Shown here: positions 1-64,000 of the stretch, piece by piece
Position numbering within the stretch: the stretch's first letter is position 1
How the letters are laid out: every line of letters begins with the position of its first letter
Source of the DNA: Alistipes sp.
GTDB lineage: Bacteria; Bacteroidota; Bacteroidia; Bacteroidales; Rikenellaceae
DNA: 64,000 bases
Assembly: GCA_022767745.1 (NCBI GenBank)
Contig: JALENN010000005.1
Location: 248,001-312,000 of the forward strand
Direction: 5' to 3'
Notes under the pieces: generated by a model
Told to the model about the DNA's origin: nothing
The model's input: the letters and a program-made list of their open reading frames with translations, nothing else
Databases searched by the model: none
Translations under genes and position numbers: made by a program

Positions 1-1
1 G

Positions 2-1171
2 CACGACACCGCGGGACGCTTCACCAAACGCACGGTATTCAGCGGCTGGGATGTATTCCGCAGCCAGATGCCCCTGCAGACGATCATCAACCCGCAGGTG
101 GTGGACGACCTTCTCGCCTCGCTCATAACGCTTGCCGACGAGAGCGGCAACGGCTATTTCGAGCGGTGGGAGTTCCTGAACGCCTATTCGGGCTGCATGT
201 TCGGCAACCCGGCGCTGACGGTGCTTGCCGACGCCTACATCAAGGGCATCCGCAACTACGACGTCGAGCAGGCATACCGCTATGCGGTCAATACGTCGGA
301 GCGTTTCAGCAACGGCGACCTGGGCTACACGCCCTCCGACCAGTGCATATCGCACACGCTCGAGTACGGCTATGCCGACTGGTGTCTTTCGCGTCTGGCG
401 GAGGCTCTGGGCAAGGATGACGACGCCCGCAAGTATGCCCTCAAGGGACAGGCCTACCGCAACATATTCGATGCCGGGAAGGGGTGGTTCCGCCCCCGCC
501 GCGCCGACGGCAGCTGGGCACCGTGGCCCGAGAATGCCCGCACGACCGAGTGGTACGGGTGTGTCGAGGCCAACCCTTACCAGCAGGGGTGGTTCGTGCC
601 GCACGACGTGGAGGGCATGGTCGGCCTGATGGGCGGTCGCGAGGCTGTGCTGGCCGACCTGAAGGCCTTCTTCGACAATACGCCCGAGAACATGCTCTGG
701 AACCAGTACTACAACCATGCCAACGAGCCGGTGCACCTCGTGCCGTTCCTCTTCAACCGCCTCGGCGAGCCGTGGATGACGCAGAAGTGGACGCGTACGA
801 TCTGCCGCAACGCCTACGCCAACCGCGTGGAGGGCATCGTCGGCAACGAGGATGCGGGACAGATGTCGGCGTGGTATGTGCTTGCCGCGGCGGGCATACA
901 CCCCGCCTGCCCGGGCGATACGCGCATGGAGATAACGAGTCCCGTCTTCGACCGCGTGGAATTTTCGCTGGACCCGCGCTACTATGCCGGCAAGCGGTTT
1001 ACCGTGGTGGCGCATGACAATTCGGCGGAGAATGTCTATATTCAGCGCGCCGTGCTGAACGGCCGAGAACTGACGGCGTCGCACATCGATTTTGCCGACA
1101 TCGTGGCGGGCGGTACGCTCGAACTCTACATGGGCGCCGAGCCCAACACCGAATGGGGCGTGGGGGAGTGA
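2..1171 (+). CDS. GH92 alpha-mannosidase, C-terminal part (5' truncated by window edge)
   Basis: The reading frame is open from base 2, so the gene begins upstream of the window. The visible 389 residues are roughly the C-terminal half of a family whose members are about 700-800 residues long. GH92 hallmarks are the segment FSGWDVFRSQMPLQ at the start and the motif GNEDAGQMSAWYVLAAAG near residue 280, the conserved (N/E)D-GQMSAWY region that contributes catalytic and calcium-site acids. The family comprises calcium-dependent exo-alpha-mannosidases acting on N-glycan or yeast mannan linkages, usually periplasmic or surface-exposed in Bacteroidales. The linkage specificity and the signal peptide cannot be judged from this part. 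The gene converges on proA, with a strong hairpin between them. Confidence 0.93.
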   Translation, partial: HDTAGRFTKRTVFSGWDVFRSQMPLQTIINPQVVDDLLASLITLADESGNGYFERWEFLNAYSGCMFGNPALTVLADAYIKGIRNYDVEQAYRYAVNTSERFSNGDLGYTPSDQCISHTLEYGYADWCLSRLAEALGKDDDARKYALKGQAYRNIFDAGKGWFRPRRADGSWAPWPENARTTEWYGCVEANPYQQGWFVPHDVEGMVGLMGGREAVLADLKAFFDNTPENMLWNQYYNHANEPVHLVPFLFNRLGEPWMTQKWTRTICRNAYANRVEGIVGNEDAGQMSAWYVLAAAGIHPACPGDTRMEITSPVFDRVEFSLDPRYYAGKRFTVVAHDNSAENVYIQRAVLNGRELTASHIDFADIVAGGTLELYMGAEPNTEWGVGE

Positions 1172-1193
1172 CCCCGGCCTCGGGAAGAAATGG

Positions 1194-1227
1194 CGACGCG
1201 GGCGGAAGTTTCCTTCCGCCCGCGTCG
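1194..1227. terminator. Bidirectional terminator hairpin between GH92 and proA
   Basis: A perfect 15-bp inverted repeat (arms 1194-1208 and 1213-1227) with a four-base loop lies between two convergent genes. It is placed to end transcription of both the GH92 gene and the proB-proA transcript. No long T-run follows on either side. Confidence 0.8.
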
Positions 1228-1243
1228 TTGTCGTCGGTGCGGG

Positions 1244-2512
1244 TTATCTGGGACGGGTCTGGCCGTCGCCCTCGATTATGTACTTGTAGGTCGTAAGCTC
1301 GGGCAGGCCCATCGGACCGCGCGCATGGAGCTTCTGTGTCGAGATGCCTATCTCGGCGCCGAATCCGAACTCGCCGCCGTCGGTGAACGACGTGGGCAGG
1401 TTGACATATACGCAGGCGGCATCCACGCCCCGCGTGAAGAGGCGGGCTGCGGCGCTGTCCTCGGTGACGATGGCCTCGCTGTGGCGCGACGTGTAGCGCT
1501 CGATATGCTCCATTGCCTCCTCTATCGACCCTGCGGTGCGCAGCGCCATGCGGTAGTCGAGGAACTCCGTTCCGTAGGCCTCCGCTGTGGCGTGGCGCAG
1601 CAGCGACGCGGGGTAGGAGCCTTCGAGTGCGGCGTATGCCTCCCCGTCGGCGAGTATCTCGACATTCTCGGCCGCCAGCGGCGCGCAAATCGCGGCTAGG
1701 TCGGCCAGACGGTCGCGGTGGACGATGAGGCAGTCGAGGGCGTTGCATACGCTCACACGGCGTGTCTTGGCGTTGAGGACGATGTCGCGGCCCTTGGCCG
1801 TGTCGCCAGCGCGGTCGAAGTATATGTGCACGACGCCCGCGCCAGTTTCGATCACCGGTATGCGTGCGTTCTCGCGCACGAAGCGTATCAGGCCGCGGCC
1901 GCCGCGCGGGATGACCACGTCGACCAGCCCTTCGGCGTGCAGCAGCGCGTCGGCCGCCTCGCGCTCCGACGGCAGCAGCGTGAAGGCCGCCTCGTCGATG
2001 CCCTCGGCACGGAGTGTCTGGCGTATTATGTCGGCCGCAGCCTCGTTGGTGTGGCGGGCTTCGCTGCCGCCCTTGACGATGGAGGCGTTGGCCGTCTTGA
2101 GGCAGAGGGCGAAGACGTCGAGCGTGACGTTGGGACGTGCCTCGCAGATCACGCCCACGACGCCGAACGGCACGCGCACCTTGCTTATCGTCATGCCGTT
2201 GGGACGGCTCCAGCGCTCCATCACCTCGCCCTGCGGGGCGTGCAGCGCCGCTACCTGCTCCATGCCGCGGGCGATGTCGTCGATGCGTGCGGGCGTGAGC
2301 TTCAGGCGGTCGTACATGGGTGCCTCGGGCGACATGGCGGCCAGGTCGGTGGCGTTGGCCGCCATCAGGCGGTCGGCATTGCGGCGCAGCGCGGAGGCGG
2401 CGTGCCGCAGGGTGCGGTCGAGCGCGTCGGTGTCGGTCGCCGCGAGTGTGGCGGCGGCGCGGCGGGCGGCGCGGAAAAGGGTGTCGTATTGTGTATGTGA
2501 AGTCGTTTCCAT
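1244..2512 (-). CDS. proA: Glutamate-5-semialdehyde dehydrogenase
   Basis: The 422-residue protein has full family length (E. coli ProA is 417). It carries out the NADPH-dependent reduction of gamma-glutamyl phosphate to glutamate-5-semialdehyde, the second step of proline synthesis, in the cytoplasm. Visible marks are FGVVGVICEARPNVT (about 116-130), the conserved IPRGGRGLI (about 201-209) and the catalytic cysteine C256 in RVSVCNALDC. The gene starts 12 bp after the proB stop, so the two are one operon and probably translationally coupled. The 3' end converges on the GH92 gene with a shared terminator hairpin. Confidence 0.97.
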   Translation of the reverse strand: METTSHTQYDTLFRAARRAAATLAATDTDALDRTLRHAASALRRNADRLMAANATDLAAMSPEAPMYDRLKLTPARIDDIARGMEQVAALHAPQGEVMERWSRPNGMTISKVRVPFGVVGVICEARPNVTLDVFALCLKTANASIVKGGSEARHTNEAAADIIRQTLRAEGIDEAAFTLLPSEREAADALLHAEGLVDVVIPRGGRGLIRFVRENARIPVIETGAGVVHIYFDRAGDTAKGRDIVLNAKTRRVSVCNALDCLIVHRDRLADLAAICAPLAAENVEILADGEAYAALEGSYPASLLRHATAEAYGTEFLDYRMALRTAGSIEEAMEHIERYTSRHSEAIVTEDSAAARLFTRGVDAACVYVNLPTSFTDGGEFGFGAEIGISTQKLHARGPMGLPELTTYKYIIEGDGQTRPR

Positions 2513-2524
2513 TTCGTGTGAGGG

Positions 2525-3616
2525 TTATTCGATGTAGAGGTAGTCGTAGTGTATGACGGGCTTCAGGCCGCGTCGTCCCTTGTTGCGCTCGACGGCGTCG
2601 CTGTCGCATGCCGCACGTCCCACGCCTATGCGGGTGCCGTCGGCGGTGACGATGCGGACGATGTCGTCCTTCTCGAACGCGCCCTCGGTGCCCACAACGC
2701 CTACGGGCAGTATGCTGGCCCCCTTGCTGCGGCCTATGGCCTCGGCCGCGCCCTGGTTGATGACGATGGCGCCCTTGGCGAAGCCCTCGCTGCTGGCGAT
2801 CCACCGCTTGATGGTCGAGGAGGGTGTCGGCGAGGGGACGAAACGTGTGCAGACGGCCTCGTCGGGTGTCGTCACGATGGCGGTGAGGATGCCGTCGCGG
2901 CGGCCGTTGGCGATGACCGTCTCGATGCCCTCGGCGGCGGTGCGCGCCGCCACGCGGTGCTTGGTGACCATGCCGCCGCGGCCGGCCGACGAACGCGTCG
3001 TGTCGATATATCGCGTCAGGTCGGTGTGCGGTTCCACGCGGCGTATTATGCGCGAGGCGGGGTCCGACGGCGAGCCGTCGTAGATGCCGTCGATGTTGCT
3101 CAGGATGATGAGCAGGTCGGCGTCCATCATCGCCGCCACCAGACCCGACAGCTCGTCGTTGTCGGTGAACATCAGCTCGGTGACCGAGATGGCGTCGTTC
3201 TCGTTGACGATGGGTATGACGCCGCATGCGAGCATCGTCTCCATGCAGTTGCGCTGGTTGAGGTAGTCGCGGCGCGTGGAGAGACTCTCCTTGGTGGTGA
3301 GTATCTGTCCGCAGACGATGTCGTACTGCCCGAAGAGGTCGTAATAGCGGTCGATGAGCCGTACCTGGCCCACGGCCGAGTATATCTGGCGTGCCGATAC
3401 GGCGTCGAGTCTGCGGCCCAAGTCGCGCAGCAGCCCGCGTCCCGAGGCCACGGCGCCCGACGACACCATTATGATCTCGATGCCGGCGGCGTGCAGCGCG
3501 GCGATCTGGTCGACGAGGGCCGATATGCGGGTGGTGTCGGGCGTGCCCGTGGGCTGGGTGAGCACGTTGCTGCCGATCTTCACCACGATGCGTTTGTAGG
3601 AGGGTGATTTCTGCAT
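2525..3616 (-). CDS. proB: Glutamate 5-kinase
   Basis: This is the first enzyme of proline synthesis, phosphorylating L-glutamate with ATP. The amino-acid-kinase start (KRIVVKIGSNVLTQPTG) and MVSSGAVASGRGLL are clear, and the C-terminal third (about 285-355) is a PUA domain, as in full-length bacterial ProB. An upstream in-frame ATG at 3661 would add 15 residues, but it lies inside the hairpin at 3651-3682. I therefore chose the ATG at 3616, which gives 363 residues, close to the E. coli length of 367. The gene lies upstream of proA in one operon and 72 bp downstream of the response regulator. Proline feedback inhibition is typical of the family; nothing in the sequence tests it. Confidence 0.96.
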   Translation of the reverse strand: MQKSPSYKRIVVKIGSNVLTQPTGTPDTTRISALVDQIAALHAAGIEIIMVSSGAVASGRGLLRDLGRRLDAVSARQIYSAVGQVRLIDRYYDLFGQYDIVCGQILTTKESLSTRRDYLNQRNCMETMLACGVIPIVNENDAISVTELMFTDNDELSGLVAAMMDADLLIILSNIDGIYDGSPSDPASRIIRRVEPHTDLTRYIDTTRSSAGRGGMVTKHRVAARTAAEGIETVIANGRRDGILTAIVTTPDEAVCTRFVPSPTPSSTIKRWIASSEGFAKGAIVINQGAAEAIGRSKGASILPVGVVGTEGAFEKDDIVRIVTADGTRIGVGRAACDSDAVERNKGRRGLKPVIHYDYLYIE

Positions 3617-3650
3617 TGGCGTAACGAATGTGTATGCTGTTGTAACAAGC

Positions 3651-3682
3651 CGGCGCGGCATCCCGTTCCGGGAGCCGCGCCG
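3651..3682 (-). terminator. Hairpin between response regulator and proB
   Basis: GC-rich inverted repeat: nine-base outer arms (3651-3659 and 3674-3682) continue inward with one bulge around a three-base loop. It lies just after the response regulator stop codon on the minus strand and before the preferred proB start. Only a weak T-stretch follows, so it could be a terminator or an RNA processing/stability structure. Confidence 0.6.
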
Positions 3683-3688
3683 CAGGGG

Positions 3689-4351
3689 TTATTCGGCGGG
3701 TTCGAACTTGTATCCCACGCCCTTGACCGTGACGATGTGCTGTTCTCCGATCTTCTGGCGCAGTTTGCGTATGTGCACGTCGATGGTGCGGTCGCCCACG
3801 ACGACCTTGTCGCCCCAGACGCGGGAGTAGATCTCCTCGCGCGTGAAGAGCTTGCCGGGCTGCGAGTGCAGCAGCTCGAGCAGCGCGAACTCCTTGCGCG
3901 GCAGCACGAGCGTCTGGTCGCCCTTGCGCACCTGGTAGTGCTCCTTGTCGATGACGATGGGTGCCTCCGATTCGGTGGGGGTGATGCGCTTGAGAATGGC
4001 CTGCACGCGGCTGCGCAGGATGTTCATCTTGATGGGTTTGTTGATGAAGTCGTCGGCGCCGACGTCGTAGCTCTGCAGCTGTGTCTCCTCGCTGCCCACG
4101 GCCGAGAGGAATACCACCATCACGTTCTTGAGCGAGGGGGCGTTGCGTATGGCGCGGCAGGTGTCGATGCCGTCGAGTACGGGCATGAGCATGTCGAGCA
4201 GGATGAGGTGCGGCTTGACCTTGAGTGCCGTCTCCAGCCCTTCGGCCCCGTTCTGCGCCGTGAATACTTCGTAGCCGTCGCGCTCGAGGTTGTATTTCAC
4301 GAACTCGAGGATGTCGGTTTCGTCGTCGATAAGCAGTATGCGGTATCCCAT
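3689..4351 (-). CDS. OmpR/PhoB-family response regulator (RprY-like)
   Basis: The 220-residue protein has a receiver domain (1-120) with acidic pocket D9/D10, phosphoacceptor D53 in LLDMLMP and the conserved lysine in NKPIK. A winged-helix DNA-binding domain follows (about 130-218), ending VKGVGYKFE, typical of OmpR/PhoB. It is probably a transcription factor activated by a sensor kinase. No histidine kinase is encoded beside it in this window, so its partner lies elsewhere. The resemblance to RprY of Bacteroides is a family-level guess. A promoter -7 element lies 18 bp upstream of the ATG, giving a very short leader. Confidence 0.93.
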   Translation of the reverse strand: MGYRILLIDDETDILEFVKYNLERDGYEVFTAQNGAEGLETALKVKPHLILLDMLMPVLDGIDTCRAIRNAPSLKNVMVVFLSAVGSEETQLQSYDVGADDFINKPIKMNILRSRVQAILKRITPTESEAPIVIDKEHYQVRKGDQTLVLPRKEFALLELLHSQPGKLFTREEIYSRVWGDKVVVGDRTIDVHIRKLRQKIGEQHIVTVKGVGYKFEPAE

Positions 4352-4369
4352 AGCGAATCGAATTTTCTA

Positions 4370-4377
4370 CAAATATA
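4370..4377 (-). promoter_or_regulatory. Promoter -7 element of the response regulator gene
   Basis: TATATTTG on the minus strand matches the Bacteroidetes -7 consensus TAnnTTTG and sits 18 bp upstream of the response regulator ATG. It is divergent from the DUF349 promoter 45 bp away. No clear -33 TTTG is seen. Confidence 0.6.
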
Positions 4378-4421
4378 TGAATTTCCGCCCGAAAAAGCGG
4401 CTGCCGATCGGATAAATTCAC

Positions 4422-4429
4422 TATATTTG
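4422..4429 (+). promoter_or_regulatory. Promoter -7 element of the DUF349 gene
   Basis: TATATTTG matches TAnnTTTG exactly and lies 46 bp upstream of the DUF349 start codon. The flanking TTCAC...CAC bases also occur in the repeated promoter elements at 38.1-38.3 kb and, in part, at 63.6 kb. Confidence 0.6.
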
Positions 4430-4475
4430 CACAATTATGTACCACTACGCGTGGTTATCATTAAATTGAGAAGCG

Positions 4476-6533
4476 ATGGCTATTGAAAATTCCAACCGTG
4501 AGATTCGCATGGAATCGCTCAGCGAGGCTGAAGATAAGCGAAGCACTGTAGCCGAAGAGATCGGCGGTATGCAGAATGAAGTCGAGGAGAACGTGACGCC
4601 GGATGAGCCGGCGTCGGTCCAGGCACCAGCCGCAGAGGCGGAGAGTGCCTCCGAAACGGACGTACAGCCGGAGCCGGAAGCCGCTGCGCCGGCCGTCGCC
4701 GAGAGTCCCGAGGAGCCTGCAGCCGAGCCGGAGGCCGATGCCGAGCCCGCTGCCGACGACGAGTCGGCGGCCGCCGTATCGGAGGATGACCTGAGCGGCA
4801 AGAGCAAGGAGGAACTCGTCGATATGTTCGCCACGATGCTCGAGACCCGCCCCGTGCAGACGCTGCGCAAGAGCATGGAGGCCATAAAGGTAGCCTTCTA
4901 CAAGTTGCACCGCGCCGAGGCCGATGCCGCGCGCAAGGCGTTCGAGGCACAGGCCGCCGAGGGCGAGGAGTTCGTGCCCGCGGTCGATGCGCTGGAGGTG
5001 CGCCTGAAGGATCTCTTCAAGGAGTATCGCCGTCGCCGCGACGAGTACATGGCCAACATCGACAGCATCAAGGAGGAGAACCTCAAGGCCAAGCTGGCCA
5101 TAATCGACGAGCTGAAGGAGCTGGTCAACTCGGATGAGACGCTGAACCACACCTTCGCCAAGTTCCGCGACCTGCAGCAGCGCTGGAAGGAGATAGGCGT
5201 AGTGCCGCAGCAGAACGTGAAGGATCTGTGGGAGACCTACAACCTGCATGTGGAGAACTTCTACAACTTCATCAAGATAAACAAGGAGCTGCGCGATCTC
5301 GACCTGAAGAAGAACTACGAGCAGAAGCTGCAGCTCTGCGAGCAGGCCGAGGCCCTTATCACCGAGCCTTCGACGGTGGAGGCGTTCCACAAGCTGCAGA
5401 AGCTGCACGACGAGTGGCGTGAGACGGGACCCGTCGCCAACGAGTACAAGGAGGTGCTGTGGGACCGCTTCAAGGCCGCTTCGACGCGCATAAACAAGCA
5501 GCATCAGGAGTATTTTGAGCGTATCAAGCAGGAGCAGCTGAAGAACCTCGAGCTGAAGACCGACCTGTGCGAGAAGACCGAGGCCCTGGCCGAGCAGCCC
5601 TACTCGACGCGCAAGGAGTGGAACAAGGCCAACGACCGCCTACTCGAGATACAGAAGATATGGCGTACGATAGGCTTCGCCCCCAAGAAGGACAACACGC
5701 GCATCTACGAGCGTTTCCGTGCCGCGTGCGACAAGTTCTTCGAGGCCAAGCGCGAGTTCTACGCCGGCGTGAAGACCGACATGGAGCACAACCTGCAGCT
5801 CAAGACCGAGATATGCGAGGCCGCCGAGGCTCTGCAGGAGAGCGGCGAGTGGAAGCAGGCTACCGAGGAGCTTATCGCGCTGCAGGGCAAGTGGAACAAG
5901 ATAGGCCCCGTGCCGCGCCGTTACTCGGACCAGATATGGAAGCGTTTCCGCGCTGCGTGCGACCGTTTCTTTGAGCGCAAGTCGCAGCACTTCTCGCAGG
6001 TCGAGGGCGAGCATGAGGAGAACCTCCGCCGCAAGCTGGCGCTTATCGAGGAGATGCGCGCCGCCGATGTCAAGGCCGGCGGCTACGACGTGATAAAGGA
6101 TTTCCAGCGTCGCTGGAGCGAGATAGGGTTCGTGCCCATCAAGCAGAAGGAGGCGGTGCAGAAGAGCTACAAGGAGGTTGTCGACGCCATGTTCGACACG
6201 CTGCGCGGCTCGGAGCGCGACCGCTCGATGTCGCGGTTCCGCGACCGCCTGCAGTCGATCAAGTCGCCTGCCGACAAGCGCCTGCGCAGCGAACGCGAGC
6301 GCCTCTACAACAAGGTCCGCCAGCTGGAGCAGGATATCGCCCTGCTGGAGAACAACGTGGGCTTCTTCTCGAAGTCGAAGAACGCCGAGGCCGTCGTGGC
6401 CGACATACGCGAGAAGATCGCGGCCTCGAAGCAGCAGTTGCAGGACCTTATCGAGAAGGTGCGCATGATCGACAGCCACGCTGCCGAGCAGTCGCAGGAG
6501 AACAAGGAGGAGGACCGCGGGACGAGAGATTAG
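4476..6533 (+). CDS. DUF349 repeat protein
   Basis: A 685-residue cytoplasmic protein (no signal peptide or membrane segment). Residues 1-110 are acidic, Ala/Glu/Pro-rich and probably disordered. The rest is charged and helical and contains five copies of the DUF349 core W-x-E/T-x-G-x-V/A-P (RWKEIGVVP, EWRETGPVA, IWRTIGFAP, KWNKIGPVP, RWSEIGFVP), spaced about 70-80 residues apart. A coiled coil follows (about 605-665). DUF349 proteins are common in Bacteroidetes and have no established function. The gene stands between a divergent response regulator and pyrG and is followed by a hairpin, so it is probably monocistronic. Confidence 0.88.
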   Translation: MAIENSNREIRMESLSEAEDKRSTVAEEIGGMQNEVEENVTPDEPASVQAPAAEAESASETDVQPEPEAAAPAVAESPEEPAAEPEADAEPAADDESAAAVSEDDLSGKSKEELVDMFATMLETRPVQTLRKSMEAIKVAFYKLHRAEADAARKAFEAQAAEGEEFVPAVDALEVRLKDLFKEYRRRRDEYMANIDSIKEENLKAKLAIIDELKELVNSDETLNHTFAKFRDLQQRWKEIGVVPQQNVKDLWETYNLHVENFYNFIKINKELRDLDLKKNYEQKLQLCEQAEALITEPSTVEAFHKLQKLHDEWRETGPVANEYKEVLWDRFKAASTRINKQHQEYFERIKQEQLKNLELKTDLCEKTEALAEQPYSTRKEWNKANDRLLEIQKIWRTIGFAPKKDNTRIYERFRAACDKFFEAKREFYAGVKTDMEHNLQLKTEICEAAEALQESGEWKQATEELIALQGKWNKIGPVPRRYSDQIWKRFRAACDRFFERKSQHFSQVEGEHEENLRRKLALIEEMRAADVKAGGYDVIKDFQRRWSEIGFVPIKQKEAVQKSYKEVVDAMFDTLRGSERDRSMSRFRDRLQSIKSPADKRLRSERERLYNKVRQLEQDIALLENNVGFFSKSKNAEAVVADIREKIAASKQQLQDLIEKVRMIDSHAAEQSQENKEEDRGTRD

Positions 6534-6556
6534 TCGCGGCATAAGTCATTACGTAT

Positions 6557-6584
6557 GGTCGGGTCCGCTGCGGCGGGTCCGACC
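6557..6584 (+). terminator. Terminator-like hairpin after the DUF349 gene
   Basis: A 12-bp inverted repeat including two G-T pairs, with a four-base loop (TGCG), begins 24 bp after the DUF349 stop codon. No T-run follows, so termination is likely but not certain. Confidence 0.6.
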
Positions 6585-6640
6585 GTGCGGTGAAATATGG
6601 ATTGAATAGTAATGTTGTAAGATATAAATTAGGAACTCTG

Positions 6641-8299
6641 ATGAAATTAGACAAGCCAAAGTACATCTTCGTCACGGGAGGTGTCGCATCGTCGCTGGGT
6701 AAGGGTATCATCTCGGCGTCGGTGGCGCGTTTGCTTCAGGCACGCGGTTATTCGGTCACGATCCAGAAACTCGACCCCTACATCAATGTCGATCCGGGCA
6801 CGCTCAACCCCTACGAGCACGGCGAGTGCTATGTCACCGAGGACGGAACGGAGACCGACCTCGACCTGGGCCACTACGAGCGTTTCACCTCGATAACCAC
6901 TACCCACGACAACAACGTCACCACGGGTAAGATCTACCAGTGCGTCATCGAGAAGGAGCGCCGTGGCGAGTTCCTCGGCAAGACGGTGCAGGTGATTCCC
7001 CACATCACCGACGAGATCAAGCGCCGCATACAGCTGCTCGGCACCACGAAGAAGTACGACGTCATCATCACCGAGATCGGCGGTACGGTGGGCGACATCG
7101 AGTCGTTGCCGTTCATCGAGTCGGTGCGCCAGCTGCGCAACCAGCTCGGTTACCGCAACTCGGCCCTCATACACCTTACGCTGATCCCCTACATGGCCGC
7201 CTCGGGCGAGCTGAAGACCAAGCCCACGCAGCACTCGGTCAAGGAGCTGCAGTCGGCGGGTCTGCAGCCCGATGTGCTGGTGCTGCGTACGGAGCACCCC
7301 CTCTCGGACGAGGTGCGCCGCAAGGTGGCGCAGTTCTGCAACGTCACGCCCGACGCCGTTGTGGAGTCGATCGACGTGCCGACGATATATGAGGTGCCTC
7401 TGCGCATGCACGCCCAGCATCTGGACGAGGTGCTGCTGTCGAAGCTCGGCGTGGAGAGCCACGAGGAGCCTGATATGACAGCGTGGAGCGAGTTCGTCGA
7501 CAAGGTCAAGCATCCGAAGCACAAGGTCGAGATAGCGCTGGTGGGCAAGTACACCGAGCTGCCCGATGCCTACAAGTCGATCTGCGAGTCGTTCATTCAC
7601 GCCGGCGCGGCGAACAACTGCAAGGTGAAGCTTACGTACGTCAATTCGGAGAAGATCACCCGCGAGAACGTGGCCGAGACGCTGGGCCGCATGGCCGGTG
7701 TCGTGGTGGCTCCGGGCTTCGGTAATCGCGGTATCGAGGGTAAGATCGAGGCAGTGCGCTATGCCCGCGAGAACAAGGTTCCCTTCTTCGGAATATGCCT
7801 CGGCATGCAGAGTGCCGTCATCGAGTTCGCACGCAACGTGCTGGGGCTGCACGACGCCCACTCGAGCGAGATGGAGCAGACGAAAAACCCCGTCATCGAC
7901 CTTATGGAGGAGCAGAAGGGTATCACGGCCAAGGGCGGTACGATGCGTCTGGGCGGCTATCCCTGCCTGCTGAAGCATGGCACGCATGTATATGAGGCCT
8001 ACGGCAAGGATCTTATCGTGGAGCGCCACCGTCACCGCTACGAGTTCAACGGCGCCTATCTGCCTCAGTTCGAGGCTGCCGGCATGATCGCCGCAGGTAC
8101 CAATCCAGAGACGGGCCTGGTGGAGGTTGTCGAGTTGAAGGACCACCCCTGGTTCGTAGGTACGCAGTACCACCCCGAGTACAAGAGTACGGTTGCAACG
8201 CCGGCACCGCTGTTCGTGTCGTTCGTGCGCGCGGCCATGACCTACGCCGAGGCCAACGGACTCGAGCAGACCGTAACGGAGGAGAAGGCCGAGGCATAG
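6641..8299 (+). CDS. pyrG: CTP synthase
   Basis: Makes CTP from UTP, ATP and glutamine in the cytoplasm. The N-terminal synthase domain begins KYIFVTGGVASSLGKGI, the P-loop and lid region. Further marks are GTVGDIES and the class I glutamine amidotransferase nucleophile in FFGICLGMQ, with the C-terminal His-Pro-Glu (QYHPEYKS). An upstream in-frame ATG at 6590 would add 17 residues with no family counterpart and would begin just after the DUF349 hairpin. The ATG at 6641 gives 552 residues, close to E. coli PyrG (545). The tail ends in a short acidic extension. yidC follows after 122 bp. Confidence 0.97.
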   Translation: MKLDKPKYIFVTGGVASSLGKGIISASVARLLQARGYSVTIQKLDPYINVDPGTLNPYEHGECYVTEDGTETDLDLGHYERFTSITTTHDNNVTTGKIYQCVIEKERRGEFLGKTVQVIPHITDEIKRRIQLLGTTKKYDVIITEIGGTVGDIESLPFIESVRQLRNQLGYRNSALIHLTLIPYMAASGELKTKPTQHSVKELQSAGLQPDVLVLRTEHPLSDEVRRKVAQFCNVTPDAVVESIDVPTIYEVPLRMHAQHLDEVLLSKLGVESHEEPDMTAWSEFVDKVKHPKHKVEIALVGKYTELPDAYKSICESFIHAGAANNCKVKLTYVNSEKITRENVAETLGRMAGVVVAPGFGNRGIEGKIEAVRYARENKVPFFGICLGMQSAVIEFARNVLGLHDAHSSEMEQTKNPVIDLMEEQKGITAKGGTMRLGGYPCLLKHGTHVYEAYGKDLIVERHRHRYEFNGAYLPQFEAAGMIAAGTNPETGLVEVVELKDHPWFVGTQYHPEYKSTVATPAPLFVSFVRAAMTYAEANGLEQTVTEEKAEA

Positions 8300-8421
8300 C
8301 CGGCCGAGAGCGATTCCCGTGCCGGGCGCGCCGCATAGCGTGGCGCAAACCTGCGCGGTATCCGATTAGTAACCCGTGGCGGTGAGTTGCCGCCAGGCTA
8401 AATATCGAATAGAGACGAGAA

Positions 8422-10341
8422 ATGGATAAGAAAACTATCATTGGAGTGTTGCTCATGTCCTTTATTTTCGTGGGATATGTGATCTACAGCTCCAAGCAAC
8501 AGGCAAAATATCAGGAATATCTGGCACAGGTGGCCGAGCAGGAGGCAGCCGCCGCCGAGGCGGCCGAGCCCGAGGTGACGGCCGAGCCGACCCTCGGACA
8601 GGCCGACACCACGGCCGTGGTGGACCGCGATGTCGAGATCTTCGGCGCCACATTGGCCGCAGCACGCGACCGCGCGGCCGAGACGGTGACCATGTCGAAC
8701 GACTACCTCACGGTGGAGTTATCGACGCAGGGAGCCTCGATGCAGAAGGTGACGCTGGCCGAGTACACCAAGTATGCGCCCCGCGAGGAGCGTAACGAGA
8801 AGGTGGTGCTCTACGAGCCCGCGCCGTCGCACATGGCGCTGGAGTTCTTCATCCGCAAGGATCTGAACAACGTGCCGGTCAATACGTCGGAGTATGTATT
8901 CGAGAATATGGGTGTAACGCGCGGCGAGGGTTTCCAGAAGCTGGCGATGCGTCTGGAGGTGGCCCCCGGCTCGTACCTCGTTTACGAGTATGTGCTCTAT
9001 GACGACAAGACGCCATCGCGCGACTATATGGTCGACTTCGACATCAAGTTCGAGAACATGTCGCAGCTGATGGCCAACCAGTCGACGCTGAATCTCCTGT
9101 GGTCGGCTCGCACCTACCAGAATGAGCGCGGCTACCAGAACGAGAACCTCTATACGACGGTGTCGTACCGCCTGCCCGGCGAGGAGTCTATCGAGAGCCT
9201 CTCTACGGGTAACGGCCAGGAGCAGGAGGCCGTGCAGAACCCCGTCAACTGGGTTGCCTTCAAGCAGCAGTTCTTCTCGGAGGCGCTCATCGCCCGCAAC
9301 AACTTCAGCTATGCCGACGTGATGTATGTCACTGAGGCCGAGGGTTCGGGCTACATCAAGACCTTCACGGCGCGCATGGGCCTGCCGTACGATGCGCAGA
9401 CGGCGCAGTACGACATGTCGGTATACTGCGGCCCGAACAAGTATGCCGTGCTTTCGAACGTGGTTGACGAGGAGGGAAACAAGATCGCCATGGAGCGTCT
9501 GATCCCGCTGGGCGGCTGGCTCGTGGGCTGGATCAACCGCTGGATCGTGATCCCCGTGTTCGACTTCCTGAGCAAGTATATCGCCAGCTTCGGACTCATA
9601 ATACTTATACTGACGGTACTCATCAAGCTGCTGATCTTCCCGCTTACCTACCGCAGCTACCTGTCGACGGCCAAGATGCGTGTCATCAAGCCCGAGGTTG
9701 ATGCCCTGAACGAGAAGTACCCGCGTCAGGAGGATATGATGAAGAAGCAGCAGGCGATGATGGACCTCTACAAGAAGGCCGGCATCAACCCCCTCGGTGG
9801 ATGTATTCCGCTGCTTATCCAGCTGCCTATCCTGTGGGCCATGTTCCGCTTCTTCCCGGCAAGTATCGAGCTGCGCGGCGAGTCGTTCCTCTGGGCCGAC
9901 GACCTTTCGGCCTATGACAGCATCGTGACGCTGCCCTTCTCGATTCCGTGGTACGGCGACCATGTGAGCCTCTTCGCGCTGCTGATGTGCGCGGCTCTGG
10001 TTGGATTCTCGTACTTCAGCTACCAGCAGACGGCGTCGAGCCAGCCGCAGATGGCGGGCATGCGTTTCATGATGGTATATCTTATGCCCATCATGATGCT
10101 CTTCTTCTTCAACGGCTACGCGTCGGGTCTGTGCTACTACTACCTGCTTTCGCAGTTGATCACGATCGGCATCATGGCCGGTATCCGCCGCTTTGTCGAC
10201 GACGAGAAGATCCACGCCATGATCCGCCGCAACGCCGAGAAGCAGAAGAACAAGAAGAAGTCGAAGTTCCAGCTGCGCTATGAGGAGCTCATGCGTCAGC
10301 AGCAGGAGCAGTTGCGCCAGCAGCAGAAGGGACGCCGATAG
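8422..10341 (+). CDS. yidC: Membrane protein insertase YidC (long, Gram-negative type)
   Basis: Inserts and folds inner-membrane proteins, alone or with SecYEG. The 639 residues begin with an uncleaved anchor (about 4-22). A large periplasmic domain follows (about 25-370), then the conserved helices, including the hydrophobic region around 390-420 and GGCIPLLIQLPILWAMFRFF (about 457-477) with flanking loop KKQQAMMDLYKKAGINP. The C-terminus is a Lys/Arg/Gln-rich tail (about 605-639) that could contact the ribosome. The position after pyrG is not the classic rnpA-yidC context. A long hairpin ends the transcript. Confidence 0.97.
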   Translation: MDKKTIIGVLLMSFIFVGYVIYSSKQQAKYQEYLAQVAEQEAAAAEAAEPEVTAEPTLGQADTTAVVDRDVEIFGATLAAARDRAAETVTMSNDYLTVELSTQGASMQKVTLAEYTKYAPREERNEKVVLYEPAPSHMALEFFIRKDLNNVPVNTSEYVFENMGVTRGEGFQKLAMRLEVAPGSYLVYEYVLYDDKTPSRDYMVDFDIKFENMSQLMANQSTLNLLWSARTYQNERGYQNENLYTTVSYRLPGEESIESLSTGNGQEQEAVQNPVNWVAFKQQFFSEALIARNNFSYADVMYVTEAEGSGYIKTFTARMGLPYDAQTAQYDMSVYCGPNKYAVLSNVVDEEGNKIAMERLIPLGGWLVGWINRWIVIPVFDFLSKYIASFGLIILILTVLIKLLIFPLTYRSYLSTAKMRVIKPEVDALNEKYPRQEDMMKKQQAMMDLYKKAGINPLGGCIPLLIQLPILWAMFRFFPASIELRGESFLWADDLSAYDSIVTLPFSIPWYGDHVSLFALLMCAALVGFSYFSYQQTASSQPQMAGMRFMMVYLMPIMMLFFFNGYASGLCYYYLLSQLITIGIMAGIRRFVDDEKIHAMIRRNAEKQKNKKKSKFQLRYEELMRQQQEQLRQQQKGRR

Positions 10342-10390
10342 TGACACCTTGGGGCGTGTGCCGCGCGTGGCACCGCTGCAATAGATACGC

Positions 10391-10432
10391 GACGCGCACC
10401 GGAGGGCCTTGGGGCCGTATCCGGTGCGCGTC
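10391..10432. terminator. Bidirectional terminator between yidC and the aldo-keto reductase gene
   Basis: A perfect 13-bp inverted repeat (10391-10403 and 10420-10432) encloses a 16-base loop that can form a smaller GGCC stem. It sits between two convergent genes and is followed on the plus strand by CTTATTAT. It probably terminates both transcripts. Confidence 0.8.
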
Positions 10433-10453
10433 CTTATTATATATGTGTCGGAG

Positions 10454-11446
10454 CTATGCGACTATCTGCTCGATGCGCTCCAGCTCCTCGGCGGTGAGGG
10501 CGGGGGCGTCGAGTGCGCCGAGGCTCTGTTCGAGCTGTGCGGCGGAACTTGCCCCTACCAGTACGCTTGTGACGCGGCTGTCGCGCAGCACCCACTGCAG
10601 GGCCATCTGCGATAGGGCCTGCCCGCGCTCGGCGGCAAGGTCGTTGAGCGCGGCCACGCGGCGCAGCTTCTCGGGCGTGATGTCCTCGGGGCGGAGGCGT
10701 CCCGTGGGGCGTGCGGCGCGCGACCCGGCCGGTATGCCGTGGAGGTATTTGTCGGTGAGCAGTCCCTGTGCCAGCGGCGAGAAGGCTATCATGCCGATGC
10801 CCTGGCGTTCGAGCTCGGGCAGCAGGCGCGGCTCGGTCCAGCGGTCGAACATCGAGTAGCGGGCCTGATGGATCAGGCACGGGGTGCCGTTGCGGCGCAG
10901 TATCTCAGCGGCGCGGCGCGTGCGCTCGTCGTCGTAGTTCGAGATGCCGGCGTAGAGCGCCTTGCCGCGGCGTACGGCGTCGGAGAGGGCCTCCATCGTT
11001 TCCTCGAGCGGCGTCTCGGGATCGGGGCGGTGCGAGTAGAATATGTCGACGTAGTCGATGCCCATGCGCCGCAGGCTCTGGTCGAGCGAGGCAAGGAGGT
11101 ATTTGCGGCTGCCCCAGTTGCCGTAGGGGCCGGGCCACATGTCGTAGCCGGCTTTGGTCGAGATTATGATCTCGTCGCGGTAGCGGCCGAGACCGTCGCG
11201 CAGGATGCGGCCGAAGTTCTCCTCGGCCGAGCCGTAGACGGGGCCGTAGTTGTTGGCCAGGTCGAAGTGCGTGACGCCGCGGTCGAAGGCCGTGAAGGCG
11301 GTGTGGCTGTAGACGGCGTAGTCGTCGACGCTGCCGAAGTTGTGCCACAGGCCGAGCGACAGGCGCGGCAGCAGCAGTCCGCTGCGCCCGCAGCGGGCAT
11401 ATTGCATCGTGTCGTAACGCGATGGCGAGGCGGTGTAAGTATCCAT
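10454..11446 (-). CDS. Aldo-keto reductase, YghZ/L-glyceraldehyde-3-phosphate reductase type
   Basis: A 330-residue NADPH-dependent (beta/alpha)8 oxidoreductase of the cytoplasm. The family tetrad is visible: D62 and Y67 in FDLANNYG, K98 in IISTKAGYDMWPGPYG and the histidine in IFYSHRPD. The stretches STKAGYDMWPGPYG and SRKYLLASLDQSL closely match E. coli YghZ, which reduces L-glyceraldehyde 3-phosphate and methylglyoxal. That makes a detoxification role plausible, but the substrate cannot be proven from sequence. The gene is monocistronic, with a -7 element (minus strand, 11464-11471) 17 bp upstream, and converges on yidC. Confidence 0.92.
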   Translation of the reverse strand: MDTYTASPSRYDTMQYARCGRSGLLLPRLSLGLWHNFGSVDDYAVYSHTAFTAFDRGVTHFDLANNYGPVYGSAEENFGRILRDGLGRYRDEIIISTKAGYDMWPGPYGNWGSRKYLLASLDQSLRRMGIDYVDIFYSHRPDPETPLEETMEALSDAVRRGKALYAGISNYDDERTRRAAEILRRNGTPCLIHQARYSMFDRWTEPRLLPELERQGIGMIAFSPLAQGLLTDKYLHGIPAGSRAARPTGRLRPEDITPEKLRRVAALNDLAAERGQALSQMALQWVLRDSRVTSVLVGASSAAQLEQSLGALDAPALTAEELERIEQIVA

Positions 11447-11463
11447 TTTGCAGGGTGTTTTTA

Positions 11464-11471
11464 CAAATGTA
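11464..11471 (-). promoter_or_regulatory. Promoter -7 element of the aldo-keto reductase gene
   Basis: TACATTTG on the minus strand matches TAnnTTTG and lies 17 bp upstream of the start codon. No convincing -33 element is seen. Confidence 0.55.
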
Positions 11472-11566
11472 CGAAAATGGCGGGGGATAATAAACGTTCA
11501 TGCCCGTTTTTTGAAACGGGCTGCATGGCTGTTGCCGAAAAAATTACTTGTTTTTCGGGCGGAATG

Positions 11567-11597
11567 TTTGGAGGTAACAGAATTTTGCATACATTTG
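11567..11597 (+). promoter_or_regulatory. Promoter of the YtrA-type ABC transporter operon
   Basis: TTTG at 11567-11570, a 19-base spacer and TACATTTG at 11590-11597 give a full match to the Bacteroidetes housekeeping promoter. The predicted transcription start falls inside the inverted repeat 11600-11621. The leader to the first ATG is about 110 bases. Confidence 0.75.
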
Positions 11598-11599
11598 TA

Positions 11600-11621
11600 C
11601 TGTACTATTGATGTAGTACAG
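11600..11621 (+). promoter_or_regulatory. Perfect inverted repeat at the transcription start; probable GntR/YtrA operator
   Basis: Arms CTGTACTA and TAGTACAG are perfect 8-base inverted repeats separated by six bases. The site begins three bases after the -7 element, where a bound repressor would block RNA polymerase. The operon encodes a GntR-family YtrA-type regulator (13387-13779), which makes autorepression the simplest reading. Confidence 0.65.
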
Positions 11622-11715
11622 CACGGCGGGCTTCCGCCGCCGTCCGACGGAGCGTGACAGCGGGAACTGCGCGCGGCGGCCGCAGAGGCCGACGGGAAGG
11701 CAATAGAGTAACGAT

Positions 11716-12588
11716 ATGATTGAAATGTATGATTTGCATGCGGGATACGGCCGGAACCGGGCCGTCCTGCGGGGTCTCGGCGGCACGATCGCCGAAGGCC
11801 ATATCTACGGTCTGCTGGGTGCCAACGGCAGCGGCAAGACCACACTCATGAAGACATGGGCGGGGGCGCTGTATCCCGTATCGGGCCGTGTCGATGTCTT
11901 CGGAAGCCGTCCTGCGGACCGCAAGGCCGATTTCCTGGCCTCGACGGTCTATATGCCCGACGAGATATCGTTCCCGCCGCTCTCGGTCGCAGCGTTCGAG
12001 CGCATATACGGGCGTTTCCGTCCGCACTTCTCGCACGAGGAGTTCGACGGCTACCTTCACGAACTCGATTTTAGTTTCGGCGTGCGGCTCGACCGCCTTT
12101 CGACGGGTAACCGCAAGAAGTTCTTCATAGCCTTCGCTCTGGCGTGCAACCCTGAGCTGCTGTTGATGGACGAGCCGACGAACGGTCTTGACATCGAGTC
12201 GAAGAAGGCCTTCCGCCGCATACTTGCCTCGTTCGACACGACGGGGCGTGTCGTGGTGGTATCGACGCACCAGGTGGCCGACCTGAACAACCTTCTCTCG
12301 GCGGTGGTGGTGCTGCGCGACGGAGGCGTGGCCCTAAACGCCACCTTCGATGCCATAGCCGACAGGCTGACATTCGGCGGCGCGTCGGCCGACGATGCCA
12401 TCTATGCCGACGGGTTGCGGTCGATAAGCCTCAACCGCGACGGCGAATATACCGATGTGGACGTGGAGTCGCTCTATCACGCCATACACGAAAGCGAACG
12501 CATGCGTGCGTTCATCGCTGAGAATTTTCCGGAGCGCGGTACTGCAAAAATCGCGGACGAAGCCGCGGGAAAGGAGGGTGTATGTTAA
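11716..12588 (+). CDS. ABC transporter ATP-binding protein (YtrA-operon type)
   Basis: A 290-residue ATPase subunit. Walker A is GANGSGKTT (residues 35-43), the signature is a variant LSTGN rather than LSGGQ, Walker B is LLLMDEPTNGLD, and the H-loop is STH. It has the short family form used by exporters with one separate permease. The gene starts the operon and overlaps the permease gene by 7 bp. In Gram-positive bacteria the equivalent ABC/YtrA pairs respond to cell-wall antibiotics. The substrate here is unknown. Confidence 0.92.
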   Translation: MIEMYDLHAGYGRNRAVLRGLGGTIAEGHIYGLLGANGSGKTTLMKTWAGALYPVSGRVDVFGSRPADRKADFLASTVYMPDEISFPPLSVAAFERIYGRFRPHFSHEEFDGYLHELDFSFGVRLDRLSTGNRKKFFIAFALACNPELLLMDEPTNGLDIESKKAFRRILASFDTTGRVVVVSTHQVADLNNLLSAVVVLRDGGVALNATFDAIADRLTFGGASADDAIYADGLRSISLNRDGEYTDVDVESLYHAIHESERMRAFIAENFPERGTAKIADEAAGKEGVC

Positions 12589-13385
12589 GGAGCATCGTAT
12601 CTCTGGCGGCGCGCCATTGGCGCGAGTACTGGCTGCGCGAGGCGCTCTGCCTGCTGGCCGTTGCGGCGGTTACGGCGTTGCTCTATGCGGGCAACTTGTC
12701 TGATCTGGGGCCGGTATCTGCGGCAGTTGCGGCCAAACAGTTGGGCAATATACGATATGCTGTTGTCCTGCTGTGGATTGCGGTGACGGCTGTATACACC
12801 CTTGCTACCGCTTTCCGCGGCTACGGCGATGCCCGGCGCTGTTATGCCACGCTGCTGCTGCCGGCATGCAGCGGGGCGAAGTATGCGTGGGAGTGGCTGC
12901 GCACGATGGTCCTTTTCCCCGTGGCGACGTTGGCTCTGATATGGGCCGTCGATGCGCTTGCGGTCAGGTGGATGGTGTCGGAGCGGCCCTTGCTGGCGGA
13001 TATATCGGACACGGCCGGTCCGCTGTGGGACTTTGTTGCCGCCACGGGCGAGCCGCTGAACTATATACCATATAATATCTATCTTGTCGTGTGGTTCAAT
13101 GCGGCGGCCATGCTGGTGCGGTCGGGCCTGCGTCCGGCCGTGGCGGTGGCAACGGCGGTTGCGGCACTGGCTGTGGTGCTGACGTTCCAGTGGTCGTCGG
13201 ACCGGGCGACACTCTACCCCTTCGTGTGGGTGGGGATGGAATACGACTATGCCGTGACGTGGTCGATGCCCGTATCGTGGTGTTCGCGCATGGCGGGCTA
13301 TGCGATAAGCTATGTGTGGTATGCGGCGCTGCCGTTGGCGGTCTACGTGCTGTCGTACCTTAAATTCAAGGAGAGGGAGATATAA
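12582..13385 (+). CDS. ABC transporter permease-like membrane protein
   Basis: A 267-residue protein with about six hydrophobic segments (roughly 22-38, 58-76, 107-125, 163-180, 185-200, 240-258). It has no recognised enzymatic motif. It overlaps the ATPase gene by 7 bp and the regulator begins one base after its stop codon, so it is the membrane partner of that ATPase. The transported substrate cannot be inferred. Confidence 0.82.
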   Translation: MLRSIVSLAARHWREYWLREALCLLAVAAVTALLYAGNLSDLGPVSAAVAAKQLGNIRYAVVLLWIAVTAVYTLATAFRGYGDARRCYATLLLPACSGAKYAWEWLRTMVLFPVATLALIWAVDALAVRWMVSERPLLADISDTAGPLWDFVAATGEPLNYIPYNIYLVVWFNAAAMLVRSGLRPAVAVATAVAALAVVLTFQWSSDRATLYPFVWVGMEYDYAVTWSMPVSWCSRMAGYAISYVWYAALPLAVYVLSYLKFKEREI

Positions 13386-13386
13386 A

Positions 13387-13779
13387 GTGAAATTCTCAGA
13401 CAACAAACCCGTATTCCTGCAGATCAAGGTCTGGATCGAGGACCATATCCTGCGCGGAGAGTGGAGCGCCGGCACGCAGCTGCCGTCGGTGCGCGAGTTG
13501 AGCGTGCGGTTCGGCGTGAATGCCAACACCGTGGTACGAACCTACGAGCGGATGCTCTTCGACGGCTCGGTGCGGAGCGTGCGCGGCGTAGGGTTCTTCG
13601 TCGCCGACGATGCCCGTGACATGGTGGTGGCGCGCCGCCGCGAGGAGTTCTACTCGGAGACGCTGCCTGCATTCGTCGAGCAGATGGAGCTTCTGGGGGT
13701 CGGCATGCAGGAGGTGACGCGGGCGTATGATGAAAACATGAAAAACAGAAACAACGATGATACGAAAGACAAGCAATAG
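13387..13779 (+). CDS. GntR-family transcriptional regulator, YtrA subfamily
   Basis: A 130-residue regulator with an N-terminal winged-helix domain: QIKVWIEDHILRGEWSAG, then LPSVRELSVRFGVNANTVVRTY and GVGFFV. Only a short helical C-terminal tail of about 50 residues follows, which is the YtrA signature because larger GntR members carry an effector domain. The start is taken as GTG at 13387, immediately after the permease stop; an ATG at 13312 would lie inside the permease gene and add an unrelated 25 residues. It probably binds the inverted repeat at 11600-11621 and represses its own operon. Confidence 0.9.
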   Translation: MKFSDNKPVFLQIKVWIEDHILRGEWSAGTQLPSVRELSVRFGVNANTVVRTYERMLFDGSVRSVRGVGFFVADDARDMVVARRREEFYSETLPAFVEQMELLGVGMQEVTRAYDENMKNRNNDDTKDKQ

Positions 13780-14146
13780 ATTCGCGTTGGCGGTTGCGGC
13801 CGTCTTCGTGCTGCTGCCGGCGCTGTCGCTCACGGTGAACAGCGTGCGGGCGGAGAAGTGTACAGCGGAGGTGATGCCCCTCATGCGGCGCATATCGGAC
13901 AACGACATACACGTGGTGGAGCTCACGGGACGCAAGGCGTCGGCGGGGATGCTCTATGTTCAGAATGCGTGGCGCACGCTCAACCTGGTTGAATTGAACG
14001 TCATGCCCCGTGAGATGACGATCGCGGGCGACACGCTGCGCGTGGTGATCGACGACGATAGCGACGTCTATCAGGGACGCATCATACTGGCCAACCTTAA
14101 GTGCGTGATCCGCAACGGCGAGCCGACGATGCTGCGCGAACACTGA
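13757..14146 (+). CDS. Small exported or anchored protein of unknown function
   Basis: A 129-residue protein that I do not recognise. Residues 9-31 form a hydrophobic signal or anchor ending near VRA, so about 97 residues lie outside the cytoplasm. The mature part looks like a small beta-rich domain with two cysteines (about C35 and C115) that could form a disulfide. Its start overlaps the regulator's end by 23 bp, making it the fourth gene of the ABC operon and probably an accessory to the transporter. Confidence 0.75.
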   Translation: MIRKTSNRFALAVAAVFVLLPALSLTVNSVRAEKCTAEVMPLMRRISDNDIHVVELTGRKASAGMLYVQNAWRTLNLVELNVMPREMTIAGDTLRVVIDDDSDVYQGRIILANLKCVIRNGEPTMLREH

Positions 14147-14268
14147 CGCGCGCCTGTTTCCGAATTATTACCAACCTTCTTCCCGTCGTGCCGCGGTTTG
14201 CCGCATGCAGTTCCCGCTTTAGCCCGTCGAGATACGATTGAGAATGAAAACGTGTAAAAAATTCGGAT

Positions 14269-15285
14269 ATGGATCTTTTCAAGACTTTACGAAACCCGTG
14301 CCGCGGCGATGTGCTGCGTGTGGCGTTGGCCGCGGCTGGTGCGGCTCTTACCGTCGGGTGCGGACCTACGGCGCAGCCATCGATGGAGTGCGACCCGGCG
14401 GCGATGTATGCCACCATCACGACGCTGTGCTCCGATTCGCTGGCCGGCCGCCGCGCCGCCAGCGGCAACGACCTGCGAGCGGCACGCGTGCTGGCCGCCG
14501 AGTTGTGCGAGGCGGGGTGCGAACCGCTTTGGACGAAGGCTCTGGTGCCGTTCGGCATGGCCGGCGCGGCCTCGCGCCGCGGCATGGACAGGGTGCTGGC
14601 AGGTGAGTGGCGCGACAGCTCGTACAATGTGGTGATGACCGTACGCAGCCGCTTCCCGAATGCAGAAAAGGTGCTGCTCGGGGCGCATTACGACCATCTT
14701 GGGGCCTTCAAGGCCGACAAGGGCAGGAAACACAAGGCGGGAGACATGCTGCGCGGCGCCAACGACAACGCCTCGGGTACGGTCGCCGTGGTGGAGATAG
14801 CGCGCCGGCTGCAGCCCTATGCCGATGAGTTCAAGCGTGATCTTGTGGTGGCGCTCTTCGGTGCCGAGGAGATGGGGCTCATAGGCACGGGCTGTCTGGA
14901 ACGTATGTTGCGTGACAGCTCGGTGACGGTAGGGCATATGGTCAACCTCGAGATGCTGGGCCGCATGCGCGGCGATACGCTTCGCCTGCAGGGTGAGATG
15001 CTCTCGCCCGTGAGCCGTGTGGCGGAGGCGGTAGGTAATACCGATTCGCTCCGCATTGATCTGTCGACAGGTTTCTCGATAGGATCGGACCATTTCTCCT
15101 TTGCTTCGAAGATGATTCCCGTCTCGTTCTTCGTAACTACGGATATCTCTACGCTGCACACCGTGGACGACACGCCCGAGAGCCTCGACATGGAGGGCAT
15201 GCGGCGGGCCGTGAACTACATCACGCGTTATGTCTACACGCTGCTTACGATGGAGCGGCTTCCCGAATTGCGGGAGAAGATTTAA
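14269..15285 (+). CDS. M28-family zinc peptidase, lipoprotein
   Basis: A 338-residue peptidase with lipoprotein signal ending LTVGC (acylated C31), placing it in the cell envelope. Metal ligands of the M28 fold are visible: GAHYDHLG, GANDNASGT, the catalytic pair in GAEEMGL, the aspartate or glutamate region NLEMLGR, and the final histidine in TLHTVDDTPE. M28 members are aminopeptidases or glutaminyl cyclases; this one reads as an aminopeptidase, but a cyclase is not excluded. It stands alone 122 bp after the ABC operon and converges on the sulfatase-maturase pair. Confidence 0.9.
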   Translation: MDLFKTLRNPCRGDVLRVALAAAGAALTVGCGPTAQPSMECDPAAMYATITTLCSDSLAGRRAASGNDLRAARVLAAELCEAGCEPLWTKALVPFGMAGAASRRGMDRVLAGEWRDSSYNVVMTVRSRFPNAEKVLLGAHYDHLGAFKADKGRKHKAGDMLRGANDNASGTVAVVEIARRLQPYADEFKRDLVVALFGAEEMGLIGTGCLERMLRDSSVTVGHMVNLEMLGRMRGDTLRLQGEMLSPVSRVAEAVGNTDSLRIDLSTGFSIGSDHFSFASKMIPVSFFVTTDISTLHTVDDTPESLDMEGMRRAVNYITRYVYTLLTMERLPELREKI

Positions 15286-15290
15286 GTTGC

Positions 15291-15318
15291 GGGGCGCGGA
15301 CCACAAGGTTCGCGCCCC
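15291..15318. terminator. Terminator-like hairpin between M28 peptidase and maturase genes
   Basis: Ten-base arms (15291-15300 and 15309-15318, one G-T pair) with an eight-base loop lie between two convergent genes. They begin 5 bp after the peptidase stop codon. No strong T-run follows. Confidence 0.65.
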
Positions 15319-15324
15319 GTTGTG

Positions 15325-16587
15325 TTATTGCTTTCGCAGGGGTTGTCTTCTTGCCCAGGGCATGATGGCGGCGGGCGGCTGCTGCTTGAGCAGCAGGTGG
15401 CGCATGCGTTCCATGTAGGGCTGCGTATGGCGGAAGAAGAGTTTGTATCCCGCGCAGAGGGCGTTCAATCCCGCGTCGCCCGACTTCGAGGCGGCGAAGC
15501 GGTGTTTGGGGCACTCGCCGTGGCAGAGCAGGCGGTACTGGCAGCGGAGACACTCGCGCGGCAGCGAGTTGCGCTTGGCAAGGCCGAACTGCAGCTGTTT
15601 TTCGGAGCCGAAAATATCCCGCAGGGCGGCTTCTCCGATATTGCCCAGCAGGTATTCGGGATAGACGAAGTGGTCGCACGGGTAGACGTCGCCGTTGTGC
15701 TCGACGACGAGCGTCTCGCCGCATGTCTCGCACATCGAGCAGACGCCCGGCTGCACGTTCATGTAGTTGGCCAGCGTGGCGTCGAAGAGCTGCACGAAAC
15801 AGCGTCCGACATCCTCGCGCACCCATACGTCGAAGACGTCGCACATGAACTCGCCGAACTCCGTGGCCGAGACCGACCACGGTGCCGCGACGGCACCTGC
15901 GGTTTCGGGGGGTACAATGTGCGGGCGCGATGCCCCTTCCTCCATTATTACATGCTCCGATACGGGCAGGAACTGGATAAAGTCGGTCAGCGACCGCAGG
16001 AAACGGTACACCTCGGCGCCGCGTGCGGCCGAGCGCGAGTTTACGGTGGCGAGTATGTTGTACTCAACGCCGCTGCGGCGCATCATCTCCACGGCCGCCA
16101 CCACGCGGTCGAAGGTGCCCTCGCCGCGGCGGTCGCGGCGGAAGGCGTCGTGTATCTCCTGCGGGCCGTCGAGCGAGATGCCTATGAGGAAGTTGTTCGT
16201 GCGGAAGAGGTCGCACCAGCGCTCGTCGACAAGTGTGCCGTTTGTCTGCAGCGTGTTGACTATGCGCTTGCCTGCGGCGTAGCGCCGCTGCAGCTCCATG
16301 GCCTGCGAGAACCAGTCGATGCCCGCCAGCAGGGGCTCGCCCCCGTGCCATACGAAGGTGACCGTATCGGCGTCGGTGCCCTCGATGTATTGCTGCGTAT
16401 AGCGCTCGAGCAGGTCGTAGTCCATGCGGGGTTCGCGCCCGCCGTAGATGGAGGCCTTGTCGAGATAGTAGCAGTAGGCGCAGTCGAGGTTGCAGGACGA
16501 GCCTACGGGCTTGACCATTGTGCCGAAGATGCGGCGGGCGTGGCGCGCAGCCTCGCCGAAGGTGATGTATTCGCGGTTTGTGGCCAT
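15325..16587 (-). CDS. Anaerobic sulfatase-maturating enzyme (radical SAM)
   Basis: Oxidises the serine or cysteine of a sulfatase to formylglycine using S-adenosylmethionine and iron-sulfur clusters, without oxygen. The radical SAM motif CNLDCAYC supplies C32, C36 and C39. The C-terminal SPASM region (about 265-365) carries the additional cysteines, including CSMCETCG, DVYPCDHF, and ECLRCQYRLLCHGECPKHR. The 420-residue length fits the family. The gene begins 10 bp after the stop of the adjacent sulfatase, whose active-site residue is a serine, so enzyme and probable substrate are co-expressed. It may also mature other sulfatases in the genome. Confidence 0.95.
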   Translation of the reverse strand: MATNREYITFGEAARHARRIFGTMVKPVGSSCNLDCAYCYYLDKASIYGGREPRMDYDLLERYTQQYIEGTDADTVTFVWHGGEPLLAGIDWFSQAMELQRRYAAGKRIVNTLQTNGTLVDERWCDLFRTNNFLIGISLDGPQEIHDAFRRDRRGEGTFDRVVAAVEMMRRSGVEYNILATVNSRSAARGAEVYRFLRSLTDFIQFLPVSEHVIMEEGASRPHIVPPETAGAVAAPWSVSATEFGEFMCDVFDVWVREDVGRCFVQLFDATLANYMNVQPGVCSMCETCGETLVVEHNGDVYPCDHFVYPEYLLGNIGEAALRDIFGSEKQLQFGLAKRNSLPRECLRCQYRLLCHGECPKHRFAASKSGDAGLNALCAGYKLFFRHTQPYMERMRHLLLKQQPPAAIMPWARRQPLRKQ

Positions 16588-16597
16588 CGGTCGGGGG

Positions 16598-18049
16598 TTA
16601 CTTTTTGCGGCGTCCGAAGTTGAACAGGTCGGAGGGCGTGCGTGCCGTGTCCATGATCTCGTTTATGCGTGCCGTTACCTCGGGGTTCTCGGCGGCGACG
16701 TTGCGCTCCTCGTGTATGTCGTCGGCAAGGTTGTAGAGTTCGAACGTGGTGCGGTCGTCCCTGCCCACGTTGAGGCGTATGCCCTTCCAGTCGCCCATGC
16801 GCACGGCCTGGCGGCCGCCCAGCTCGTGGAACTCCCAGTAGAGGTAGGGGTGCTGCTCCTGCTTGCCGCGGCCCGTCCATGCCGGCAGCATCGAGATGCC
16901 GTCGGTGGTGATGGTGTCCTTGCTGCCGATAATGTCGGCAAAGGTGGGCATTATGTCCCAGAAGGCCATTACCTGGTCGCTCTTCACGCCCTCGGCTATG
17001 CGGCCCGGAAAGCTCACGATGAAGGGTACGCGTATGCCGCCCTCGTACATGTCGCGCTTGCAGCCGCGCAGCGGGCCGTAGCTGCGGAAGAAGTCGGGGT
17101 TGGCGCCACCCTCGCGGTGGGGGCCGTTGTCGGAGGTGAAGACGATGAGCGTGTTGTCGGCGATGCCCTCCTTCTCCAGCAGGTCGAGTATCTCGCCCAC
17201 ATAGCGGTCGAGGCGCGTCACCATTGCCGCGAACGACGCCATCGGGTGCTCCGAGGTGCCGTAGCTGCTGCCGCGCGATATCCACGGCTTGGCGTCGGCC
17301 TCCTCGTCCTTGAACTTCTCGACATAGTGGTCATATACCTCGTCGTGGGGCAGACACAACTCGGCGTGGGGCAGCGTGTAGGCCAGGTAGGCGAAGAACG
17401 GGCGGCCGGCGTCGGCGTTCTCGTGGATGAAGTCGAGCGCCTTGTCGTGTATTATGTCCTGCGAATAGGTCTGCCGTCCGGGATCGACGTTCTCGGGGAA
17501 GTCGATGCGGCGGTCGTTGTCCCACAGGTGGTCGGGGTAGTAGGTGTGAGCCATGCGCTGGCAGTTGTAGCCGTAGAAGCGGTCGAATCCCACACGCGAG
17601 GGTACCGACTCCGAGCCGGGGTATCCGAGGCCCCACTTGCCGAAGGCCCCCGTGGCGTAGCCCGCGTTGCTGAAGAGCGTGCCGAGCGTATATGTCCCCT
17701 CGGGCATCGGGCACTGGCCCTCGGGGTCGATCTCGTAGTTGCCGCGCACGTAGGTGTGGCCCGTGTGCAGGCCCGTCATGAGCGAGGCGCGCGACGGCGC
17801 CGAGACGGTGCAGCCCGAGTAGCATTGCGTCAGCAGCATGCCCTGCGCCGCAAGGCGTTCGAGGTTGGGGGTCTCGATCCGCTGCTGGCCGTAGGGCGTG
17901 ATGTCGGCGTAGCCCAGGTCGTCGGCCATTATATATATGACGTTGGGATGTGACGGGTCGCCCTGTGTGGCGCCGCACGATACGAGAGCCGTGGCGGCGG
18001 CCGTGCCGGCAAGGCATCCCGAGAGTCGGAGCAAGGTCTCTTTCTTCAT
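16598..18049 (-). CDS. Serine-type sulfatase, lipoprotein
   Basis: A 483-residue sulfatase with signal peptide and lipobox LVSC (C25), so it is expected in the periplasm or on the surface. Metal-binding aspartates are in MADDLGYAD (D43, D44). The signature VSAPSRASLMTG has serine S83 at the position converted to formylglycine. Further active-site parts are GKWGLG and FTSDNGPH. It hydrolyses sulfate esters, probably on host or dietary glycans; the specificity is not readable. It is the first gene of a two-gene operon with the anaerobic maturase. No carbohydrate-binding or SusCD partner lies nearby. Confidence 0.94.
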   Translation of the reverse strand: MKKETLLRLSGCLAGTAAATALVSCGATQGDPSHPNVIYIMADDLGYADITPYGQQRIETPNLERLAAQGMLLTQCYSGCTVSAPSRASLMTGLHTGHTYVRGNYEIDPEGQCPMPEGTYTLGTLFSNAGYATGAFGKWGLGYPGSESVPSRVGFDRFYGYNCQRMAHTYYPDHLWDNDRRIDFPENVDPGRQTYSQDIIHDKALDFIHENADAGRPFFAYLAYTLPHAELCLPHDEVYDHYVEKFKDEEADAKPWISRGSSYGTSEHPMASFAAMVTRLDRYVGEILDLLEKEGIADNTLIVFTSDNGPHREGGANPDFFRSYGPLRGCKRDMYEGGIRVPFIVSFPGRIAEGVKSDQVMAFWDIMPTFADIIGSKDTITTDGISMLPAWTGRGKQEQHPYLYWEFHELGGRQAVRMGDWKGIRLNVGRDDRTTFELYNLADDIHEERNVAAENPEVTARINEIMDTARTPSDLFNFGRRKK

Positions 18050-18519
18050 GGTCGGGAGATGTTTGGTTTGTATGGCAGGTTTTGCCGCCGCCTGTGGCGT
18101 AGCGGTTTACCGATACGAATATAGTGAAATTTCGCCAAACCGTGAAACTTGCCCCCCGCCGTAGGCCGGCGACGTAGCGGCCGTCCGGACTGCGGCAGGG
18201 CGATTTTCGAGTCGGCGGCGGGCGGCCGGAGGCGGGAAATATCGTTTTTTCTTCCGCAGAAACGGTCATTTCGACGGCGGTTTTTGGCGTTTCACCGTCG
18301 GCCGCTCATGTCTGAGAACGGAAAAAGGGAATATTGTTGTCCTTTTGCGGAATGGAGCCGCTGCCGTGTGGAGTCTCTGCCGATAGTATATGGCGTTGAT
18401 GAGATGGGCTTTTTTAGGAGGCATATTGTGGATTGACAGATGGTTGGCTGTTTTCGGAAGGACCGGTTGAAAATATCCGAAGCGCTCGGCCGAGCAGAAA
18501 ATGTTACTTTAACGTTATA
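18050..18519. other. Intergenic stretch between the divergent sulfatase and tetR genes
   Basis: About 470 bases without a credible gene. GC content falls from a GC-rich half near the sulfatase to an AT-rich half near tetR. Short open frames on both strands here lack family features and a convincing start. The sulfatase promoter is probably near 18110-18135, where a near-match (TATATTCG, minus strand) is seen. Confidence 0.5.
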
Positions 18520-18560
18520 AAAACTTAAAAACAAGAAAACTTTTTTTGTTTTTAAGTTTT
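18520..18560 (+). promoter_or_regulatory. Perfect 15-bp inverted repeat overlapping the tetR promoter; probable operator
   Basis: Arms 18520-18534 (AAAACTTAAAAACAA) and 18546-18560 are perfect inverted repeats around an 11-base spacer. The -33 TTTG (18545-18548) straddles the start of the second arm. A TetR dimer bound here would cover the promoter. A transcriptional terminator for upstream read-through is the alternative. Confidence 0.6.
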
Positions 18561-18574
18561 CATGTGTATATTTG
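18545..18574 (+). promoter_or_regulatory. Promoter of the tetR-RND efflux operon
   Basis: TTTG at 18545-18548, an 18-base spacer and TATATTTG at 18567-18574 match the Bacteroidetes promoter consensus. The predicted transcript begins about 16 bases before the ATG at 18596. Confidence 0.75.
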
Positions 18575-18595
18575 CAGCCGGAAACAGGATACGAG

Positions 18596-19285
18596 ATGAC
18601 AACACAACGAGAGAAAATAGTCGATCATGTCTGGCATATGATCATTACGATGGGTATCAAGTCGGTGAGAATGGACGATGTAGCCAACGTGATGGGCATG
18701 TCGAAGCGTACGCTTTACGAGATGTTCGGCGACAAGGAGGAGCTGCTCTACGAGAGCATCATACACCATCGCGAGAAGATGCACCGTGCGCTCAAGGAGC
18801 ATGCCGAGGCCTGCGACAATGCGCTGGAGATGGTGCTGACGTGCTTCCTCGAGATATTCAGCCGCTGGGACGAGTCGGAGTGGCGTCTGATGAACAACAT
18901 GAAGAAGTTCTATCCCAAAATCTATGAGCGCGTAAGCAAAACCTTCACCGAACAGGGACTGGCCGGGCTGAAGTCTATTCTCATCGAGTGCCGCAAGGAG
19001 GGATACCTTGCCCGCAACGTCGACATAGAACTTGTGACGATGGTGTTTTTCCAGACCTCGGGCATGCTCATGCGCGAGTACAATATAATGTTGCCTGAGG
19101 GCGTTACACGTGAGGATGCCTACGGATGCATGGCGGTGAATTTCCTGCGCGGGGTGTCGTCGATAAAGGGTATCGAGATGATCGATGCGATACTTGCGCG
19201 CGACCAGTACCAGAATATCCGCAGCGAGCGGCTGGTGGCCCTGATGAGGGAAGGGGCGGATAATGACAACAGTGAAGACAATTAA
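18596..19285 (+). CDS. TetR-family transcriptional regulator of the efflux operon
   Basis: A 229-residue regulator with an N-terminal TetR helix-turn-helix (about 5-50: IKSVRMDDVANVMGMSKRTLYEMFGDKEELL). A helical ligand-binding domain follows. A TTG eight codons upstream is in frame, but it lies inside the -7 element, so the ATG at 18596 is chosen. It overlaps the long form of the tolC frame and precedes the efflux genes on the same strand. It is therefore the likely local repressor acting on the inverted repeat at 18520-18560. The inducer is unknown. Confidence 0.93.
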   Translation: MTTQREKIVDHVWHMIITMGIKSVRMDDVANVMGMSKRTLYEMFGDKEELLYESIIHHREKMHRALKEHAEACDNALEMVLTCFLEIFSRWDESEWRLMNNMKKFYPKIYERVSKTFTEQGLAGLKSILIECRKEGYLARNVDIELVTMVFFQTSGMLMREYNIMLPEGVTREDAYGCMAVNFLRGVSSIKGIEMIDAILARDQYQNIRSERLVALMREGADNDNSEDN

Positions 19286-19307
19286 TCATATTAAGCAAGC
19301 GAAGTTT

Positions 19308-20657
19308 ATGAAACTGAGGAATCTCTTTTTTGCGCTGGCTGCGTCGATAGGCGTTGCTGCGGCGCCCGCCGGGGCGCAGGAGATCGCGGACACGGTGAGT
19401 GCCGGTCCGTTGACATTGACGCTCGAGCAGGCTCTGGAGATAGCCCTGAGCGAAAGTCCGACGGTGAAGATCGCCGATCAGACCGTCGAGGTGAAGAAGT
19501 ATGCCAAACGTGGTACCTATGCGGGTCTGTGGCCCGAGATAAGCGCATCGGCCACATACAACCGCTACATCAAGAAGCAGACGATGCACATCATGGACCA
19601 GACGATGACCGTCGGTACGAGCAACATCTACCAGGGCGGTTTCTCGGCAACGATGCCCGTCGTGAACGCACAGCTGTGGAAGTCGCTCAAGATTTCGGCC
19701 ATGGATGTCGAGCTGGCCGTCGAGCAGGCGCGCGGCTCGCGCATCGACATGATCGAGCAGGTGTCGAAGGCCTTCTACCAGGTGCTGCTGGCCAAGGATT
19801 CGTATGACGTATACAAGCGCGTATATGACAATGCCGTCGAGAACCACAAGATCGTCACCAAGAAGTACGAGGTGGGATCGGTTTCGGAGTATGAGTTCCT
19901 CCGCTCGAAGGTGACCGTGTCGAACGCCGAGCCCGACGTGCTCAACGCCGAGAACTCGATCGTGGTGGGCCTGTGGCAGCTCAAGGCGCTGCTGGGCATG
20001 GACCTCAACATCGATATCGACTGCGCCGGCTCGCTGTCGGACTATGAGGCCATGATGACCTCGCACTTCGACATGGAGTTCAACCCCGACCGCAACAGCG
20101 AGATGAAGCAGCTGGAGATCCAGGAGCGTCAGTTGCAGAAGACGCTCGAGATGCAGCGTGCGGCCAACCTGCCTACGCTGAACCTCTCGGCCAACTACAA
20201 CTTCACGGCCATGGAGGACAACTTCAAGTTCAACCAGTATACGTGGAATCCCTATTCGTATGCCACGCTGAGCCTCAACATCCCCATCTTCGCGGGCGGC
20301 AAGCGCCGTGCCGACATCAAGCAGGCGAAGCTGAACCTGAGCAACCTGCAGCTGCAGCGCGAGAATACCGAGCGCACGCTCCGCACCTCGATGATGCAGT
20401 ATGCAAGCAACATGCAGACAAACCTGAAGCAGTACCACTCGTCGCTGTCAAGCATCGACGAGGCCAAGCGCGGCTACGACATCGCGGTCAAGCGGTATGA
20501 GGTCGGCGACGGCACGCTGGTCGAGATCGACGACTCGCAGCTGGCCTACACGCAGGCCGAGCTGACGCGCAGTACGGCCATCTACAACTATATGGTCAAC
20601 CAGGTGTCGCTCGAGAAGATCCGCGGAACGTACAACATGTCCGCCGAGGAGGAGTAG
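19308..20657 (+). CDS. TolC-family outer membrane efflux channel
   Basis: A 449-residue protein with a signal peptide (KLRNLFFALAASIG... cleaved near AGAQ) and two outer-membrane efflux protein (OEP) repeats rich in long helices. It forms the outer-membrane exit duct of the RND pump encoded next. An in-frame ATG at 19263 would add 15 polar residues ahead of the signal peptide and overlap tetR, so 19308 is preferred. The gene lies 22 bp after tetR and 57 bp before the membrane-fusion gene. Confidence 0.94.
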   Translation: MKLRNLFFALAASIGVAAAPAGAQEIADTVSAGPLTLTLEQALEIALSESPTVKIADQTVEVKKYAKRGTYAGLWPEISASATYNRYIKKQTMHIMDQTMTVGTSNIYQGGFSATMPVVNAQLWKSLKISAMDVELAVEQARGSRIDMIEQVSKAFYQVLLAKDSYDVYKRVYDNAVENHKIVTKKYEVGSVSEYEFLRSKVTVSNAEPDVLNAENSIVVGLWQLKALLGMDLNIDIDCAGSLSDYEAMMTSHFDMEFNPDRNSEMKQLEIQERQLQKTLEMQRAANLPTLNLSANYNFTAMEDNFKFNQYTWNPYSYATLSLNIPIFAGGKRRADIKQAKLNLSNLQLQRENTERTLRTSMMQYASNMQTNLKQYHSSLSSIDEAKRGYDIAVKRYEVGDGTLVEIDDSQLAYTQAELTRSTAIYNYMVNQVSLEKIRGTYNMSAEEE

Positions 20658-20714
20658 CCCGGATCTGACGGCGTAAAAAACGGAATGTAAACACGAAAGA
20701 AAGATAGGATTTTT

Positions 20715-21743
20715 ATGAAGAGTAATGTTATCGTGGCACTGCTTGCGTGCGGTGCGTGCATGGCTGTCACAGCATGCGGTTCGAAGGGTGGCAAGGTCGA
20801 GCAGACGGCCGTAGCCGAGGAGAAGCCCAAGGTGACCACCGAGGTGGTTCATGTCGAGAAAGTGGATCAGATCAGCGTATTCACCGGCAATGTCGAGGGA
20901 TATGCCGTGAACAACATAACGCCGCAGTCGTCGCGACGTATCTCGCGCCTGCTGGTGGACGTGGGTGACCATGTCAAGGCCGGTCAGCTCGTGGCCGAGA
21001 TGGACGAGTCGAGCCTGGCACAGGCCAAGTCGCAGCTGGCTACCGACAAGGCCGCCTACGAGCGTGCCGACGAGCTCTACAAGTTCGGCGGCGAGTCGAA
21101 GGCCGCATGGGAGGAGGCCAAGAACGCATACGAACTGTCGCAGGCCAACTACGACAACCTGCTGGAGAACACGACCCTCGTGTCGCCCATCGCAGGCGTT
21201 GTGACGGCCCGCAACTACGACAACGGCGACATGGTTGGTTCATCACCTATATTCGTCATCCAGCAGATACGTCCCGTGAAGATCATCGTAAACGTGTCGG
21301 AGTCGCTCTACTCGTACGTGAAGAAGAACATGAAGGTTGACGTCACGCTCGATGCGCTGCCCGACCGCACGTTTGAGGGCAAGGTGTCGCGCATAACGCC
21401 GGCGATCGACGCCTCGACGCACACCTTCCCGGTGGAGATCGTAGTGGCCAACAGCGACGAGACCGTGAAGCCCGGAATGTATGCCCGCGTGACGATGAAC
21501 TACGGCCAGCGCGAGAATGTGGTTATTCCCGACCGTGCCGTGGTTAAGCAGATCGGTTCGGGTGACCGCTACGTATATGTATACCAGACGGACGGCACGG
21601 TCAAGTTCCAGAAGATCGAGCTCGGTCGCCGCATGGGCGACCGCTACGAGATCACCGACGGCCTTACGGACGGCGCCGAGGTGGTGGTAAAGGGTCAGAA
21701 CGGCCTGAACAACGGAATGAGTGTGGAACGCGTAAACGAATAA
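20715..21743 (+). CDS. RND efflux periplasmic adaptor (membrane fusion protein)
   Basis: A 342-residue adaptor with lipobox VTAC (C21), so it is anchored by lipid to the inner membrane. The order is typical: biotinyl-lipoyl half (about 60-95, SRLLVDVGDHVKAGQLVAEMD), a short helical hairpin (about 95-145), the second lipoyl half (SPIAGVVTARNYDNGDMV), a beta-barrel, and a membrane-proximal domain. It links the TolC channel to the RND pump. The RND gene starts three bases after its stop codon. Confidence 0.94.
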   Translation: MKSNVIVALLACGACMAVTACGSKGGKVEQTAVAEEKPKVTTEVVHVEKVDQISVFTGNVEGYAVNNITPQSSRRISRLLVDVGDHVKAGQLVAEMDESSLAQAKSQLATDKAAYERADELYKFGGESKAAWEEAKNAYELSQANYDNLLENTTLVSPIAGVVTARNYDNGDMVGSSPIFVIQQIRPVKIIVNVSESLYSYVKKNMKVDVTLDALPDRTFEGKVSRITPAIDASTHTFPVEIVVANSDETVKPGMYARVTMNYGQRENVVIPDRAVVKQIGSGDRYVYVYQTDGTVKFQKIELGRRMGDRYEITDGLTDGAEVVVKGQNGLNNGMSVERVNE

Positions 21744-21746
21744 ACA

Positions 21747-24700
21747 ATGAATATTTACAAGTCAGCGGTCAATAACCCGATATCGACCATATTGATATTC
21801 GTGGCTATCGCCGTCATGGGCCTCTTCTCGGTCACGAGGCTGGGTATCGACCTGATGCCCGATATCGAGACCAACGCCATCATGGTGATGACGGCCTACG
21901 AGGGCGCCAGCGCCGAGGATATCGAGAATAACGTAACCAAGCCGTTGGAGAACTCACTCAACGGTGTTGACCACCTGAAGCACATCACTTCTGCTTCGAA
22001 GGAGAACATATCGGTCGTGACGCTCGAGTTCGAGTACGGTACCGACATCGATGTGGCGACGAACGATGTGCGCGACAAGCTGGATATGGTAACGACGCTG
22101 CCCGACGGCGTGAACAACCCCATCATCTTCAAGTTCTCGACCGACATGATCCCCATCCTGATTCTGGGTGTCACGGCCGAGGAGAGTATGCCGGGCCTCT
22201 ACAAGATACTCGACGACCAGGTCGCCACGTCGCTGGCGCGTGTGAGCGGTGTGGGTACCGTCTCGGTTTCGGGTATCGCGCAGCGTGAGATTCAGGTCTA
22301 CTGCGACCCCAACAAGCTGGAGGCTTACGGCCTGTCGATCGAGGCCATTTCGGAGGCTATCGCCGCCGCCAACCGCAGTACCCCGGGCGGTACGTTCGAC
22401 GTGGGTTCGAACACCTACTCGCTGCGTGTCGACCAGGAGTTCAACGACCCGTCGGAGATGCTCGACATCGTCGTCGGACACAACGGTACGGCTCCCATAT
22501 ACCTGCGTGACGTAGCCCGCGTGCAGGATACCGTGCAGGAGCGTACGCAGGAGACCTTCAACAACGGCGAGAAGGGCGGTATGATCGTGGTACAGAAGCG
22601 ATCGGGCGCCAACTCGGTAGCCGTTGCCCAGGGTGTGCAGAAGCAGCTGAAGACGATCATGCCGTCGCTGCCCTCGGATGTGAACATCTACACCATCGTC
22701 GATACGTCGGAGAACATCATATCGACCGTGAACTCGCTGCGCGACACCATCGCCACGACCTTCATCCTCGTGATGATTGTGGTGTTCATCTTCCTGGGAC
22801 GCTGGCGCGCCACGTTCGTGGTGGTCTTCACGATCCCCATCTCGCTGCTCGCGGCACTCGTATACCTGCTTGCTACGGGCGAGACGCTGAACGTCATCTC
22901 GATGAGTTCGCTCTCGATATCGATCGGTATGGTCGTCGATAACGCCATCGTGGTATTGGAGAACATAACAACGCACGTCGACCGAGGCTCCCGCCCGCGT
23001 CAGGCGGCCATCTTCGCAACAAAGGAGGTGGGTGTGTCGGTTATCGCGTCGACGTTGACCACCATTGCCGTGTTCCTGCCCCTTACTATGATCAGCGGTA
23101 TGGCCGGTGTGCTCTTCAACTCGCTGGGTTGGATGGTGTCGATCACGCTTACCGTCTCGACCATTGCCGCCATCACCTTCACCCCGGTACTCTGCTCGCT
23201 GATGATGAAGCAGAACCCCACCAAGGCGTGGTTCCAGGGTAAGATCGATGCCGTCATGGCCCGTTTCAACAACTTCTACGGCGGTATCCTCAACTGGTGC
23301 GTACACCACCGCAAGACGATCTTCACGGGTGCCATCGCCCTGTTCTTCGGTACGCTTGTGGGACTGGGTCCCAAGCTGAGCACCGAGTTCTTCCCCGTGC
23401 AGGACAACGCCCGTATCGGTGTGACGATACAGCTGCCCGTGGGTACGGCTCAGGAGATCACGCGCGACCTGGCGCTGGAGATCAGCGACCGCTTCCGTGA
23501 GGCGTTCCCCGAGATCATCACGGTGAACCTTACCGAGGGTCAGGCCGACACCGACAACTCGTTCGCCTCGATGCAGGACAACGGTACACATTATATATCT
23601 ATGAACATCTCGCTGCTGAAGAAGACCGAGCGCGAGCGTACCCTTACCGAGATCGGTGACGGCATGCGAGCCATCCTGAACGAGTACCCCGAGATCCGTA
23701 CCTACAACGTCAACGAGTCGGGTCAGCGAGGCGGTGTCTCGGGCCAGAGTTCGGTGGATGTGGAGATCTACGGTTACGATTTCGATACCACCGACGAGCT
23801 GGCGCAGCAGGTGTCGGACATGATGCGTACGCTGCCCGGATGTTCGGAGGTTACGATCTCGCGTGACGAGTACACGCCCGAGTACCATGTCGACTTCGAC
23901 CGCGAGAAGCTCTCGCTCAACGGTCTGGATGTTACGACGGCGGCCATGTACCTGCGTAACCGCATCAACGGTTCGGTCAACTCGTACTACCGCGAGGACG
24001 GTGACGAGTACGACATCCGCGTGCGCTACGACCGACAGTTCCGAGAGTCGATCGAGGATATCGAGAACATAACGATATACAACTCGCAGGGTCAGGGCAT
24101 CAAGGTGCGCGACCTGGGTACGGTGAAGGAGGCTTATACGCCGCCCACGATCGACCGTAAGGACCGCGAGCGTTACGTTACCGTCTCGGGCGTCGTTGCC
24201 CACGGCTACGCCATGGGTGATCTGATTGCCGAGGTGCAGGCCGGAATGAAGGATATCGACATGCCTGCGGGATATATATGGAACCTCGGCGGTACGTACG
24301 AGGACCAGCAGGATACGTTCGCCGACCTGGCCACGCTGATGGCGCTGATGATTATCCTGGTGTTCGTGATCATGGCCTCGCAGTTCGAGTCGCTGACATA
24401 TCCCTTCGTGATCATGTTCTCGATGCCGTTCGCCGTGGTGGGTGTTATGATCGGGCTTGTGACGACCAATACGCCGATGGGTGTGATGGCCCTGTTGGGA
24501 GTGCTGATGCTTATGGGTATCGTGGTGAACAACGGTATCGTGCTGGTGGACTACACCAACCTCTGCCGCGAGCGTGGCATGGGCATATACGATGCCGTGG
24601 TTACGGCCGGCCGCAGCCGTCTGCGCCCGATCCTGATGACGACCCTTACGACGGTGCTGGGTATGATCCCCATGGCCGTGGGTACGGGTATCGGTTCGGA

Positions 24701-24851
24701 GATGTGGAACTCGCTGGGTATGTCGGTGGCATGGGGTCTGTCGTTCTCGACGCTCATCACGCTGATCCTGATCCCGACGCTCTACACGTCGTTCGCCGTA
24801 CACGGTGAGAACCGCAGAAAGAAGAAGGAACTTAAAATGCAGCAACAGTAA
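21747..24851 (+). CDS. RND efflux transporter (AcrB/HAE1-like)
   Basis: A 1034-residue proton-driven inner-membrane pump with twelve expected transmembrane helices and two large periplasmic loops. Helix 4 carries IGMVVDNAIVVLENI, with the tandem acidic/Asn region of drug-type (HAE1) pumps rather than the metal-type VDGAVV form. The helix 10-11 region has GIVVNNGIVLVDYTN. The drug-type reading suggests lipophilic compounds as substrates. Its stop overlaps the start of the PII-like gene (TAATG). Confidence 0.95.
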   Translation: MNIYKSAVNNPISTILIFVAIAVMGLFSVTRLGIDLMPDIETNAIMVMTAYEGASAEDIENNVTKPLENSLNGVDHLKHITSASKENISVVTLEFEYGTDIDVATNDVRDKLDMVTTLPDGVNNPIIFKFSTDMIPILILGVTAEESMPGLYKILDDQVATSLARVSGVGTVSVSGIAQREIQVYCDPNKLEAYGLSIEAISEAIAAANRSTPGGTFDVGSNTYSLRVDQEFNDPSEMLDIVVGHNGTAPIYLRDVARVQDTVQERTQETFNNGEKGGMIVVQKRSGANSVAVAQGVQKQLKTIMPSLPSDVNIYTIVDTSENIISTVNSLRDTIATTFILVMIVVFIFLGRWRATFVVVFTIPISLLAALVYLLATGETLNVISMSSLSISIGMVVDNAIVVLENITTHVDRGSRPRQAAIFATKEVGVSVIASTLTTIAVFLPLTMISGMAGVLFNSLGWMVSITLTVSTIAAITFTPVLCSLMMKQNPTKAWFQGKIDAVMARFNNFYGGILNWCVHHRKTIFTGAIALFFGTLVGLGPKLSTEFFPVQDNARIGVTIQLPVGTAQEITRDLALEISDRFREAFPEIITVNLTEGQADTDNSFASMQDNGTHYISMNISLLKKTERERTLTEIGDGMRAILNEYPEIRTYNVNESGQRGGVSGQSSVDVEIYGYDFDTTDELAQQVSDMMRTLPGCSEVTISRDEYTPEYHVDFDREKLSLNGLDVTTAAMYLRNRINGSVNSYYREDGDEYDIRVRYDRQFRESIEDIENITIYNSQGQGIKVRDLGTVKEAYTPPTIDRKDRERYVTVSGVVAHGYAMGDLIAEVQAGMKDIDMPAGYIWNLGGTYEDQQDTFADLATLMALMIILVFVIMASQFESLTYPFVIMFSMPFAVVGVMIGLVTTNTPMGVMALLGVLMLMGIVVNNGIVLVDYTNLCRERGMGIYDAVVTAGRSRLRPILMTTLTTVLGMIPMAVGTGIGSEMWNSLGMSVAWGLSFSTLITLILIPTLYTSFAVHGENRRKKKELKMQQQ

Positions 24852-25144
24852 TGAAAGCGATATTTGTAGCGTGCAACCAGTCGATATACGACGAGGTGCT
24901 AAATATAATGAATGGTATGCAGATGCGCGGTTATACGGGCTGGGAGGAGCTTATGGGCTGTGGCAGCGCCACGGGTGAGCCCCACCTCGGGAACCATGCA
25001 TGGCCGACGATGAACTCGGCGCTGATTACCGTAACCGAGGACGAGAAGGTGGAACCCTTCCTCGAGAGCCTCCGGAAGCTCGACCGCGAGAATGACCAGC
25101 AGGGCCTGCGCGCCTTCGTGTGGGAGATCTCGGCAATGGTCTGA
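24851..25144 (+). CDS. PII-like (GlnB-fold) small protein in the efflux operon
   Basis: A 97-residue cytoplasmic protein. It starts MKAIFVACNQSIYDEVLNIM and contains a central GCGSATGEPHLGNHAWP and a C-terminal FVWEISAMV. The pattern of beta-alpha-beta segments with a central loop resembles the PII superfamily, in particular PII-like groups reported next to RND efflux genes. It lacks the uridylylated T-loop tyrosine context of classical GlnB. The start codon overlaps the RND stop by one base, so it is strongly coupled to the pump. A role as trimeric sensor of the pump or its substrate is inference. Confidence 0.72.
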   Translation: MKAIFVACNQSIYDEVLNIMNGMQMRGYTGWEELMGCGSATGEPHLGNHAWPTMNSALITVTEDEKVEPFLESLRKLDRENDQQGLRAFVWEISAMV

Positions 25145-25208
25145 TGCGGAGCACGGCGGCGGTGTGATACTGCCGCCATGCCGCCGGAAGATCGGGTCCG
25201 GCAAAACG

Positions 25209-25249
25209 AAAGGAGAATGTCCCCCGAAAGGGCGGGTATTCTCCTTTTT
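25209..25249 (+). terminator. Rho-independent terminator of the efflux operon
   Basis: Ten-base perfect arms (25209-25218 and 25238-25247) with a GC-rich inner part end in a T-run. It lies 64 bp after the PII-like gene. Confidence 0.88.
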
Positions 25250-25402
25250 GCTGTTTGTAGTGCGCTTTTTGTCCTTGCCGTGCGCGAGCGCGGTGCGGGG
25301 CAGGACGTTGAGCCTTAGCCGTATGCGGAGCAGGAATCGGGGCGGCGGAGGTGTGAGGCCATGTCGGAATGTCGCACTTTTGGGTCGGTTTTTCCATACG
25401 GG

Positions 25403-25434
25403 TTTGGATGATTGTGAAAAAACTGTTATATTTG
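25403..25434 (+). promoter_or_regulatory. Promoter of the cytoplasmic Gfo/Idh/MocA gene
   Basis: TTTG at 25403-25406, a 20-base spacer and TATATTTG at 25427-25434 match the consensus. The start codon follows 38 bp later. The 328-base gap from 25145 to 25472 otherwise holds only the efflux-operon terminator and no gene that I can support. Confidence 0.8.
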
Positions 25435-25472
25435 AAATAAATTTACTAAACCTAAAATCACCTATCACCGAA

Positions 25473-26645
25473 ATGAAAAACAGAAAATTGCGAATGGGCA
25501 TGATCGGAGGCGGAAGCGATGCCTTCATCGGTGCCATACACCGTCGTGCCGCTCTTATGGAGAATGAGATCGAGCTCGTATGCGGATGCTTCAGTGTAAA
25601 TCCCGAAATATCGATCAGCTCGGGCCGTTCGTACTATGTGCCCGATAACCGAATCTATACCACCTGGGAGGAGATGCTCGACAAGGAGGCCGCTCTGCCC
25701 GAGGACGAGCGTATGGATTTCGTCACCATCGTTACGCCCAACCGTTTCCACTTCGGACCCGCCATGCGCGCCCTGGAGCTCGGTTTCAATGTTGTTATCG
25801 ACAAGCCCATGACCCTGTCGCTGGACGAGGCGCTGAAACTTCGCGACAAGGTTAACGAGACGGGCCTTACGCTGGCCCTTACGCACGTATACAGCGGTTA
25901 CCCCGCCGTCAAGGAGGCCAAGAAACGCATCGAGCGCGGCGATATCGGCCGCGTGCGCCGTGTCTTCGTCGAGTACTCGCAGGGCTGGCTTACGCAGCGT
26001 ATCGAGCTCAAGGGAGGCAATAACGCCGTTTGGCGCAACGACCCCAAGCAGGCCGGCAAGGGCGGCTGTGTGGGCGATATCGGTACCCACGCATGGCACC
26101 TGGCCGAGTATGTCACTGGCGGCCGCGTAACGGAGCTTTGCGCCGAGCTGCAGCATGTGGCCGAGGGCCGTCCCGTCGATGACGACGCTTGTGCATTCCT
26201 GCACTTCGACAAGGGCTTCACGGGCCTGCTGCAGGCTACGCAGGTGGCTACTGGCGAGGAGAACAACATCCGCCTGCGCGTCTACGGCGAGAAGGGCGGT
26301 CTGGAGTGGCGCCAGATGGAGCCCAATACCCTTTACATGAAGTGGCTCGACCGTCCCACCGAGGAGGTGCGCGTAGGTAACGGATACGGTTTCCTTACCG
26401 ATTTCGCAAAGCACAATACCCGTACGCCCGGCGGCCATCCCGAGGGTTTCATCGAGTCGTTCGCCAACATCTACCGCAACTTCGCATACACGGTGCGCGC
26501 CCGCTCGGCAGGCGAGACCCCGAGCGAGGAGTGGCTCGATTTCCCCACCGTCGAGGACGGCGTGCGAGGTATGCAGTTCGTCGAGACGATGGTTGCCGCC
26601 GGTTTCGATCGGGAGCAGAAATGGTATAAATGGATTGAGAAGTAA
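25473..26645 (+). CDS. Gfo/Idh/MocA-family oxidoreductase (cytoplasmic)
   Basis: A 390-residue NAD(P)-dependent oxidoreductase without signal peptide. The Rossmann start is MGMIGGGSDAFIGAIHR, and the family EKP motif appears as VIDKPMT. The C-terminal alpha/beta domain includes GGCVGDIGTHAWHLAEYV, containing the conserved D-x-x-x-H catalytic pair. The family oxidises or reduces sugars and inositols. The frame extends upstream to 25092, but the promoter and leader support the ATG at 25473. It is monocistronic, with its own promoter and terminator, and faces the same way as the exported homologue at 28522. Confidence 0.92.
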   Translation: MKNRKLRMGMIGGGSDAFIGAIHRRAALMENEIELVCGCFSVNPEISISSGRSYYVPDNRIYTTWEEMLDKEAALPEDERMDFVTIVTPNRFHFGPAMRALELGFNVVIDKPMTLSLDEALKLRDKVNETGLTLALTHVYSGYPAVKEAKKRIERGDIGRVRRVFVEYSQGWLTQRIELKGGNNAVWRNDPKQAGKGGCVGDIGTHAWHLAEYVTGGRVTELCAELQHVAEGRPVDDDACAFLHFDKGFTGLLQATQVATGEENNIRLRVYGEKGGLEWRQMEPNTLYMKWLDRPTEEVRVGNGYGFLTDFAKHNTRTPGGHPEGFIESFANIYRNFAYTVRARSAGETPSEEWLDFPTVEDGVRGMQFVETMVAAGFDREQKWYKWIEK

Positions 26646-26702
26646 TAACATGCCGCGCGCCGGCCTCGACGGTCGGCATGCGGCTTGAAATAGTGGTTTC
26701 AG

Positions 26703-26741
26703 GCAGCCGGCCGGCGTCTTTCGACGCGGTCGGCTGCTTTT
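26703..26741 (+). terminator. Terminator after the cytoplasmic oxidoreductase gene
   Basis: Arms of about 15 bp (with one bulge and one G-T pair) around TTTC, followed by TTTT, begin 57 bp after the stop codon. This is a standard Rho-independent terminator. Confidence 0.85.
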
Positions 26742-26778
26742 ATGTAAGAAAAATATTTTAATAAAATGTCCCGAAATA

Positions 26779-26809
26779 TTTGTCGCTGGTGAAAATTTTA
26801 CTACTTTTG
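26779..26809 (+). promoter_or_regulatory. Promoter of the NrfH-FGE cluster
   Basis: TTTG at 26779-26782, a 19-base spacer and TACTTTTG at 26802-26809 match the consensus. The predicted leader before the ATG at 26909 is about 90 bases and contains a 7-bp stem (CTCGGAC and GTCCGAG), so post-transcriptional control is possible. Confidence 0.7.
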
Positions 26810-26908
26810 ACGTAGATTAAGTTGTAGGCCTCGGACTGTCGCTCGCTTGAGGGGTGCGGGTGTCCGAGTGTCGGCGTGAATGCACTTTTTTTGTTTTTTG
26901 CAATTAAT

Positions 26909-28447
26909 ATGTCTAAATCAGGTAGTACAAAGAAATTTCTGCTTGTCGGCTTGGCCGGCCTCGTGGTCGGATTCTCGCTGATGATCCTTCTCAATTCGTT
27001 TTATGTAAAGAGCTCGTCAAACGAGGCGTGCATGATGTGCCACTACCATCCCGAGTCGGATGCAAGCTGGAAGCAGTCGATGCACTACAACAACGGCAGC
27101 GGCGTGAAGACCGACTGCGTGGAGTGCCACCTCCCGCCGAAGGGTTCGTTCGCATACTTCAAGGCCAAGGCCAAGACCGGTATGAAGGACGTATGGTCGT
27201 ATCTCACCAAGAAGAAGGAGGATATCGACTGGGACAGCAAGGGCGAATTGGAATATGCTACCAAGATCGTATACAACGAGTCGTGCAAGGAGTGCCACAT
27301 CAACCTCTTCCCCGAGGGTATTACGGATGACGGCGTGACGGCGCACCTCTACTACGAGGAGAACGAGGAGAAGCTCGACCTGCAGTGCATCAGCTGCCAC
27401 CTCGACGCCGGACACTACAACCCGAACTACCAGCACGGCCAGATGGCGGGCCTGCCGACGGCTACGGCCGCCGCAGCCGAGGTCTACACCGAGGCTACTC
27501 CCGTCACCGAATTCAAGAACTATACCGAGACCATCCCCGGCACGTCGGCTTCGCTTAAGATGGTTGCCATCCCCGGCGGCAGCTTCACCATGGGTAGCCC
27601 CGAGAACGAGCCTTTCCGCAACAGCGACGAGTCGCCGCAGCGCAGCGTGACCGTATCGCCCTTCTTCATGGGTGAGATGGAGGTTACGTGGGACCAGTAC
27701 TGGGCATTCTACGGCGAGACCATGTCGGAGGGCCGTATTTCGCCCGAGGAGGTCTATGCCAACAACTCGCGCGAGGATGTGGATGCGATAAGCGGCCCGA
27801 CGCCTCCGTTCGGATTCCCCGATCAGGGTTGGGGTATGGGCGAGCGTCCCGCAATCACGATGACGCACTATGCTGCCGAGACCTTCTGCCAGTGGCTGTC
27901 GAAGAAGACGGGCAAGAAGTACCGTCTGCCGACCGAGGCCGAGTGGGAGTATGCTGCACGCGGCGGCACCTCTACGCCGTACTTCTTCGAGGGTAGCCCC
28001 AAGAAGTTCACCAACGAGGGCTTCTGGAACGGTCTGTTCGGCGCCGACACCGCTGTCATCAACAGCTACGTGGTATATGTGAACAACAGCAAGAACCGCA
28101 CGCAGGAACCGTCGAAGATGATGGCCAACCCGTTCGGCCTGAAGAATATGCTGGGTAACGTCATGGAGTACTGCTCTGACTGGTATGCCGAGGATGCATA
28201 CTCGCAGATGCAGGACGGCGCAACCGACCCGAAGGGTCCCGCCTCGGGCGAGGAGCACGTCGTGCGCGGCGGTCTCTACAACGAGGATGCCGCACAGATG
28301 CGATGCGCCGCACGTGCCCACACCGAGCATGACGCATGGCTCAAGACCGACCCGCAGAACCCCAAGAGTATATGGTGGTACTCGGATATCAAGGGTATCG
28401 GCTTCCGCGTCGTGTGCGAGGTTCCCGAGGGCGTATCGGCACAGTAG
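26909..28447 (+). CDS. NrfH-like tetraheme cytochrome c fused to a SUMF1/FGE-like domain
   Basis: A 512-residue two-part protein. Residues 10-31 form one membrane anchor. Four CxxCH haem sites follow at C41-H45, C70-H74, C126-H130 and C160-H164, with NrfH-like context (CVECHLPP and a final CISCHLDAGH). This is the arrangement of the small subunit that passes electrons from menaquinol to nitrite reductase. Residues about 218-512 are a formylglycine-generating-enzyme-like domain (GGSFTMGSPENE, YRLPTEAEWEYAARGG, NMLGNVMEYCSDWY, GIGFRVVCE). The two copper-binding catalytic cysteines of true FGE are absent (GGLYNEDAAQMRCAAR), so this domain probably binds or scaffolds. No nrfA is adjacent. The start is MSKSGSTKK, 11 codons after an earlier in-frame ATG. 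The electron partner is unknown. Confidence 0.9.
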   Translation: MSKSGSTKKFLLVGLAGLVVGFSLMILLNSFYVKSSSNEACMMCHYHPESDASWKQSMHYNNGSGVKTDCVECHLPPKGSFAYFKAKAKTGMKDVWSYLTKKKEDIDWDSKGELEYATKIVYNESCKECHINLFPEGITDDGVTAHLYYEENEEKLDLQCISCHLDAGHYNPNYQHGQMAGLPTATAAAAEVYTEATPVTEFKNYTETIPGTSASLKMVAIPGGSFTMGSPENEPFRNSDESPQRSVTVSPFFMGEMEVTWDQYWAFYGETMSEGRISPEEVYANNSREDVDAISGPTPPFGFPDQGWGMGERPAITMTHYAAETFCQWLSKKTGKKYRLPTEAEWEYAARGGTSTPYFFEGSPKKFTNEGFWNGLFGADTAVINSYVVYVNNSKNRTQEPSKMMANPFGLKNMLGNVMEYCSDWYAEDAYSQMQDGATDPKGPASGEEHVVRGGLYNEDAAQMRCAARAHTEHDAWLKTDPQNPKSIWWYSDIKGIGFRVVCEVPEGVSAQ

Positions 28448-28521
28448 TGCCCGCCGCGGGTAATGAAACCAACCAACCTGAATACAGTTTGAAACACTTA
28501 ACTCTATAAACTACTACGATT

Positions 28522-29880
28522 ATGAGCAAGAGCAAGATCAGCAGAAAGGACTTCCTGTCGTATTCTGCACTTTTGGGCGTGACGAGCATGGTCGGTTCTT
28601 CGACCCTTCTCTCATCATGTAACGGAAACAAAGGTCCTGTTTATACCCCGCTGAAGCAGGCCGGCGAGTACTACGTTCCCGAGTTGCCCGACAAGGCAAT
28701 CGACGGCAAGGAGCTTAAGGCCGGTGTTATCGGTTGCGGCGGCCGTGGTTCGGGTGCCATCGTTGACCTTCTGACTGCCGCCAACGGCATCAAGGTTACG
28801 GCTCTTGGCGATACCTTCTCGGATCGTTTGGAGGGTCTTCGCAACAACCTCAAGGAGCACCACAACCAGGAGGTTCCCGCAGAGAACTGCTTCGTAGGTT
28901 TCGATGCATACAAGAAGGTTATCGACTCGGGTGTCGATTTGGTTATCATCGCAACGCCTCCCGTATTCCGTCCCGTACACTTCCAGTACGCTACGGAGAA
29001 GGGCGTTCACTCGTTCCTTGAGAAGCCTATCGCCGTTGATCCCAAGGGCTACCGTATGATCATGGCTACGGCAAAGCAGGCCAAGGCCAAGGGTCTGAGC
29101 GTAGTTACCGGTACGCAGCGTCACCACGAGCGTCCCTATGTTGAGGCATTCCAGAAGATCCAGGAGGGTTACATCGGTGAGATCACCGGCGGTAACGTTT
29201 ACTGGAACCAGAGCATGCTGTGGTACCGCGAGCGTCAGCAGGGCTGGAGCGACATGGAGTGGATGATCCGCGACTGGGTTAACTGGAAGTGGCTTTCGGG
29301 TGACCACATCGTGGAGCAGCACGTACACAATATCGACGTATTCCTCTGGATGTCGGGTCTGAAGCCCGTCAAGGCTACCGCCTTCGGTGCACGTCACCGC
29401 CGTATCACGGGTGACCAGTACGACCAGTTCAGCGTCGACTTCGAGTTCGAGAACGGTATCCACCTGCACAGCATGTGCCGTCAGATAGACGGTTGCAGCA
29501 ACAACGTGGGCGAGTACATCCAGGGTACCAAGGGTTCGTGGAACAGCTACAACCGCGAGATCAAGGACCTGGCAGGCAACGTTATCTGGAAGTATGACGA
29601 CGAGGCTGCCAAGGCCGCTTTCCAGCAGCACAACCCCTACGTTCTGGAGCACGTCGACTGGGTTAACCACATCCGCAAGGGTGAGGCTCACGACGAGGCC
29701 GAGGGTTGCGCAATCTCGTGTCTGGCCGGTGTGATGGGTCGTGAGGCCGCTTATACCGGTGCTACGGTAACCTGGGACGAGATGAGCGCTTCGGCTCTGG
29801 ACTACATGCCCGAGAAGCTGGAGATGGGTCCCATGGATATGTCGAAGTATGTCGTACCCGTTCCGGGCAGCGGCAAATAA
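28522..29880 (+). CDS. Gfo/Idh/MocA-family oxidoreductase, exported lipoprotein
   Basis: A 452-residue oxidoreductase with a Tat-like N-terminus (SRKDFLSYSALLG, RK in place of RR) and a lipobox ending LLSSC (C33), so it is probably in the periplasm. The Rossmann motif is GVIGCGGRGSG, and the canonical EKP motif is FLEKPIAVD. The catalytic histidine region is HIVEQHVHNIDVFLWM. Exported family members in Bacteroidales often keep tightly bound NAD and act on sugars or glycosides. Codon choice (many GTT, GGT, CGT, GCT) differs from neighbours and suggests high expression. It follows the haem protein after 74 bp; a terminator hairpin separates it from the cupin gene. Confidence 0.93.
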   Translation: MSKSKISRKDFLSYSALLGVTSMVGSSTLLSSCNGNKGPVYTPLKQAGEYYVPELPDKAIDGKELKAGVIGCGGRGSGAIVDLLTAANGIKVTALGDTFSDRLEGLRNNLKEHHNQEVPAENCFVGFDAYKKVIDSGVDLVIIATPPVFRPVHFQYATEKGVHSFLEKPIAVDPKGYRMIMATAKQAKAKGLSVVTGTQRHHERPYVEAFQKIQEGYIGEITGGNVYWNQSMLWYRERQQGWSDMEWMIRDWVNWKWLSGDHIVEQHVHNIDVFLWMSGLKPVKATAFGARHRRITGDQYDQFSVDFEFENGIHLHSMCRQIDGCSNNVGEYIQGTKGSWNSYNREIKDLAGNVIWKYDDEAAKAAFQQHNPYVLEHVDWVNHIRKGEAHDEAEGCAISCLAGVMGREAAYTGATVTWDEMSASALDYMPEKLEMGPMDMSKYVVPVPGSGK

Positions 29881-29899
29881 TCCGACTGGCGTAATATAG

Positions 29900-29945
29900 A
29901 AAAAGGGTGGAGCGGGAGCCGATGACTCCATCTCTGCCCTTTTTT
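29900..29945 (+). terminator. Terminator or attenuator between oxidoreductase and cupin genes
   Basis: Arms AAAAAGGG (29900-29907) and CCCTTTTT, with an inner TGGAG/CTCCA stem and a T-run, form a Rho-independent terminator inside a co-directional cluster. It could make expression of the downstream genes lower than that of the first two. Confidence 0.75.
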
Positions 29946-29962
29946 CATAACAAATACTCCGT

Positions 29963-30556
29963 ATGGGCGACCATCTGATGGCTGACAGGGCAGCGACCGA
30001 GCAGACGCGGACGGAAAGTCCCGTTGCCGGCGGCGCGATAGAGGTGCGGTTGGACGAGGGTGCCGGCAAGACCGAATTCTTCGACGACGATCTCTTCGCT
30101 ATGGTAGCGGAGCAGGCGCGGCGTTCACCGAGGCTGCGGATGAACTACAACTTTCACCGCACGACCGCCGATCCCGTAAACCGCCTGCTGAACGTTATGT
30201 ACCGCGGCAGCTATCTGCCCGTGCACCGCCACCTTGAGCCTGCGCGCAGCGAGACCTGCGTGGTCATGCGCGGCAGCGTCGGGGTTACGGTATATGACGG
30301 GCAGGGCGGCGTCGTCGCGCGGCGACGTGTCAGTGCCTCGGGGCCGTGTTGCGGTTTCGATATCGAGGCCGGCGTATGGCACGGGCTTGTAGTGCTGGAG
30401 GATGATACGGTGCTCTTCGAGGTCAAGCAGGGTCCTTATGCCCCCATTGCAGCTGAGAACGTGGCGCCGTGGACGCCGGACGCGGATGATGAGGCGGCCG
30501 TAGCGGAGTTCATAAAGAATTTGGAAACGGAATTTAACAAGTTGAAAGATGAATAG
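29963..30556 (+). CDS. WbuC-like cupin metalloprotein
   Basis: A 197-residue protein with a single cupin barrel (about 65-160). Metal-ligand histidines are in PVHRHLEPARSE, and a later histidine is in AGVWHGLVV. NYNFHRTTADPVNRLLNVM matches the WbuC-type N-terminal region. WbuC-like proteins occur near sugar biosynthesis genes; the reaction is not established. It has no signal peptide. The stop overlaps the start of the isomerase gene by 8 bp. The predicted Glu/Lys-rich C-terminus is probably a helix. Confidence 0.8.
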   Translation: MGDHLMADRAATEQTRTESPVAGGAIEVRLDEGAGKTEFFDDDLFAMVAEQARRSPRLRMNYNFHRTTADPVNRLLNVMYRGSYLPVHRHLEPARSETCVVMRGSVGVTVYDGQGGVVARRRVSASGPCCGFDIEAGVWHGLVVLEDDTVLFEVKQGPYAPIAAENVAPWTPDADDEAAVAEFIKNLETEFNKLKDE

Positions 30557-31454
30557 AAAAGAGTTTTTACAGCGATCATTGGCAGGTGCCGCTACGATAG
30601 CCGTAGCCGGTGCGCCTACGCAGCTTATGGCCGCATGCACGGCCAAGAAGGGCGGCAAGACCGAGCTCAAGCTGTCGTTCCAGGAGGGTATCGCCCCCGG
30701 AAACAGCCTGAACGAGAAGTTGGATTACATGGAGAATCTGGGTATCGTGGGACTGGAGCCCTGGGGCGGTGGTCTTGCAGACCGTGTCAACGAGTTCCAG
30801 CAGGCGCTCAAGGGCCGCAATATCAAGATTTCGGCCATCTGCGCCGGTTTCAGCGGTTTCATCCTTGCTGAGGATCCGGCAGTCAAGGCACAGTTCGACT
30901 CGACGATGCGCGACATCATCGCCGCAGCCGGTGAGCTGGGTTCGACGGGTGTGATCATGGTGCCCGCCTTCAACGGACAGAAGCCCTGCAAGCCCCATAC
31001 GATGGAGACGCGCAACTATCTTACCGAGCAGCTTCACGAGCTGGGTGAGTATGCCCTCAAGTGCGGTACGACGATTATCCTCGAGCCGCTGAACCGTGGC
31101 GAGGCATTCTACATGCGTCAGGTGGGCGATGCCGCTGCCATCTGCCGTGATTCGAAGAGCGCCGGCGTGAAGTGCATGGGCGACTTCTGGCACATGATGG
31201 AGGAGACGTCGGACTACGCAGCCTTCATGGCCGCAGGTCCCGAGTATCTGCAGCACGTACACGTAGCCAGCCGCGGCCGCCGCAGCATGCCGGGCGAGGA
31301 TGGCGAGAAGGATAACTACATCGACGGAATGCGCGCTCTGAAGGAGATGGGCTACCAGCACTATGTAAGCTTCGAGTGCGGCTCGCAGGGTGACCGCGAG
31401 CAGACCGTTCCTGCCGCCGTAGCCCTGCTGCGCGAGCAGTGGAAGAAGGCCTAA
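30549..31454 (+). CDS. Exported TIM-barrel sugar isomerase/epimerase-like protein
   Basis: A 301-residue protein of the xylose-isomerase-like TIM-barrel superfamily. Residues 1-30 form a Tat-like leader (NRKEFLQRSLAG) with a possible lipobox cysteine C30, so it is probably exported. Candidate metal ligands are the glutamate of TIILEPLNRGE, the D and H of CMGDFWHMMEE, the histidine of YLQHVHVASRG and the late glutamate of YVSFECG, the usual pattern for hydroxypyruvate isomerase/epimerase-like enzymes. It overlaps the cupin gene and precedes resB by 12 bp. An isomerase or lyase role on an oxidised sugar is inference. Confidence 0.87.
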   Translation: MNRKEFLQRSLAGAATIAVAGAPTQLMAACTAKKGGKTELKLSFQEGIAPGNSLNEKLDYMENLGIVGLEPWGGGLADRVNEFQQALKGRNIKISAICAGFSGFILAEDPAVKAQFDSTMRDIIAAAGELGSTGVIMVPAFNGQKPCKPHTMETRNYLTEQLHELGEYALKCGTTIILEPLNRGEAFYMRQVGDAAAICRDSKSAGVKCMGDFWHMMEETSDYAAFMAAGPEYLQHVHVASRGRRSMPGEDGEKDNYIDGMRALKEMGYQHYVSFECGSQGDREQTVPAAVALLREQWKKA

Positions 31455-31466
31455 ATATGACTGCCT

Positions 31467-32792
31467 ATGACCTTGGAATGGGGTTATAAAAGAGCTTTTC
31501 TGCGTTGTGCCTTACTATTCGTAGTGGGCACAACGTTGCAATTGGCGGTAGGTGATATCGACACCTCGCTGTTGCGTTACCCGTGGGGGCTTATCCTTGC
31601 GGTGAACTATCTCTATCTGTTGGTTGTGGCCTATGCCATGCGCGACAAGTGGCGCTGGCTGCGGCAGCTGGGCGACGACAAGGCGTGCATCTCGTCGCTG
31701 GCCTCGTTCGGCGTGATGGTCATCATCTTCGGACTCACGCGTCAGGACCCCCTGCGCGAGGGATGGGTCGGGGCCATGGGCTTCTCGCGCATGACGGCAT
31801 CGTGGCCGTTCAATCTGCTGCTGCTCTATTTCATGACCACGCTCGGTGTGCGCGTGGTGGCCGAGATACACCATCTGCGGCGTTACCGTGCCGCGGCCGT
31901 CATGACGCACCTCGGTGTATTCGTGCTGCTCGTAGCCGGCACCTTCGGCAGTGGTGACACGGTGCGCTGCATGGTCACGACGCATGTGGGTGAGCCCGTG
32001 AACGTGGGGCGCGACGATGCGGGCCATGAGGTGATGCTGCCCTTTGCGCTGACGCTCGACGACTTCTCGATGGAGGAGTATCCCGCGAAACTCTACCTGC
32101 TCGACACGCGGCGTGAGAAATCGTCGCGCGAGTTCCTGTCGGTGGAGGCCGAGGGTGCCGAGGCCGTGATCGACGGCTGGCGCATACGTGCCGACCATAC
32201 GCTCGACATGGCGGGCCATGTGCCCGGCGAGAGCGCGTGGCGCGCAATGAACCACATAGGAGCCGCCCCGGCCGTGTATGTGTCGGCCGAGAATGTGGCA
32301 ACGGGCGAACAGTTCCGCGGATGGGTGAGCTGCGGCAGCCATATATTCGAGCCGTCGTACCTGATGCTCGCCGACGGTATGGCCGTGGCCATGCCCCGCC
32401 GCGAGGCGAAGAGCTACCTCTCGCGCGTGAACATAATGGAGGAGGGTGGCGTGCGCCGCGATGTCGACATCGAGGTCAACCATCCGGCGCGAGTCGGTTC
32501 GTGGCGCATATATCAGGTGAGCTACGACATAGCCAAGGGCCGCTGGAGCGACACCAGCGTGCTGGAGTGTGTGCGCGATCCGTGGTACGGTGCGGCGCAC
32601 GTCGCGCTGTGGCTGCTGCTGGCTTCGGGTGTCGTGATGTTCGTCACGGCTGGAGGCCGCCGCGTGGCACGTGCTTACGACGGAGACAAGGGCACTGACG
32701 GTGCCGGTGACATGAATGGGGCCGACGGTGTCGTGTCGCATAAGGCTGCGGCCGCCAGACGCCGCGGCAGAGGAAAGGAGGTGAAACGATGA
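31467..32792 (+). CDS. ResB/Ccs1-family cytochrome c maturation protein
   Basis: A 441-residue membrane protein with hydrophobic segments near 10-28, 42-58, 75-92 and 140-158, a large periplasmic domain (about 165-370) and a final helix (about 375-400). The C-terminus is basic and cytoplasmic. ResB with CcsA forms system II, which exports haem and attaches it to CxxCH motifs. The gene overlaps ccsA by 4 bp (ATGA). Its placement after a tetraheme protein gene implies a dedicated role in maturing that cytochrome. Confidence 0.85.
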   Translation: MTLEWGYKRAFLRCALLFVVGTTLQLAVGDIDTSLLRYPWGLILAVNYLYLLVVAYAMRDKWRWLRQLGDDKACISSLASFGVMVIIFGLTRQDPLREGWVGAMGFSRMTASWPFNLLLLYFMTTLGVRVVAEIHHLRRYRAAAVMTHLGVFVLLVAGTFGSGDTVRCMVTTHVGEPVNVGRDDAGHEVMLPFALTLDDFSMEEYPAKLYLLDTRREKSSREFLSVEAEGAEAVIDGWRIRADHTLDMAGHVPGESAWRAMNHIGAAPAVYVSAENVATGEQFRGWVSCGSHIFEPSYLMLADGMAVAMPRREAKSYLSRVNIMEEGGVRRDVDIEVNHPARVGSWRIYQVSYDIAKGRWSDTSVLECVRDPWYGAAHVALWLLLASGVVMFVTAGGRRVARAYDGDKGTDGAGDMNGADGVVSHKAAAARRRGRGKEVKR

Positions 32793-33577
32793 CTACGTGG
32801 GATCAACTCTTGTGGTATGCGGCCGTAGCGGCCGCCTGTTGGGTTGCGGGAGCCGTTGCGGCATACCGCACGAAGCGGACGTGGGCCCCGGTGGCGGTGT
32901 CGCTCTGCGGCTCGGCCGTATTCCTGGCCTTCATAATCGGCATGTGGGTGTCGCTCGAGCGGCCGCCCATGCGTACGATGGGTGAGACGCGTCTGTGGTA
33001 TTCGTTCTTCCTCTCGGTTGCGGGCGTGGCCGTCTATGCGCGCTGGCGCTACAAGTGGATTCTGTCGTTCAGCAGCGTCATGTCGATAGTATTCGTCTGC
33101 ATCAACCTCTTCAAGCCCGAGATACACAACAAGTCGCTCATGCCGGCGCTGCAGAGCGTATGGTTCGTGCCGCATGTCATTGTCTACATGTTCTCATATG
33201 CGCTGTTGGGTGCCGTGACGCTCTTTGCCATCTATCTGTGGCTGCGGTCGTCGCGCCGCGAGCCCTCGGCCGACGAGATGGGCCTCTGCGACCACCTCGT
33301 ACGCATAGGCTGGGCGTTCCTCTCGCTCGGCATGGTGATGGGGGCGCTGTGGGCAAAGCAGGCGTGGGGCGACTACTGGACGTGGGACCCCAAGGAGACC
33401 TGGGCGGCGGCCACATGGCTCGGCTACCTGCTCTACCTGCACCTGCGGGCGGCGCGTCCGAAGGAGCGCAACGTGGCATTTGCCATAATCGTATTCTCGT
33501 TCCTGCTGTTGCAGATGTGCTGGTACGGCATCAACTACCTGCCTGCGGCACAGGGTGTGAGCATACACACATATTGA
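32789..33577 (+). CDS. ccsA: Cytochrome c biogenesis protein CcsA (system II haem transporter)
   Basis: A 262-residue polytopic protein with about eight hydrophobic segments. The haem-handling WWD-type motif WGDYWTWDPKETWAAATW lies at about 193-210. A conserved histidine sits in WFVPHVIVYMF, and another in the final segment near SIHTY. It pairs with the preceding ResB to deliver and ligate haem outside the inner membrane. In many Bacteroidales the pair follows nrfH-nrfA; here nrfA is missing. An 85-bp gap separates it from the glycosidase genes. Confidence 0.93.
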   Translation: MTTWDQLLWYAAVAAACWVAGAVAAYRTKRTWAPVAVSLCGSAVFLAFIIGMWVSLERPPMRTMGETRLWYSFFLSVAGVAVYARWRYKWILSFSSVMSIVFVCINLFKPEIHNKSLMPALQSVWFVPHVIVYMFSYALLGAVTLFAIYLWLRSSRREPSADEMGLCDHLVRIGWAFLSLGMVMGALWAKQAWGDYWTWDPKETWAAATWLGYLLYLHLRAARPKERNVAFAIIVFSFLLLQMCWYGINYLPAAQGVSIHTY

Positions 33578-33662
33578 TATCGTGACGGGCGGCGTGGCCT
33601 TCGGGCCGGTGCCGCCCGCCGTACGATAGGGTTCGGTGAAATATCTTTTTTACATTCGGAAG

Positions 33663-35183
33663 ATGATACGTTTTACAGCTATCGGCCTCCTTGCCTCGGT
33701 GATGGCGGGATGCTGCGGCCGTGGCCCCGAGAGCCTCGTGCCCGATACTCCCTCGGCTGCGCCCGATTACCTCTGCACATGGAACCTGCAGGGGTACGTG
33801 ACCAGTTACGTGAGCAACGAAATGATGCGCTATGCCATGAACGAGGAGAATATCTTCGGCGACGGCGAGTACTGCAACTGGGCGTCGCTCTATGAGCCCA
33901 TACGCGGCGACCTCTACTTCGTGATGGACGACTCGTGGGATATCCCACAGGACGAGAACGCGGCGGGCGGCAATCCCTATCTCGGTACCACGGAGTTGAG
34001 CGAGGACCGTTTCCCCTCGTTCCGCGGCGAGCCTGCCGAGCGCCTCAAGGCTCTCACGAAGCGTCTGAAACGCATGGGGTGGAAGGGCGCCGGCGGCTGG
34101 ATATGTGCCCAGAAGCCCGAGGCCTATGCCTCGATGAGCGAGGAGGAGTATTGGACCGACAGGTTGAAGGATGCTGCCGAGGCCGGTTTCTCGTACTGGA
34201 AGGTCGACTGGGGCCGTGATGCCACCAACGACGCATGGCGTCAGATGCTGACGCGGCTGGGGCACGAGCATGCGCCCGGACTGTGGATCGAGCACGCGAT
34301 GAAGAACGATTATGTGGTCTTCAGCGATGCCTTCCGCACCTACGACGTCGAGAATGTCATTGCCCAGCCCGTCACCATACAGCGTGTGGCCAACTTGCTG
34401 CCGTACAAGGCGCAGGAGGGGGCGCGCGGTATAATCAACTGCGAGGACGAACCCTACATCGCCGTCGGTTTGGGGTGCGCCATCGGCGTGATGCGCCATC
34501 CCTTTGCTGGCAACCTGCCCGACGGCCGTCAGGACGACGCCTTCCCGCCCGTGGGCCACAACTACAAGCGGTGCCTTGACGAGGTGGTGCGCGGCGTGCG
34601 CTGGCACCGCATAGCCGAGCCGTTCGCCGTGGATGGCGATTGTGCCGTCGACACGGTGCGTCTGGCCGATTCGTGGGAGCTGCACGAGAACGAGACGTGG
34701 AACAAGGGCCGTCAGGTAGGTACCGTGTTGCGCGAGAGCGCTCCGGCGCGTGTGAGCCGCCGCATGCCTCTGCCCGAGGTTGCCGACACGTCGGCGTCGC
34801 GACCCTTTGTGCTGGCGTCGCGTTATCCGAACGATGCGGTTGCCGTGGCTGCCATAGGACGCGCCATAGGCCGTGAGTATGTCACGCGTGCCGCGGCCGT
34901 TACGGTCGAGGGCAGCGACTGGGAGGCTCCCGTGGGTCTGTTCGGCCGTTTCGGCGAGGTGACCGTCGTATATCCCGATGCGGTGGATGCCGCTGCGGTA
35001 GAGGTGTGGGGGCAGGATCTGGCGGGTGATACGCCTGTGGAGATCACCTCCGAGGTGCGCATCGAGGGCAACCGTCTGGTCGTACCCGGTGAGGTTATCG
35101 ACCGCGTGGGTCTGATGTGTGCCAGCGAGGGCGACCTTTCGGCCCCGGGTATGGTGCTCAAGGTACGGTTGTCGGCTAAATAG
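33663..35183 (+). CDS. Putative clan GH-D (GH27/GH36-like) glycosidase lipoprotein
   Basis: A 506-residue exported protein with lipobox VMAGC (C17). An earlier GTG at 33636 would add nine residues before the signal, so the ATG at 33663 is used. VMDDSWD resembles the substrate-binding DD-W of alpha-galactosidases. YWKVDWG gives a nucleophile-like aspartate, and VFSDAFRTYDV a possible acid/base region; the C-terminal part (about 370-506) is probably a beta domain. The match is partial, so alpha-galactosidase is only the best guess and another TIM-barrel hydrolase is possible. It is 35 bp before the GH43 gene. Confidence 0.6.
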   Translation: MIRFTAIGLLASVMAGCCGRGPESLVPDTPSAAPDYLCTWNLQGYVTSYVSNEMMRYAMNEENIFGDGEYCNWASLYEPIRGDLYFVMDDSWDIPQDENAAGGNPYLGTTELSEDRFPSFRGEPAERLKALTKRLKRMGWKGAGGWICAQKPEAYASMSEEEYWTDRLKDAAEAGFSYWKVDWGRDATNDAWRQMLTRLGHEHAPGLWIEHAMKNDYVVFSDAFRTYDVENVIAQPVTIQRVANLLPYKAQEGARGIINCEDEPYIAVGLGCAIGVMRHPFAGNLPDGRQDDAFPPVGHNYKRCLDEVVRGVRWHRIAEPFAVDGDCAVDTVRLADSWELHENETWNKGRQVGTVLRESAPARVSRRMPLPEVADTSASRPFVLASRYPNDAVAVAAIGRAIGREYVTRAAAVTVEGSDWEAPVGLFGRFGEVTVVYPDAVDAAAVEVWGQDLAGDTPVEITSEVRIEGNRLVVPGEVIDRVGLMCASEGDLSAPGMVLKVRLSAK

Positions 35184-35218
35184 TGATAAGTCGTTGTTTG
35201 TTTTATACGGTCTGAACG

Positions 35219-36205
35219 GTGAAAAGCATATTGTTTCTAGTGATGATGTTTGCTGCGGCGGTGCCTTCGGCGCTCGCGCAGCAGCCTGCGGAGGGTGTTG
35301 CCGCCCGCGAAGGACAGCTGTTGCTGGCCGACCCTTTCATACTGGAGAACGACGGCTGGTACTATATCTACGGTACGCATGCCGATGACGGCATTGTGGT
35401 CTACCGCTCTCGCGACATGCGGCACTGGAGCGACCGTTGCGGCAACGCACGCAACGCGCTGGCGCTGCATAAGGACGACGTGTGGGGTGACCGCTTCTTC
35501 TGGGCACCCGAGGTATACAAGCTAGGGGAGGGGCGCTACCTCATGACCTACAGCGCCGAGGAGCACATCTGCTATGCCGAGTCGGATTCGCCGTGCGGCC
35601 CCTTTGTGCAGCGCGAGCAACGCCCCTACCTCGATGAAAAGGGTATCGACTCGTCGATCTTCTTCGACGACGACGGCACGCCCTATATGTTTTGGGTGCG
35701 TTTCACGGCCGGCAATGTGATATGGGTGGCGGAGATGACGCACGACCTGCACGAGGTCAGGCTTGAGACGGCGCGTCGCCTCATCGATGCGCGTGACGGT
35801 ACGTGGGAGCGTGTGCAGGCGCGTGTCGCCGAGGGACCGATGGTCGTAAAACATAAGGGGAAGTACTACCTTACGTACAGTTGCAACGACTACCAGAGCA
35901 AGGATTACGCAGTGGGCGTAGCCGTGGCCGACAACGTGATGGGACCGTACGTGCGTTGCGAGGGCAATCCCATACTGCACCGTCATGCCGGATATGTCGG
36001 CACGGGGCACCATGCGCTGCTGCGGGTGCGTGGCGGCAGGTACTACATAGTTTACCACGCCCATAACAGCGGGGCGAAGATACATCCGCGGCAGACGCTC
36101 ATTGCGCCGTTGGAGTTCCGTCGCGACCGTTCGGCCGGCGGCGACGTGTGGCGGATGGAGGTGTCGGAGAAGATAATCGTCCCGATGGTCGACAAGCAGC
36201 TTTAA
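35219..36205 (+). CDS. GH43-family glycoside hydrolase, secreted
   Basis: A 328-residue five-bladed beta-propeller enzyme with a signal peptide (KSILFLVMMFAAAVPSALAQ). The catalytic trio of GH43 is visible: base D in LLADPFI, pKa-modulating D in SIFFDDDG and acid E in VAEGPMV. Typical activities are alpha-L-arabinofuranosidase, beta-xylosidase or galactan hydrolases. The start is taken as GTG at 35219, because it gives a complete signal peptide. It is the last gene of the cluster and ends at a strong terminator. Confidence 0.88.
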   Translation: MKSILFLVMMFAAAVPSALAQQPAEGVAAREGQLLLADPFILENDGWYYIYGTHADDGIVVYRSRDMRHWSDRCGNARNALALHKDDVWGDRFFWAPEVYKLGEGRYLMTYSAEEHICYAESDSPCGPFVQREQRPYLDEKGIDSSIFFDDDGTPYMFWVRFTAGNVIWVAEMTHDLHEVRLETARRLIDARDGTWERVQARVAEGPMVVKHKGKYYLTYSCNDYQSKDYAVGVAVADNVMGPYVRCEGNPILHRHAGYVGTGHHALLRVRGGRYYIVYHAHNSGAKIHPRQTLIAPLEFRRDRSAGGDVWRMEVSEKIIVPMVDKQL

Positions 36206-36258
36206 TCGGCTTTTACGGCCGTTTGGCCGTCGTGGTATATAAGTTATGGCAAAAAATG

Positions 36259-36285
36259 AAAGAGCCCCTGAAAAGGGCTCTTTTT
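36259..36285 (+). terminator. Rho-independent terminator of the cluster ending in GH43
   Basis: Nine-base perfect arms (36259-36267 and 36275-36283) with a seven-base loop are followed by a T-run. The A-rich left side could also end transcription arriving on the minus strand. Confidence 0.9.
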
Positions 36286-36309
36286 CGTTATTGCCGGCGG
36301 GCGGACGTG

Positions 36310-36732
36310 TCACTTCTCATCGACGCCTTCGTGTGCCAGAACTATTGTTTCGAAGTCGGTGTCTGCACTATCTCCCGCCGTGACATTCTTGGGCCATGCG
36401 TTTATGGCTCGCCAACGTGTTACGGGGTCCTGATTCTCGTCGAGTAGTTCGATTGTGATGTTCCTGCGTTGGACATTGGCGTGTATGGATTTGTCGTACC
36501 ACTCGGTTATGGCCTGAACATTGTCCGCGCGGCACCGTTTTAGGGTGATGTCGCCCGATCTGCGTAAGCCGCCAATCTTTAAGCGTATGTTTATCACGCT
36601 GTCGCCGCAGCGGTATGAGATATCGTCACACTCGAGGTCGAGCCCGCTTACTGCGGAGCATGATATGATGGCCGTGTCGGGTATCGTCACGCGGAAGCAG
36701 AGCGTGGGGATGGTGCCTGAGGTCGGTTTCAT
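36310..36732 (-). CDS. Orphan phage tail-tube-like (T4 gp19 family) protein
   Basis: A 140-residue protein resembling the gp19-type tail-tube family of phages and contractile injection systems. Matching parts are VSGLDLE, ITLKR, EWYDKSI, RRNITIELLDE followed by WRAINAWP, and the final ETIVLAHEGV. An upstream in-frame ATG at 36759 would start inside the der terminator, so 36732 is used. No sheath, baseplate, spike or ATPase gene lies nearby. It may be a remnant, a recruited small structural protein, or part of a dispersed system. It has two or three cysteines, unusual for a tube protein. Confidence 0.7.
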   Translation of the reverse strand: MKPTSGTIPTLCFRVTIPDTAIISCSAVSGLDLECDDISYRCGDSVINIRLKIGGLRRSGDITLKRCRADNVQAITEWYDKSIHANVQRRNITIELLDENQDPVTRWRAINAWPKNVTAGDSADTDFETIVLAHEGVDEK

Positions 36733-36742
36733 GGCGTAATGG

Positions 36743-36778
36743 TAAAAGCAATGGTGCACCGTCGCGGCGCACCATTGC
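36743..36778 (-). terminator. Terminator of der on the minus strand
   Basis: Arms of ten perfect bases (36748-36757 and 36769-36778) extend inward with one mismatch. On the minus strand TTTTA follows the hairpin. It lies just before the orphan tail-tube gene, so that gene may need its own promoter or read-through. Confidence 0.8.
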
Positions 36779-36784
36779 GTGAGG

Positions 36785-38089
36785 TTATTTCTGGCGGAAA
36801 TATATCTGCATCGGTACTCCCGAGAAGTCCCAGTGCTCGCGTATCTTGTTCTCGAGATAGCGGCGGTAGGGCTCCTTGATATACTGCGGCAGGTTGACGA
36901 AGAAGGCGAACTGCGGCGTCGGCGTCGGCAACTGCGTGGCGTACTTTATGCGTATGTACTTGCCCTTGGTTGATGCGGGAGGGTAGTCCTCGATGATGGG
37001 CAGGATGTAGTCGTTGAGTTCCGAGGTGGGAATGCGGCGGCGGCGCGAGTTGTATACGCGGATGGCCTGCTGCAGTACCTCGAGTATGCGCTGCTTGTTG
37101 AGCGCCGAGGTGAAGACGATGGGAATGTCGTTGAACGGCGCGAGTTTCTTCTCGAGGAAGGCACGCCACTCCTTCATGGTGTTGCTCTCCTTCTCCACCA
37201 GGTCCCACTTGTTGACCACGATGACGCAGCCCTTGCGGTTGCGTACGATGAGGTTGTGGATGTTCAGGTCCTGCGACTCGAGTCCCTGCTGCGCGTCGAG
37301 CATGAGGATGCAGACGTCGGAGTTCTCTATGGCACGGATCGAACGCATCACCGAGTAGAACTCCAGGTCCTCCATCTCGCGTCCCTTCTTGCGCATGCCG
37401 GCCGTGTCGACCAGGTAGAAGTCCATGCCGTACTTGTTGTACCGCGTGTGGATCGAGTCGCGCGTGGTGCCGGCGATGTCGGTCACGATGTTGCGCTCCT
37501 CGCCCAGCAGGGCGTTGGTCATCGACGACTTGCCGACGTTGGGACGTCCCACGATGGTTATGCGTGGCAGGTCGTCCTCCTCCTCAGCGCGCGTATCCTC
37601 GGGCAGGGCGGCGAGAATGGCATCCATAAGGTCGCCCGTACCGCTTCCCGACATCGAACTGATGCAGTAGGGGTCGCCTAGGCCCATGGCGTAGAACTCG
37701 TGCGAGAGATATATCAGATCGTAGTTGTCGACCTTGTTGCACACGACAATAACGCGTTTGCGCGAGCGGCGCAGCACGTCGGCCATCATCATGTCGAGGT
37801 CGGTGATGCCCGTGTTGACCTCGACCATGAAGAGGATAAGGTCGGCCTCTTCGATGGCCAGCATCACCTGGCGGCGTATGTCGTCCTCGAAGATATCGTC
37901 GCTGTTGACGGCGTAACCGCCCGTGTCGATTACCGAGAACTCCTTGCCGTTCCAGTCGGTTTTGCCGTAATGGCGGTCGCGCGTGGTTCCGGCCGTGGCG
38001 TCCACTATGGCCTGGCGTTGTCCCACCAGACGGTTGAAGAGGGTCGATTTGCCCACGTTGGGGCGCCCTACGATAGCTACTAAACTCAT
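36785..38089 (-). CDS. der: Ribosome-assembly GTPase Der (EngA)
   Basis: A 434-residue protein with two tandem GTPase domains, each with P-loop GRPNVGKS (first at 8-15) and DTAG/DTGG switch II ([19 protein letters not shown]), and NKxD motifs ([16 protein letters not shown]). A C-terminal KH-like domain (about 350-434) follows. Der acts in 50S ribosomal subunit assembly. The in-frame ATG at 38143 is rejected because it lies within and upstream of the promoter; the ATG at 38089 starts [15 protein letters not shown]. Two repeated promoter copies precede it. Confidence 0.96.
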
Positions 38090-38112
38090 TGTGCGATCAC
38101 TTTTTGTGGGTG

Positions 38113-38279
38113 CAAAGATAGTGAAAGCCGAGCGCAGAGACAAATCTATGCACAGTTTTATGAGATTTGACCCTTTTTCGGTGTTTGCATGGCGCTCGAT
38201 TTATCTGAAACCGGTCTGTCCGTGATGAAAGGTTTTGTATTTTGCTATGCCGAGGCGCATCCTATCTAAGCGCGTAGCG
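38113..38279 (-). repeat. Promoter-bearing repeat, copy 1 (der promoter)
   Basis: On the minus strand this carries TTTG (38141-38144), a 20-base spacer and TATCTTTG (38113-38120), a perfect promoter 24 bp upstream of der. The same spacer, and most of about 167 bp, is repeated in tandem as copy 2. The conserved spacer shows recent duplication, not just promoter convergence. Confidence 0.8.
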
Positions 38280-38447
38280 CAAAGATAGTGAAAGCCGAGC
38301 GCAGAGACAAACCTATGTACAGTTTTATTAAATTTGGTACGTTTTCGGATTTTGCAAGGTGTTCGTTTTATCTGAAAACTGTCTGCCCGGGATGAATAGT
38401 TTGGGATATTGTCATGCTGGGGCGCGTACTGTCTGGGCGCGTGACGC
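38280..38447 (-). repeat. Promoter-bearing repeat, copy 2
   Basis: A tandem copy of 38113-38279 in the same orientation, with TTTG at 38308-38311, a 20-base spacer and TATCTTTG at 38280-38287. The first 30 or so bases are identical and the rest diverges moderately. It could act as a second promoter for der. No terminal inverted repeats or target duplications are seen. Confidence 0.78.
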
Positions 38448-38530
38448 TATGCTGAAAAACGGCCGTGCTTCATTTTGTCTCGTGCGGCATACTCCGGCGT
38501 TATGACCTGTCGGTGAAGTAGCCTGCAATT

Positions 38531-39763
38531 TTAACGTCCCCTGTAGTCCTTTGGCAGGACATTGTACTGTTTCTTGAAGCACGACGAGAAATACGAGGGC
38601 GAGTTGAAACCGACGAGCAAGCAGATGTCCGATATGGTGTACTTGTTCTGCTGCAACAGGTCGGCCGCGTATGACAGGCGCCGCTGGCGCAGGTACTCGT
38701 TGGGGTTCACGCCGTAGATGCGTTTCATGCTGCGGAAGAGGGTAGAGCGGCTCATGCACATGGCCTCGGCTATGTCGTCGACCGATAGATCGACGTTGTG
38801 CATATGTTCCGCCACAAACTCCTCGATACGCTGTCCCAGTTCGCGATCTCCGGCCGATGTCGACATGTCGGTGTGTGCGGTCTCTTCTACGTCGTGTGCT
38901 ACATCTTCGTTCGGTGCTGCAATCGGCGCTGTTCCCGTTTGGGGCATGTCGTATGCTGTGTCCTCCGTAACAGTGGCGATCTCCTCTGGCATTATAACTG
39001 CTGCTGTCGTTGCAGCTGCGTCTGCCGGTGTATTCTGCACAGAGCGCATGGGGACTGCAACGGCTTTATCGGCGGTCTTTGGCGAGTTATTTTTGCTGCG
39101 GGTAGGAGTTTGTGCCGCAATGTCGTTAGCGGCTTGTGTTGCAACCTTTATCTGTTCCTCACGTTGTGTGGCGTTTTCATTGTTTGACGTAGTGCTACCG
39201 ACGTTGTTATTCTCCACGGCTGTCGACGATTTTTCGTCTGCAGCACATTTCGGAGCGTTTTGTTTCGGTTCCGGATTGCTGTTCGCTGTCGGATTCTCTT
39301 CAGCAGTTACGTTTCCGTTGTCATCCGATACTGTGGCCGTGTTCGGAACGGCCGGTGCAGTTGTCTCTTTTGGCGTAGAGGCAGCCGTGTTTGTCTCCGG
39401 GTATGATTTTGTATTGCTGCCTGCTGTGTTGCCAGCGAGTTTTTCGGCAGCTTTGCTATTGTGTCGTTTGGCAAATACAACGGCCGAGGTTATTAGAATT
39501 ACCGTAGCAATGATGCTTATGAGCAGAACCTTATTTTCGGGGATGCGGATGCGTATAACTAGAAAACGGTCTCCGGCATTGACATTCGGAGCGACGGCCG
39601 CCTGTGCTGCGATAGCGGCAGTGGACATCATGTCACTGCAACCTTCCGCTGTAGCTGCAGCGTCGGGCGTTGCGCTGTCAGCCGCGTTGCACGTGGAGAT
39701 GCGCGCCATTAGCGAGAAAAGGATAATGACGGCAAAAGTGCACAGGGCGGTGATGCGTTTCAT
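38531..39763 (-). CDS. Membrane-anchored AraC-family transcriptional regulator
   Basis: A 410-residue protein: signal peptide (about 1-27), short periplasmic part (28-78), transmembrane helix (79-97), a long Ala/Thr/Asn/Pro-rich disordered linker (about 100-300), then an AraC helix-turn-helix domain (about 305-410) containing MCMSRSTLFRSMKRIYG and NSPSYFSSCFKKQYNVLP. It has no sensor or kinase domain like the hybrid two-component regulators of polysaccharide loci. It follows the SusCD genes on the same strand but has its own promoter near 39787-39815 and sits past their terminator. It is AT-richer than housekeeping neighbours. Regulation of the SusCD genes is a guess. Confidence 0.85.
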   Translation of the reverse strand: MKRITALCTFAVIILFSLMARISTCNAADSATPDAAATAEGCSDMMSTAAIAAQAAVAPNVNAGDRFLVIRIRIPENKVLLISIIATVILITSAVVFAKRHNSKAAEKLAGNTAGSNTKSYPETNTAASTPKETTAPAVPNTATVSDDNGNVTAEENPTANSNPEPKQNAPKCAADEKSSTAVENNNVGSTTSNNENATQREEQIKVATQAANDIAAQTPTRSKNNSPKTADKAVAVPMRSVQNTPADAAATTAAVIMPEEIATVTEDTAYDMPQTGTAPIAAPNEDVAHDVEETAHTDMSTSAGDRELGQRIEEFVAEHMHNVDLSVDDIAEAMCMSRSTLFRSMKRIYGVNPNEYLRQRRLSYAADLLQQNKYTISDICLLVGFNSPSYFSSCFKKQYNVLPKDYRGR

Positions 39764-39786
39764 GGTTTTTCGTTAGCGGTTTAACA

Positions 39787-39817
39787 CAAATGTAAGCATA
39801 TCGAGATGATTTTGCAA
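39787..39817 (-). promoter_or_regulatory. Promoter of the membrane-anchored AraC gene
   Basis: TACATTTG on the minus strand (39787-39794) matches the -7 consensus, and TTG lies 20 bases upstream. The predicted leader is about 15 bases. Confidence 0.6.
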
Positions 39818-40108
39818 CTTTTGATGCAAAATTTCAATATTTGACCACTTGTGCAACCATTTGGATTATACGCTAACACTATGTTTTGCAACATTTGTGT
39901 CACTGTAGTGTTTGCGGCCCGCGTGGCGTTAATCCGCTGTTCTTGCTTTTGTGTCCTGTCTTGTCTCTAATTGTTCAGCGCTGTCGGTGTCACCTTTTAT
40001 GACGCTTAGATGCATGGTGAAATGTATGGTTTTACGTGAGGAGTGTAATATTTGAGTGTATCACATGTGTCGTTGGTATTTAGGTGCTGCTGTGTATGGA
40101 ATAAAAAA
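39818..40108. other. AT-rich intergenic stretch between the AraC gene and the SusCD operon
   Basis: About 290 bases with no ORF that shows family features. It begins with AT-rich sequence near the AraC promoter and ends at the SusCD operon terminator. I see no further feature. Confidence 0.4.
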
Positions 40109-40136
40109 ACAGGTTGCACCACTTGGTGCAACCTGT
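40100..40136 (-). terminator. Terminator of the SusC-SusD-DUF1735 operon
   Basis: A 12-bp perfect stem (40109-40120 and 40125-40136) with a four-base loop is followed on the minus strand by a run of seven T. It lies about 130 bp after the last lipoprotein gene. The plus-strand side also has a T-run, so it may act in both directions. Confidence 0.9.
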
Positions 40137-40269
40137 CGGTTTTTAGCTTTTCAGTTTTGAAGATATCCTGTCCGTGTGGCTGTACAAAGTCCTTACTTGT
40201 TACCGTATCTGAGGTAACTCGTAATTGTTTTGTTCGCTCTCTCCTGCATTCAGATCTTCATTTTATAAC

Positions 40270-41790
40270 TTACTCGGCGGGAGTCTCGGGGTTTTCACCG
40301 GGGTTCTCCTCAGGATTTTCGGGCTCCTCCGGCTGCTCGGCAACCTTGGGCGTCCATACGCACATATCGGCAATTGATACGGCGTTGCCACGGCCTGAAG
40401 CTCCGAAGTAGAACAGCAGGTAGCGCGTGTTCGTGGTCGGAACGGGGAATACTCTCACGCGGTCGCTTGACCCCTCGAAATCGAGCTTGCCAAGGTAGGT
40501 GAGGTTCGTGTACTTGATGTTCTCCTTATCACTGTAGTCTAAAGACTCGGCTGCGTAGCACTCGACGTTGGCAAGGTCGGTAACCATGCTGTCGTTACGA
40601 CGCCAGATCTCAACCATCGTTACGGTCTGCTCCGAACCAAGGTCGAGAGCCGCATTGAACGGCAACGAAGTAGTACCGTAGCCGCCACCCCAGCTGTTCT
40701 CCCACTTGTTCGTAACGTTTCCGTCTATAGCCTGAGCTGCGGGGTCAGAGTTCTGCTGAGACTCGGGAACAAACGTCATGTCAGCCTGAGGAACTACGGT
40801 CGCATATTCAGCCAAAGCTGTTGCGGATGAATTCGTGCTGGCAACGTCTACGCCGGGCCAGTAATCGAAGCGAATTGTTGCTTCCAGATCTCCGGTGTTC
40901 GTCTCAATCGGTGCTCCGTTGAGTGAGGCATTTCCGAACTTAACATTGAAATAGTAGGTTCCGTAAGGAGTTCCCTCGGGCATGTTAACGGTGTAGCTCA
41001 TCGAGTTTATACCCGGCTCGAGTGTCTTGACGTCAGCGTTGGTGATGGCCTCCAGCGGCAGTGCGCGACGGAGAACCTTGCCCTCGAGAGAGCTGCCGAT
41101 AGCCTTCGATGAAGTGCCGTTGTCAGCCTCTACCGATGCCGACTCGAACTCGATATCCCAGGCAACGTCGAAGTCGTTGTCGAACGGTACCGAAACAGTG
41201 AGATCCATGCTCTTACCCTTGAACGTTTCGTTGCCGCTAATGCTGAACTGCAGTACAGGGTCCGAAACAACTACGCGGCGAAGAATATAGTATTTCTCGC
41301 TGTTGACAGTGGTCTCGCCTTTCTGAACGAGTTTGAGTGCTACGTAGTATGATTTTCCGGTGTGAGGAGTATCAATTTCCTCGATCTTGTTACGGATCTC
41401 GACAATCTTGTCGGCTTCAAACTCTACGTTGATAATCTTGTAACCCTCGTTGGGCGCGAAATTCACGTCTGTAGGGATGGTGTAGTACGAGGGATCAAGG
41501 AGAACGTAATTGCCATTTATTGCAGTGAGTTCCTCCTGCGTCATGGTAGCTATTGAAGTAGCGGCCTCCAGTGACGGATCTCCTCCCGAACGTATTATGG
41601 TGAATGACGATTTCATACCCAATCCCACATCGAAGAGCTCCATGTCGCCCGTGGGAGCATCCTTGATGCTGACTACGCGCTTGTACTCGTCGGGAATCAG
41701 GTTATCCAACTCGTATTCCGAGTTGTCGCACGCAGCAAACGTAAGCATTGCAGCCGCGACGATACCTGTTTTTATCAGTATATGTTTCAT
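40270..41790 (-). CDS. DUF1735/discoidin surface lipoprotein (SusE-position)
   Basis: A 506-residue lipoprotein (lipobox FAAC, C21). The N-terminal portion (about 35-200) resembles the DUF1735 domain of Bacteroidetes glycan-binding lipoproteins. The C-terminal domain (about 330-480), with DLGSEQTVTMVEIWRRN, resembles an F5/8 type C (discoidin) carbohydrate-binding domain. The tail is a Pro/Glu-rich repeat. It is third in the SusC-SusD operon, where surface glycan-binding proteins usually sit. The ligand is unknown and no enzyme gene accompanies it. Confidence 0.83.
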   Translation of the reverse strand: MKHILIKTGIVAAAMLTFAACDNSEYELDNLIPDEYKRVVSIKDAPTGDMELFDVGLGMKSSFTIIRSGGDPSLEAATSIATMTQEELTAINGNYVLLDPSYYTIPTDVNFAPNEGYKIINVEFEADKIVEIRNKIEEIDTPHTGKSYYVALKLVQKGETTVNSEKYYILRRVVVSDPVLQFSISGNETFKGKSMDLTVSVPFDNDFDVAWDIEFESASVEADNGTSSKAIGSSLEGKVLRRALPLEAITNADVKTLEPGINSMSYTVNMPEGTPYGTYYFNVKFGNASLNGAPIETNTGDLEATIRFDYWPGVDVASTNSSATALAEYATVVPQADMTFVPESQQNSDPAAQAIDGNVTNKWENSWGGGYGTTSLPFNAALDLGSEQTVTMVEIWRRNDSMVTDLANVECYAAESLDYSDKENIKYTNLTYLGKLDFEGSSDRVRVFPVPTTNTRYLLFYFGASGRGNAVSIADMCVWTPKVAEQPEEPENPEENPGENPETPAE

Positions 41791-41810
41791 ATTCTATTCT
41801 TTGCTAACTG

Positions 41811-43808
41811 TTAATATCCGGGTGCCTGAACCATCTGCGGGTTAGAGTAGAGCTCCTGGTTGCGGATGGGAAGCAGGTACATACGATCCATCCAGGTGTA
41901 TGAGCCGTCAACTACAACCTCCTGGTTGAACTCCTCGATGGTGGGATCGATACGCTTGCTGACGAAAGCATCGAGACCGGTGCGGACGCCTGCGGCGAGA
42001 TACTTGTCGCACTCAACCCAACGACGCAGGTCGTAGTAGCGATGACCCTCCATGAACAATTCGATTGTACGTTCGTTGCGAACCCAGTCTCGGATTGTCT
42101 TATCGCCTGTGCAGTCTTCTTTCTTAACTTCAGGAACACCTGCGCGGCGACGGATGATGTTAAGGTTGTCAAGTGCCATTGTAAGTTCAGCCTCGTCTCC
42201 AGTGTTCATGTAGATCTCGGCGCAGCACTCTGCAAGGTTCAGATAGAGCTCTGCAAGGCGGATCAGAGGTGCAGGGAACGAGTATCCTGTTCCTCCGAAA
42301 GGCTGCGAGTTCTTGGTGAAGCGTGTGTGCGGGGCGAAGAACTTGTCGGTCAAATAACCGGTTTGGTTCAGGTCGCGAGCGGTTGAGGTATTGTAACCGC
42401 TACCCTCCTCGTTCTTGCTGGCACGCAGGTTAACGCGGAATGGCTTGCCGTCGCTGAGCAGGGGGCCGAGGTCGCAACCATCAAAGCTTATCCATGCATA
42501 GAAGCGGGGCTCTCGGTTACAGTTGAGGTTGATGATCTCGGGACGACCTTCAAGACCTGCAGACTTAAGCCACTGGCTTTCCGGCGTAAACTTGGGATCT
42601 TCGGCAGGACGCTTACCGTTTATGGTATAGAACATCTCTACCATTTGAAGCGTTGGGCTGACTCCTGACCATCCTCCTACCCAGTTGCCATTGTTATCCT
42701 GTACGATATTTCGGGGCTTTCCTCCTCTAACGCTCTCGTTGCTGTCAAAGCAAGTAAAGATAAGCTCCTTGTTACCCATAGTCTCATCTGATGCTGCTAC
42801 ATATCTCATCAGCATGATGTGCTCTGCGATATCCTTGTACTGCTGATAGTCTGCAGTATCGGTTACGGGCAGGTAGTTACCACCATCTTCGGGCAGTACA
42901 GGTACACCCTGACGGTCTGCCATAGCCAAAGCGTCCTCAACCTGCATAAGCTTACGCTTGTTTACAGAGTTTGTAGCTTCATCTATCGCTTCAATGGTAG
43001 CCTGCTTAGCGCGATACCATTTCTGCAGATCGAAAGTATAGCTTACAAGCTCCTTGCCGTAGCCCGGAGTCTCATAGTTGGTGTTGGTCCAGTTGGGCCA
43101 CGGGAACGATCCGTTCCACAAGGGTGATGCGGCGTAGAGCAACGTGCGAGATTTCAGAGCTTTTGCTGCGGCTTTGTTTCCGAGGCCATAAGTATCGTCA
43201 AGGGCATAGCCTTCATACAGATACGGATATGCATCGTCCAAGCGCTGGCATATGTAATCCACAACATAGTCGTAGTGTGAGCGACCTGGGAACTGGTCCG
43301 AAGTCACGTCTGTACCGTAGTGGTGGTCCATGATGGGGCAGGGGCCGAACCAGTTGAGCAACTTGAAGTGGTAGTATGCCTCCATGAATGCGATGTGGGC
43401 ATCGTAACGCTTGTAGTCCTCTTCCGTAAGGAATGCCGGACGCTGTTTGTAGAGCTCGTGCTCGAACATGTGGAGGTTACCCAGCATACCATATACTTGA
43501 CGGAAATATGTATCGGGCATGTTGCTGGCATTAAGAGTACAGTAGGCAACCACCTGACGGTCGTACTCAGACCATTTATCCGGGCATACAAATTCGTCTG
43601 TTGATGCTTCGTAACGGCTAGATGATACCGGGTGTCTTGCAGAAATTTGTGAGTAGCAACCTCTCATCCACGCCTCGGTACTGGCCTTATCTCTGAAGGC
43701 GTCGTCCAAAGATGCTCGCTTGGCAGGCGCAACGTCCAGAAAGTCGCATGAAGCAAGTGTTGCGACAGATGCGGCTAAAGCGATGGTTTTTATATATCCG
43801 AATTTCAT
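41811..43808 (-). CDS. SusD/RagB-family nutrient-binding lipoprotein
   Basis: A 665-residue lipoprotein (lipobox LASC) of the SusD family, built on helical TPR-like segments with a RagB/SusD domain. The C-terminus contains the typical NERTIELFMEGHRYYDLRRW. SusD sits over the SusC pore and delivers glycans or peptides to it. The gene lies between susC and the DUF1735 lipoprotein gene with 20-25 bp gaps. The ligand cannot be read from sequence. Confidence 0.95.
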   Translation of the reverse strand: MKFGYIKTIALAASVATLASCDFLDVAPAKRASLDDAFRDKASTEAWMRGCYSQISARHPVSSSRYEASTDEFVCPDKWSEYDRQVVAYCTLNASNMPDTYFRQVYGMLGNLHMFEHELYKQRPAFLTEEDYKRYDAHIAFMEAYYHFKLLNWFGPCPIMDHHYGTDVTSDQFPGRSHYDYVVDYICQRLDDAYPYLYEGYALDDTYGLGNKAAAKALKSRTLLYAASPLWNGSFPWPNWTNTNYETPGYGKELVSYTFDLQKWYRAKQATIEAIDEATNSVNKRKLMQVEDALAMADRQGVPVLPEDGGNYLPVTDTADYQQYKDIAEHIMLMRYVAASDETMGNKELIFTCFDSNESVRGGKPRNIVQDNNGNWVGGWSGVSPTLQMVEMFYTINGKRPAEDPKFTPESQWLKSAGLEGRPEIINLNCNREPRFYAWISFDGCDLGPLLSDGKPFRVNLRASKNEEGSGYNTSTARDLNQTGYLTDKFFAPHTRFTKNSQPFGGTGYSFPAPLIRLAELYLNLAECCAEIYMNTGDEAELTMALDNLNIIRRRAGVPEVKKEDCTGDKTIRDWVRNERTIELFMEGHRYYDLRRWVECDKYLAAGVRTGLDAFVSKRIDPTIEEFNQEVVVDGSYTWMDRMYLLPIRNQELYSNPQMVQAPGY

Positions 43809-43831
43809 ATATATAATCTTTTTAATGGTTT

Positions 43832-46800
43832 TTAGAACTTAAGCTGTACACCCAAAGTGAAGGTACGCGACAGAGGATACGAGTTCCATGCAAGCTCGGG
43901 ATCCCACAACTTGAAGGGGCTCCATACGGCGATATTGTCTCCGTTGAGGTAAACGCGGCCGAACTTGAACGAGTAACCGATCTCGAGGGTCTTGAAGCGG
44001 ATGAAGTTACCGTTACGCATCCAGTAGGTGCTGTTAACCATGTTGTTTGCGTTGTCCGCTGAAGTCAGACCAAGACGGGGGTACTTGGCATTGGGGTCGG
44101 GATTGTCCAAGCGCCATGCATCGTCGGCAATGAACTGCAGAACGTTGCGGTCGTTGGTTCCGAAGATCTCAATGTTACCGGCCATGATTGTACGCTTGGC
44201 CGAACCATTGAAGAATACGCCCAGATCCCAGTTCTTCCACTGGAGGTTGAAGCCCAAACCGTACTGAATGCGCGGCAGGTTACCGTAGGGAGAGATCATT
44301 GCCTGGTCGTTCTGGTCGATAAGGCCGTCACCGTTCACGTCGCGGTACTTGATATCTCCCGGACGTACAGTGGTACCGAGCAGCTGCTCGGGGCTGTTGT
44401 CGATCTCTTCCTGTGAGGTGAAGAGTCCATCGGCGATGTAGCCCTCGGTGCGGTAGCCGTCCAGAGGCTTGCCGGTCTTGATTTGCCATACCGACTCGTA
44501 CTTGGGCTCATCAAGGTCGATGTACTTGTTCTGCGTGTAGGTGAAATTACCGCGCAGGCTGAGGTGAAGATCCTTAGTGATCTGCTTGTCCCAGTTTACG
44601 CTGAGCTCGAATCCGTGGCTCTCGGCCTCTCCTACCTGTCCCCAGGGAATTGCGTCCCAGTAACCGAGAACGAACGGCCATGATGCACGCTGCAGCATGA
44701 TGTGGTCGCGACGATCTTTGAAGTACTCGGCCGTAATGTTCAACTGGCGGAAGAGTGACAAATCAACACCGAGGTTGAGCTTTTTCACGCGTTCCCAGGT
44801 TCCGCCGTCAACAGCGTATGCAGACAATGCGTGACCGTTGAAAGAGTATTGTTGACCAACTGCGGGGCCTGTTACATATGCGCCGCCACCGTTGATGGTG
44901 ATCTGGTCGAAGTAGAGGAAGTGGGGACCTCCGAAGCCATCGCTACCTACAAGACCGTATGAACCGCGAAGTTTGAAGTAGTCGACTACGTTCTTGACGG
45001 GCTCCCAGAACTTCTCGTTGCTCGGTACCCATCCCAATGAAAGTGCGGGGAAGAACTCGAAGCGGTCGCCCTTCTGCAGACGCTCTGTACCGTTGTAACC
45101 GAAGTTAAACTCAACCCAGTAGCGCTGGTCGAAGTCGTAGGTTAAACGACCCGAGAGGCCCTGGTTACGGTTGGGCAGAGAGTTGGCAGGCTGGTAACTG
45201 CGCATCATGAGCATCAACAGACCTCCTACGGTATGACGTCCGAAAGCACGGTTATATGACAGTCGGCCATCGAAGTAGAACGTGTTGTCGCTGCTGGGGT
45301 CAGACCAAGTCTCGGTCACGTAGTCGTTACCTGTCTCTCCGATTTTCTCGAGGGTATATACATCCGGGTTGTTGATGTCCCAGCTGCCCTCTGCTACACG
45401 ATAGTAGTATGGTTTTAGTGCCTGAGTGAACGAGCTTGAAGACCAGTTCTTCCAGTTTACCATGGCGGTCAGCTCGAGACCCTTGGTGATGAAGTCAAAC
45501 TTCTGGTTGATCTTCAGCGTGGTATTCAGTGTGTTGGCCTTTGATGACATGTGATCATCCATCATGGCAGCATAGGGGTTGGTTCGGGTACGCTGGTCGG
45601 TGAGGATCGCGTTACCGAAACGTACGTGAGTGTCGTCCTCGCTCTGTGCCGGGAAGGTGGGCGGGAACATCACGGGGTTAGTGAGAATGGCATAATTGAA
45701 GAGCCTGTTTACATCCTCTACCACACCGTTACGCTGATAGATCTGCGCATTCATGTGCAGGTCGATAGTCGTCGAGGGCGAAAGCTGGTACGAAATGTTG
45801 TTCTGGAAGATGTAATCGTAGTTCTGGATCGTATTATTATATACGTAGTCCTTCGGTGCATCCACGATACCGGTATCGTGGTTGAACTGGAGGCTCATGT
45901 AATACGATACGCGGTTACCACCACCGGTGATGTTGATGTTGGCGCGCTGGTTGACGTTCATGTTGCGGAACATCACATCCTGCCAGTCAACGTCGGGGTA
46001 TATGAGAGGATACTTGTGGCTGCGCGTCAGTTCTATCATCTCGGGCGTGTAACGGCCTGTAGATGCTCCGCGGGCAACCATGGCCTCGTTGTAGAGTTCC
46101 ATCCAGGTACCACCGTCCACGAAGTCGGGCATACGCATGGGCTGAACGAACGAGTTTTCGAGTGTAACACCCACCTTGGCGCGGGTATTGGTCTTACCCT
46201 TCTTGGTTGTAACGATCATCACACCGTTTGCACCGCGCACACCGTAGATGGCCGTTGCCGATGCATCCTTCAGCACGGTAAAGCTCTCGATGGTCTCGGG
46301 AGGAATACGGTTAAGGTCGCCAGACGAGATCTCGACGTCATCCAACAGGATAAGGGGAGTGGCGCGACCGCCGAACGTACCGATACCGCGGATGTAGAAC
46401 TCTGAGGTAGCACCCGGGGCACCAGTGTTGTTCATCTGGATCACACCGGCCAGCTTACCGGCCAGAGCGGTGGTCAGCGATGAAGACGAGGTGCGCAGCG
46501 CTTCGCCCTCTACCGAGGTGATGGCACCTGTAATAGATACCTTTCGCTGAACACCGGCACCTACGACAACGACCTCCTCAACCTGGTTGTCGCTCTCGAG
46601 TTTTACCTCGATGTCGCTGACGCCCGTGATATCGAGGGTCGCGGTCTTGTAACCGATATAGGCGACTTCGATCGATCCCTTCTTCTTCGAGATGGTGATC
46701 TTGAACTCACCGTTCGTGTCGGTCGTTACGACATTGTTGGTGTTGCCAACTTCGGTCACGTAGGCTCCTATTATGGCTTCGCCATTGTAGGAGTCGACGA

Positions 46801-46933
46801 CCTTACCAGAAACGGTGTGGCCGTCCTGTGCCACGGCAGGCGCTTCCGCCCGAGCCTCAGCCGCAAAGGCCTGGTCGGTGCAGAGCATTCCCAGCGCTAG
46901 CACGCAGATGAGTAGTAAATTTTTTACTTTCAT
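43832..46933 (-). CDS. SusC/RagA-family TonB-dependent outer-membrane transporter
   Basis: A 1033-residue transporter with signal peptide, N-terminal carboxypeptidase-like beta-sandwich (about 40-115; SGKVVDSYNGEAIIGAYVTE), TonB plug (about 120-240, with GIGTFGGRATPLILLDDVEI and YGVRGANGVMIVTTKKG), and a beta-barrel ending in aromatic F. It imports a ligand bound by SusD, powered by TonB. It is the first gene of the operon, with a leader of about 90-100 bases behind a candidate promoter at 47035-47042. The cluster has no adjacent glycoside hydrolase or sulfatase. Confidence 0.96.
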   Translation of the reverse strand: MKVKNLLLICVLALGMLCTDQAFAAEARAEAPAVAQDGHTVSGKVVDSYNGEAIIGAYVTEVGNTNNVVTTDTNGEFKITISKKKGSIEVAYIGYKTATLDITGVSDIEVKLESDNQVEEVVVVGAGVQRKVSITGAITSVEGEALRTSSSSLTTALAGKLAGVIQMNNTGAPGATSEFYIRGIGTFGGRATPLILLDDVEISSGDLNRIPPETIESFTVLKDASATAIYGVRGANGVMIVTTKKGKTNTRAKVGVTLENSFVQPMRMPDFVDGGTWMELYNEAMVARGASTGRYTPEMIELTRSHKYPLIYPDVDWQDVMFRNMNVNQRANINITGGGNRVSYYMSLQFNHDTGIVDAPKDYVYNNTIQNYDYIFQNNISYQLSPSTTIDLHMNAQIYQRNGVVEDVNRLFNYAILTNPVMFPPTFPAQSEDDTHVRFGNAILTDQRTRTNPYAAMMDDHMSSKANTLNTTLKINQKFDFITKGLELTAMVNWKNWSSSSFTQALKPYYYRVAEGSWDINNPDVYTLEKIGETGNDYVTETWSDPSSDNTFYFDGRLSYNRAFGRHTVGGLLMLMMRSYQPANSLPNRNQGLSGRLTYDFDQRYWVEFNFGYNGTERLQKGDRFEFFPALSLGWVPSNEKFWEPVKNVVDYFKLRGSYGLVGSDGFGGPHFLYFDQITINGGGAYVTGPAVGQQYSFNGHALSAYAVDGGTWERVKKLNLGVDLSLFRQLNITAEYFKDRRDHIMLQRASWPFVLGYWDAIPWGQVGEAESHGFELSVNWDKQITKDLHLSLRGNFTYTQNKYIDLDEPKYESVWQIKTGKPLDGYRTEGYIADGLFTSQEEIDNSPEQLLGTTVRPGDIKYRDVNGDGLIDQNDQAMISPYGNLPRIQYGLGFNLQWKNWDLGVFFNGSAKRTIMAGNIEIFGTNDRNVLQFIADDAWRLDNPDPNAKYPRLGLTSADNANNMVNSTYWMRNGNFIRFKTLEIGYSFKFGRVYLNGDNIAVWSPFKLWDPELAWNSYPLSRTFTLGVQLKF

Positions 46934-47034
46934 ACAATAAAGATTAAGTTAGGTCCGTTAATTCCGGATGGTAAAACAATTGTGTTTTTGCTTCGATTTC
47001 TGTTTACATGTTAGTAGTCGGTTTTTGTCATTAA

Positions 47035-47042
47035 CAAAGATA
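47035..47042 (-). promoter_or_regulatory. Candidate -7 element of the SusC operon
   Basis: TATCTTTG on the minus strand matches TAnnTTTG, about 100 bp upstream of susC. A TTTG 17 bases further up (47060-47063) is a possible but closely spaced -33 element; it is itself part of another TACATTTG (47060-47067). This leaves two overlapping candidates. Confidence 0.5.
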
Positions 47043-47067
47043 TGAAAATTCCGTATCTGCAAATGTA

Positions 47068-47552
47068 AATAATTACCCATAAAATGTAATAAATCGGTCA
47101 AAAGGCTGCGGATTCTAATTCTGAAGGCCGTTTATTATACTTTTTGTTATTCCGGATGTGGGTTTTGATGTCTGATTTCCCCTGCTGTCAACCTGCGAAG
47201 ATATGAAATGAAATTTATGCGTGTTGCTTTCTTGTAAAATGTCGTGATTGAGGCTTTATTGGCTTATGATTTTTAATGTAACGAAGCTGAAGGCTATATT
47301 ATTACCTTGATTTTCGTGATTGTCGGCCTGCTGCTGTCCCGATATTGTCCTTGGGGGTGATTTTTGGCTATATACGCGCGTGCTCCGGCGCGGAAGGGGG
47401 TGAAAAATTTGGTCCGTAACGGCAGGGCAAGCCGGAATCGTGGCGTCGGCGAGGTCGTCGGGTACTAGTTTGCTGCCGCCAGTTTTGGGGGTGCGAGGGG
47501 CGCACGATGGTAAAAATCTTGTGCAGGATTGGCTTTTGCGGCCGACTTTTCG
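47068..47552. other. Intergenic stretch between susC and the divergent barrel gene
   Basis: About 485 bases with no supported gene. The left half is AT-rich and the right half regains normal GC. ORFs shorter than about 190 codons on the minus strand here, partly overlapping the barrel gene, have no family features. Confidence 0.4.
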
Positions 47553-47560
47553 TATCTTTG
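47553..47560 (+). promoter_or_regulatory. Promoter -7 element of the barrel-phoH operon
   Basis: TATCTTTG matches TAnnTTTG and lies 29 bp upstream of the barrel gene. A TTTG at 47535-47538 is closer than usual (14 bases). Confidence 0.55.
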
Positions 47561-47589
47561 ACTCTTGAAGCGTCGTTATCGGAAGTAAT

Positions 47590-48240
47590 ATGTGCCGCTT
47601 GATACGTTGGCTGACCGCCATACAGTTTGTCGTTTTCCTGCTGATGGTCCCTTGTGAGACCCGATCGCAGGAGTATGATGCGTATTATATGTCGGACTAC
47701 GGGCGCCGCCCTTCGGCGCGTATGGAGATGGGCATATCGCTGGCGGCAACATATATGGGTGTCGCGGCCGACGAGGCTCGCTCGCTGTCGCCGCGTCTCG
47801 GTGTGCGCGGGGCGCTCGTTATGTCGCTCTGCTGGGCCGAGCGTTATGCCATTCAGCTGGAGCTGGCATACCTGTTTAACAAAATACGAACGGAGGACGT
47901 TGCCGCCGGCACCGATTCGGGGCACGATGTGCGCTCGAACGTCATGGAGATTCCGCTGCTCTTTTCGTTGCGCGGCTTGGGCCCGTTGCGCGTAAATGCT
48001 GGTCCGGTACTATCGCTGGCCGGAACGGCGCGCTACGACACCGAGGCCGAACGTGTCGAGTTCGGACGCATGCGCACGACGGTGGGCTATGCGGCTGGTC
48101 TTGGTGTGAAGCTGACGAAGAATGTTGTCATCGATGCGCGTTTTACGGGAAACCTTGGGCGTACGCTCAATTATTATGAGGGGCACGAGTTCCACTCGCG
48201 GAGTTACTGGGTGACGCTCGGCCTCGGTTACATGTTTTGA
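47590..48240 (+). CDS. Outer-membrane beta-barrel protein (PorT/OmpW-like size)
   Basis: A 216-residue protein with a signal peptide (about 1-26) followed by alternating-hydrophobicity strands typical of an 8-stranded barrel. It ends in GLGYMF, the aromatic C-terminus recognised by the BAM complex. Bacteroidetes annotate such genes as porin family or PorT-like. I cannot assign a function. phoH starts 5 bp after its stop codon, so the two are co-transcribed. Confidence 0.75.
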   Translation: MCRLIRWLTAIQFVVFLLMVPCETRSQEYDAYYMSDYGRRPSARMEMGISLAATYMGVAADEARSLSPRLGVRGALVMSLCWAERYAIQLELAYLFNKIRTEDVAAGTDSGHDVRSNVMEIPLLFSLRGLGPLRVNAGPVLSLAGTARYDTEAERVEFGRMRTTVGYAAGLGVKLTKNVVIDARFTGNLGRTLNYYEGHEFHSRSYWVTLGLGYMF

Positions 48241-48245
48241 ATATT

Positions 48246-49232
<987 letters not shown>

Positions 49233-49302
49233 TGCCGCGGCCGCGACCGGCAATGGCCGGGCGGCGGATTGAAATGTGGAAAATGACTTAAATTCGAATA
49301 CT

Positions 49303-50766
49303 ATGGACAGAAACCTCAAATCGTTGAAACCCGAGAGCGTCTGGGCACGCTTCGCGGAGATAGTACGCATACCGCGACCCTCGCACAGCGAGGACAAGAT
49401 ACGCCGTTACCTGGTGGAGTTTGCCGAGAGCCACGGCATCGAGCATTGTGTCGACGAGGCCGGCAACGTATATATGCACAAGGGAGCCACGGCCGGGATG
49501 GAGAACCGCAAGGGCTTGATCCTGCAGGCGCATGTCGACATGGTGGCGCAGAAGAACAAGGACAAGGAGTTCGATTTCGAGAACGATCCCATCGACGCCT
49601 ATATCGACGGCGACCGCGTAACGGCCGACGGTACGACTCTGGGTGCCGACAACGGTATCGGTGTTGCGGCGGCTCTGGCCGTGATGTCGGACGACAAGCT
49701 CGCGCACGGCCAGATCGAGGCCCTCTTCACGGCTACCGAGGAGACGGGTATGGACGGAGCGTTCGGCCTGAAGCCCGGGCTGTTGAAGGGCGATATCCTG
49801 CTGAATCTCGACTCGGAGGCCGAGGGCGAGCTCTATGTAGGTTGTGCCGGCGGCCTTGATGCCAACGTGACCCTGCCTTACGTGGCCGTTGCGGCTCCTG
49901 CCGGGGGATATGCGACGCTGCGCCTGTCGGTGCGCGGATGCAAGGGCGGCCACTCGGGCATACAGATCATCTGCCAGCGTGCCAATGCCAACCGCCTGCT
50001 GTTCCGTCTGCTGCGCCGTATCGCGCGCCTTTGCGACATGAAGCTCTGCTCGGTCGACGGCGGCGGCCTGCGTAACGCCATCCCGCGTGAGGCCGAGGCC
50101 GTGGTGATGGTTCCCTGCGGTGATGTTGAGAAGGTGAAGGCCGCTGCGGCGGAGTTCCTCGCCGTGGTGACGGCCGAGTTCGCCGGCATCGAGGATGCCA
50201 TAGCGGTGGAGACCGCGGCTGCGGAGCCCTGCGCGGAGATGATTCCCGATGACGTTGCCGCCCGCCTGATGGCCGCCATGGTGGCATGCCACGACGGCGT
50301 GGCCCGCATGTCGACGGCGATGGAGGGTCTGGTGCAGACGTCGAACAACGTTGCACGCGTGGTGTCGGACGGCAAGTGCGTTACGGTGAACATGCTGATG
50401 CGTTCGTCGGTGCGTTCGGAGAAGGAGGCGCTGGCCGACTCAATCGAGGCGGTCTTCACGCTGGCCGGAGCCGAGGTTGCCTTCTCGGGCGGCTACGACG
50501 GCTGGAACCCCAACATGGATTCGCCCATACTGAAGACCATGATCGGCATGTACGAGCAGCTCTACGGGCGCCGTCCCGCCGTGACGGCCATACACGCCGG
50601 ACTGGAGTGCGGCATCATCGGCGGCAAGTATCCTAACCTCGACATGATATCGTTCGGCCCCACGATCAACTATCCCCACTCGCCCGACGAGAACGTGGAG
50701 ATCGAATCGGTGCAGCGTTTCTACGATTTCCTGATACATACGATCGAAAACGCGCCTGAGAAATGA
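49303..50766 (+). CDS. pepD: Cytosolic beta-alanyl/aminoacyl-histidine dipeptidase (M20C)
   Basis: A 487-residue zinc dipeptidase. Zinc ligands are visible in LQAHVDMV, GADNGIG (bridging aspartate) and TEETGMDG (the acidic pair), then LNLDSE and the final HAGLECG. The central lid/dimerisation domain contains GGHSGI. It cleaves dipeptides such as carnosine-type and Xaa-His in the cytoplasm. An earlier GTG at 49276 is in frame, but the ATG at 49303 matches the family start (RNLKSLKPESVW). Its stop overlaps the next start (ATGA). Confidence 0.95.
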   Translation: MDRNLKSLKPESVWARFAEIVRIPRPSHSEDKIRRYLVEFAESHGIEHCVDEAGNVYMHKGATAGMENRKGLILQAHVDMVAQKNKDKEFDFENDPIDAYIDGDRVTADGTTLGADNGIGVAAALAVMSDDKLAHGQIEALFTATEETGMDGAFGLKPGLLKGDILLNLDSEAEGELYVGCAGGLDANVTLPYVAVAAPAGGYATLRLSVRGCKGGHSGIQIICQRANANRLLFRLLRRIARLCDMKLCSVDGGGLRNAIPREAEAVVMVPCGDVEKVKAAAAEFLAVVTAEFAGIEDAIAVETAAAEPCAEMIPDDVAARLMAAMVACHDGVARMSTAMEGLVQTSNNVARVVSDGKCVTVNMLMRSSVRSEKEALADSIEAVFTLAGAEVAFSGGYDGWNPNMDSPILKTMIGMYEQLYGRRPAVTAIHAGLECGIIGGKYPNLDMISFGPTINYPHSPDENVEIESVQRFYDFLIHTIENAPEK

Positions 50767-51734
50767 CGCAGCGTCAGTTGACAGCCGACATATCGGAGAA
50801 GTGGTTCGTTATCGTAAACCCCGTCTCCGGATCGGGGCGCGGCCTGGCCGACCTGCCGAAGATAACCAAGCTCATACGCGACAACGACATCCCGTATGAG
50901 CTGGTCTTCTCGCAGCACAAGCACCATCCGACGGAGCTCACCGTGCGGGCCGTGAATGCCGGCTACCGCCGCATAATCGTCATCGGCGGCGACGGCACGC
51001 TGCACGAGGTGGTGAACGGACTCTTCATCCAGCAGGCCGTCTCGCCCGACGAGGTTACGGTGTCGGTGGTGGCCGTGGGTACGGGCAACGACTGGGTGCG
51101 CATGTTCGGCATCCCGTCGCACTACTCCGAGGCTATCCGTGCCATCCGCGAGGGCTACACTTTCCTGCAGGATGTGGGCGAGGTGTATTACGAGGAGTCG
51201 CACTTCCCGCAGATGCGCTATATGGCCAATGTCGCGGGTGCGGGCTTCGATGCCGACGTTATACGCTGCTACCAGCACTACAAGAACAAGGGACGCTGCG
51301 GCCGTCACCTCTATCCGCTGTCGATCCTGCGCAGCTACTTCCGCTATCGTTCGACGGGCGTGAAGGTGTGGGTCGACGACAAGCTGGTGCACAACAACCT
51401 GTTGTTCAGCGTGGCCATCGGCGTCTGCAAGTACAACGGCGGCGGCGTGCAGCAGTTGCCCGAGGCTGTGGCCGACGACGGCCTGCTCGACATAACGCTC
51501 ATACGCCCCATACATTGGTGGCATGTGGTGTTCCGCCTGCGGAGACTGTTCAACGGAAGCATCTACACCATAGGCCATGTGGCACACTATCAGGGCCGCC
51601 ACGTGCGTATCGAGTCATCGCCCGAGATGCCTATCGAGGTCGACGGCGAGATTCTGGGAGGCTCGCCGCTGGAGTTCAAGGTGCGCCACCGCTGTGTGAA
51701 GGTTATCGTGAACAAGGATTTCCTTGAGGAGTAG
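50763..51734 (+). CDS. Diacylglycerol/sphingosine kinase-like lipid kinase
   Basis: A 323-residue protein of the diacylglycerol-kinase catalytic family. NPVSGSGRG (about 19-27) begins the ATP-binding domain, VIGGDGTLHEVVNGL gives the signature GGDGT, and GTGNDWVRMFGIP is the expected substrate-side segment. A C-terminal beta-sandwich domain includes EVDGEILGGSPLEF. It phosphorylates a lipid alcohol; Bacteroidales make sphingolipids, so both diacylglycerol and sphingoid bases are possible. It overlaps pepD by 4 bp and ends before a terminator. Confidence 0.88.
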   Translation: MTQRQLTADISEKWFVIVNPVSGSGRGLADLPKITKLIRDNDIPYELVFSQHKHHPTELTVRAVNAGYRRIIVIGGDGTLHEVVNGLFIQQAVSPDEVTVSVVAVGTGNDWVRMFGIPSHYSEAIRAIREGYTFLQDVGEVYYEESHFPQMRYMANVAGAGFDADVIRCYQHYKNKGRCGRHLYPLSILRSYFRYRSTGVKVWVDDKLVHNNLLFSVAIGVCKYNGGGVQQLPEAVADDGLLDITLIRPIHWWHVVFRLRRLFNGSIYTIGHVAHYQGRHVRIESSPEMPIEVDGEILGGSPLEFKVRHRCVKVIVNKDFLEE

Positions 51735-51756
51735 CGCGCTGCGGCGCGCGATGCAT

Positions 51757-51791
51757 GATGCGGGTCCCGAAACGCGGGTCCCGCATCTTTT
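51757..51791 (+). terminator. Rho-independent terminator of the barrel-to-lipid-kinase operon
   Basis: Arms of eight bases (51757-51764 and 51780-51787), plus inner CCCG/CGGG pairs, are followed by TTTT. It lies about 22 bp after the lipid kinase stop. Confidence 0.88.
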
Positions 51792-51825
51792 GTTGGTGGG
51801 GACGCTGCCGTATCTCGAAAATGGT

Positions 51826-51833
51826 TATCTTTG
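51826..51833 (+). promoter_or_regulatory. Promoter -7 element of the MmcQ/YjbR gene
   Basis: TATCTTTG matches TAnnTTTG, 18 bp upstream of the start codon. A -33 element is not clear. Confidence 0.55.
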
Positions 51834-51851
51834 GTGTAAAAAGATGCCGTT

Positions 51852-52235
51852 ATGGATATAATGGAACTTCGCGAATATATCCTTTCGCTGCCCGAGGTGG
51901 AGGAGTGTACGCCCTTCGACGAGACGACGCTCGTCTATAAGATCGGCGGCCGCATGTTCGCATGCGCCGATATGGAGGATTTTGAGTATGTCGTGGTGAA
52001 GCACGACCCCGACGAGGGCGAGGCTTTGCGCGAGCGCTACGCCGAGATCACCCCTGCGTGGCATTTCAACAAGCGTTACTGGAGTGCCGTGGCCGTTGCG
52101 GGCGACCTGCCTGAGTCGCTGGTGCGGGAGCTTATACGCGCCTCGTATCTCTACACGCTGCGCAATACGGTTACGCCCAAGGCGCGGCGCGAGGAGCTGT
52201 TGCGGCGTGTCGTGCCGCTGCTGGAAGGAATGTGA
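51852..52235 (+). CDS. MmcQ/YjbR-family small protein
   Basis: A 127-residue cytoplasmic protein of the MmcQ/YjbR (CyaY-like fold) family. Family marks are LPEVEECTPFDETTLVYKIGGRMF, VVVKHDPDEGEALRERY and the HFNKRYWSAV segment. Such proteins have been suggested to bind DNA, but their function is not settled. It is monocistronic, with its own promoter, and faces tRNA-Ala. Confidence 0.87.
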   Translation: MDIMELREYILSLPEVEECTPFDETTLVYKIGGRMFACADMEDFEYVVVKHDPDEGEALRERYAEITPAWHFNKRYWSAVAVAGDLPESLVRELIRASYLYTLRNTVTPKARREELLRRVVPLLEGM

Positions 52236-52323
52236 CGCGCCGGTGTGTGGGGGCGGTGATGCCTGTTGTGGCGCACATATACAATAAGAAAACGGGGTAT
52301 CGCTTTCGCGGTGCCCCGTCGTG

Positions 52324-52397
52324 TGGAGAATATCGGGCTCGAACCGATGACCTCTTGCATGCCATGCAAACGCTCTAGCCAACTGAGCTAATCCCCC
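52324..52397 (-). tRNA. tRNA-Ala (anticodon GGC)
   Basis: A 74-nucleotide cloverleaf on the minus strand. The acceptor stem GGGGGAT pairs with ATTCTCC (two G-T pairs), the D-stem is GCTC/GAGC, the anticodon stem TTTGC/GCAAG encloses loop ATGGCAT (anticodon GGC), and the T-arm ATCGG...CCGAT has loop TTCGAGC. The discriminator base is A. CCA is not encoded. It reads alanine codons GCC and GCT. A full promoter lies directly upstream. Confidence 0.95.
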
Positions 52398-52408
52398 GTT
52401 TGTGGGTG

Positions 52409-52440
52409 CAAATATATGGAGCGAATTTGATTTTTCCAAA
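52409..52440 (-). promoter_or_regulatory. Promoter of tRNA-Ala
   Basis: On the minus strand TTTG (52437-52440), a 20-base spacer and TATATTTG (52409-52416) match the consensus. The -7 element ends 12 bp before the tRNA 5' end. Confidence 0.8.
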
Positions 52441-52549
52441 AAACAGGGCGGAAAACTTTTCAAACTTTTCGTATAGGCTCAATATATCTGCCTTCGGGGG
52501 GGGGCGTGTTGCGTGCCGCATGGGCAATGCCGCGGCATGGCATCGGCAC

Positions 52550-53953
52550 CTATCGCCGTGCCATGTGCCACAGCGGGCCGTTGCCGTGACCGATGTTCAT
52601 GCGGCTGCCGACGCGTATGGCCGCCGTGACGTAACGCTTGGCCTCGGCGACAGCCTCGACGAGGGGCAGTCCCTGCGCCAGCAGTGCGGCGATCGACGAC
52701 GAGAGGGTGCAGCCCGTGCCGTGGAGGTTGCGCGTATCGATCCTCTCGCCAGTGAATCGCTCCGTGCGGCCGTCGTGGCAGAGGATGTCGCACATGTCGC
52801 CCTCGGCCAGATGGCCGCCCTTGACAAGCACCGCCGTGCCGTAATGCTCCGCGAGCTCGCAGGCGGCGCGTTCCATCTCCTCGACGGTGGTTATGCGGCC
52901 GCGCCACAGAACTTCCGCCTCGCTCATGTTGGGCGTGATGACGGTGGCGGTGGGGATCAGTTCGCGCTCGATTATCTCGGTCGTGTGCTCCTCGATGAGG
53001 CGGTGGCCGCTTGTGGATACCATCACGGGGTCATACACCACCCATTGGGGCTTGTGGCGGCGCAGGGCGTCGGCTATGGTGCGGACGATGTCGGCGTCGT
53101 TCACCATGCCTATCTTTACGGCCTGCGGCTCGATGTCCTCCATCACGGCGTCGATCTGGTCGGCTACGACCTGCGGAGGTATGGGGAAGACGCTGCGCAC
53201 GCCGAGCGTGTTCTGCACCGTGACGGCCGTTATGGCCGTTGCGGCATAGGCCCCGAGTGCCGTTATGGCCTTTATGTCGGCCTGTATGCCCGCGCCGCCC
53301 GAGGGGTCGGAACCTGCTATCGAGAGTACGGCCGCCGGGCGTGACGTACCCTGTGCCGTCGTGCCGTCGTCGGCCGAGGCGGCGCGGCGGCAGCGGACGA
53401 AGGTCTCGACCGGGTCGGGCGAGTTCCACACGGCACCGAGCACTCCGGCGCCGCCGAAACCCATGTCGGCAATCGAGGCTATGTTGCTCTCGTCGATGCC
53501 GCCCAGGGCGATGACCTTCTCGTCGATGATGCCCGCGCGGCGTGCCTGCTCGATCTGCTCACGCGTGAAGGCGGCGGCGTAGCCGCGCTTCGAGATGCTG
53601 TCGAAGATGGGGCTCAGGGTGACGTAGTCGCACGCCCCCTTGCAGCGCTCGACCTCCGAGAGCGAGTGGCACGTGCGGCTGAGGTGTCCGCTGTATCCCT
53701 GCGGGGGCAGGGGGTGGCGGCTGTTGAGGTGTATGCCCCGCAGCCCGTACCGCTCGGCCAGATGGAAGGCGCTGTGCAGCACGATGCGCTTGCGCATGTG
53801 GGGCGGTATGGCGCAGAGGAGGCGTTCGATTCCCTCGTCGGGGACGTTGGGCTTGCGCAGGTGGAGCGTCTCCAGCCCGCGTTCCATCATGGCGATGATG
53901 GTGTCGGCCTCGCCTTCGAAGAGGTCGGGCCGCGTGTAGAGTATTACTCTCAT
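52550..53953 (-). CDS. ThiE/TenI-like domain fused to hydroxymethylpyrimidine kinase ThiD
   Basis: A 467-residue two-domain protein. Residues 1 to about 200 form a ThiE/TenI-like barrel (RVILYTRPDLFEGEADTII, VTLSPIFDSISKRGY, VIALGGIDESNI). Residues about 210-467 form ThiD (SIAGSDPSGGAGIQADIKA, VKGGH, LHGTGCTLSSSIAA), which phosphorylates HMP and HMP-phosphate. A complete ThiE is encoded separately in the operon. The N-terminal part could therefore be a TenI-type thiazole tautomerase or a second thiamin-phosphate synthase. The start overlaps the thiF stop by 4 bp. It is the last gene of the operon. Confidence 0.88.
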   Translation of the reverse strand: MRVILYTRPDLFEGEADTIIAMMERGLETLHLRKPNVPDEGIERLLCAIPPHMRKRIVLHSAFHLAERYGLRGIHLNSRHPLPPQGYSGHLSRTCHSLSEVERCKGACDYVTLSPIFDSISKRGYAAAFTREQIEQARRAGIIDEKVIALGGIDESNIASIADMGFGGAGVLGAVWNSPDPVETFVRCRRAASADDGTTAQGTSRPAAVLSIAGSDPSGGAGIQADIKAITALGAYAATAITAVTVQNTLGVRSVFPIPPQVVADQIDAVMEDIEPQAVKIGMVNDADIVRTIADALRRHKPQWVVYDPVMVSTSGHRLIEEHTTEIIERELIPTATVITPNMSEAEVLWRGRITTVEEMERAACELAEHYGTAVLVKGGHLAEGDMCDILCHDGRTERFTGERIDTRNLHGTGCTLSSSIAALLAQGLPLVEAVAEAKRYVTAAIRVGSRMNIGHGNGPLWHMARR

Positions 53954-54645
53954 GGCAGTTCCGATATAAATGTTTGCATTGTTCTCATATCCGCCGACCA
54001 GAGCCGTCCGGCCAGCGTCTCGCCGTAGCCGCAGATGATCTTCAGCGTCTCCGACGCCTGCACGGCGGCCGTGAAGGCGGCCGTGGGGCCCATCACGCCC
54101 TTCGGGGCGACATATTGTTCTGTGGCCGCCTGGTCGGGCCACAGGTCGCGGTAGGCGCGCGGGCGGGGCTGGCAGTTGAACACCGCTACCTGTCCCTCGA
54201 ACTCGCATATCGCGCCGTAGACGTAGGGTATGCCCATGGCGGCCGTGGCGTCGCCCACGATGTACCGCGTGGCGAAGTTGTCGCAGCCGTCGACCACCAC
54301 GTCGCACCCTGCGGCAAGCGACCGTATGTTGGCGGCATCGACCCTTACAGCGTGTGCCTCGACTGTAATGCCGCTGTTCAGGGCGTGCAGCCGCCGGGCG
54401 GCCGTGTCGGCCTTGGGCGCGGCGACGTCGGCCTCGGTGTAGAGTATTTGCCGCTGCAGGTTGTCGAGGCTTACCGTGTCGTCGTCGGCGAGGACTATGG
54501 TACCCACGCCCGCGGCGGCGAGGTACAGGGCCACGGGTGAGCCGAGGCCTCCGACGCCTACGATGAGCACGCGGGCACCGCTCAAACGCCGCTGTCCCTC
54601 GTCGCCCACCTCGGCGAGCATCCGCTGGCGCGAGTAGCGTGTCAT
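53950..54645 (-). CDS. thiF: ThiF/MoeB-family sulfur-carrier adenylyltransferase
   Basis: A 231-residue E1-like enzyme that adenylates the C-terminal glycine of ThiS. The nucleotide-binding glycines are in VLIVGVGGLGSPVALYL, with the conserved NLQRQILY and the acidic D(G)CDNFATRY. It lacks the four zinc-binding cysteines of many E1 homologues, a known variation. A long upstream frame runs opposite thiH; the ATG at 54645 overlaps the thiH stop (ATGA), which matches the compact operon. Confidence 0.92.
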   Translation of the reverse strand: MTRYSRQRMLAEVGDEGQRRLSGARVLIVGVGGLGSPVALYLAAAGVGTIVLADDDTVSLDNLQRQILYTEADVAAPKADTAARRLHALNSGITVEAHAVRVDAANIRSLAAGCDVVVDGCDNFATRYIVGDATAAMGIPYVYGAICEFEGQVAVFNCQPRPRAYRDLWPDQAATEQYVAPKGVMGPTAAFTAAVQASETLKIICGYGETLAGRLWSADMRTMQTFISELP

Positions 54646-55784
54646 GGCCGCGGAGTGTGTTGCGGGCGCATGAGGTCGAACGATGCGTCCCAGTCCTTCC
54701 ATACGGGTTCGCGTCCCAGGCGCTTCAGGGCGCGCTCGACCTCGACGGCGGTGCGCTCGTCGCTCACGTGGAACTGCTCGAGCGCCTGCGGGTAGCTGTA
54801 GTAGCCTCCCGGGTCGGTCTTGCTTTCGGCCGACATGGTAGTGACGCCCAGCGTGGCCATGTTGTCGCGGATGTTGGCTGGCTCGCGCGTCGAGTATGAT
54901 ATGTCGACGTCGTGGTCGAAGATGCGCATGGCGAATGTCACCTGCGCCAGCTCGCGGTCGCTCATGATGACGTTGGGCTGGAAGCCCTCGTTCTCGGCGG
55001 GGCGCATGCGCGGGAAGTTGACGCTGTATTTTGTGCGCCAGTAGTGCTTCTGCAGGTAACGCAGGTGGTGGGCCATCATCGTCACGTCGGTACGCCAGTC
55101 CTCGAGTCCGATCAGCACGCCGAGTCCTATCGAGTGGACGCCGGCCTGACCCATGCGGTCGAAGCCGTCGACACGCCACTCGAAGCGCGACTTCATGCCG
55201 CGGGGGTGGTAGACGTTGTAGCGGGCGCGGTTGTAGGTCTCCTGAAAGCATATCACGCCGTTGAGACCGTGGTGCGTCAGCCGTTCGTACTCCTCGGACT
55301 TGAGCGGCATGACCTCGATCTTGAGGTTGCTGAAGTAGGGCTTGGCGATGTCGAGTGCTCGGGCAATGTAGTCGACGCCCGCCAGCGCGGGGTTCTCGCC
55401 CGTCACCAGGAGCAGGTTCTCGAAGGGACCCAATTTTTTTATGGCGCGGTACTCGTTTTCGATCTCCTCGGGCGTGAGGATGGTGCGCTTCATGGGGTTC
55501 GATATGTGGAACCCGCAGTAGACGCACGAGTTGGTGCACGAGTTGGTGAGGTAGAGCGGTATGAAGAGCGAGATGGTGCGTCCGAAGCGCTCCTCGGTAT
55601 AGCGGCGGCTCAGGCGCGCCATGGTCTCGAGATAGGGGGCCGCGGCGGGCGATACGAGCGCCATGAAGTCGTCGATGGTGCAGTGGTCGGCCGCGAGGGC
55701 GCGCCGCACGTCGGCGTCGGTCTTGGAGTAGATCGCCTCGGTGGTCTGCTCCCACGATATATCCTTCAAATAGTCTGAAAACAT
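54642..55784 (-). CDS. thiH: 2-iminoacetate synthase (tyrosine lyase)
   Basis: A 380-residue radical SAM enzyme that cleaves tyrosine to dehydroglycine and p-cresol for thiazole synthesis without oxygen. The cluster motif CTNSCVYC supplies C83, C87 and C90. Other family marks are LLLVTGENP, GIGLGVLIGL-type segments and STREPANIRDN. It supplies the two-carbon unit used by ThiG. Presence of ThiH and not ThiO fits an anaerobe. It overlaps thiF by 4 bp and lies 13 bp after the helical-repeat gene. Confidence 0.95.
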   Translation of the reverse strand: MFSDYLKDISWEQTTEAIYSKTDADVRRALAADHCTIDDFMALVSPAAAPYLETMARLSRRYTEERFGRTISLFIPLYLTNSCTNSCVYCGFHISNPMKRTILTPEEIENEYRAIKKLGPFENLLLVTGENPALAGVDYIARALDIAKPYFSNLKIEVMPLKSEEYERLTHHGLNGVICFQETYNRARYNVYHPRGMKSRFEWRVDGFDRMGQAGVHSIGLGVLIGLEDWRTDVTMMAHHLRYLQKHYWRTKYSVNFPRMRPAENEGFQPNVIMSDRELAQVTFAMRIFDHDVDISYSTREPANIRDNMATLGVTTMSAESKTDPGGYYSYPQALEQFHVSDERTAVEVERALKRLGREPVWKDWDASFDLMRPQHTPRP

Positions 55785-55797
55785 ATCCTTTCTTTTG

Positions 55798-56352
55798 TCA
55801 ATCCTTTTTTGTCCTTGTTCTTGTCGTGGAGCGGCGCTCCAGCATGCGTATGGCGTTGTGCCGTGCCGTGGCTACGCCCGTGGGCAGGCATTCGTCGCCG
55901 CCGTATTCGAGATGCAGCCTCAGCTCGTCGGCCAGGGGTGCGTGGCGCAGGCATATGCGGCACGCAATCTTTATGCACAGCGCCCTAACGGCGATGCTCA
56001 GCCGCGGCGAGTGCATGCCGTCGAGACAGAAGTCGAGCAGGTCGGCGTCAGGCTCCTCCGCCATCGGCAGGCGGTTGACCATGCTCAGCAGCAGGCGCTG
56101 CACTCCGTGGCGCGTCTCGCTGACGGCTTGCCGCGAGATATCCTGCCGATACGGCCCGAAAAGCTCGGGGCGGCGCCTTGCGACCTGTTCCAGCGCCCAT
56201 GCCGCATGCCACGCAACGGTGTCGTCGCCGTCGCCGGTCAGGATGGCGAGCTGCCCGAAGAGGGCAGGGTCGTTCTCGGCCTGCAGGGCCAGGCGGCCGA
56301 TGGCCGGGCGTTGCATCCGTGTGGCGGAGAGTGTCTGCCTGAGCGAGGTCAT
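55798..56352 (-). CDS. Unknown helical-repeat (HEAT-like) protein in the thi operon
   Basis: A 184-residue protein predicted as mainly helical, with repeated hydrophobic patterns reminiscent of HEAT repeats: WHAAWALEQVARRRPELFGPY, a second unit around VQRLLLSMVNRLPM, and a third around SIAVRALCIKIACRIC. It has no signal peptide or catalytic motif that I recognise. It lies 6 bp after thiC and 13 bp before thiH, so it is firmly within the thiamin operon. A scaffolding role for the thiazole or HMP enzymes is possible but unproven. Confidence 0.75.
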   Translation of the reverse strand: MTSLRQTLSATRMQRPAIGRLALQAENDPALFGQLAILTGDGDDTVAWHAAWALEQVARRRPELFGPYRQDISRQAVSETRHGVQRLLLSMVNRLPMAEEPDADLLDFCLDGMHSPRLSIAVRALCIKIACRICLRHAPLADELRLHLEYGGDECLPTGVATARHNAIRMLERRSTTRTRTKKD

Positions 56353-56358
56353 GGGGCG

Positions 56359-58906
<2,548 letters not shown>

Positions 58907-58953
58907 TTTTCCTATTGTTTTTTGATCGTTTGCATTGTCGGTATGACCGTCGG

Positions 58954-59568
58954 TCAGAGCGCGATTATGCGCCGCATCTCGGCCGCGGGGTCGTCGGCGC
59001 GCAGCACCGAGCCCGAGAGGGCTATGCCCGCGACGCCGGTGGCCATGATATGCGGTATGTCGTCGAATTCGATACCGCCGATGGCAACCACTGGGAGCGT
59101 GATGCCCTGTTCGCGCATGCGGCCTATGATGTCGCGGTAACCGTCGAGGCCAAGTATGGGGCTGAGGTTCTTCTTTGTGGTGGTGAAGCGGTATGGGCCG
59201 CAGCCTATGTAGTCGGCGCCAGCCGCGGCCAGGGCCGCAACGTCGTCGAAGGTGTTGGCCGTGCCGCCTATGATGTAGGCGTCGCCCAGACGGCGTCGTG
59301 CTTCGGCTACGGGCATGTCGTTCTTGCCCAGATGCACGCCGTGGGCCTTGATGCGTTCCGCAACGGCTACATAGTCGTCGATGATGAGCGTGGCGCCGCA
59401 GGCGTTGCACATCTCGAGCATCTGCTCGGCTACGGGGATGATCTCGTCCTCCGTGGCATCCTTCATGCGCAGTTGTATCCAGCGGCAGCCCCCCTCGAGG
59501 GCCAGGCGTGCCGAGTCGAGGTAACCGTATCGCCCGGTGGCGTGTGTGATGAACTGTACGGGTATCAT
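58954..59568 (-). CDS. thiE: Thiamin-phosphate synthase
   Basis: A 204-residue TIM barrel that joins HMP-pyrophosphate to thiazole phosphate. Visible marks are [39 protein letters not shown], and [24 protein letters not shown], with [12 protein letters not shown] at the end. These keep the full set of ThiE substrate contacts, in contrast to the ThiE-like domain fused to ThiD. The start lies 4 bp after the thiS stop codon. Confidence 0.95.
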
Positions 59569-59572
59569 GGCT

Positions 59573-59767
59573 CTATCCTCCGCAGGCTACACGTATGACG
59601 GTGAGTTTGTCGCCCTCGTTGAGCGTATGCGCGGCCCATTCCGTGCGCGGCACCACGCGGTTGTTGACGGCGATGGCCGCCATGGCGGGCAGGCCGATCT
59701 CGGCGGCCAGCGCGGCCACATCCGACGCCGAGGTCTGCAACGCCTTGTTGTTGACGTAGATTGTCAT
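59573..59767 (-). CDS. thiS: Sulfur-carrier protein ThiS
   Basis: A 64-residue ubiquitin-fold protein ending in ...VACGG. The C-terminal Gly-Gly is the site converted to thiocarboxylate. It begins MTIYVNNKALQT. It is the first gene after the TPP riboswitch, so all thiamin genes are under its control. ThiF adenylates it. Confidence 0.93.
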   Translation of the reverse strand: MTIYVNNKALQTSASDVAALAAEIGLPAMAAIAVNNRVVPRTEWAAHTLNEGDKLTVIRVACGG

Positions 59768-59842
59768 AGCGAGAAATGTTTATCGTGTGGGGGATAAATG
59801 CAACGGGAGCGGTTGCGGCACCGAGGCCGAAGGCGATACACA

Positions 59843-59915
59843 CAATTCCTACGTCAGCGTTAACTGCATCAGGTTCGAGGGTATGATCTCAGCCCGCGCG
59901 GGCACCCCTTTGTAT
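59843..59915 (-). promoter_or_regulatory. TPP riboswitch (THI element)
   Basis: The minus strand contains the thi-box core in order: GGGGTGCC, GCTGAGATCATACCC, GAACCTGATGCAGTTAA and GCTGACGTAGGAA. It lies 75 bp upstream of thiS, between the -7 element at 59927-59934 and the start codon. Thiamin pyrophosphate binding is expected to lower expression of the whole operon. Confidence 0.95.
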
Positions 59916-59926
59916 TTATCTCTACG

Positions 59927-59934
59927 CAAAGTTA
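59927..59934 (-). promoter_or_regulatory. Promoter -7 element of the thiamin operon
   Basis: TAACTTTG on the minus strand matches TAnnTTTG and sits just before the riboswitch. No TTTG at -33 is seen. Confidence 0.55.
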
Positions 59935-60000
59935 CGCATTTCTTGCGGACCGCGTTGCGAAACGGGGCAAAATATTTTCCGCCGGCCGCGTAAAACACGC

Positions 60001-60034
60001 AAAAAAGTACGGCGGATTGGGATATCCGCCGTAC
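60001..60034 (-). terminator. Terminator of the RluA-TlpA transcript
   Basis: An 11-bp perfect stem (60007-60017 and 60024-60034) is followed on the minus strand by six T. It lies 32 bp after the TlpA-like gene. Confidence 0.92.
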
Positions 60035-60065
60035 AGATCTGAAACGAGCCGTGTGCGTTGCGAGG

Positions 60066-61937
60066 TTATTTTTCCAATGCAGCCCTCAACCGTTTTTCGG
60101 CAGTCGCCGGGTCGCTGAGGTCTCTGCGCATATCGCGTGTGCCGTCGCGGCCGATTATCATGTAGCATGGGAATCCTTCGATACCCAGTTTCTTCGAGAC
60201 GGCAGCCATCTGTTCTTCGGTTATACGGTAATGTACGCCGCCGTCTAGTTCCGCTATCGTTTTCTTGTAGACTGAAATGGGCGATGATTCGTCGGCTATG
60301 TATAGCCATACGATCTTGTCGGCGATGTCGCTCTTCTTCAATCGGGCAAAATTGTCGAATCCTACATGACACCAGGTGCACCATGTATTCCAGAAATCGA
60401 CGAAGACAACATTGCCAGCATAGCGCTCGGCAATGGCATCAAAAACCTTGTCGTTGCCGACGTCGGGAGTTTGCTCGATACGGATTTTGCCTTCGGCTGC
60501 AGCCGCTGCGGCGCGTATCTCGGCCTCGGCCGTAAGGCATGCCTCGCTGAAGAAGGGGTGGGCCATATGGTCGAGGCGGGCGCGGTCCTCGTCGGTGAGC
60601 ATATCCGATGAGGCTGTCGAAAAGAGCTGCCATGCTTCGCTGTATTCGCGGTAGAAGTTGCCTTCGGGCAGCTGTGCCTTGTCGGCCCAATCGCGGACGC
60701 GGATCTGTGTCGAAAAGATGAAGTCCAGACCATTGATTGCATATTTCATGTCGTTGAAGTCAATCGGGCGCAGCATGCGGCGTATATGTTCGGCTGAGAA
60801 CTCTACTGGTGCCGCCGTACCACCGTTTGAGGCACTCGCTGCCATCATCATGGGGGCGGCGAATGCATTTTGCATCAGTTCCATATCTAACTCCATAACG
60901 TTAAGCAGCTTTTGCAGCTCGGTCATATGCGAGCTGCGCTGTACGCTGTCGAGGGCTGTGGCGTAGGCCTGTTCGACCATTGAGGCGTAGTCGTCGGCAT
61001 TCATGCCGTCCTCGGGCTTGACGGTCATTCTTATGGGCTCCTGCAGATGGGTATAGGCTCGGTTAATCGCGGCATAGCGTCCCGTAGTGTAGGCCGGGCA
61101 CATGTAGTTGAAGAACCGGTATTCGTCGGTTTTCTCTATGGCTCGCCGCTCGACAAGAAGGCGTCCAGTTTTGCCAAGATCGATATATACGTCTGTAGTC
61201 TGCCCGGGCTCTATCCACACGTGCGAGTATACGCCGGCGTTGCTTATGGCGCTGAGCGATACCTTTATGGTTCCGTACTGCATGAATGTAAATTCGGCCG
61301 TGTTGGTCTCGGGGTCGGCCTCGGCCGTGAGGGTTTCGGTGCCGCCGAGCAGAGGCTGTGTATGCAGGCTGACCGTGCGGCTCATCCCTTCACGAAAGCC
61401 AAGCAGGTGAACCCTCACCGTTGTGGCCGCGCATTTGAAAACCTGTTCGGGCATTTCGTTGCTGCCGTTGTCGCGGCGCAACTTCTTTGGCAGACCGGCC
61501 GGGAATTTCGGATATTTGGCCTTGCCCGTGAGGTCGATGCCGAAGAGTTTGAATCCGTTGTCGTTTTCTATGAAATCCATGGCCCTGCTTCCGAGCGGAA
61601 CGGGCTGAAACGTCAGAGTGCATGATATGATGCCGTTTTCGGGCATCCTGACCCACTTGTCCATAGAAAAGCCTTCGGCTGATTTGAAGCCATAGGTCTG
61701 ATCTCCGACCTTAAGGACGCTTTCCTTGCCGATACGTACATGCTCGCCCGGATAACCGTATAGGTCGACGTTGATTATGGTTGCCGTATCGGTCATGACA
61801 ACGTGCGAGATGTCCATTGTCATGGAGTTGGCTGCCTCGATCAGGGGATTGTCGATTTCGCGTTGCGAGGGCGTGCATGATGCGATTGCAGCCGCGGCGG
61901 CGAGGATGGTTGCGGCAAGGTGGAGTCTCGGTTTCAT
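60066..61937 (-). CDS. TlpA/AhpC-like thiol-disulfide lipoprotein
   Basis: A 623-residue lipoprotein (lipobox IASC, C21). The C-terminal thioredoxin-like domain (about 490-623) has the redox motif WCTWC and cis-proline segment GFPCYMII. The N-terminal 470 residues have no clear family match, though the layout (large N-terminal region plus C-terminal TlpA domain) is common in Bacteroidetes. Membership in thiol-disulfide exchange of envelope proteins is inferred. It follows the RluA gene by 23 bp. Confidence 0.85.
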   Translation of the reverse strand: MKPRLHLAATILAAAAAIASCTPSQREIDNPLIEAANSMTMDISHVVMTDTATIINVDLYGYPGEHVRIGKESVLKVGDQTYGFKSAEGFSMDKWVRMPENGIISCTLTFQPVPLGSRAMDFIENDNGFKLFGIDLTGKAKYPKFPAGLPKKLRRDNGSNEMPEQVFKCAATTVRVHLLGFREGMSRTVSLHTQPLLGGTETLTAEADPETNTAEFTFMQYGTIKVSLSAISNAGVYSHVWIEPGQTTDVYIDLGKTGRLLVERRAIEKTDEYRFFNYMCPAYTTGRYAAINRAYTHLQEPIRMTVKPEDGMNADDYASMVEQAYATALDSVQRSSHMTELQKLLNVMELDMELMQNAFAAPMMMAASASNGGTAAPVEFSAEHIRRMLRPIDFNDMKYAINGLDFIFSTQIRVRDWADKAQLPEGNFYREYSEAWQLFSTASSDMLTDEDRARLDHMAHPFFSEACLTAEAEIRAAAAAAEGKIRIEQTPDVGNDKVFDAIAERYAGNVVFVDFWNTWCTWCHVGFDNFARLKKSDIADKIVWLYIADESSPISVYKKTIAELDGGVHYRITEEQMAAVSKKLGIEGFPCYMIIGRDGTRDMRRDLSDPATAEKRLRAALEK

Positions 61938-61960
61938 ATTTTGTGTAGTTTGGGTGGTTT

Positions 61961-63562
61961 TCAGAAGTCAGGCTCACTCTCGAACCTCATGCGGCGGCCG
62001 AGCGTGGGGTGGTCGAACTCCAGGCGCGAGGCGTGCAGGCAGAGTCGTTCGCCGCCGCGGCCGTAGATGTCGTCGCCCGCGATGGGGCAGTTGAGCCCCA
62101 TGTGCGAGGCGGCGTGTACGCGCAGCTGGTGGGTGCGGCCCGTGAGGGGCTGGAAGAGTATGCGCGTGCGCTCTCCGTCGTATTCCACGACCTTGTAGAG
62201 CGTCACGGCCGAGCGCCCGTCCTCGGCAACCATCTGCCGCGGGCGGTTCTCGTAGTCGAGTTTCAGCGGCAGCGAGATGCGGCCTTCTGTCTGTTTCGGG
62301 TGGCCCTCCAGAAGAGCCGTGTAATATTTCTTTACGGTGCGGTGGATGAACTGTGCCTGCAGTGCGGCATGCGTATCCTTGTCCTTGGCCAGCACCATCA
62401 GCCCCGATGTCGACTGGTCGAGGCGGTGTACGATGACGGGGCCCGTCGCGTCGGGCCACTTTTCGCGTGCCCATTCGGCCACCGACCGCACGCCCGACTT
62501 GCCCTCGACGGAGAGCATGCCGCCCGGCTTGTCGATGACGGCCAGCGTAGCGTCCTCCCACACAACGCGCGGCTCGGGCGGGCGTATCCCGAGCAGGGGG
62601 TTTGGCTCGACGTCGAGACCCTGCAGCATGTGTGTGAGTATGGGCTTGCATTTGCCGATGCATGCCGGATAGAACTCCCCGTGGCGGCGCACTTCGCCCG
62701 CGGGCGACGCACCCCACCAGAATTCGGCCATGGCAACGGGTCTGAGCGCGTTGAGGTAGGCGTATTGCAGCAGTTTGGGGGCGGCGCATTCGCCGGCACC
62801 TGCGGGGGGAATGTGTTGCGGGGTCGGGGCGAAGAGTTCGCACAGGTCGCGCACTTCGCCGCGGGCATTGAGCATGCGGAAGCGGGCGAAAAGTTTCATC
62901 TGCAGTACGGCCGAGCGGCTGTGACGCTCGCGGCGCATGGCCTCGATGTCGGCCTCCAGCTCTGCGTACCGTCCTTCGGCCTGTTCCACAGCCTCGTGCA
63001 GGCGCCTTTTGAGGCGTTGCAGGTCGGCACGCTCGCGCTGGCTTTCGAGAATCATGGGTGCAGGGTCCTCTCCCGCGGCACGTCGGGCGTCGCGCCGTGC
63101 CTTTGCCTCCCGCATGGCAGCCTTGGCCGCCTCGATCCCGGCCTGCTCGCGTTGGCGGGCCTGTTCCACTGCTCTCCTTGCCTCGATGAACTCCGCGCTC
63201 TGCACGGCATCGGCTATGCGGCGGTTAAGGGCCGAGATTTCGGCCTCGCCGCGGCGGAACATGTCGTCGGGACGCAGCATGTCGTAGACCGGAGGCACGA
63301 AGTATTCGTGGCGGTTGGTCCCTGCAAGGTTTCCCGAGAAGGCTGCCAGGAAACCCGTATCTCCGGCGGCGTCGGTCACGACCAGCACCCCGAACATCTT
63401 TCCCCGTTGCAGCACGTCGCGCCACTCCTCGCGCGAGGCGACATAGCGCTGCACCTGCGCTGCGGCCATGCGGCACAGCGGGTGCGGCACATAGTGGAAC
63501 GGCCATGTGAACTGTCGGGGCAACGCGATGCCGCTTATGTCCTCATCGAAACGGTGCATCAT
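61961..63562 (-). CDS. Large RluA-family pseudouridine synthase with coiled-coil N-terminal extension
   Basis: A 533-residue protein. The C-terminal catalytic domain (about 325-533) carries the RluA motif HRLDQSTSG, whose aspartate is the nucleophile, and RTHQLRVHAA. The first 320 residues include an Arg/Glu/Ala-rich coiled coil (about 105-230) and a conserved region with no enzymatic motif that I recognise. Most RluA members are about 300 residues; long versions with this layout occur in Bacteroidetes and Proteobacteria. The RNA target is unknown. The promoter lies so close that the transcript may be nearly leaderless at 63562. Confidence 0.9.
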   Translation of the reverse strand: MMHRFDEDISGIALPRQFTWPFHYVPHPLCRMAAAQVQRYVASREEWRDVLQRGKMFGVLVVTDAAGDTGFLAAFSGNLAGTNRHEYFVPPVYDMLRPDDMFRRGEAEISALNRRIADAVQSAEFIEARRAVEQARQREQAGIEAAKAAMREAKARRDARRAAGEDPAPMILESQRERADLQRLKRRLHEAVEQAEGRYAELEADIEAMRRERHSRSAVLQMKLFARFRMLNARGEVRDLCELFAPTPQHIPPAGAGECAAPKLLQYAYLNALRPVAMAEFWWGASPAGEVRRHGEFYPACIGKCKPILTHMLQGLDVEPNPLLGIRPPEPRVVWEDATLAVIDKPGGMLSVEGKSGVRSVAEWAREKWPDATGPVIVHRLDQSTSGLMVLAKDKDTHAALQAQFIHRTVKKYYTALLEGHPKQTEGRISLPLKLDYENRPRQMVAEDGRSAVTLYKVVEYDGERTRILFQPLTGRTHQLRVHAASHMGLNCPIAGDDIYGRGGERLCLHASRLEFDHPTLGRRMRFESEPDF

Positions 63563-63566
63563 GGTA

Positions 63567-63655
63567 CAAATATAGTGAAAGGCGGGTGCAGAAGCAAAAC
63601 TTGGTTTTGATTATGCCGAGTCGTATCCTATATAAGCGCGCAGCGCAAATATGCG
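63567..63655 (-). repeat. Promoter-bearing repeat, shortened copy 3 (RluA promoter)
   Basis: On the minus strand TTTG (63595-63598), a 20-base spacer and TATATTTG (63567-63574) form a promoter. Its spacer resembles that of the der repeats, and the tail at 63612-63651 matches the der-repeat tail (TATGCCGAG, then ATCCTAT and TAAGCGCG). The middle part is missing. A decayed next unit seems to begin at about 63645. Confidence 0.72.
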
Positions 63656-63695
63656 ATAAGCCGTGAGTCGTGGCGAATAGTAGGGCCGAAAACGA

Positions 63696-63728
63696 AAAGG
63701 CACCGCAGCCGTATGCCGCGATGCCTTT
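63696..63728 (-). terminator. Terminator of the CoA-transferase gene
   Basis: An 11-bp stem (63696-63706 and 63718-63728, one G-T pair) with an 11-base loop lies 22 bp after the stop codon. A T-rich stretch follows on the minus strand. Confidence 0.8.
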
Positions 63729-63750
63729 GTCTCAAGTATTGACGGGGCGA

Positions 63751-64000
63751 TTACTTGCCCATGTAGCTCTTGATGTAGTGGTGGTGCGATCCGTAACGCT
63801 CGAAGGCGGCGCGGTCGAGCTCCTCCTGTGCCGAGGGGTGTGCCACCGATATGAGCAGGCGGGCACGCTCCTGCAGGCTCTTGCCATAGAGGTCGACGGC
63901 ACCGTTCTCGGTAACGAACCAGTGGATGTGGTTACGCGTGGTAACGACACCGGCACCCGGCAGCAGCGTGTCGACGATCTTCGAGACGCCCTTGTTTGTG
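63751..64000 (-). CDS. Acetyl-CoA hydrolase/CoA-transferase family, C-terminal fragment
   Basis: The last 82 residues of a gene that continues beyond the window. The segment VTTRNHIHWFVTENGAVDLYGKSLQERARLLISVAHP matches the conserved C-terminal region of acetyl-CoA hydrolase/transferases (4-hydroxybutyrate or succinate CoA-transferase type). Such enzymes move CoA between short-chain acids in anaerobic fermentation. The substrate cannot be told from this fragment. The frame ends KSYMGK at 63751. Confidence 0.85.
   Translation of the reverse strand, partial: TNKGVSKIVDTLLPGAGVVTTRNHIHWFVTENGAVDLYGKSLQERARLLISVAHPSAQEELDRAAFERYGSHHHYIKSYMGK

Follow-up and report, generated by a model that had tools for sequence, protein, structure and literature searches.

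A cytochrome–FGE fusion gene of Alistipes sp. and the gene directly behind it, gfo2, probably encode together a respiratory sugar dehydrogenase that works in the periplasm and passes electrons to menaquinone. This reading draws on sequence comparison of the fusion, in which a NapC/NirT-family tetraheme cytochrome is joined to a domain of the formylglycine-generating enzyme (FGE) fold, and of Gfo2, a Gfo/Idh/MocA dehydrogenase with predicted Tat export. All coordinates are positions in the window, the whole stretch of 64,000 nt that was analysed, and equal the genome coordinates minus 248000. The nine genes of the locus (25473..36205) are all present and co-directional (+) at the places given by the first-pass annotation. 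They had been read as one glycoside redox pathway; the core of that idea has been strengthened, and the system has been redrawn to two genes, the fusion and gfo2.

Properties of the Fusion Protein and Gfo2

The fusion gene occupies 26909..28447 (+). Its start is most likely ATG 26909 and not GTG 26876, because most relatives align from about residue 12. The product matches PF03264 (NapC/NirT, 87.1 bits) and PF03781 (FGE-sulfatase, 144.1 bits), both over the Pfam cut-off, and its predicted structure features a single long N-terminal helix and an FGE fold. The haem-binding motifs CMMCH, CVECH, CKECH and CISCH lie at 27029, 27116, 27284 and 27386 (span 27029..27400, +), and four CXXCH motifs are kept in 112/112 fusions examined. 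The motifs, the PF03264 match and the N-terminal membrane helix place the protein in the NapC/NirT tetraheme quinol dehydrogenase family, and it has a Lys aligned with a Lys of canonical NrfH. In a profile search of the assembly PF03264 matches this locus only, and the NrfH half by itself had no significant match among PDB sequences. The earlier label 'nrf-like' fails in the strict sense: the fusion scores 68.1 bits against the NrfH equivalog TIGR03153 (cut-off 134.2), and its haem-1 motif is CxxCHxH, with a His frequency of 1.0 in the 112 fusions and the window, not CxxCHxM as in six canonical NrfH proteins of the same order.

The FGE domain (27557..28330, +) has a PvdO-like fold and scores 98.9 bits against the NCBIfam PvdO equivalog, below the cut-off of 500. 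In the segment after the GG motif it lacks both copper-binding cysteines, at what we take to be the positions of the two catalytic cysteines of formylglycine-generating enzyme; formylglycine generation was rejected on this ground. The domain carries DPQNPKSIWW, a feature common in outline to the stand-alone FGE partners of gfo2 homologues.

The gfo2 gene (28522..29880, +) encodes a Gfo/Idh/MocA dehydrogenase, with PF01408 and the C-terminal domain over cut-off and the Rossmann glycines and EKP motif invariant. Its N-terminus, with a Tat-like RKxF and a lipobox-like Cys33, predicts Tat export, and TatC is encoded in the genome. The best structural alignments of the Gfo2 model (pLDDT 88.9), in a near tie, are with DgpA, NAD-dependent sulfoquinovosidases and levoglucosan dehydrogenase; DgpA and levoglucosan dehydrogenase oxidise C3. 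A GH109-type glycosidase was considered, and GH109 is not among the Pfam matches of gfo2.

Conservation of the Pair and of Its Neighbours

Among 295 sampled genomes of the order, gfo2 is found in 38/38 genomes with the fusion (match >400 bits) and in 1/257 without it; the P value of this co-occurrence is too small, because the genomes share ancestry. One genome with the NrfH part only, at a contig end (G154, 149 bits), was scored negative, and Gfo paralogues are undercounted, with 3–5 candidates scored per genome. In 80/80 close loci gfo2 lies 23–217 bp behind the fusion on the same strand (tblastn; three loci cut by contig ends). Directly behind the fusion it also stands in 33/36 distant, order-sample loci with room; other Gfo genes intervene in L132 and L133, and in L144 gfo2 is about 9 kb away. 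Apparent deviations in L032, L059, L072 and L086 are ORF-start artefacts, and tblastn places gfo2 directly downstream of the fusion there. The order sample comprises 40 stretches, 37 with an intact fusion ORF; the fusion matches of G011, G137, G270, G248 and G043 are outside this count. The coupling of a haem protein to an exported Gfo/Idh/MocA enzyme, proposed in the first-pass annotation, is supported by the 38 genomes and the conserved adjacency.

In the gfo2 tree, a branch with 100% SH-aLRT splits the fusion-linked gfo2 from an FGE/ApbE group, with exceptions including L182–L185. These four loci of the phylum and G160 of the order carry gfo2 of the fusion clade, and no fusion was found in their genomes.

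The neighbours vary. The TIM-barrel gene recurs among loci, and ResB/CcsA, the cupin and GH43 are lineage-specific. The xylose-isomerase-like TIM barrel (30549..31454, +; PF01261), with a Tat-like, lipobox-like N-terminus by eye, matches 3kws (422.6 bits) and next best 6wn6 (75.2 bits), a 3-keto-D-glucoside 4-epimerase, among PDB sequences; it has a match in 76/80 close loci and downstream in 15/31 distant ones. The first gene, gfo1 (25473..26645, +), encodes a Gfo/Idh/MocA oxidoreductase with PDB sequence relatives 3v5n, 3dty and 7d5m; with no evident signal peptide by eye it looks cytoplasmic and is possibly an accessory (keto)sugar oxidoreductase, matched in 18/80 close loci and upstream in 3/37 distant ones. 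The WbuC-family cupin (29963..30556, +; TIGR04366, 147.8 bits), a lineage-specific accessory, occurs in 22/80 close and 0/31 distant loci.

ResB (31467..32792, +; PF05140, 50.1 bits) and CcsA (32789..33577, +; PF01578), the cytochrome c maturation proteins, are found in 57/80 and 54/80 close loci, respectively, and both in 0/31 distant loci with room. ResB/CcsA are not supported as a constant part of the system. Described earlier as the cytochrome's own maturation pair, they include the single PF01578 match of the assembly; the pair is probably not dedicated, because two further predicted c-type cytochrome genes lie on contig C11. Of two supposed exported glycosidases, the gene at 35219..36205 (+) does encode a GH43 glycoside hydrolase (PF04616, 185.7 bits; 13/80 close loci, 0/31 distant with room), and the name is unsupported for the predicted exported protein at 33636..35183 (+), for which Pfam, NCBIfam and the PDB sequences gave no match and which recurs in 1/80 close loci. 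Glycosidases and ResB/CcsA, patchy in close loci, were rejected as core parts. Genes for 3-keto-disaccharide hydrolase and ThuA near some loci uphold the earlier link to 3-keto-sugars, and cydAB lies upstream of the fusion in 7/80 close loci.

Outside the order, 58 stretches were studied (56 of 94 gfo2 matches plus the stand-alone FGE matches L179 and L180). Eight without a gfo2 ORF >200 bits were dropped, namely L179, L180 and L192, L193, L214, L215, L222 and L231, in the last six of which wrong frames were probably picked in ORF calling; 50 were kept, and L181 is itself a fusion. In this hand-chosen, non-random set, 30/49 non-fusion loci have a stand-alone FGE gene 3.5 kb or less from their gfo2 homologue (19/49 lack one), 21/49 have apbE, which encodes a flavin transferase, nearby (28/49 lack it), 14/49 have both and 24/49 have a TIM barrel. 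In 27 of the 31 loci with FGE (one of the 31 being a fusion), this gene immediately precedes gfo2 on the same strand. L189 was scored at its best gfo2, which lacks a nearby FGE gene; the locus contains another gfo2 with FGE directly upstream and an apbE. There are 25 apbE matches in L178–L235, 21 of them within 3.5 kb of gfo2, and none in the 120 loci L032–L151, 112 of which have an intact fusion ORF. The ApbE target motif D..[ST]GA[ST] is absent from the FGE, gfo2 and TIM homologues, and a looser flavinylation motif gave no exported candidate near apbE. FGE is a frequent Gfo partner even without a fused cytochrome, with apbE a frequent companion; both escaped the first-pass annotation. Because apbE is near gfo2 in part of the non-fusion loci and was found in no fusion locus, the comparison suggests one FGE–Gfo unit with two alternative electron outlets, haem or ApbE-attached flavin.

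Proposed Electron Path and Alternatives

The proposed path starts in the periplasm, where Gfo2 would take electrons from a sugar or glycoside, probably by oxidation at carbon 3; these would travel through the FGE domain and the haems to menaquinone. Gfo2 would hold NAD(P) tightly and dock on the FGE domain for re-oxidation, because bound NAD(P) is not recyclable in the periplasm. The TIM-barrel protein may epimerise or cleave the keto product, ResB and CcsA would be responsible for haem attachment, and the gfo1 product, in the cytoplasm, may reduce imported keto-sugar; in the sister group, where stand-alone FGE and often apbE accompany the Gfo homologue, ApbE-attached flavin would be the outlet in place of haem. 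We infer the substrate, the electron direction and the hydride-to-haem step. One point against the mechanism is that NADH carries hydride and each haem accepts a single electron, so that a flavin or metal would be needed between them; neither was identified in the fusion. Further points against it are the fusion-clade gfo2 genes without a fusion, the lack of ResB/CcsA in the 31 distant loci and of FGE or apbE in part of the outside loci.

A flow in the opposite direction is quite unlikely. In it, electrons would pass from menaquinol to the haems and on, through the FGE domain and Gfo2, to a periplasmic keto-sugar or similar acceptor, much as NrfH and NapC supply their reductases. The N-terminal half does belong to the NapC/NirT/NrfH family, known members of which pass electrons outward; however, by midpoint potentials menaquinol is too weak a donor for NAD(P)+, and the TIM barrel and nearby 3-keto-sugar genes fit oxidation better. 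A reading without net electron flow is also unlikely: the FGE domain would be a carbohydrate- or partner-binding module and Gfo2 an NAD-dependent glycosidase, with the cytochrome only rescuing the NADH form of the enzyme or anchoring it. The FGE fold also has uses other than the FGE reaction, as PorK and DGR variable proteins among the fold matches of the domain illustrate, and Gfo2 aligns well with NAD-dependent glycosidases, which recycle NAD. The four haem motifs kept in every fusion examined and apbE beside 21/49 outside genes, on the other hand, argue for net electron flow.

A very improbable reading makes the cytochrome a relocated or orphan NrfH for a nitrite reductase elsewhere, placed beside sugar genes by accident. 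Family resemblance favours this, and L240 has ResB and CcsA behind a canonical nrfHA pair as well; against it stand the haem-1 His and the distribution of nrfA. A profile search found no nrfA (PF02335) in the assembly, and this absence is strong, not absolute, because the assembly is 93% complete. At E <1e-100 (119 genomes; 140 at E 0.001, 132 over the cut-off), nrfA is present in 19/38 fusion genomes and absent from the other 19, with no tracking with the fusion (P = 0.22); among the fusion genomes, G112, G131 and G248 have weak matches only, about 7e-4 to 8e-4. Canonical nrfHA is a separate pair in 6/7 fusion genomes inspected. An nrf locus with a lost nrfA was rejected for the same reasons.

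If the respiratory dehydrogenase reading is true, sugar breakdown would feed menaquinone, hence fumarate reductase or cytochrome bd, straight from the periplasm, and genes annotated only 'formylglycine-generating enzyme' or 'SUMF1/EgtB/PvdO family' would gain a role. With slightly less than an even chance, this is a first respiratory Gfo/Idh/MocA complex, with captive nicotinamide and an FGE-fold electron adaptor, fused to a quinone-linked tetraheme in Bacteroidales and using ApbE-attached flavin elsewhere, one cytochrome maybe serving several Gfo paralogues per cell. A single adaptor fold would then offer nicotinamide chemistry in the periplasm two interchangeable routes into the respiratory chain.

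Comparison with Known Systems

To our knowledge, electron disposal by periplasmic Gfo/Idh/MocA dehydrogenases of gut Bacteroidota is an open question, there being no free NAD in the periplasm; the constant cytochrome partner makes it experimentally testable. No description of a cytochrome–FGE–Gfo system was found in the open-licence PMC papers searched. The fusion resembles NrfH/NapC quinol dehydrogenases in PF03264, one N-terminal helix, four haems and the aligned Lys, and differs in its score under the NrfH cut-off, the haem-1 Met replaced by His, the fused FGE fold and the lack of NrfA in the assembly. Zymomonas glucose-fructose oxidoreductase differs in that a second sugar regenerates its cofactor, in place of the cytochrome proposed here. 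LacABC has a GMC flavoprotein catalytic subunit, flavin and a cytochrome c subunit, whereas the enzyme here is Gfo/Idh/MocA; LacABC is without an FGE domain, and none of the nine locus proteins matches the GMC family (Pfam, NCBIfam). According to excerpts of PMC9007349, LacABC of Caulobacter and Pedobacter is membrane-bound and oxidises sugars at C3 in the periplasm, and the hydrolysis is proposed to be the task of DUF1080 proteins.

The 3-keto-glycoside pathway BT2156–BT2160 of Bacteroides thetaiotaomicron uses a periplasmic Gfo/Idh/MocA dehydrogenase (excerpts of PMC11300592), clustered, as here, with an isomerase/epimerase and additionally a DUF1080 protein (excerpts of PMC10434189). It differs in that these excerpts name no cytochrome, and the score of gfo2 for NF058561, the BT_2158 equivalog, is 21.4 bits, below the cut-off of 750. 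The modular outlets of PMC8238504 are similar in that related extracytosolic oxidoreductases are linked to either a haem domain or a flavinylated domain. The examples there are of alcohol oxidase and fumarate-reductase types, and the words 'sugar' and 'formylglycine' are absent from its main text. If the proposal is true, haem and ApbE replacing each other beside the same enzyme pair would carry this modular cytochrome/flavin idea over to nicotinamide enzymes.

Locus and home genome

All nine co-directional genes claimed in the first-pass annotation were found as stated. The fusion gene (26909..28447, +), which joins a NapC/NirT-family tetraheme cytochrome to an FGE-fold (PvdO-like) domain, is followed after 74 bp by gfo2 (28522..29880, +), encoding a predicted Tat-exported Gfo/Idh/MocA dehydrogenase. 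The gap between gfo2 and the cupin gene (starting at 29963) is 82 bp, that between the xylose-isomerase-like TIM-barrel gene (30549..31454) and the ResB gene (starting at 31467) is 12 bp, and the cupin/TIM and ResB/CcsA pairs (CcsA starting at 32789) overlap. A gene of unknown family at 33636 and a GH43 gene at 35219 lie downstream, and gfo1 (25473..26645, +), a putatively cytoplasmic Gfo/Idh/MocA gene, lies upstream. A P-II-like protein gene (24851-25144) directly 3′ of an RND transporter gene is kept in all nine close loci that have the transporter.

The assembly carrying the window (on contig C9) is 2.51 Mb in size and 93% complete. The fusion gene and the CcsA gene of the locus are its sole matches to PF03264 and PF01578, respectively, and TatC is encoded. 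The locus had been described as nrf-like but devoid of nrfA, and a profile search of this 93% complete assembly found no NrfA either. The genome contains at least two predicted c-type cytochrome genes beyond the fusion, which form a second cluster on contig C11 (30920-36005). The first product has two CXXCH motifs with MauG/CCP and beta-propeller matches; the second (1086 aa) has two CXXCH motifs, a hydrazine-synthase-alpha-like domain in the middle and an FGE domain at the C-terminus, and is thus another haem-FGE fusion, built differently from that of the window.

Conservation within the Bacteroidales

The closest named relatives are uncultured Alistipes. Gene presence was assessed by tblastn in close relatives from named genomes, the best 80 of 337 candidates, with stretches of any length accepted. 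In 80/80 loci, three of them cut by contig ends, gfo2 follows the fusion in the same orientation after 23-217 bp. The TIM-barrel gene was detected in 76 loci, ResB in 57, CcsA in 54, the cupin in 22, gfo1 in 18, GH43 in 13 and the 33636 gene in 1. In seven close relatives (L035, L036, L037, L041, L042, L044 and L075; Pfam assignment for L036), the cytochrome bd oxidase genes cydA and cydB precede the fusion in the same orientation, and a single endonuclease/exonuclease/phosphatase-family gene separates cydB from the fusion.

In a sample of 295 genomes of the order, the full fusion (>400 bits) was present in 38 and gfo2 (E ≤ 1e-80) in 39; all 38 fusion genomes, which bear 20 distinct family labels, are among the 39, the sole extra being G160. 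The Fisher P value of this co-occurrence (~3e-47) is inflated by common ancestry of the genomes. Both genes are absent from both other sampled Rikenellaceae genomes. The frequency of nrfA (E < 1e-100) was 19/38 in fusion genomes vs 100/257 in others (P = 0.22). Among order-sample loci with room for the gene in question, gfo2 directly follows the fusion in 33/36 and the TIM-barrel gene lies downstream in 15/31, and ResB, CcsA, cupin and GH43 were found in 0/31. Judged by the close-locus and order-sample counts, the core is confined to the fusion and gfo2, often accompanied by the TIM-barrel gene, and the remaining genes are lineage-specific. Of the neighbourhood proposed initially, the fusion-gfo2 pair is kept, but ResB/CcsA are a lineage-specific addition, and the two genes first read as glycosidases (GH43 and the 33636 gene) are not supported as members of the system.

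Relatives of gfo2 outside the order

In the phylum sample, gfo2 homologues (E 1e-80) are common, with 61/395 genomes. The fusion is rare there, with 3/395 genomes including the window's, and one of these, G637, lies outside the class. At E 1e-60, three genomes yielded a free-standing FGE relative. Of 58 stretches outside the order picked by hand, 50 had a gfo2 ORF above 200 bits; L181 carries the fusion, leaving 49 non-fusion loci. Within 3.5 kb of the gfo2 homologue, these contain an FGE relative in 30 cases, the TIM-barrel gene in 24, apbE in 21, and FGE and apbE together in 14. Counting L181, 31 loci bear an FGE gene; in 27 of these it immediately precedes the gfo2 homologue in the same orientation. 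The stand-alone FGE proteins lack the haem motif (0/32), mostly have a hydrophobic N-terminus (26/32) and retain each element of the DPQ-PKS-WW signature in more than 90% of cases. At L190 and L197, the stand-alone FGE gene is immediately preceded by a gene for a Tll0287-like protein with one CXXCH.

The ApbE identity was upheld by Pfam in 6/6 neighbour proteins tested. In 13 of the 21 cases (L199-L204, L206, L210, L212, L221 and L233-L235), apbE adjoins the gfo2 homologue on the same strand, with spacing that ranges from an overlap of 4 bp to a gap of 87 bp (at L212 and L221 read from coordinates); no recognisable flavinylation motif was found in the neighbours of apbE at these loci. Four further apbE matches in the fetched outside stretches lie beyond 3.5 kb or in dropped loci, and apbE was found in 0/120 of loci L032-L151. 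At L160, a gfo2 paralogue adjoins genes for a nine-CXXCH protein and a GMC oxidoreductase (Pfam), both on the opposite strand, a pair that matches the make-up of FAD-type glucoside 3-dehydrogenases.

In the gfo2 tree, a branch with 100% SH-aLRT splits the fusion-linked group from the group with stand-alone FGE and apbE. Four phylum loci without the fusion (L182-L185) nevertheless lie on the fusion-linked side of this branch. The genome-sample search, within its limits, detected the fusion neither in their genomes nor in G160, and these are counter-examples to the fusion-gfo2 link.

Proposed mechanism and known systems

With no pool of free NAD in the periplasm, a Gfo/Idh/MocA enzyme located there must recycle a captive cofactor, as is established for glucose-fructose oxidoreductase. 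Many lineages keep the FGE-fold partner, plus either a fused tetraheme or, often, a nearby apbE. In the simplest reading, the FGE partner would be a docking and electron-exit module for the Gfo protein, and electrons would flow towards menaquinone, a direction based on midpoint potentials. The model is weakest where two-electron chemistry would pass to one-electron carriers, any flavin or metal site for this being hypothetical. The fusion-gfo2 module is real and conserved and the coupling of its two genes is well supported; electron transfer by the module and a sugar substrate are putative.

No account of a cytochrome-FGE-Gfo system was found in the open-access literature searched, and the module is undescribed as far as these searches show. 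Modular haem/flavin electron outlets are described in PMC8238504, the main text of which contains neither "sugar" nor "formylglycine"; none of six terms sought occurs in PMC11334425. Periplasmic glycoside 3-dehydrogenase BT2158 of B. thetaiotaomicron, for which the consulted sections of PMC11300592 name no electron acceptor, belongs to an equivalog from which gfo2 is distant by profile score. MftG, a dedicated protein tying redox-cofactor re-oxidation to respiration according to PMC11778925, is a precedent in kind. Nearest in logic to the present module is LacABC with DUF1080 in Caulobacter and Pedobacter, as presented in PMC9007349.
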